DNA of 20,134 nucleotides, from positions 1 through 20,134 of IMG/VR virus record IMGVR_UViG_3300005748_000031, one strand, 5' to 3'. Source of the stretch: a virus. Each line of letters begins with the position of its first letter. Positions within the stretch are counted from its first letter, which is position 1. Shown here piece after piece: positions 1 to 20,134 of this stretch. Position numbers and translations under genes: made by a program. The notes below the pieces were generated by a model. The model searched no databases, was not told the origin of the DNA, and saw only the letters and a list, made by a program, of their open reading frames with translations.

Positions 1-795
1 AACTTTATTAGAATATGTTCTTTGGATATTAATGGAGTCTATAAGAATAGAAAACCCTAATTCGTACTCAGAGTCATATTCCATTATAACATCTTGAGGA
101 GTTCCGTTTGTAGTTTGATTTTGGTAATTGTCTGTATGAAAGAAATCATTAGATATTGGAAATACAACTGTATCAATATTGTAAACTCTTGCAGTTTTAA
201 TTATTAATTCTTCTGTCATCTCAACAAAAGTTCTAGCTCTTTTCTCTATACTATTGTTTCCTTCAATATACTTTTTAGCTAAATGATAATCAGAAATAGA
301 TAGTTCAACATCTATTGTATTTTTATCAGCATCTAATTTAGTTTTGTTTATTTCTACTTTAGAAGGTTTGTAGTTTTCTAAAAACTTTGAAAAGTCTTCA
401 GCATTGTAATCAGCAGGTCCTTTTCTTTTAGAAAAAATAGAAGATGTAAACTTACCACTTGGTAACATCTTAGACCAATAGTTTGTAATTATATATTCAT
501 CTAAGTTTATTTTATGAAGCTTTGCTAGTTCTAAATGATCCTTAGGTTCATAGCTTGTTACAAGTGTACTTTCTACTGTTCCTTTTTCTAAGTTTACTTT
601 TTTTACACTTTCAAGATGTGATTCATTTACTTTTGTAAAAAAATCACCTTCATCTTTTTCTGAAGTTCTGATTTCTTTTATTAAATCACTTACCTCTTCT
701 TCTGTAATATTTAATTTTTCTGCGTAAAACTTTTTACTTTTTTTCCAGTGTAATAAGTTTTTTAATTTATCTAATAGACTTGGGTCGTTAGTCAT
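1..795 (-). CDS. Metallophosphoesterase-like protein with N-terminal helix-turn-helix, 3' end missing
   Basis: An open frame starts at ATG 795-793 and stays open to the left edge, giving 265 visible residues with the C-terminus missing. Residues about 22-45 (ending EEEVSDLIKEIR) look like a helix-turn-helix. Residues 166-174 read SISDYHLAK, which fits the D-x-H metal-binding motif I of calcineurin-like phosphoesterases (usually sDlHlGk). Residues 216-220 (NDFFH) followed by TDN and TTNGTPQD resemble the second motif of the phage members of that family, where a GD/ND pair precedes a threonine-rich loop. The later GNH and GHxH motifs would lie outside the window. The gene is separated from the structural operon by two hairpins and a possible promoter, so it is probably a DNA- or nucleotide-processing enzyme and not a virion protein. 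The substrate is unknown. The family call rests on motifs only. Confidence 0.6.
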   Translation of the reverse strand, partial: MTNDPSLLDKLKNLLHWKKSKKFYAEKLNITEEEVSDLIKEIRTSEKDEGDFFTKVNESHLESVKKVNLEKGTVESTLVTSYEPKDHLELAKLHKINLDEYIITNYWSKMLPSGKFTSSIFSKRKGPADYNAEDFSKFLENYKPSKVEINKTKLDADKNTIDVELSISDYHLAKKYIEGNNSIEKRARTFVEMTEELIIKTARVYNIDTVVFPISNDFFHTDNYQNQTTNGTPQDVIMEYDSEYELGFSILIDSINIQRTYSNKV

Positions 796-816
796 GCTAT
801 AATAATTAAAATATTG

Positions 817-849
817 TAAAGATATAAAATTTATTTTGCATATCTCAAA
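817..849 (-). promoter_or_regulatory. Possible Bacteroidota-type promoter for the metallophosphoesterase-like gene
   Basis: On the minus strand, TTTG (849-846) is followed 21 bases later by TATCTTTA (824-817), which matches the Bacteroidota consensus TTTG / TAnnTTTG at all but the last base. It lies 22 bases upstream of the ATG at 795 and just downstream of two terminator hairpins, the expected place for a new transcription unit. AT-rich sequence makes chance matches likely. Confidence 0.4.
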
Positions 850-889
850 AAAATTCACTACATGCAACCATCTTTATAATTAGTTTGGT

Positions 890-928
890 TATAAATAAAA
901 ACTCCCAAGGGCTATTTGCCCTCAGGAG
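890..928 (-). terminator. Intrinsic terminator ending the adhesin operon
   Basis: Minus-strand RNA would fold CTCC..AGGGC with GCCCT..GGAG across a five-base loop (stem 902-928 with two mismatched pairs in the middle). The stem runs directly into TTTTT-ATTTAT (901-890). It lies about 43 bases after the stop codon of the 160-aa gene. This is a textbook rho-independent layout in the direction of transcription. Confidence 0.8.
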
Positions 929-959
929 AAAACCTTGTAAAACCAACAAAACAAGGTTT
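929..959 (-). terminator. Upstream hairpin of a tandem terminator pair
   Basis: A perfect 9-bp stem (930-938 with 951-959; AAACCTTGT / ACAAGGTTT on the minus strand) encloses a 12-base loop and ends in TTTT. It directly precedes the stronger terminator at 890-928. The short U-run makes it a weak terminator alone. It may act with its neighbour or protect the 3' end of the operon mRNA. Confidence 0.5.
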
Positions 960-970
960 AAATTAGTTTA

Positions 971-1453
971 TTAAGTAGACTTTGCTTGTATCACTATCCA
1001 TTGAGTTCCATCTGACCAAACAGTAACACCGTTATATGGTTTATTTAATGTATAGAATCCAGGATTTGGACTTCCATCTATACTTTCACCCACTGGTGCT
1101 AATACGTGTACTTTATCATTAGCAGCTAATGTACCATCAGATATAATTTGTATTTTTCTATAAGGTATATCTGCAGCCGATGGTAATGTTAAATCATATG
1201 TACCAGAAGCACCTGACCAATTTAAATATATAATATTTTTATCATCACTATAAGACGAGGAACCTCCTGGTGTAGCTGTTATGAAAAAAGGTGGTAATGA
1301 ATTTAATTTAGATTCAATATATTTTTCAAATTCTTCAAGTGTTATTTTCTTAGATTCATCCTGTGTAACACGTACTAAATACATAAGATCTTTTGTACGT
1401 ACCTCACTAGCAGTAATAGGGTCAAGTTCTGTTAATTTATCTCCTGTTGCCAT
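971..1453 (-). CDS. Short fibre-like structural protein (160 aa)
   Basis: The N-terminal ~50 residues (TGDKLTELDPITASEV, then ESKKITLEEF) resemble the anchoring segment that starts many Bacteroidota phage fibre proteins, where a short helical piece attaches to the virion. Residues about 70-160 are rich in beta-strand-forming and aromatic residues and end in TVWSDGTQWIVIQ, which suggests a compact, probably trimeric, C-terminal knob. No enzymatic motif is visible. The start codon overlaps the stop codon of the upstream 462-aa gene by one base (TAATG), so the two are probably translationally coupled. This is the last gene of the operon before two terminator hairpins. It is most likely a small head or tail fibre. 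The exact virion location cannot be told from sequence. Confidence 0.6.
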   Translation of the reverse strand: MATGDKLTELDPITASEVRTKDLMYLVRVTQDESKKITLEEFEKYIESKLNSLPPFFITATPGGSSSYSDDKNIIYLNWSGASGTYDLTLPSAADIPYRKIQIISDGTLAANDKVHVLAPVGESIDGSPNPGFYTLNKPYNGVTVWSDGTQWIVIQAKST

Positions 1454-2841
1454 TATTGTATTTTTATAAAGTTAGTATTTTGTTGTTGTATAGGGTCTCC
1501 TGTCTGTAAAAGTAAAAATGGTTGTGGGCATACAATTTGACCATCTTCAATGTCACAATTTGTAATATCTAACACTTCTGCATAACATCCATCAACAGGA
1601 TTAAATAATTTATTTCCTATAATTAATGGGTAGTAATATGTATATGGAGAGAAATCAATTTCTGGAAAAGCATAAAATATAGAACCGTCTGCATTTAGTA
1701 TTACACCATTATAACTTGGTGTTCCATTATATTCTTCAAAGATTCCTCTAACTAAAATCTTATCTCCCCACACTACTTGTAAGTCATAACCAATTCCATT
1801 AAGTCCTGTTCCAAAATTAGCAGATGTGTCTATAGAACCATCTTCATTTAATTTTACAATATAGTTTACTGTTGTACCATTATATTCTGTAAAATACCCT
1901 GTTACATAGAAAGAAGTTTCATTTTCAATTCTTGCTACTCTTTTTGGTTGATTATTTACAGTTGGAAAAAATCCTGAACCTCCATTAAATGAAGTGTCAA
2001 TTGCACCTGTACTTGTAAGTTTAGTAATTCCTGCAGGTACACCTGTTCCATTATAACTGGTAAAATATCCAGTGATAAACATTGAGTCATCAGAATTTAC
2101 TAAAACATTTATAGATGTATTGTTAAAACCTGAACCCATCACAAATGTATTATCAAATGTACCATTAGATAAAAGTCTTGCTATTCTAGTACAACTGTTT
2201 CCATCATACTGATCAAAAAATCCTGTTATAATTATAGAGCCATTTGAATCTATTCCTGAACCTAAAGTAAAATTATTAAAACCTGTACCATAAGTAAAAG
2301 AAGTATCAATAGATCCATCATTGTTTAAGCGAATTATTCTATTAGTAGCAGTTCCGTTGTAGTTTGTAAATGAACCTGTACATATTAATTTACCATCAGG
2401 TTGTTCTAGTATACTTTCACCAGTGTAAAGAACACCTGTAAAACCTGTACCAACGTTAAAGGAATTATCAATTGTTAGATTATCATTTAAACGTATTAGT
2501 GAATTATAAGACTCTGTTACACTACCATTAAGATAGTCTGTAAAGTTTCCGTAGAAATAAGTTTGATTAGGTTTAAATATATAATCTAAAAAATAAAAAT
2601 CAGAAGGAATAAATTGATAACATCCTAAATCTATATCAAGAAACACAGGACATTCTTTAGTTGTAGATAGTGCTCTTATTGTCTGAGTACCATCTGGTAT
2701 GTTGTCACTAGGAAAGCCATCTATTAAAGATTGTCTAGAAACATTGGTTTCAAACGCTGATAAATAATTGTCCACATCTGAATATAGCAAAAAGTTATCA
2801 GCGTTAATACCTATGTTCAATATTTGAATTATTCCTGTCAT
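1453..2841 (-). CDS. DUF5122 (delta-60) beta-propeller adhesin with shared N-terminal module (462 aa)
   Basis: Residues 1-74 are a copy of a module also found in the two upstream paralogues (LLYSDVDNYLSAFET, then PDGTQTIRA, then CPVFLDIDL). Residues about 95-400 hold six repeats of roughly 50 residues. Each has a core like TGxFxxYNGT, then RLNxDGSIDTSF, then GTGFN, which is the delta-60 / DUF5122 five- to six-bladed propeller signature. A short Cys-containing tail follows (residues about 424-462). Proteins with these repeats are common in Bacteroidota and are usually surface-exposed. In a phage structural operon this is most likely a receptor-binding or decoration protein. There is no signal peptide, which fits a virion component. 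Its stop overlaps the start of the 160-aa gene. The repeat family is clear; the receptor-binding role is inferred. Confidence 0.75.
   Translation of the reverse strand: MTGIIQILNIGINADNFLLYSDVDNYLSAFETNVSRQSLIDGFPSDNIPDGTQTIRALSTTKECPVFLDIDLGCYQFIPSDFYFLDYIFKPNQTYFYGNFTDYLNGSVTESYNSLIRLNDNLTIDNSFNVGTGFTGVLYTGESILEQPDGKLICTGSFTNYNGTATNRIIRLNNDGSIDTSFTYGTGFNNFTLGSGIDSNGSIIITGFFDQYDGNSCTRIARLLSNGTFDNTFVMGSGFNNTSINVLVNSDDSMFITGYFTSYNGTGVPAGITKLTSTGAIDTSFNGGSGFFPTVNNQPKRVARIENETSFYVTGYFTEYNGTTVNYIVKLNEDGSIDTSANFGTGLNGIGYDLQVVWGDKILVRGIFEEYNGTPSYNGVILNADGSIFYAFPEIDFSPYTYYYPLIIGNKLFNPVDGCYAEVLDITNCDIEDGQIVCPQPFLLLQTGDPIQQQNTNFIKIQ
1655..2560 (-). repeat. Six tandem DUF5122 repeat units
   Basis: The stretch encodes six successive copies of a ~50-residue unit whose most regular part is G-x-F-x-x-Y-(D/N)-G. 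On the plus strand the same segment recurs as variants of ccattataxtctgtaaaa at about 1725, 1880, 2050, 2200 and 2350. The copies are diverged and not identical, so this is an old array and not a recent tandem duplication. Confidence 0.7.
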
Positions 2842-2855
2842 TCTTTATTAAATTA

Positions 2856-3575
2856 TTATGGTATAACTGGAGGACAATCACCGTTTACGCTACAAGAACC
2901 TCCGTTATCTGTCACAGTCATTCCTTCAAGTGCATCGAATAGAGTCCCAGATTCTCCGTATTTAAATAGCTCGCTTAACTGGTCAACACAGAAACCAAAG
3001 TAACTAGATCCACCTGATGGTGTACCTATAGCATTCCTTAAATTTATAGGTTGTGGTAAAGTATCTCCACCACATGGATATAAGTTATAATATAGATCTT
3101 GTCCACCATCTTCTAATAAATCATCACGTACGCCCACTGTAATACAGAAACAATTCTCTGGTGCTACAGATGTTGTAGTGGTAGTTGTTGGTGGTGTTGT
3201 AGTAGTTGTAGTGCTAGTGCTACTGCTTGTTGTTGTAGTAGTTGTTGGTGCTATAGTGGTACTAGTAGTAGTTGTTGTACTAGTAGAGGTGCTTGTACTT
3301 GTTGTTGTACTAGTACTAGAGCTGGTAGTTGTAGTAGTAGTTGGTTGACAAGGGTTTTCTAAATCTATAAATGTATCACATGAACCAGTAGATTGAACTC
3401 TAATAAACGTTGTTCCATCAGGAGGAGTTGTAATATATCCCGAACCTGTAAGTGAGGCAGCATCTACTCCTGTTTCAAAAGGTGTTGTATACCCATCTAC
3501 ATTTGAATATAAGTCAAAAGGTCCTACTCCAGATCCTGCTGGTATTACTAATGATATTTGTATTTCTGGTTGCAT
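2856..3575 (-). CDS. Linker-containing structural protein with shared N-terminal module (239 aa)
   Basis: Three parts are visible. Residues 1-75 are the shared module (FDLYSNVDGYTTPFET, PDGTTFIRVQS, CDTFIDL). Residues about 77-138 are a linker made almost only of Thr and Ser with two IAP/PP breaks. Residues about 141-239 form a C-terminal domain with six cysteines (CFCITVG, PCGG, FGFC, GSCSVNGDCP) that I do not recognise. The layout (anchor, flexible linker, small compact domain) is that of a virion-attached adhesin. The linker could be extended or O-glycosylated, but nothing in the sequence proves it. The leader is a run of ten A, and no Shine-Dalgarno sequence is present. The gene lies between the 71-aa single-module gene and the propeller gene, both its paralogues at the N-terminus. 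Confidence 0.65.
   Translation of the reverse strand: MQPEIQISLVIPAGSGVGPFDLYSNVDGYTTPFETGVDAASLTGSGYITTPPDGTTFIRVQSTGSCDTFIDLENPCQPTTTTTTSSSTSTTTSTSTSTSTTTTTSTTIAPTTTTTTSSSTSTTTTTTPPTTTTTTSVAPENCFCITVGVRDDLLEDGGQDLYYNLYPCGGDTLPQPINLRNAIGTPSGGSSYFGFCVDQLSELFKYGESGTLFDALEGMTVTDNGGSCSVNGDCPPVIP
3170..3350 (-). repeat. Poly-Thr/Ser-coding low-complexity tract
   Basis: The plus strand is a run of GTA, GTT, GTG and CTA/CTT-type triplets, which reads as ACN and AGY/TCN codons on the coding strand and encodes the Thr/Ser linker of the 239-aa protein. Codons are mixed, so slippage of a pure triplet is limited, but the region is similar in base sequence to the linker tracts in the 2116-aa gene. Confidence 0.9.
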
Positions 3576-3590
3576 ATTGTTGTTTTTTTT

Positions 3591-3806
3591 TTATGTCAAA
3601 GGTATGTCTAAATAATTAACACAGTCTCCAAGAGCTTGAACTCTTACTGATGTAGCATTATCAGGAATTATAAATTCAGTACCTGAAGTTAAAAGCACCT
3701 TAGGTATATTTGAAGCAAAAGGATTTAAAAACCCATCGCTATCTGAATATATATCAAATAGACTAGTGTCTCCGCCTGCTACTGTTAATGTTATTTCTAC
3801 TGTCAT
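3591..3806 (-). CDS. Stand-alone copy of the shared adhesin module (71 aa)
   Basis: The whole protein aligns with the first ~72 residues of the next two genes. Shared positions are F-D-I-Y-S-x-x-D-G-F-x-x-P-F near residues 17-30, PDNATSVRV near 48-56, and C-x-x-Y-L-D-I near 62-68. It ends exactly where the linker or propeller starts in the paralogues. It is thus a complete one-domain protein, not a broken gene. It probably folds as a small beta-domain. It may be the base subunit to which the longer versions are related, or a competitor for the same virion site. The ATG overlaps the stop of the upstream 62-aa... downstream-reading order: the 62-aa membrane protein ends with TAA sharing one base with this ATG (TAATG). 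Function unknown. Confidence 0.65.
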   Translation of the reverse strand: MTVEITLTVAGGDTSLFDIYSDSDGFLNPFASNIPKVLLTSGTEFIIPDNATSVRVQALGDCVNYLDIPLT

Positions 3807-3994
3807 TATTTCTTTCTACAAAAGAATGATTTAAAATATTTTATCCAACTTCCACTATAGTGCTTATTTATAACATTTACTTTTAACATTGACCCATAGT
3901 ATATCAATGTAGTGAGTGCCACTAATGTAGCTAATATTTCGTTTCCTAATAATAACATAAGAGATATTAATCCTATTTCAATTTTATAGTACAT
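3806..3994 (-). CDS. Small membrane protein (62 aa), holin/lysis candidate
   Basis: Residues about 5-36 are almost entirely hydrophobic (IGLISLMLLL, then LATLVALTTLIYYG), long enough for one extended membrane segment or a tight hairpin. The C-terminal 25 residues are basic and end in FFCRKK. A short hydrophobic segment with a positively charged tail is typical of phage holins and related lysis proteins, but no family signature is present. The gene starts two bases after the stop of the other small membrane protein and overlaps the next start by one base, so the three are probably translated together. A pair of adjacent small membrane proteins is consistent with a holin/antiholin or holin/spanin arrangement. 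That role is inferred from shape and context only. Confidence 0.55.
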   Translation of the reverse strand: MYYKIEIGLISLMLLLGNEILATLVALTTLIYYGSMLKVNVINKHYSGSWIKYFKSFFCRKK

Positions 3995-3996
3995 TT

Positions 3997-4227
3997 TTAT
4001 TTCTTTTTATTTCCAAGTGAATCTTGTATAATTTTTGCAAAAGCAATGATTTCACCCCAGAGAAAGATAATTCCTAGTCCAGTAAATACTGTATTATTTA
4101 AACCCCAATGAAAATCATCAAAGATTAATAATGCTGATAAGGCTGGAGCATATAACCCTATTAGTAAACAAACGTGACCTAGAACTATAGCTAAAACTTT
4201 TTTATATTTTTCTAAAAATGGTGACAT
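3997..4227 (-). CDS. Two-span small membrane protein (76 aa), holin candidate
   Basis: Two membrane segments are visible, at about residues 11-36 (VLAIVLGHVCLLIGLYAP) and 46-67 (TVFTGLGIIFLWGEIIAF). They are joined by a short loop (FDDFHWG) and flanked by a basic N-terminus (KYKK) and a basic end (GNKKK). This matches the size and topology of class II holins. The frame extends upstream to 4305, but I chose ATG 4227 because the extra 26 residues lie inside the 46-aa gene and have no membrane or domain features, and because an A-rich leader (AATAATTAAA) directly precedes 4227. No endolysin is visible in the window, so the lysis role stays a hypothesis. Confidence 0.6.
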   Translation of the reverse strand: MSPFLEKYKKVLAIVLGHVCLLIGLYAPALSALLIFDDFHWGLNNTVFTGLGIIFLWGEIIAFAKIIQDSLGNKKK

Positions 4228-4240
4228 TTTAATTATTATT

Positions 4241-4381
4241 TTATTTTGTACAGCTACAAGATGTTGGAGGATTTTCACCTTTAACATACATAGTTTGACA
4301 GCCACATGGCCAATTTAAAACTACATTATCACAATCAGGATTAACAGGTAAGAAGGCATCTTGATAATTATTACAACTCAT
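4241..4381 (-). CDS. Cys-rich mini-protein (46 aa) with two CxC motifs
   Basis: An open frame runs from ATG 4381-4379 to TAA 4243-4241. The product begins MSCNNYQDAF and has six cysteines at residues 3, 17, 26, 28, 42 and 44, including CGC (26-28) and CSC (42-44). Spacing of this kind suggests a metal knuckle or disulphide-stabilised mini-domain. The ATG lies four bases after the stop of the collar-type fibre gene, whose own product starts with the similar MSCSNCF. The stop lies 13 bases before the next start. It fits exactly into an otherwise empty slot. Function unknown; it could be a small neck or baseplate plug or an adhesin cap. Confidence 0.55.
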   Translation of the reverse strand: MSCNNYQDAFLPVNPDCDNVVLNWPCGCQTMYVKGENPPTSCSCTK

Positions 4382-4385
4382 AATA

Positions 4386-5510
4386 CTAAGGTATGTAAAT
4401 TATATAATATACACCAGTTCCTGGTTGGTAATTTTGATGTCCTTGATTTCCACCTGTGTCAGCATTTGATACACTTACACTAACAGTTTGAGTAACTTCA
4501 CCTGTTAGTCCTCTTGTAGCTGCATCTGATGTTCCTCTCATTGCGTATCCTAAATTACCACCAGTTGAATAACTTTGCCTTACTTGATTAGTTGCGGTAG
4601 GTGGATCTGTAGTGTTTGCACTTCCTAAGGATACCATAAGGTGACTATGTGTGTCAGGAGAAAGAACAGCTGTTGTGGTTGCAATGTGTGAGTGTGAAGG
4701 AATTTGTCCTTCAGTTAATACAACACTATTGTCTCCTGTTGTAGAACCTAGTGTATATGCTGGGTTACCTGAAACAGCAGGATCTACTGCTGAAGACATT
4801 GTTCCACCACCCATTCCTGCTGTTGCTCCTACTAACACTCTTCCTCTTAAATCAAGTGTTCCATTATTACCATTACATAAATATATTTTATTCCAGTTTC
4901 CTACACCTGCTCCAGAAGCATCAAAATTAGTTAATGGTCCTGCATAAGCTGTTATTGCATAAGGGGCCATTCTATTACTTATTAAATTTGCAGAAGGATC
5001 TGTTGATAGATAGTTTGCTATATAGGTGTTTATGTCAGATATTTTTACATATGTTGCATCTACAAGACTTATGAAAGAATCTAAATCTGTTTCAACTGCA
5101 CACAACTTAGTTATTACAGCCTGTAAAACATCATGTGTATTTGTATTATCTGAAACAGTTAAACACCCTAATGTATATTCTGTATTTGGATTTTCATTTT
5201 CAAGAGTTATTATTTTTTCATCTACTTCACATAATCCTTTAATTAACCCAGTTAAGTAGTCATTTAACGTAAATGGACCAACTGCTGGTAAATTTGATTG
5301 TATAATATTACAAAGAACACTCGGTGAAACGTTAGGTTCAATACCTGTTCCATCTAGTGCACTTACTAAATATTGAATTATTTTTTGCTCAACACTTAGC
5401 AATGAGTCTCCATTAGATATTCCTAACTCTGAAATATCTTCACCTGTGTATCTTACACATTTATCTGATGTGATTTCTACACATCCACTAAAACAATTTG
5501 AACAAGACAT
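4386..5510 (-). CDS. Tail-collar-type fibre protein (374 aa)
   Basis: The N-terminal 40 residues are Cys-rich (MSCSNCFSGCVEI, then CVRYTG), then GISNGDSLLSV, a start seen in many Bacteroidota phage fibres. Residues 40-175 are mostly helical, with conserved-looking LCN, GLC and KLC positions. From residue ~181 there is a phage tail-collar domain: IYLCNGNNGTLDLRGRVLVG at 209-228, QIPSHSH near 268-276, and the closing NYQPGTGVYYIIYIP. The LCNG / DLRGR / HxHxH arrangement is that of PF07484-like collar and microcystin-dependent-protein domains. The histidines often hold metal in trimeric fibres. It is probably a receptor-binding or short tail fibre. It uses a TAG stop, so TAG is not recoded here. 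The leader is A/T only. Confidence 0.8.
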   Translation of the reverse strand: MSCSNCFSGCVEITSDKCVRYTGEDISELGISNGDSLLSVEQKIIQYLVSALDGTGIEPNVSPSVLCNIIQSNLPAVGPFTLNDYLTGLIKGLCEVDEKIITLENENPNTEYTLGCLTVSDNTNTHDVLQAVITKLCAVETDLDSFISLVDATYVKISDINTYIANYLSTDPSANLISNRMAPYAITAYAGPLTNFDASGAGVGNWNKIYLCNGNNGTLDLRGRVLVGATAGMGGGTMSSAVDPAVSGNPAYTLGSTTGDNSVVLTEGQIPSHSHIATTTAVLSPDTHSHLMVSLGSANTTDPPTATNQVRQSYSTGGNLGYAMRGTSDAATRGLTGEVTQTVSVSVSNADTGGNQGHQNYQPGTGVYYIIYIP

Positions 5511-5538
5511 ATTTTATATTTTATTTTTATTATTATTT

Positions 5539-8500
5539 TTAAACTTTTGTTACTGAAATATTATCTAAAAGGATTTTATCTCCTGCTGCCCCTGAACCAT
5601 TATTAGGGTAAAACCTCATTTTCATTGTTGTTGCAGTGGCTGTAACTGTAGCTGTATATTCTGTCCAAGTATTTGTTAGAACAACTGTGCTCCATCCAGT
5701 AACACCATCCCATAGTTGTATTCTACCATCTGATCCAACTAATTCTCTTGCCCATATACTAACGTTATATTGCTCACCTACTTCTACTGTAACATCATAC
5801 TCAACCCTATCAAAACCACCTCCTGCAGCTCCATTTTCTAGCTCTATACAGTAAGAACCAAATTGTTGGTCTGTTGAATTAACAGATACAGATGTATTTC
5901 CTAACGTAGAAAAACCTGCTGTAGAATTTACTTCACCATCTGCATCTGCCGCAGCATTACCTGTAAACAATTCTTCTACAACTACTTCTTCTATTATTAT
6001 ACTACTTATCTCTAATAAATCACCTACAGTTCTTCCTCCTGCTGCGTTAGCCAAAGGATAGAATCTCATTTCAGCATCATTATTAGGATCGTTTGGTGTA
6101 AACAATACCTCAGCCTCTACCCACTGACCTGTCGAGAATGTACCACTTGGGTAAGTTACATCTGAGACTTCTCTCCAACTATTCATTGGGTGTTGAACTG
6201 GTGTTGTAGTTGATGTGTTTTTATATCTTATAGTAGCTTTGTATCGTGTGCCAACAGTTAAACCTGGTAATCTATTAAATCTATAACCAGCGTTTGATGT
6301 GCTTGTACTTCTAGCTTCTATTCCTATAGAAAAGTTTTGACCTACATCCGTAGAAACCATACTATTAGTAAAAAATGTAGAACTAGCTGACCAACCATCA
6401 TTAGAATCTATATCATTAGCTCCAACTGCATTGTCCCAAGGGTATACATCTGTGCTTACTACAGATATATTATCAATGCTAAATGGGCCACCACCACCTG
6501 AGTTACTACCTTTTATTGTTATTTCATTTCTGTCTGCTACAGTATGTGTGTAACCACTTATAGTATGTGTGCCATTACCATAATTAGTATTTCCTTCTAT
6601 AAGTTCATTTTGATTTCCTGCATACCAAGCTGTTCTTGCTGTACCTGCATTAGATATTGTAAATGTTATATTATAAGTACTACCTACTTTCATATCTGTA
6701 GATAATGACAACCTAACAAATTTGTCTCCGCTTGAATCTTTATTTAACGTACCACCAGAAACTGACCATCCGCCTGATGGAACGAAGACACCAGTTGAAT
6801 CATCAAAGGTTCCGTTCTGAAGTATTCCACTGTCAAAAGGTGGATTTAGACTGGTTGTGGTAGTAGTTGTTGGAGTTAAAGTGGTAGTAGTTGTAGTAGT
6901 TGGTACTGTGCCACCAATTTCATCTACTTGATTCATATACTCCTCTAACAACGTATAACCACTAGGTTGTATTTCGTTGTGAACAGTTGAGTTTCCTGTA
7001 ATACCGTTAGCATCTAAATATGCTTGTGGAATATAATCGTTAGTATCATAAAAATCTACAGGTCTTGAGTTTATAGGTGTTGTACTTATAGACGCTACAA
7101 AATTAGTAAATAACGTACTATTTATAGGATCGTTAACTCCACCATCATATGCAAAATCTGTTGCATTGTCATTTATAATATTACTATGATATTCAGTATC
7201 TAATGTATCCCTAAACTCGCCTACAGTTCCATCATCTTTCAAATACTTATAAGCACCTGAATTATTTGGTACTGCAGTTTTGGCTTGTTCAGCAGTTAAG
7301 AACGCACTAGGTACTCTTCCTACGTAACTCATAGGGTTTTCTACAAAGTAAGAATCATCTGCTTTGTTACGCTGCTGTCTGTCTGGTATTATCTCAGTAC
7401 CATCTACAAGTTGACCTGCATGATGCATCCATATGTATCTATCGTCTTGAAACTCATTAGATATATCAGCATCACTATCATCATATACGTATAAATCTTG
7501 TATTACATTATTCTTCGAATATATTGTAACGGGATCAGTTGCATTAGTAGTAATACCATTAACTTCCCAAGTAAAATTCTCAGGAGCACCATTCCAGCTA
7601 CTTCCTAAGTTTGTTCTTGTACCCTTGTAATAGTAGTTATTAAAATGATTAATTGCAGTACCATTTTTAATTACAGTTAGTCTATTAACCCAATCATAAA
7701 CAACATTGTTATACACATCCACATTTTGTGCAGAAGTGTTAGGTACTCTATGTGTAGAATGATACATTGTATTATTTCTAAACGTAAAGTCTTTACTAAA
7801 CAAATCATCAGTGTCACCAAAAAGTGCAGTCTTTGCGTTTTCTCCAAACATTATGTTTTGAAGTGTTACATTTTCACTACCCTCTCCTCTTATACTATAA
7901 GCCATATATTGTGCACCACTTATACTTAAGTGATCCATTATTATGTTTCTAGTGTAGTCACTTACACCGTTTCCTGCGTATTGTTGTATATTTTGGTACT
8001 CATCATTTCCTTGATATTGAGCTCTTACTTTAACATACCTCCATATGTGGTTTTCAATACTATTAAATCTACTGATCCCAAACCTTATGTTTTTATCATT
8101 AGATGTTATAGTTATACCACCTTGAGGAGCAGTTTGTCCAGCAACTGTTAAATTGTCACCTTGAACAATTAAACTACTTGTAAGCTCTATCGTGCCACTA
8201 ACATCAAATATAACTGTAGCTGGTCTTGCTTGAGTAACCGCCCATCTAAAAGAACCTACACTACCATCATCTAATAAGTTAGTAACTTTATAAACGTTAC
8301 CACCTCTACCTCCTGATGCGTATGCACCACCACCGTAAGCAGTTGGAAATGCTAATTGTTGTGCGGGAACTACATCTACTTGATTGTGAAAAGTTTCTAA
8401 CCAGGTATAACCTGTTCCAGGTACAATATCATCATGTGATTCTCCATTCATATTAGCAGCTCTCCAAATATCAGGTATTCCATCTTTTAATGTAGATGTT

Positions 8501-11500
8501 AAAGGTGTAGCTGAGTTGGGTTGAGGGTACTGTATTGCAGGAAATCTTGTTTGGCTTGTTGTAGTTTGTTTATTAACGCCTAAATCACGATAAAATGTGT
8601 CTAAAGCATATTCATCTTCAACTACTGAACCATCATTAGTTAACCTTTTTGTATTTCCAGTATAAGGTAATACTTCAGTCTTTATATCAGCGGTATCATA
8701 TATAGTACCAGCTTTGCCTATTAATGGAAATGCTGAACTTGCTCTTGCATCATTTGGAATAGGTAGGTCAGCTCCAATATCTGATCCTGAGAATGTTAAC
8801 CAAACATCATCAAATTCAGGGTAGGCTGGAGTGTCTTGAACTCCAGTTATTATAGTACCACCTGCGTAAAGTTGACAAGGTGCTGTTGATTGATATTGCA
8901 TTCTATGCCTTCCATAGTCATCCTTATTTGCTTGAACATACATATTCTGTACATTGAAGTTAGCATCACCAGTTGTTCTAATTAACCTTGAAGTATAATT
9001 ACCTACAAATATATTATAAGCATCTTGTTGAGAATTACTACCGTAACCTAACATATTAGGAAATCTATAACTTATATCTTGATAAGAACAGTATGCAGTT
9101 GTAGCATTTGACTCACCTGTGTAAGCTCCTATAATAGAACCTTTTGAACTAGCTGCCATCATACACCACTGAACAGTAACGTTATTCATTTCCCCTTGAC
9201 CACTACTACTAGCAATGCTAAAACATTCATCCCCTCCATAGAAGGCAGAACAATGATCAAATATTATATTTTCAGATACATTACCTGTAGAACTACTTAT
9301 CCATAAAACATCAGCACCTGGAGCAACAGTTCCTATGTTGTAAAATGATGTGTATCTCCAAATTAAATTACTAATATTCTCAATTTGAAAATAATCTGTT
9401 GAAAATACTATATTAGAAGTTTGACCACTAACAGTTATATTTCCTTTATTAGTCTTTGTGCTAAAATCCAAAACAGTGTAAGCAGGTACATCGATAGTAC
9501 CACTAATATCAAAAACTATTTCCTTAGCAGGTATATCTAATTCATAAAACATATTATAGAATCCACCTGAATAACTATCTGTAGCAGCATCGTATACTAC
9601 TGCAGTATCCCAAGTTAAGGTGTCAACGTGACACACTTTACCTCCTCTACCACCAGTTGCATAAGCTCCTGCTCCAACTGCTGTAGGGAATGCTAATTGA
9701 GCATTCGAATCAACTCCGTTTAAATAATTTTCAATCCAAGTATAACCATTAGGTGCTATATCATTCGCAGTTGCACCATTAGGCATATTAGCAGCTTCCC
9801 AAGCATCAGGTATTCCATCACCATTGGAATCTAGTGGTGGTGTTCCACTTGTTATTACTGGGAAGGTGTTTGAGCCATTAGTATCCTTTTGTGGATATTC
9901 TGTAGAAATTCTTGCTTTGTCGTAATCTGTAATATAACTATTTATAATAGTTACAACTTCAGCATCTTCACTATCCCTACCTGGTAATGATGCACCAACC
10001 GTATCTCTTAAACTTTCCCATAATGTTTCACTATTTTCAAGACCTGCATCTACTATTGTGTTACCATCTGCTATTATTGGTGTTTGGTGGGGAGTTATTC
10101 TTCTAAATTCTTGAGGTATTCTGTAATAGATTCCATTAGTTCCTTCTACCCAACCTGGTGGTGGATTATCTTCATAAGCACTCAATTGAGTACCTTGTGA
10201 TAAAGAGAACTCTTCATTCCAATCAGTAGGTGTTGTAATAGATGTTCTCCATTTATCATCAGTATTACCAAACATATAAACCTGAACTCTATCTTCAGCA
10301 GCAACTTCATTTATAGTGGTAAAGTTAGAACATTGCAAACCCCTACGCTTATTACCTTCCATAAGAAGTCTGTTACCTATCCAGTTAAGTTTAGCTTTAT
10401 ATTGTCTACTAAATGTAGTAGCGTAATTAAATCTAAATATTACATTATTTATAACTTCAAACTCAGGGTGCATATTTGGATCATCATCATAACCACTTAT
10501 ATCATTAGGCCCAGAACTAGCTATTGCAGGATTCCTTTGTTCAGTTGAACTAAATACGTTATTATAATAAGTAATCTTATTTACTTGGTATTTATTTAAA
10601 CTATTTTTTTCATCTGACAGGCATTGATGTAATATACTATTTTGAACTGTAATATTATAACAGCCCTGTGTAGCATCTAAATTTCCATCAGGAGACCAAC
10701 TAAGACTACAATGATCTATTATTACATCGTGAGCATTGCTTCCTATAACTCTTAACGAGTCTGCATTTGTATCATTAAGATAGTTTTCGGCATATCTAAT
10801 TTTAAGATGCCTTATAATTACATCGTTTGTTCTTATTTCTAAAATAGGTCCATTTTGCCCTTCTTTAGTTATCATAAGACCATCGCCAACCCCTCCTTGT
10901 CCTGCGTAGGTAACAAAAGGATTGTCTACTTGTATTGGTGAAGTTACATTAACTCTGCCACCAATTAAAGGTATAATTATTCTAGGACCACTTGCTTCAA
11001 ACGCTTCTCTTAAAGAACCAGTTCCACTATCGTTAAGGGTTGTAACAAACATTACTGTTCCACCTCTTCCACCTACTGAATTTTTACCATAACCTACTGC
11101 TTCTGGAAACGCTAATACTTCTTCCACAACTGTAGTGGTTGTTGTAGTAGTTGGTGGAACTAGTGTAGTAGTGGTTGTTGTAGTAGTTGGAGCTAATGTA
11201 GTAGTAGTTGTTGTAGTGGTTGGGGCTATAGTAGTTGTAGTAGTAGTTGTGGTTGGGGCTACAGTAGTAGTAGTAGTTGTTGTAATACTTGCAGCATTGC
11301 ATTCCTCACAAGTGTTATAAACATTAGTAACTGTATACTGTGCAGGTTCTGTACTTTTAGCTATAACTCTATTACACCAATTCTCAAATCCAAAAACAGG
11401 TATTTGAACATATTGACCAATTGTTAAAGGTGAAGTAGAATTTACAAAGAATTGTACACCGTTCACTAGAGGGCAGTTTTTTGCATTGAAGTTTGAACGT

Positions 11501-11889
11501 TGCACTAAGTAACTTTGAACACATTCTATTTCACCACTTGTAATTTCACAACTTAATGTAGTAGTGCTAGTAGTAGTTGATATACATTCTGAAGGTACTT
11601 TTGGACACCTTAATTCACACCCTGCAGTTAATTTTACAATCTTTCCTACAATATCATCTATAGAAAAATCCTCTACATAGTCTTCATCTTCTTGTTTATT
11701 CACAAGAATTTCTCTATATGTTAGTAGCTGTGTAAGTTCATAATTAGGTACAGATTTATTTAACATGAAAACAATATTGCTATACATGTCATAACTTAAC
11801 TCTGTTAATCTACAATCTATCTTTTCAAGTAAATCTGATATACTTATACCATTGCAACCATTACAATTTGTGAACTTACTTTTTGACAT
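5539..11889 (-). CDS. Giant tail spike: three pectate-lyase-like modules plus three C-terminal carbohydrate-binding-like domains (2116 aa)
   Basis: Order of parts: residues 1-100, a Bacteroidota-phage anchor (NCNGCNG; MYSNIVFMLN; LLTYREILVNK); ~105-200, a Cys-containing domain; ~202-254, a poly-Thr linker with IAP/LAP breaks; ~260-732, 733-1179 and 1180-1657, three parallel beta-helix modules; ~1663-1681, a second Thr linker; ~1685-1815, 1816-1970 and 1974-2116, three beta-sandwich domains of the CBM4/9 look (GSTYNITF, SIDNISVV, LLDNISVTKV). Each helix module opens with AFP(E/T)A and GGRGG. Each carries the PL1 D-H pair (D392-H393, D878, D1319) and an R-x-P further on (RNP, RFP, RVP). Modules one and two close with DGIPDxWxxAN and GYTWxE. 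It probably binds and cleaves, or only binds, a uronic-acid-rich capsule or algal polysaccharide. Activity is inferred. The length is exceptional for a phage spike. Confidence 0.8.
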   Translation of the reverse strand: MSKSKFTNCNGCNGISISDLLEKIDCRLTELSYDMYSNIVFMLNKSVPNYELTQLLTYREILVNKQEDEDYVEDFSIDDIVGKIVKLTAGCELRCPKVPSECISTTTSTTTLSCEITSGEIECVQSYLVQRSNFNAKNCPLVNGVQFFVNSTSPLTIGQYVQIPVFGFENWCNRVIAKSTEPAQYTVTNVYNTCEECNAASITTTTTTTVAPTTTTTTTTIAPTTTTTTTTLAPTTTTTTTTLVPPTTTTTTTVVEEVLAFPEAVGYGKNSVGGRGGTVMFVTTLNDSGTGSLREAFEASGPRIIIPLIGGRVNVTSPIQVDNPFVTYAGQGGVGDGLMITKEGQNGPILEIRTNDVIIRHLKIRYAENYLNDTNADSLRVIGSNAHDVIIDHCSLSWSPDGNLDATQGCYNITVQNSILHQCLSDEKNSLNKYQVNKITYYNNVFSSTEQRNPAIASSGPNDISGYDDDPNMHPEFEVINNVIFRFNYATTFSRQYKAKLNWIGNRLLMEGNKRRGLQCSNFTTINEVAAEDRVQVYMFGNTDDKWRTSITTPTDWNEEFSLSQGTQLSAYEDNPPPGWVEGTNGIYYRIPQEFRRITPHQTPIIADGNTIVDAGLENSETLWESLRDTVGASLPGRDSEDAEVVTIINSYITDYDKARISTEYPQKDTNGSNTFPVITSGTPPLDSNGDGIPDAWEAANMPNGATANDIAPNGYTWIENYLNGVDSNAQLAFPTAVGAGAYATGGRGGKVCHVDTLTWDTAVVYDAATDSYSGGFYNMFYELDIPAKEIVFDISGTIDVPAYTVLDFSTKTNKGNITVSGQTSNIVFSTDYFQIENISNLIWRYTSFYNIGTVAPGADVLWISSSTGNVSENIIFDHCSAFYGGDECFSIASSSGQGEMNNVTVQWCMMAASSKGSIIGAYTGESNATTAYCSYQDISYRFPNMLGYGSNSQQDAYNIFVGNYTSRLIRTTGDANFNVQNMYVQANKDDYGRHRMQYQSTAPCQLYAGGTIITGVQDTPAYPEFDDVWLTFSGSDIGADLPIPNDARASSAFPLIGKAGTIYDTADIKTEVLPYTGNTKRLTNDGSVVEDEYALDTFYRDLGVNKQTTTSQTRFPAIQYPQPNSATPLTSTLKDGIPDIWRAANMNGESHDDIVPGTGYTWLETFHNQVDVVPAQQLAFPTAYGGGAYASGGRGGNVYKVTNLLDDGSVGSFRWAVTQARPATVIFDVSGTIELTSSLIVQGDNLTVAGQTAPQGGITITSNDKNIRFGISRFNSIENHIWRYVKVRAQYQGNDEYQNIQQYAGNGVSDYTRNIIMDHLSISGAQYMAYSIRGEGSENVTLQNIMFGENAKTALFGDTDDLFSKDFTFRNNTMYHSTHRVPNTSAQNVDVYNNVVYDWVNRLTVIKNGTAINHFNNYYYKGTRTNLGSSWNGAPENFTWEVNGITTNATDPVTIYSKNNVIQDLYVYDDSDADISNEFQDDRYIWMHHAGQLVDGTEIIPDRQQRNKADDSYFVENPMSYVGRVPSAFLTAEQAKTAVPNNSGAYKYLKDDGTVGEFRDTLDTEYHSNIINDNATDFAYDGGVNDPINSTLFTNFVASISTTPINSRPVDFYDTNDYIPQAYLDANGITGNSTVHNEIQPSGYTLLEEYMNQVDEIGGTVPTTTTTTTLTPTTTTTTSLNPPFDSGILQNGTFDDSTGVFVPSGGWSVSGGTLNKDSSGDKFVRLSLSTDMKVGSTYNITFTISNAGTARTAWYAGNQNELIEGNTNYGNGTHTISGYTHTVADRNEITIKGSNSGGGGPFSIDNISVVSTDVYPWDNAVGANDIDSNDGWSASSTFFTNSMVSTDVGQNFSIGIEARSTSTSNAGYRFNRLPGLTVGTRYKATIRYKNTSTTTPVQHPMNSWREVSDVTYPSGTFSTGQWVEAEVLFTPNDPNNDAEMRFYPLANAAGGRTVGDLLEISSIIIEEVVVEELFTGNAAADADGEVNSTAGFSTLGNTSVSVNSTDQQFGSYCIELENGAAGGGFDRVEYDVTVEVGEQYNVSIWARELVGSDGRIQLWDGVTGWSTVVLTNTWTEYTATVTATATTMKMRFYPNNGSGAAGDKILLDNISVTKV
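6848..6903 (-). repeat. Poly-Thr linker tract 2 of the giant spike
   Basis: The tract encodes two blocks of six to seven Thr separated by LTP, at residues about 1663-1681. It joins the third lyase-like module to the first carbohydrate-binding-like domain. The base sequence is the same GTN-type triplet mixture as at 11129-11286 and 3170-3350. Confidence 0.85.
6915..11112 (-). repeat. Triplicated ~450-residue lyase/hinge module inside the spike gene
   Basis: Three in-frame copies run 9694-11112, 8353-9693 and 6915-8352. Each begins with AFP(E/T)A-x-G-x-G and GGRGG, has the D-H pair about 130-145 residues later, and ends with an ~45-residue segment containing DGIPDxW, AN and GYTxLExxxNxVD. In the third copy the hinge has decayed to NDYIPQAYLDAN. 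The copies differ strongly in the middle, so they are old duplications or separate acquisitions. Confidence 0.7.
11129..11286 (-). repeat. Poly-Thr linker tract 1 of the giant spike
   Basis: It encodes five blocks of seven to eight Thr, separated by VAP, IAP, LAP and LVPP (residues about 202-254). At the DNA level it is a repeat of ~25 bases made of GTA/GTT/GTG triplets on the plus strand. It lies between the virion anchor and the first lyase-like module. Frame shadows of this tract produce artificial poly-Val and poly-Tyr frames. Confidence 0.9.
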
Positions 11890-11890
11890 A

Positions 11891-11989
11891 TTATTTTTTA
11901 TTATTTACACCGTTACAATAACTACATAAACCATTTGTTAATTGGCACCCACATCCAACTTTTGTCCCACAATTTGCACATTGAGCCAT
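11891..11989 (-). CDS. Six-cysteine zinc-ribbon-like mini-protein (32 aa)
   Basis: An open frame runs from ATG 11989-11987 to TAA 11893-11891. Cysteines sit at residues 4, 7, 13, 15, 22 and 25 (CANC, CGC, CSYC), the CxxC...CxxC layout of a zinc ribbon with an extra CxC knuckle. A KK tail follows. The gene sits between TGA of the 192-aa gene (one-base gap, TGATATG) and ATG of the giant spike (one-base gap, TAATATG), so it is almost certainly co-translated with both. Nearly a fifth of the residues are Cys, which is hard to get by chance in AT-rich DNA. It could be a structural zinc peptide of the neck/spike junction or a folding helper for the Cys-containing spike anchor. Function unknown. Confidence 0.6.
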   Translation of the reverse strand: MAQCANCGTKVGCGCQLTNGLCSYCNGVNNKK

Positions 11990-11990
11990 A

Positions 11991-12569
11991 TCATCTAAAG
12001 TTTAATAGATAGTTACTCCCTGAACACCCGCACCCACACTTATTAAGACGCTTTAGCATTTTTTCAGCTTGATTATATAACTTTACTGCTTCTTTGTCTG
12101 CACAATTGTTAGCAGCAGATATTGCACCTTGTATAAAAAATTTAATAGTGTTAAGATGTACACTGGTTTGTTTTGCTAGTTCACCATCACATTCTGTTAA
12201 ATCTAACTTTAAAAAAGCATTGTTAAATTTTTCTTCTAATTGAGCAGTTCTTAGTATTGTCTTTTTTATCGATCTTGATGTTGCAGGAAACATTTTATTT
12301 ATTTCTATATAATACTCTATGCAATATATACCATCAGGAATGTCATTTTTGCAACCTGTTTCAGTTATACCTAAATCATCTGACCCATAAACATTTGTAC
12401 TATTTACTACAAAAGGTAAAGCCACTGGGTCAAATCCTGGTGGTGTAATTGTAACAGTTGGTTCATATACTATTGGTGGGTCATTAAGATAATAAGAAGC
12501 ATCTGTAATAATAAGATACTTAGGGTTATTATTACACCCTGTTACTAAATCTAAATTATAATCTAACAT
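11991..12569 (-). CDS. Conserved Bacteroidota-phage structural-region protein (192 aa)
   Basis: The N-terminal half (residues 1-95) is beta-rich: LIITDASYYL, TVTITPPGF, DIPDGIYCIEYYI. It resembles a recurrent protein type of Bacteroidota phage tail/neck regions in which an IgG-like domain carries a DGIYxIxY strand. The second half (100-176) is helical, with an amphipathic C-terminal part. It ends with CGCGC at 178-182. The reading frame is open up to ATG 12662, but that start lies inside the terminator hairpin. ATG 12569 is chosen because it follows the terminator, has an A-rich leader (ATTACAAAAGTGT), and starts the recognisable domain. It heads the adhesin module and is probably a connector between tail and spike. 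The exact role is not known. Confidence 0.6.
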   Translation of the reverse strand: MLDYNLDLVTGCNNNPKYLIITDASYYLNDPPIVYEPTVTITPPGFDPVALPFVVNSTNVYGSDDLGITETGCKNDIPDGIYCIEYYIEINKMFPATSRSIKKTILRTAQLEEKFNNAFLKLDLTECDGELAKQTSVHLNTIKFFIQGAISAANNCADKEAVKLYNQAEKMLKRLNKCGCGCSGSNYLLNFR

Positions 12570-12588
12570 ACACTTTTGTAATTTATTT

Positions 12589-12642
12589 TTTTTAAATAAA
12601 AAATGCCAGAGGATTGCGAGAATCCTTCTCACCCTCTGGCAT
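12589..12642 (-). terminator. Strong intrinsic terminator between neck and adhesin modules
   Basis: On the minus strand, ATGCCAGAGG (12642-12633) pairs perfectly with CCTCTGGCAT (12612-12603). Inside it, GAGAA pairs with TTCTC around a three-base loop. The stem is followed directly by TTTTTTATTT. It begins 27 bases after the stop codon of the 380-aa gene and ends ~20 bases before the next start codon. This is the clearest terminator in the window. Confidence 0.85.
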
Positions 12643-12668
12643 ATATTATATCTACTTATCAAACCTTA

Positions 12669-13811
12669 TTATGGGGCATCAGTAGTTGTGGTAGTTGTTG
12701 TTGGGCAAACAGCACCATATTCAACACCTTCGTATGCATTTACAATATTCTCAATTAAGTCATCTGCAAATTGTCCTTGAGGAATTGCAATAATTACCGT
12801 TTGGTCTTGCATTACATAGTCTCCCCACTGATAAGCTGACTTATCAATTTGGTTGAACTTAATAGTAATTGTGTCATAAATAACACCATCAGTTACATGA
12901 GATTCAAAGTTCTGGTTGAAACCATTCATTCTTAATAAAGACTTTAAGTAACCAGCTTGGTAACTGTAATAGTTCTTTTCAAGTTGCTTAATTTCGTCAG
13001 AAGTACCTCTTGCATAAGAAGACTCTTGAACCTTTGTAGCAGTTGCAACAGGGTCACAATTATCAGCTACAATAAAGTCTGCAGTGGTTGCAGGTCCTGA
13101 ATAAACAAATGTTTCAAAACGCATTTTGTCAAATTCATGTGGATTTGCTGCTACATCACATGGCTGACCGTATTTTGTTACTGGCTTACCTGTAATTACT
13201 AATTTTGCAGAAGCATCATCTCCTACTCTTTCAAAAGTGTAGAAAGTGTTAAAGCTAATGTTGTCTGGGTTACTACCAGGAGCTGATTGCTCTAATTTTG
13301 CAATAACTTCATCAATTAATGCTGGTACATCAACATCTGTACATGGATCAGCTCCACAATCACAACATGGTGCATTTACAGTTACTGAACGTGTAAATCC
13401 GTTGAAATAAAGAGTATCGATGTAAGAAGAGTGAGCACGTAGTGTTAAAGTTACTACTTCACCACACTGTACAGTCCAATTGTCTACTTCAGTAATTTGG
13501 TTAAGAGCTGCTGAACAACCTTTTATTGAATAAAGTTCTGTTATGTTTGCAGTTTGATTAAAACCATTACCGTTCTTAACAGCTATCTTACCTGATCTTT
13601 TTGATCCTTGAAGATAAGTGTTTTCTCTACCTTGTGCTACGTAGAAGTATTGCTCATTATCTAGATCATCAACTATTGGATCAAATGCTGAGTAATCTGG
13701 ATAAAAGAAACCTACTTGACCTGGAGTGAGGTCTTGTGTTGAACCAGAGCTAGGGAAATCAGTTTGCCCTACTGGAACCACGAATAACGTGGTTAATGAA
13801 AAATCCGCCAT
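12669..13811 (-). CDS. Probable major structural protein with short poly-Thr tail (380 aa)
   Basis: There is no enzymatic motif. The protein is beta-rich with Gly/Asn turns (QGRENTYLQGSKRSGKIAV; LRAHSSYIDTLYFNGFT) and a four-cysteine cluster at about 146-155 (APCCDCGADPC). The centre holds a helical part (QLEKNYYSYQAGYLKSLLRM). It ends in CPTTTTTTTDAP, the same linker style as in the adhesin proteins, but here with nothing attached behind it. Good codon quality and the terminator directly behind the gene suggest an abundant product. Candidates are the tail tube or another ring-forming tail protein, or a capsid-decorating protein. The sequence alone does not decide. It resembles a recurrent Bacteroidota-phage protein, but I cannot name the family. 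No signal peptide is present. Confidence 0.55.
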   Translation of the reverse strand: MADFSLTTLFVVPVGQTDFPSSGSTQDLTPGQVGFFYPDYSAFDPIVDDLDNEQYFYVAQGRENTYLQGSKRSGKIAVKNGNGFNQTANITELYSIKGCSAALNQITEVDNWTVQCGEVVTLTLRAHSSYIDTLYFNGFTRSVTVNAPCCDCGADPCTDVDVPALIDEVIAKLEQSAPGSNPDNISFNTFYTFERVGDDASAKLVITGKPVTKYGQPCDVAANPHEFDKMRFETFVYSGPATTADFIVADNCDPVATATKVQESSYARGTSDEIKQLEKNYYSYQAGYLKSLLRMNGFNQNFESHVTDGVIYDTITIKFNQIDKSAYQWGDYVMQDQTVIIAIPQGQFADDLIENIVNAYEGVEYGAVCPTTTTTTTDAP

Positions 13812-13837
13812 TGTTTATATATTTAAGGGGTTATTAA

Positions 13838-14569
13838 TTATTCGTTTGTTTGTATTCTGAACTGTGCACTTTGTACAGCTGCACTATTTTCAGTATACAT
13901 TGCTAGATTCTGAACTGTTAAATCTAAAAGTTCATCTTCTAAATATTCGTTTAGTTCACAATCTACATTTGTTGAAGGTTCACCATCAAATTGGACATAT
14001 CCTTCTTTATTAATGTATACAGGATACCTCATATACATTACATTAAGGGTTTTAGGTGTGAATGTACCATCAGTATAAACACTTATCACATTTGAACTAA
14101 GAGAGTTTATAGTCTCTTGATATTCAAAACTTGGTTTGTAATGATCATTGTTTAGTAATAATGCTAAATCTCCATGTTTACTAAGATCTTTATTTATCCA
14201 AATCTTACGATCTTTACATTCACCTTTATCTGCTATAACATAACTATCTACATAAAACATGTATTTAGGTTTTAATACTGTTATGTCAGCATCCCATTTA
14301 TGTATTTCTGTGTTGGCTTCTGTAAGAGGTAATGGTTGATTTTCATAATCTATAACTAAATTTTGTAAATCTTCATACCTTTTCTTAAAAGAATCCATTC
14401 CCAATCTATTTGGGATTGCAAAACCATCAACTTTTTGTTTTATCAACTTAATCTGAGCCTCATTCAAAGCTAAGATTTTATCTTCCAGTTGAATCTGTTG
14501 GTGCTCATTAGTTGATAATTTATTTAGTCGTTGATCTATTTTATATAATAAACTATCTACTTGTATCAT
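13838..14569 (-). CDS. Probable head-tail adaptor / ring protein (243 aa)
   Basis: Residues 1-60 are helical and charged (KIDQRLNKL, LNEAQIKLIKQKV), then FKKRYEDL. The centre is beta-rich (KYMFYVDSYVIAD). The C-terminal part has YPVYINKEGYVQFDG, then TNVDCELNEYLEDELLDL and VQNLA near residues 182-222. A late Asp-Cys-Glu-Leu...Glu-Glu/Asp-Leu-Leu-Asp-Leu-x-Val helix after a YP-x-GY strand is what I would expect in the connector proteins of Bacteroidota phages, which stack under the portal. The position, two to three genes behind the capsid gene, fits. The family assignment is by likeness and gene order; a general structural role is safer than the specific ring position. Confidence 0.55.
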   Translation of the reverse strand: MIQVDSLLYKIDQRLNKLSTNEHQQIQLEDKILALNEAQIKLIKQKVDGFAIPNRLGMDSFKKRYEDLQNLVIDYENQPLPLTEANTEIHKWDADITVLKPKYMFYVDSYVIADKGECKDRKIWINKDLSKHGDLALLLNNDHYKPSFEYQETINSLSSNVISVYTDGTFTPKTLNVMYMRYPVYINKEGYVQFDGEPSTNVDCELNEYLEDELLDLTVQNLAMYTENSAAVQSAQFRIQTNE

Positions 14570-14726
14570 TCCTTAATGCTATTTGTTTAGCTACATCAGA
14601 AGTGTAACATAAATGATTATCTTCAATTTTACATTTACCTTCTTCAGCTGCTTTAAATAAAATTTCTTTTATTTTTTCATCATCAACTTTAGGGTATAGT
14701 TCTAAAAATTGTTCTTTAAAAGTCAT
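14553..14726 (-). CDS. Helical mini-protein between head and neck genes (57 aa)
   Basis: ATG 14726-14724 lies one base behind the TAA of the 322-aa gene (TAATATG), and the TAG stop lies 17 bases inside the next gene, so this frame is locked between its neighbours by translational coupling. The product (MTFKEQFLEL, DDEKIKEILFKAAEEGK, YTSDVAKQIALRND) is charged, amphipathic and probably all-helical, with two cysteines (residues 32 and 40). No family is recognised. A small helical protein here could be a head-completion or assembly factor, or a spacer that passes ribosomes on to the adaptor gene. Confidence 0.6.
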   Translation of the reverse strand: MTFKEQFLELYPKVDDEKIKEILFKAAEEGKCKIEDNHLCYTSDVAKQIALRNDTSR

Positions 14727-14727
14727 A

Positions 14728-15696
14728 TTACACTGATGCTAGTTTTTTAGATTTAAGTTTTCCTTCTAATGTCAATAACTCATCTTGGTTATCTTCGTCA
14801 ATTAAAAACTTTACTAATTCATCTTCATCTTTTGCTACTTCATATTCACCTTCATATACTGTCCCACTTGGTTTAATTCTATAAATTGAATGCTGAATAG
14901 CTTGTTTAACTAAATCTTTAATATGGAGTAAATCATCTTTCATGTTAGCAAACCTGTTAAATACTTCTACAGGATTTAAGCCTTTAAAGCTACCAGATTT
15001 AACTTCAGATTGTTTTAACATACTATCTACTTGATTGTAAACAACTTCTTCTTTTGTTTCATTTGTAACAGGTAGTCCTAAAAGTCTTGCAACTTTCTTT
15101 TTCTTTTCAGGTGACATACCGTCAAAGTTAATAATAGCTTTATTTATAAGTTGTTTTTTCTTATAAACAATTGCATTTTCAACTTCATCATCTACAACGT
15201 AGTATTGTGTATCTGCAGGAAATTCACCTCGTTCCCATGCCTGATAACTAGATGCAATTGTTGGATGCACTCTTAACCATGCAAAAGATAATTCTTGAAA
15301 TGTTTGATTTAAATCAAATAAATTATCACCGTCTAATAACTTAACAGGTTTTACATGTAAGTCGTCATTTGTACCAGTAGATTTTCCATAGTTCCAAAAT
15401 ACTGCTCTTGGTCCTAGATCAATATCTCCTAAAGCAGTTTGTAATTTATCTCGTAATGCTGTAACTCTTTCAATTTCAAGTTCTTTTTCTGTTGGATCTT
15501 GAATACGTTTGATATAAGATGCATCAGGATCTAAGCCTGTTCTATACTTACCATCAAGTTCTTTGTAAGGATATTTAAAAACTCCTGTTCCAGGAATTCT
15601 ACTCATCCCTTTAGCAGCTAATCCACTATCCATAGTTTGTAACTGAGAACTATTATATTCTCTTTTAATCGTAGAGATTTTTCCTATTTTACCCAT
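14728..15696 (-). CDS. Conserved protein following the capsid gene (322 aa)
   Basis: Function not recognised. It is mostly helical and charged. Visible pieces: GKIGKISTIKREY at the start; a Gly-Pro-rich segment (RIPGTGVFKYPYKELDGKYR); a helix (EKELEIERVTALRDKLQ); then DIDLGPRAVFWNYGK, an aromatic-rich core (TFQELSFAWLRVHPTIASSY), and KKKKVARLLGLPV. The end is acidic then basic (DEDELVKFLIDEDNQDEL, LKSKKLASV). There is no signal peptide or membrane segment. It directly follows the capsid gene across a structured 143-base gap and is coupled to the 57-aa gene. Genes in this place in Bacteroidota phages are usually conserved virion or head-assembly proteins, so a structural role is likely. Confidence 0.5.
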   Translation of the reverse strand: MGKIGKISTIKREYNSSQLQTMDSGLAAKGMSRIPGTGVFKYPYKELDGKYRTGLDPDASYIKRIQDPTEKELEIERVTALRDKLQTALGDIDLGPRAVFWNYGKSTGTNDDLHVKPVKLLDGDNLFDLNQTFQELSFAWLRVHPTIASSYQAWERGEFPADTQYYVVDDEVENAIVYKKKQLINKAIINFDGMSPEKKKKVARLLGLPVTNETKEEVVYNQVDSMLKQSEVKSGSFKGLNPVEVFNRFANMKDDLLHIKDLVKQAIQHSIYRIKPSGTVYEGEYEVAKDEDELVKFLIDEDNQDELLTLEGKLKSKKLASV

Positions 15697-15728
15697 AATG
15701 TAGTTTAATTAATAATTGGTTTTATTTG

Positions 15729-15773
15729 TAGAGCACTCTAATTGAATAGGTAGGAACTTAATCCAGTACTCTA
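15729..15773 (-). other. Hairpin upstream of the 322-aa gene
   Basis: On the minus strand, TAGAGTACT (15773-15765) pairs with AGTGCTCTA (15737-15729), a 9-bp stem with one U-G pair, around a 27-base loop. On the plus strand the same position would be an A-C mismatch, so the fold is better in the transcribed direction. It ends about 32 bases before the start codon. It could affect translation or mark an RNA-processing site. It is not followed by a U-run. Confidence 0.45.
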
Positions 15774-15777
15774 GTGT

Positions 15778-15832
15778 GAGAAAGTTGTCCCCTCTGAGGA
15801 GGGACAGGGGTGTGAGTGAGGGGACACTTCTC
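15778..15832 (-). other. Capsid-gene 3' hairpin with two alternative stems
   Basis: It starts eight bases behind the capsid stop codon. In minus-strand RNA, TGTCCCCTC (15826-15818) and TGTCCCTC (15806-15799) can each pair with the single GAGGGGACA (15794-15786). The inner stem has a four-base loop and one bulged G. The outer one is perfect and is extended by AAGT/ACTT and GAGA/TCTC. Only one can form at a time. The sequence behind it (ACTTTCTC) is a poor U-tract, so full termination is doubtful; attenuation or protection of the capsid mRNA 3' end is more likely. Confidence 0.5.
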
Positions 15833-15839
15833 TATAGTT

Positions 15840-17396
15840 TTAGAATTGTGGAATCTCTTCGATTAACACAGTTCTAGATAAATCCTCGATAAATACATCA
15901 CAACGATCTTTCATCCAGATTTCGTACCCTGGGAATTTATTAGCAGAGCTCATACCTTGAGACTTAGCAAAACCTAAGTGGTGACGAGTTCCATCAATAT
16001 AACCCCAAGTCATAGAAGGTGCACCCTTCATACGTACTTCACGGATATTGTTAATCATTGATCCATCAGATTCAGGTGATACATCAAATACCATAAATAC
16101 AGGAGTAGACTTTTTGTTTTGTCCAAACTCTAAATTAGTTTGTGGTAAATCTAACTCTTTTAAGTGAACAAGTTCCACCTTACCTGTTTCTCTTGTAACC
16201 ATTGCATCAAATGCAAAGTTATAGGTAATGTTTTGTCCTTGTCCTTGTAAGTATCTGTCTCCAGAATCTGCCATGAAAGTTAATCCAGAGTTTAATGCAT
16301 CATCTTTTAAAGCTTGTTGGAATACATCGAATCCAGCTTCATTAGTATACATTTTAACTCTTCTATCTTTAACATCCACTCTTCTGTAGAATAAATCTCC
16401 AAATACTGAACGTATTAAGTTAGCAGAAAACTCTCCACGGTTATACTGTACTAAGTTACCGTTATTTCTCATTCTGTGGTAAACACCAGCAGAAGTTCTT
16501 TTCAATTCTTGTTTAGAACCGTTAGTCTTAACTGTTCCAGGCTTAGCCCAGATCATTCTCTTAACTTTCAATTCAATCATAGACTTACGCATCCAGAATT
16601 CAACAAACGGTTCCCATTTAACATCGTTACGAGTTAATGGTAATTGGTTGCGTCTTTGAGGAGCATATACTAAAATGTCTAATGCTTTTCCAGAAGAATC
16701 ACGTAACATTTTGTCATCAGCCCACTCAGTGATTTTGTGCTCATATCCATATGCAGAACCTAAAGATTCAAACATAGTGATTTTCTCACCTAATCTAGGA
16801 AGACCTAATAAATCTTGATCAAATTCTCCAATTGCAGCATCGATTAATTCTAATTCAACACCTACTTGTAAGAATGTAGAAGAAATAAAATCTACAGTTG
16901 GGTTATCACTTACTAATGTAACTGTGTATAACCATCCTGCATTCCAAGGCTGTGGATCTTTTATTACATATAGACGTGGTCCATATTGACGTGTTCCTAC
17001 AGAGATGATAGCATTTTTAGAGAACTCGTTTGTATCTAATACAATTTGAAACTCTTGACCATCTATACCTGGCTTAGCTAAATCAGTTGTGCTTTCAGGA
17101 ATATCAATAATTACTGGAAATTTGTAAGGTACAGCGATATCCCATTTCCAAGAGTCACTATTCGTATCAATAAAGTACGGTGTGCTCTTGTTAATCATAT
17201 CTAAGAAATCATTGCTATACAATGAAGATTGAGTATACAAACTGATAATCTTTTTATCATAGTCTGCAGGCTCTGTCGAGTGAAAACTTTCCAAGTGGTT
17301 TGCGTCTGTGAGTTTTCCTACAGCACGTTTATCCATGGATGCAACCCTCGCATAAGTAAAACCAGTTAATCCTGGTATAGTTTGAACGTTTGACAT
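15840..17396 (-). CDS. Probable major capsid protein (518 aa)
   Basis: Size and place (directly behind portal and scaffold-like genes) are those of a tailed-phage major capsid protein. The N-terminus has TIPGLTGFTYARVASMDKRA, then HLESFHSTEPADYDKKI, and LYTQSSLYSNDFLDMI, a helix-rich start that looks like the capsid proteins of crAss-like and related Bacteroidota phages. Further on are PGIDGQEFQIVLDTNEFSK, RQYGPRLYVI, a basic stretch (RRNQLPLTRNDVKWE), and SGDRYLQGQGQNITYNF. No signal peptide or cleavage site is evident. The codon choice is visibly less AT-biased than in the adhesin genes, as expected for a highly expressed product. An HK97-type fold is assumed, not seen. The leader (AACAAAAAACGAATAAC) has no Shine-Dalgarno sequence. 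Confidence 0.75.
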   Translation of the reverse strand: MSNVQTIPGLTGFTYARVASMDKRAVGKLTDANHLESFHSTEPADYDKKIISLYTQSSLYSNDFLDMINKSTPYFIDTNSDSWKWDIAVPYKFPVIIDIPESTTDLAKPGIDGQEFQIVLDTNEFSKNAIISVGTRQYGPRLYVIKDPQPWNAGWLYTVTLVSDNPTVDFISSTFLQVGVELELIDAAIGEFDQDLLGLPRLGEKITMFESLGSAYGYEHKITEWADDKMLRDSSGKALDILVYAPQRRNQLPLTRNDVKWEPFVEFWMRKSMIELKVKRMIWAKPGTVKTNGSKQELKRTSAGVYHRMRNNGNLVQYNRGEFSANLIRSVFGDLFYRRVDVKDRRVKMYTNEAGFDVFQQALKDDALNSGLTFMADSGDRYLQGQGQNITYNFAFDAMVTRETGKVELVHLKELDLPQTNLEFGQNKKSTPVFMVFDVSPESDGSMINNIREVRMKGAPSMTWGYIDGTRHHLGFAKSQGMSSANKFPGYEIWMKDRCDVFIEDLSRTVLIEEIPQF

Positions 17397-17425
17397 GTTA
17401 TTCGTTTTTTGTTATTAATTATTAT

Positions 17426-18703
17426 TTATAAAAACCATTTTGCTGGTTTAGATCCTTTTGCTTTAGACTTGTTACTTTTGTCAGATGTAACTTGTCTTGC
17501 GACTTCCGTAAACAATTGGTTTGCGTTTTTGGACGCACCTTTTCTTTGTATAGTAGATAGTGTGGGATCTTTTTCTAATATTTTCATTAGAAGTCCAACT
17601 TTCACTTTCATTTCGTGGTTCTCAGGTCTTTTTAAATCTAAAATAGCACGATCAAAATCAGTGAGGTTCTCTCCAGCAGGAGTCTTCCACTTATCCACTA
17701 GTAGGAAATCTTGTAGTTCGTTTGCTAAATTAGGGTTGATTGGAATACCATCAAACTCTTTTTCTTTTAGCTTATCTGATAATATAGTCTGAACATTATT
17801 TATATATTGGTTTCTAATTGCAACCTTTTGCTGTTGAATCTGTTCAGCTTCTTTATCTAGTTCTTGAAGCTTTTTAGCTTCTTTCTTTACTAATACTTTA
17901 TGATGTCTTGTAGCAACAGTTTCTAAATCACCGTAATTCTCCAATCTTTCAATTTCATTAGTTATGTCTTCTTGGTCAAAACCTTGATCAGCTAACGCTT
18001 GTTTCATAATTGAAACTTGGTTTTGCTCTTTTGATAAATCCATTTCTGAAAAACTTACAACTTTATTGTATGCTCCAAAGTATTCTTTTGGATCAACGCC
18101 TTTTACAAAAATAGAATCAAAGGCTTGTTGATAATCTTCTCCAAATTGACCAATGAAGTTTTGAACTAGCTCTGTAGCTCCTTTTTTCTTCTCAGCATTG
18201 AATCTTTCTAAGAACTCTTCTGGCGTGTTGATTGAAACTTCTTCATCTTCTTCCTTATTAAATACACCTAAGTTAAATAAGTCATTAGCTAAAGCAGTAA
18301 ATTTAGTTCCATCCACTTCAATTTCTTCTTCTTCCTGATCTTCATCATCGGTATTTTCAACCTCTCTAGTTTCAGTAATTTCTGCATCTGTTGTAGAGTT
18401 ATTACTATCATCCTCTTCATCTTCATCAACATCACTTAGAAAATCAGCTATTAATGATTCTCCTGATTGTTTTTCCTCATCAGTTTTACCATCTACACTT
18501 TTAGGAGGTGTGATGTCTTTACCTTTTGGTGGATTATCATTTGTTTCTGGTTCTGGTGGAGTGGTTTCATTTACTATAGGTGTAACATCATCAGGGTTAC
18601 TTGTTGAAGTTTCTGGAGACATTAAATCGTTTAATAATTGTTGATCACCTGCTCCTGTTTCCATAGTATTTTGTATACCGAACGGATTACCTGTTTCAGA
18701 CAT
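17426..18703 (-). CDS. Acidic scaffold-like head assembly protein (425 aa)
   Basis: Residues about 35-150 are disordered-looking and very acidic, with Pro/Thr/Glu/Asp runs (DVDEDEEDDSNNS; DDEDQEEEEIEVDG). Residues 150-400 are mainly helical with a long charged coiled-coil-like piece (VLVKKEAKKLQELDKEAEQIQQQK). The C-terminus is basic and ends in KSKAKGSKPAKWFL. An acidic, helical protein with a basic capsid-binding tail, encoded between portal and capsid genes, is the usual profile of a phage scaffolding protein. No protease motif is visible. It starts at ATG 18703 with a short A-rich leader; a weak promoter and a palindrome lie in the gap before it. The assignment is from composition and position. 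Confidence 0.6.
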   Translation of the reverse strand: MSETGNPFGIQNTMETGAGDQQLLNDLMSPETSTSNPDDVTPIVNETTPPEPETNDNPPKGKDITPPKSVDGKTDEEKQSGESLIADFLSDVDEDEEDDSNNSTTDAEITETREVENTDDEDQEEEEIEVDGTKFTALANDLFNLGVFNKEEDEEVSINTPEEFLERFNAEKKKGATELVQNFIGQFGEDYQQAFDSIFVKGVDPKEYFGAYNKVVSFSEMDLSKEQNQVSIMKQALADQGFDQEDITNEIERLENYGDLETVATRHHKVLVKKEAKKLQELDKEAEQIQQQKVAIRNQYINNVQTILSDKLKEKEFDGIPINPNLANELQDFLLVDKWKTPAGENLTDFDRAILDLKRPENHEMKVKVGLLMKILEKDPTLSTIQRKGASKNANQLFTEVARQVTSDKSNKSKAKGSKPAKWFL

Positions 18704-18741
18704 ATGTAGTTGTTTTTTTGTTAAAAAATTGGTTTATAATA

Positions 18742-18773
18742 TAAAATTAGAATAACACTTATTATTCACCAAG
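18742..18773 (-). promoter_or_regulatory. Weak candidate promoter for the scaffold/capsid genes
   Basis: On the minus strand CTTG (18773-18770) is followed after 20 bases by TAATTTTA (18749-18742), near the TTTG / TAnnTTTG pattern with one mismatch in each half. It lies 39 bases before the scaffold ATG, in the 141-base gap behind the portal gene. The sequence is so AT-rich that this could be chance. Confidence 0.25.
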
Positions 18774-18788
18774 AATATTTAGCGAATT

Positions 18789-18805
18789 TGCAAAATATTT
18801 TTGCA
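18789..18805. promoter_or_regulatory. Palindrome in the portal-scaffold gap, possible operator
   Basis: TGCAAAA and TTTTGCA form a 7-bp inverted repeat around three bases. It sits upstream of the candidate promoter. It lacks a G/C-rich stem or U-run and so is a poor terminator. A protein-binding site is possible but unproven. Confidence 0.3.
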
Positions 18806-18844
18806 TAATATAGCATTAACTTTTTTTGGTACTAATTCAGTTAG

Positions 18845-20134
18845 TTATTTTTTTCTTCCTTTTGCATTCATTTTAGCAACAGCTAAATCATTTGCTTGAT
18901 TGTCTCTAGCTAACTTAATCTTTTCTCTTTCAATCTGTAACTTTTGCTGAGCCAAACTATTCTTAGAATTTATATCAGCCATTTTACTTTCATAGTTTTT
19001 TCTAGCAGTAGATTGTTGAATTGCTAACTTTTCTATTTCCAATGAGTCTGGGCTACCAGAGCTATCTAAGTCTTGAGTTGCTGATCCTTCTTTAGACATT
19101 GCATTTATAATAGCAATTTCTTTTTTGTTTACACGATCAAGTTCATTTTGATAGTTTTCATTAGCCTGCTCACCAGCAGCTAATTGTTCCTGTTGTTGCA
19201 TTTGAGCTTGAGCAATTTGTTGCTGTTGCTCTAATTGTTGCTGTTGTAACTGTTGAGCTTGTTGTTGTTGCTGTAATTGCTGATCTCTTAAATCTTTGAA
19301 AGTTTTCTTCATTTCTCTCATAGACTTAGTACTATAAAGTTCAATTACATCATATAAGCTTCCACCGTTTTGAATAAGTGCTTGAGATAGTTGTCTAAGC
19401 TCATTAAACATTTGTGTATCTTCTGGTCTATTTGTTGGGAACACTTTTAAATCACGAAGTTTTAATTCGTTTCCATTCACTTGTACAAATGCAGATTCTC
19501 CTTCTGACGTTATATAAGAAAGTGTAGATTGAGGCTTAGAGCTCTCTATATATTGAGAAGCGTCTATAATTGCTTGATATAATTGACCTGTTACATACTC
19601 GTGAGCTACAAAAAGAGGCTCTGTCTGAGAGTAACTCTGTTGCATAGCAGTATTTGTACCTGTAGCTGTTTCTGATGCAGCTATAGAGCCCATACGTTGT
19701 TTAGACATACCAATAAGTTCCCAACATTCTATTTTCATCTGTTGAGCTAATGTATATCTGGACTGTATTTCTTGTGTTCTAGTAAGATCTAGGGATGTAA
19801 ACTGATTAAAGCTACTTGGTGCCTTCAAATTCTCTGGGCTATCATCTACAAATACCACACCACGTTCTCTAGCTTCCATTTCCCACATATCTAATGCATC
19901 TTGTGCATCAGCATCTTTTGGAATAGGAATATGTCTCAATGACATTAATTGCACCTTACCTACTTCTTTTTCTAGTAGCTTGTATAATTGATTCATACAA
20001 ACATTATAGATAGTTTGGAAAGGTTTCATTAAATCAACTAAAGATCTTGCCTCTGTATTCTTCACTTCATACGTAGTACCTATAATTGGACAGTAGTCTA
20101 GTAATTTATAAGGTTTAACATGATAAATGTCTGG
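18845..20134 (-). CDS. Portal protein, C-terminal 429 residues (5' end beyond window)
   Basis: The frame is open from the right edge (first visible residues PDIYHVKPYKLLDYCP) to TAA at 18847-18845. The GTG at 20065 is therefore not the real start. At visible residues about 138-172 there is MSKQRMGSIAASETATGTN followed by QSYSQTEPLF, the stem/wing sequence type of Bacteroidota and crAss-like portals. Further on come a beta part (VQVNGNELKLRDLKVF), a helix (MREMKKTFKDLRDQ), a Gln-rich coil, and a charged helical tail ending in KMNAKGRKK. Portals of this kind are large dodecameric rings at one capsid vertex through which DNA passes. The missing part should hold the N-terminal half, with the terminase probably upstream. 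The gap of 141 bases behind it is non-coding. Confidence 0.8.
   Translation of the reverse strand, partial: PDIYHVKPYKLLDYCPIIGTTYEVKNTEARSLVDLMKPFQTIYNVCMNQLYKLLEKEVGKVQLMSLRHIPIPKDADAQDALDMWEMEARERGVVFVDDSPENLKAPSSFNQFTSLDLTRTQEIQSRYTLAQQMKIECWELIGMSKQRMGSIAASETATGTNTAMQQSYSQTEPLFVAHEYVTGQLYQAIIDASQYIESSKPQSTLSYITSEGESAFVQVNGNELKLRDLKVFPTNRPEDTQMFNELRQLSQALIQNGGSLYDVIELYSTKSMREMKKTFKDLRDQQLQQQQQAQQLQQQQLEQQQQIAQAQMQQQEQLAAGEQANENYQNELDRVNKKEIAIINAMSKEGSATQDLDSSGSPDSLEIEKLAIQQSTARKNYESKMADINSKNSLAQQKLQIEREKIKLARDNQANDLAVAKMNAKGRKK
19184..19281 (-). repeat. Gln-rich tract in the portal C-terminus
   Basis: A CAA/CAG-rich stretch encodes about 33 residues, most of them Gln, with scattered Leu, Ala and Met (QQLQQQQQAQQLQQQQLEQ). 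It predicts a helical or coiled-coil barrel extension of the portal, which would point into the capsid. The mixture of CAA and CAG limits simple slippage. Confidence 0.85.

Follow-up and report, generated by a model that had tools for sequence, protein, structure and literature searches.

The window analysed here is a complete virus record of 20,134 bases (IMG/VR record IMGVR_UViG_3300005748_000031). Its spike gene encodes a chain with three consecutive homologous modules of about 450 residues (M1, M2 and M3), placed between two Thr-rich linkers (Table 1). Each module shows an AFPxA motif (residues 260, 733 and 1180), a GGRGG motif (residues 273, 746 and 1193), a D-H pair (residues 392, 878 and 1319) and an R-x-P motif (residues 452, 942 and 1381). 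These motifs and the module boundaries confirm the layout proposed in the initial annotation, with which the mapping of residues 260-1657 to positions 11112-6919 agrees. The mutual identity of the modules is about 26% (BLASTP E 1e-10 to 2e-22), and the PHROG 27797 'pectate lyase' family matches the spike in three stretches (whole-protein E 3.6e-54).

Table 1. Positions of the spike gene, its domains and further genes of the window.
Feature	Position	Strand	Basis
Spike gene, 2116 aa	5539..11889	-	open reading frame; same architecture, 99% aa, in L002
Putative N-terminal docking domain, residues 1-104	11578..11889	-	homologues in 78 capsid relatives
Small Cys-containing domain, residues 112-203	11281..11556	-	sequence inspection
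Thr-rich linker, residues 204-253	11131..11280	-	33-bp tandem repeat, TRF array 11132-11284, 4.5 copies
Lyase module M1, residues 260-732	9694..11112	-	D392-H393, D401, R452; C-terminal DSNGDGIPD motif
Lyase module M2, residues 733-1179	8353..9693	-	D878-H879, D887-E888, R942; model; stand-alone homologues
Lyase module M3, residues 1180-1657	6919..8352	-	D1319-H1320, R1381; Y1328-M1329 in place of acidic pair; model
Thr-rich linker, residues 1663-1685	6835..6903	-	30-bp tandem repeat 6841-6903
C-terminal beta-sandwich domain 1, about residues 1693-1795	6505..6813	-	DSSP strands, low-confidence model; approximate boundaries
C-terminal domain 2, residues 1801-1969	5983..6489	-	72% identity to L003 protein; weak CBM_4_9 E 0.015
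C-terminal domain 3, CBM_4_9, residues 1986-2094	5608..5934	-	Pfam PF02018, above cut-off
Neighbouring tail-fibre-like gene	4386..5510	-	PHROG 8763/8469 tail proteins; adjoins docking gene in 75/81 records
Major capsid protein, crAss-like	15840..17396	-	Pfam PF23898 Crass_capsid E 1.6e-33

The binding-like tail expected behind the modules was also recovered, as beta-sandwich domains and as CBM_4_9 matches in two stretches of the C-terminal part (Pfam, E 9e-9). C-terminal domain 3 scores 28.8 bits against PF02018 (cut-off 25.9) and belongs to this family. A search of the C-terminal 456 residues against phages gave no match, and the low confidence of these domains in the structural model counts against the explanation we prefer below.

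A second contig, L002, encodes a spike with 99% identical aa and scattered differences, so that the gene is no one-off assembly chimera. L002 lacks about 130 bases at window positions 14570-14737, a small insertion or deletion between otherwise 99% identical phages.

The portal protein of the window belongs to PHROG 6547 and is 28-30% identical to those of crAss-like phages. By its crAss-type capsid and portal proteins the phage is a member of the Crassvirales, and its host is probably a member of the Bacteroidota. A scan with the capsid protein found at least 598 relatives; in the best 80 of these, which were kept for comparison (L145-L224), the protein is 91-97% identical. Among GenBank phages the nearest capsid protein has 26.6% identity, and the capsid clade is seemingly an abundant, uncultured group of crAss-like phages. 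Leptolyngbya phage Lbo-JY46 (PP438436.1) encodes a crAss-like capsid protein, annotated as hypothetical only, with 26.6% identity over 99% of the query. This phage was deposited with a cyanobacterial host; its host may be either a contaminating member of the Bacteroidota or a host group that is new for such phages.

Fold, family and active-site residues of the modules

Searches with the module sequences detected PfPL1 (9buj) for M1 (phmmer E 4.8e-20) and for M3 (E 5.5e-10); M1 also matched VexL (phmmer E 2e-6). The M2 sequence revealed no credible match in the PDB, a hit to a complex I subunit being discarded as chance, with no support from structure. An AlphaFold model of M2 (58 rows, pLDDT 88.3, pTM 0.93) had 9buj as its best Foldseek match (E 6.4e-13) and aligned with it over 387 residues (VIA-align, Z 40.6, rmsd 2.4). 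The model of M3 with the C-terminus (pLDDT 67 as a whole and about 80 within M3) aligned with 9buj over 391 residues (Z 36.3, rmsd 2.9); Foldseek matches of this model with TM-scores near 0.1 were disregarded as meaningless. Behind 9buj, other PL1 structures come next for both models, whereas the beta-helices of known phage spikes reach Z values of about 14-18 only. The modules are therefore PL1-type and nearest to subfamily 2, M2 and M3 by their predicted fold and M1 by its sequence. Of the two families suggested initially, PL1 and not PL9 gives the best match, with parallel beta-helices predicted for M2 and M3.

The Pfam family Pectate_lyase_4 scores 22.4 bits for M1 and 18.4 bits for M3 against a cut-off of 24, and does not match M2. 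The module of L015 has all signature residues and yet no Pfam lyase match. Pfam coverage of these phage modules is poor, and its threshold marks a limit of detection rather than a defining feature; we therefore file the modules as PL1-type and not as formal CAZy members. Records of 'Bacteriophage sp.' from human faeces that carry PL1 genes may be bacterial.

Residue conservation was assessed in 159 phage and bacterial modules. The D-H pair is conserved in 99% of them; 152 have D in the acidic column that follows, and 157 have the Arg, among them M1 (R452), M2 (R942) and M3 (R1381). The Arg235 numbering used in the 9buj paper disagrees with the chain sequence as aligned to M1. A second Arg found in some PL1 enzymes, three residues past the first, is absent from M1, M2 and M3; it varies across the family, and its absence counts against our preferred explanation. 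M2 has an intact acidic pair (D887-E888). M1 keeps it in part, with D401 retained, E replaced by G, and an Asp three residues after this G. In M3 the D-H pair and R1381 are retained and the acidic pair is replaced by Y1328-M1329. The nearest relative of M3, L005a, has also lost the pair (T-S), so that the loss is no recent accident of this contig. Within the M3 group L099 shows N-S at this place, probably a separate loss, and L015 and L016 retain D-E. Members of this group provide an example of a lyase fold whose acidic site has apparently been lost on more than one occasion.

From these residues, M1 and M2 probably cut, and M3 probably binds or acts differently. All three modules could alternatively be active lyases with different specificities, a possible but rather unlikely reading in which M3 works without the acidic pair because PL1_2 catalysis may not need metal. 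PfPL1, a PL1 subfamily 2 enzyme with Arg220 as the proposed catalytic base, has been suggested to act independently of metals, which would serve in substrate binding (PMC11229556). The catalytic Arg kept in M3 and the intact reading frame are in line with three active modules, as is a dN lower than dS between M3 and L005a (dS near saturation). Few modules beside M3 and L005a have lost the otherwise near-invariant acidic position, which argues against this reading.

The initial annotation had also considered one active module beside two decayed binding copies. This fits poorly and is improbable: the missing acidic pair of M3 and the low typicality of M2, the least typical module with 42 of 65 conserved columns, speak for decay, but M1 keeps 54 of 65 columns and M2 has complete signature residues. 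M2 is moreover under purifying selection relative to its stand-alone copies in L003 and L004 (dN/dS about 0.19), and we therefore argue that it is functional. Since M1 and M2 keep D-H, acidic and Arg residues and the acidic pair is gone from M3 only, one altered and two intact modules are the preferred reading.

The N-terminal domain in related phages

As the initial annotation could not show, the N-terminus of the spike corresponds to a small protein that is encoded on its own in the majority of close relatives. Homologues were found in 78 of the best 80 of at least 598 capsid relatives (91-97% capsid identity); among these, 71 of 78 have a short stand-alone ORF of 89-148 aa and 7 of 78 a long ORF of 469-1003 aa with other domains. 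The long versions carry a VWA-like domain (weak, below the Pfam cut-off), a Fib_succ_major domain (E 4e-36) or an unnamed domain. No PL1 module was found on the capsid strand of the other relatives among these best 80, within the flanks covered. The domain itself had no match in phages and PHROGs, or none better than E 0.02.

The docking gene sits between homologues of 11991-12662 and 4386-5510, and the full order is kept in 75 of 81 records, the window included. Along this block the median identity to the window drops from 91% for the capsid protein to 75, 74, 65, 46 and finally 38% for the docking gene. The start of the Cys-containing domain (TTTSTTT-SC-ITSGEI-CV) is shared with stand-alone versions in L145-L150. 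All long versions have a Thr-rich stretch behind the docking domain, as do many versions of 115-148 aa; those of about 89 aa have none. In the window the Thr-rich stretches are tandem DNA repeats, which could act as joints or recombination points. The protein at 2856-3575 likewise has long Thr/Ser-rich repeats (TRF arrays 3171-3315) that resemble the spike linkers. In L204, a close relative with a small docking ORF only, a 1542-aa ORF (16768-21393) lies directly after the tail-fibre gene, and the spike of this lineage is perhaps encoded there.

Taken together, the docking protein looks like a plug-in socket on the particle. A virion-bound depolymerase is the likeliest role of the spike; its place on the virion is supported indirectly, by gene order and by the annotation of gp26 of Cellulophaga phage phi39:1, a homologue assigned to the virion by MS/MS. 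An accessory enzyme set free to break down polysaccharides of algae or plants, and no virion spike, is an improbable alternative. It would suit the PHROG category of the pectate lyase family ('moron, auxiliary metabolic gene'), which counts against a virion spike, and the pectinase activity of bacterial PL1_2 enzymes (PMC11229556). Against it stand the MS/MS annotation and the N-terminus, which belongs to a gene that keeps its place within the structural block in relatives.

Origin of the three-module array

M2 has stand-alone counterparts in two other phage contigs, L003 (84% identity) and L004 (82%). L003 is a crAss-like phage by its portal protein, which belongs to the same PHROG as that of the window. 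A gene near its M2 homologue (3752-4336) encodes a 194-aa protein whose 3' part matches C-terminal domain 2, there on a different N-terminus. L003 also has a co-chaperonin GroES-like gene (7138-7701), next to its lyase and terminase genes. A tail-like gene (5494-6774) of L004, the same contig that bears an M2 homologue, closes with the C-terminal domain of a small protein of the window (971-1453, which ends in VTVWSDGTQWIVIQAK).

In other phages M3 has relatives (46-50% identity) that occur singly in L015, L016 and L099 and joined to a second module in L005. The nearest rows of M1 differ from those of M2 and M3, and the tree places the three modules in separate clades. AU tests reject a clade of M1, M2 and M3 (p 2e-4) as well as one of M2 and M3 (p 2e-40). 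That one module was recently duplicated in tandem in this phage, as adjacency and homology might suggest, is therefore most improbable and was ruled out within the sampled tree; M2 (82-84%) and M3 (46-50%) are far closer to relatives in other phages than the modules are to each other. Judged from their sequences, all three modules were acquired independently. Since their origins are independent, several sugar specificities in one spike are favoured, and we regard them as possible.

Chains with three modules are rare, as had been supposed. Among the 170 module-bearing ORFs in the matches listed, which are no census, 157 have one module, one has two (L005), nine are partial and three have three modules, namely the window, its own copy L001 and the near-identical L002. 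Outside these three, the matches listed include no chain that joins three PL1_2-type modules to a small conserved socket, and the open-licence papers searched describe no three-lyase chain of this kind. Taken one by one the components are of known kinds; it is their combination that the searches made did not find elsewhere.

A proposed virion spike and its relation to known systems

We consider it fairly likely as a whole that the gene encodes a spike of a crAss-like virion. The small conserved structural protein (89-148 aa) would form a socket on the particle, to which a long C-terminal arm was added in this lineage. The arm would consist of a flexible Thr-rich linker, three PL1 subfamily-2-type modules drawn from a pool common to phages, a second Thr-rich linker and carbohydrate-binding domains. 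The latter would grip a polysaccharide, and M1 and M2, using the conserved Arg as base, would cleave polymers that contain uronic acids by beta-elimination, opening a path to the cell surface. Because M3 keeps the Arg and lacks the conserved acidic pair, it might bind without cleavage or cleave a different polymer. More tentatively, and with somewhat less than even confidence, the socket may be universal and carry unrelated surface-active domains, here an array of three lyases of distinct specificities, one of them turned into a conserved variant that is non-catalytic or metal-free.

One virion protein may thereby cut, or grip, several sugars. Phages of near-identical capsid have at a single site either no addition or a VWA-like, Fib_succ_major or triple-lyase part, a natural case in which the effect of the spike on host range is separable from the rest of the virion. 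The three modules of the one chain differ in origin, which makes several specificities and one active module with binders directly testable against each other.

Among known proteins PfPL1 is the best match in sequence and fold, with a parallel beta-helix and C-terminal extension, D-H and catalytic Arg. Unlike the spike it is a single-module, secreted bacterial enzyme with about 20-24% identity; compared with it, M2 and M3 lack an intact C-terminal Ca motif and M3 lacks the acidic pair. The 'pectate lyase' proteins of Cellulophaga phages (phi39:1 gp26, phi13:2 gp087) carry a module of the same family in phages of Bacteroidota, but with one module per chain, another N-terminal domain and a phage that is not crAss-like. 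Beta-helix depolymerase spikes such as Klebsiella Depo32 (7vyv) share the general fold and likely role; they match the M2 and M3 models far worse than PL1 structures do (Z about 14-18 versus 36-41), and the spike is PL1-type. Crassvirales are known for variable, repeat-bearing tail proteins (review PMC10136315), and the spike resembles their tail spikes with BACON or other carbohydrate-binding repeats in this respect; the BACON-type repeats, however, are binding domains, whereas the spike described here carries three lyase-type modules.
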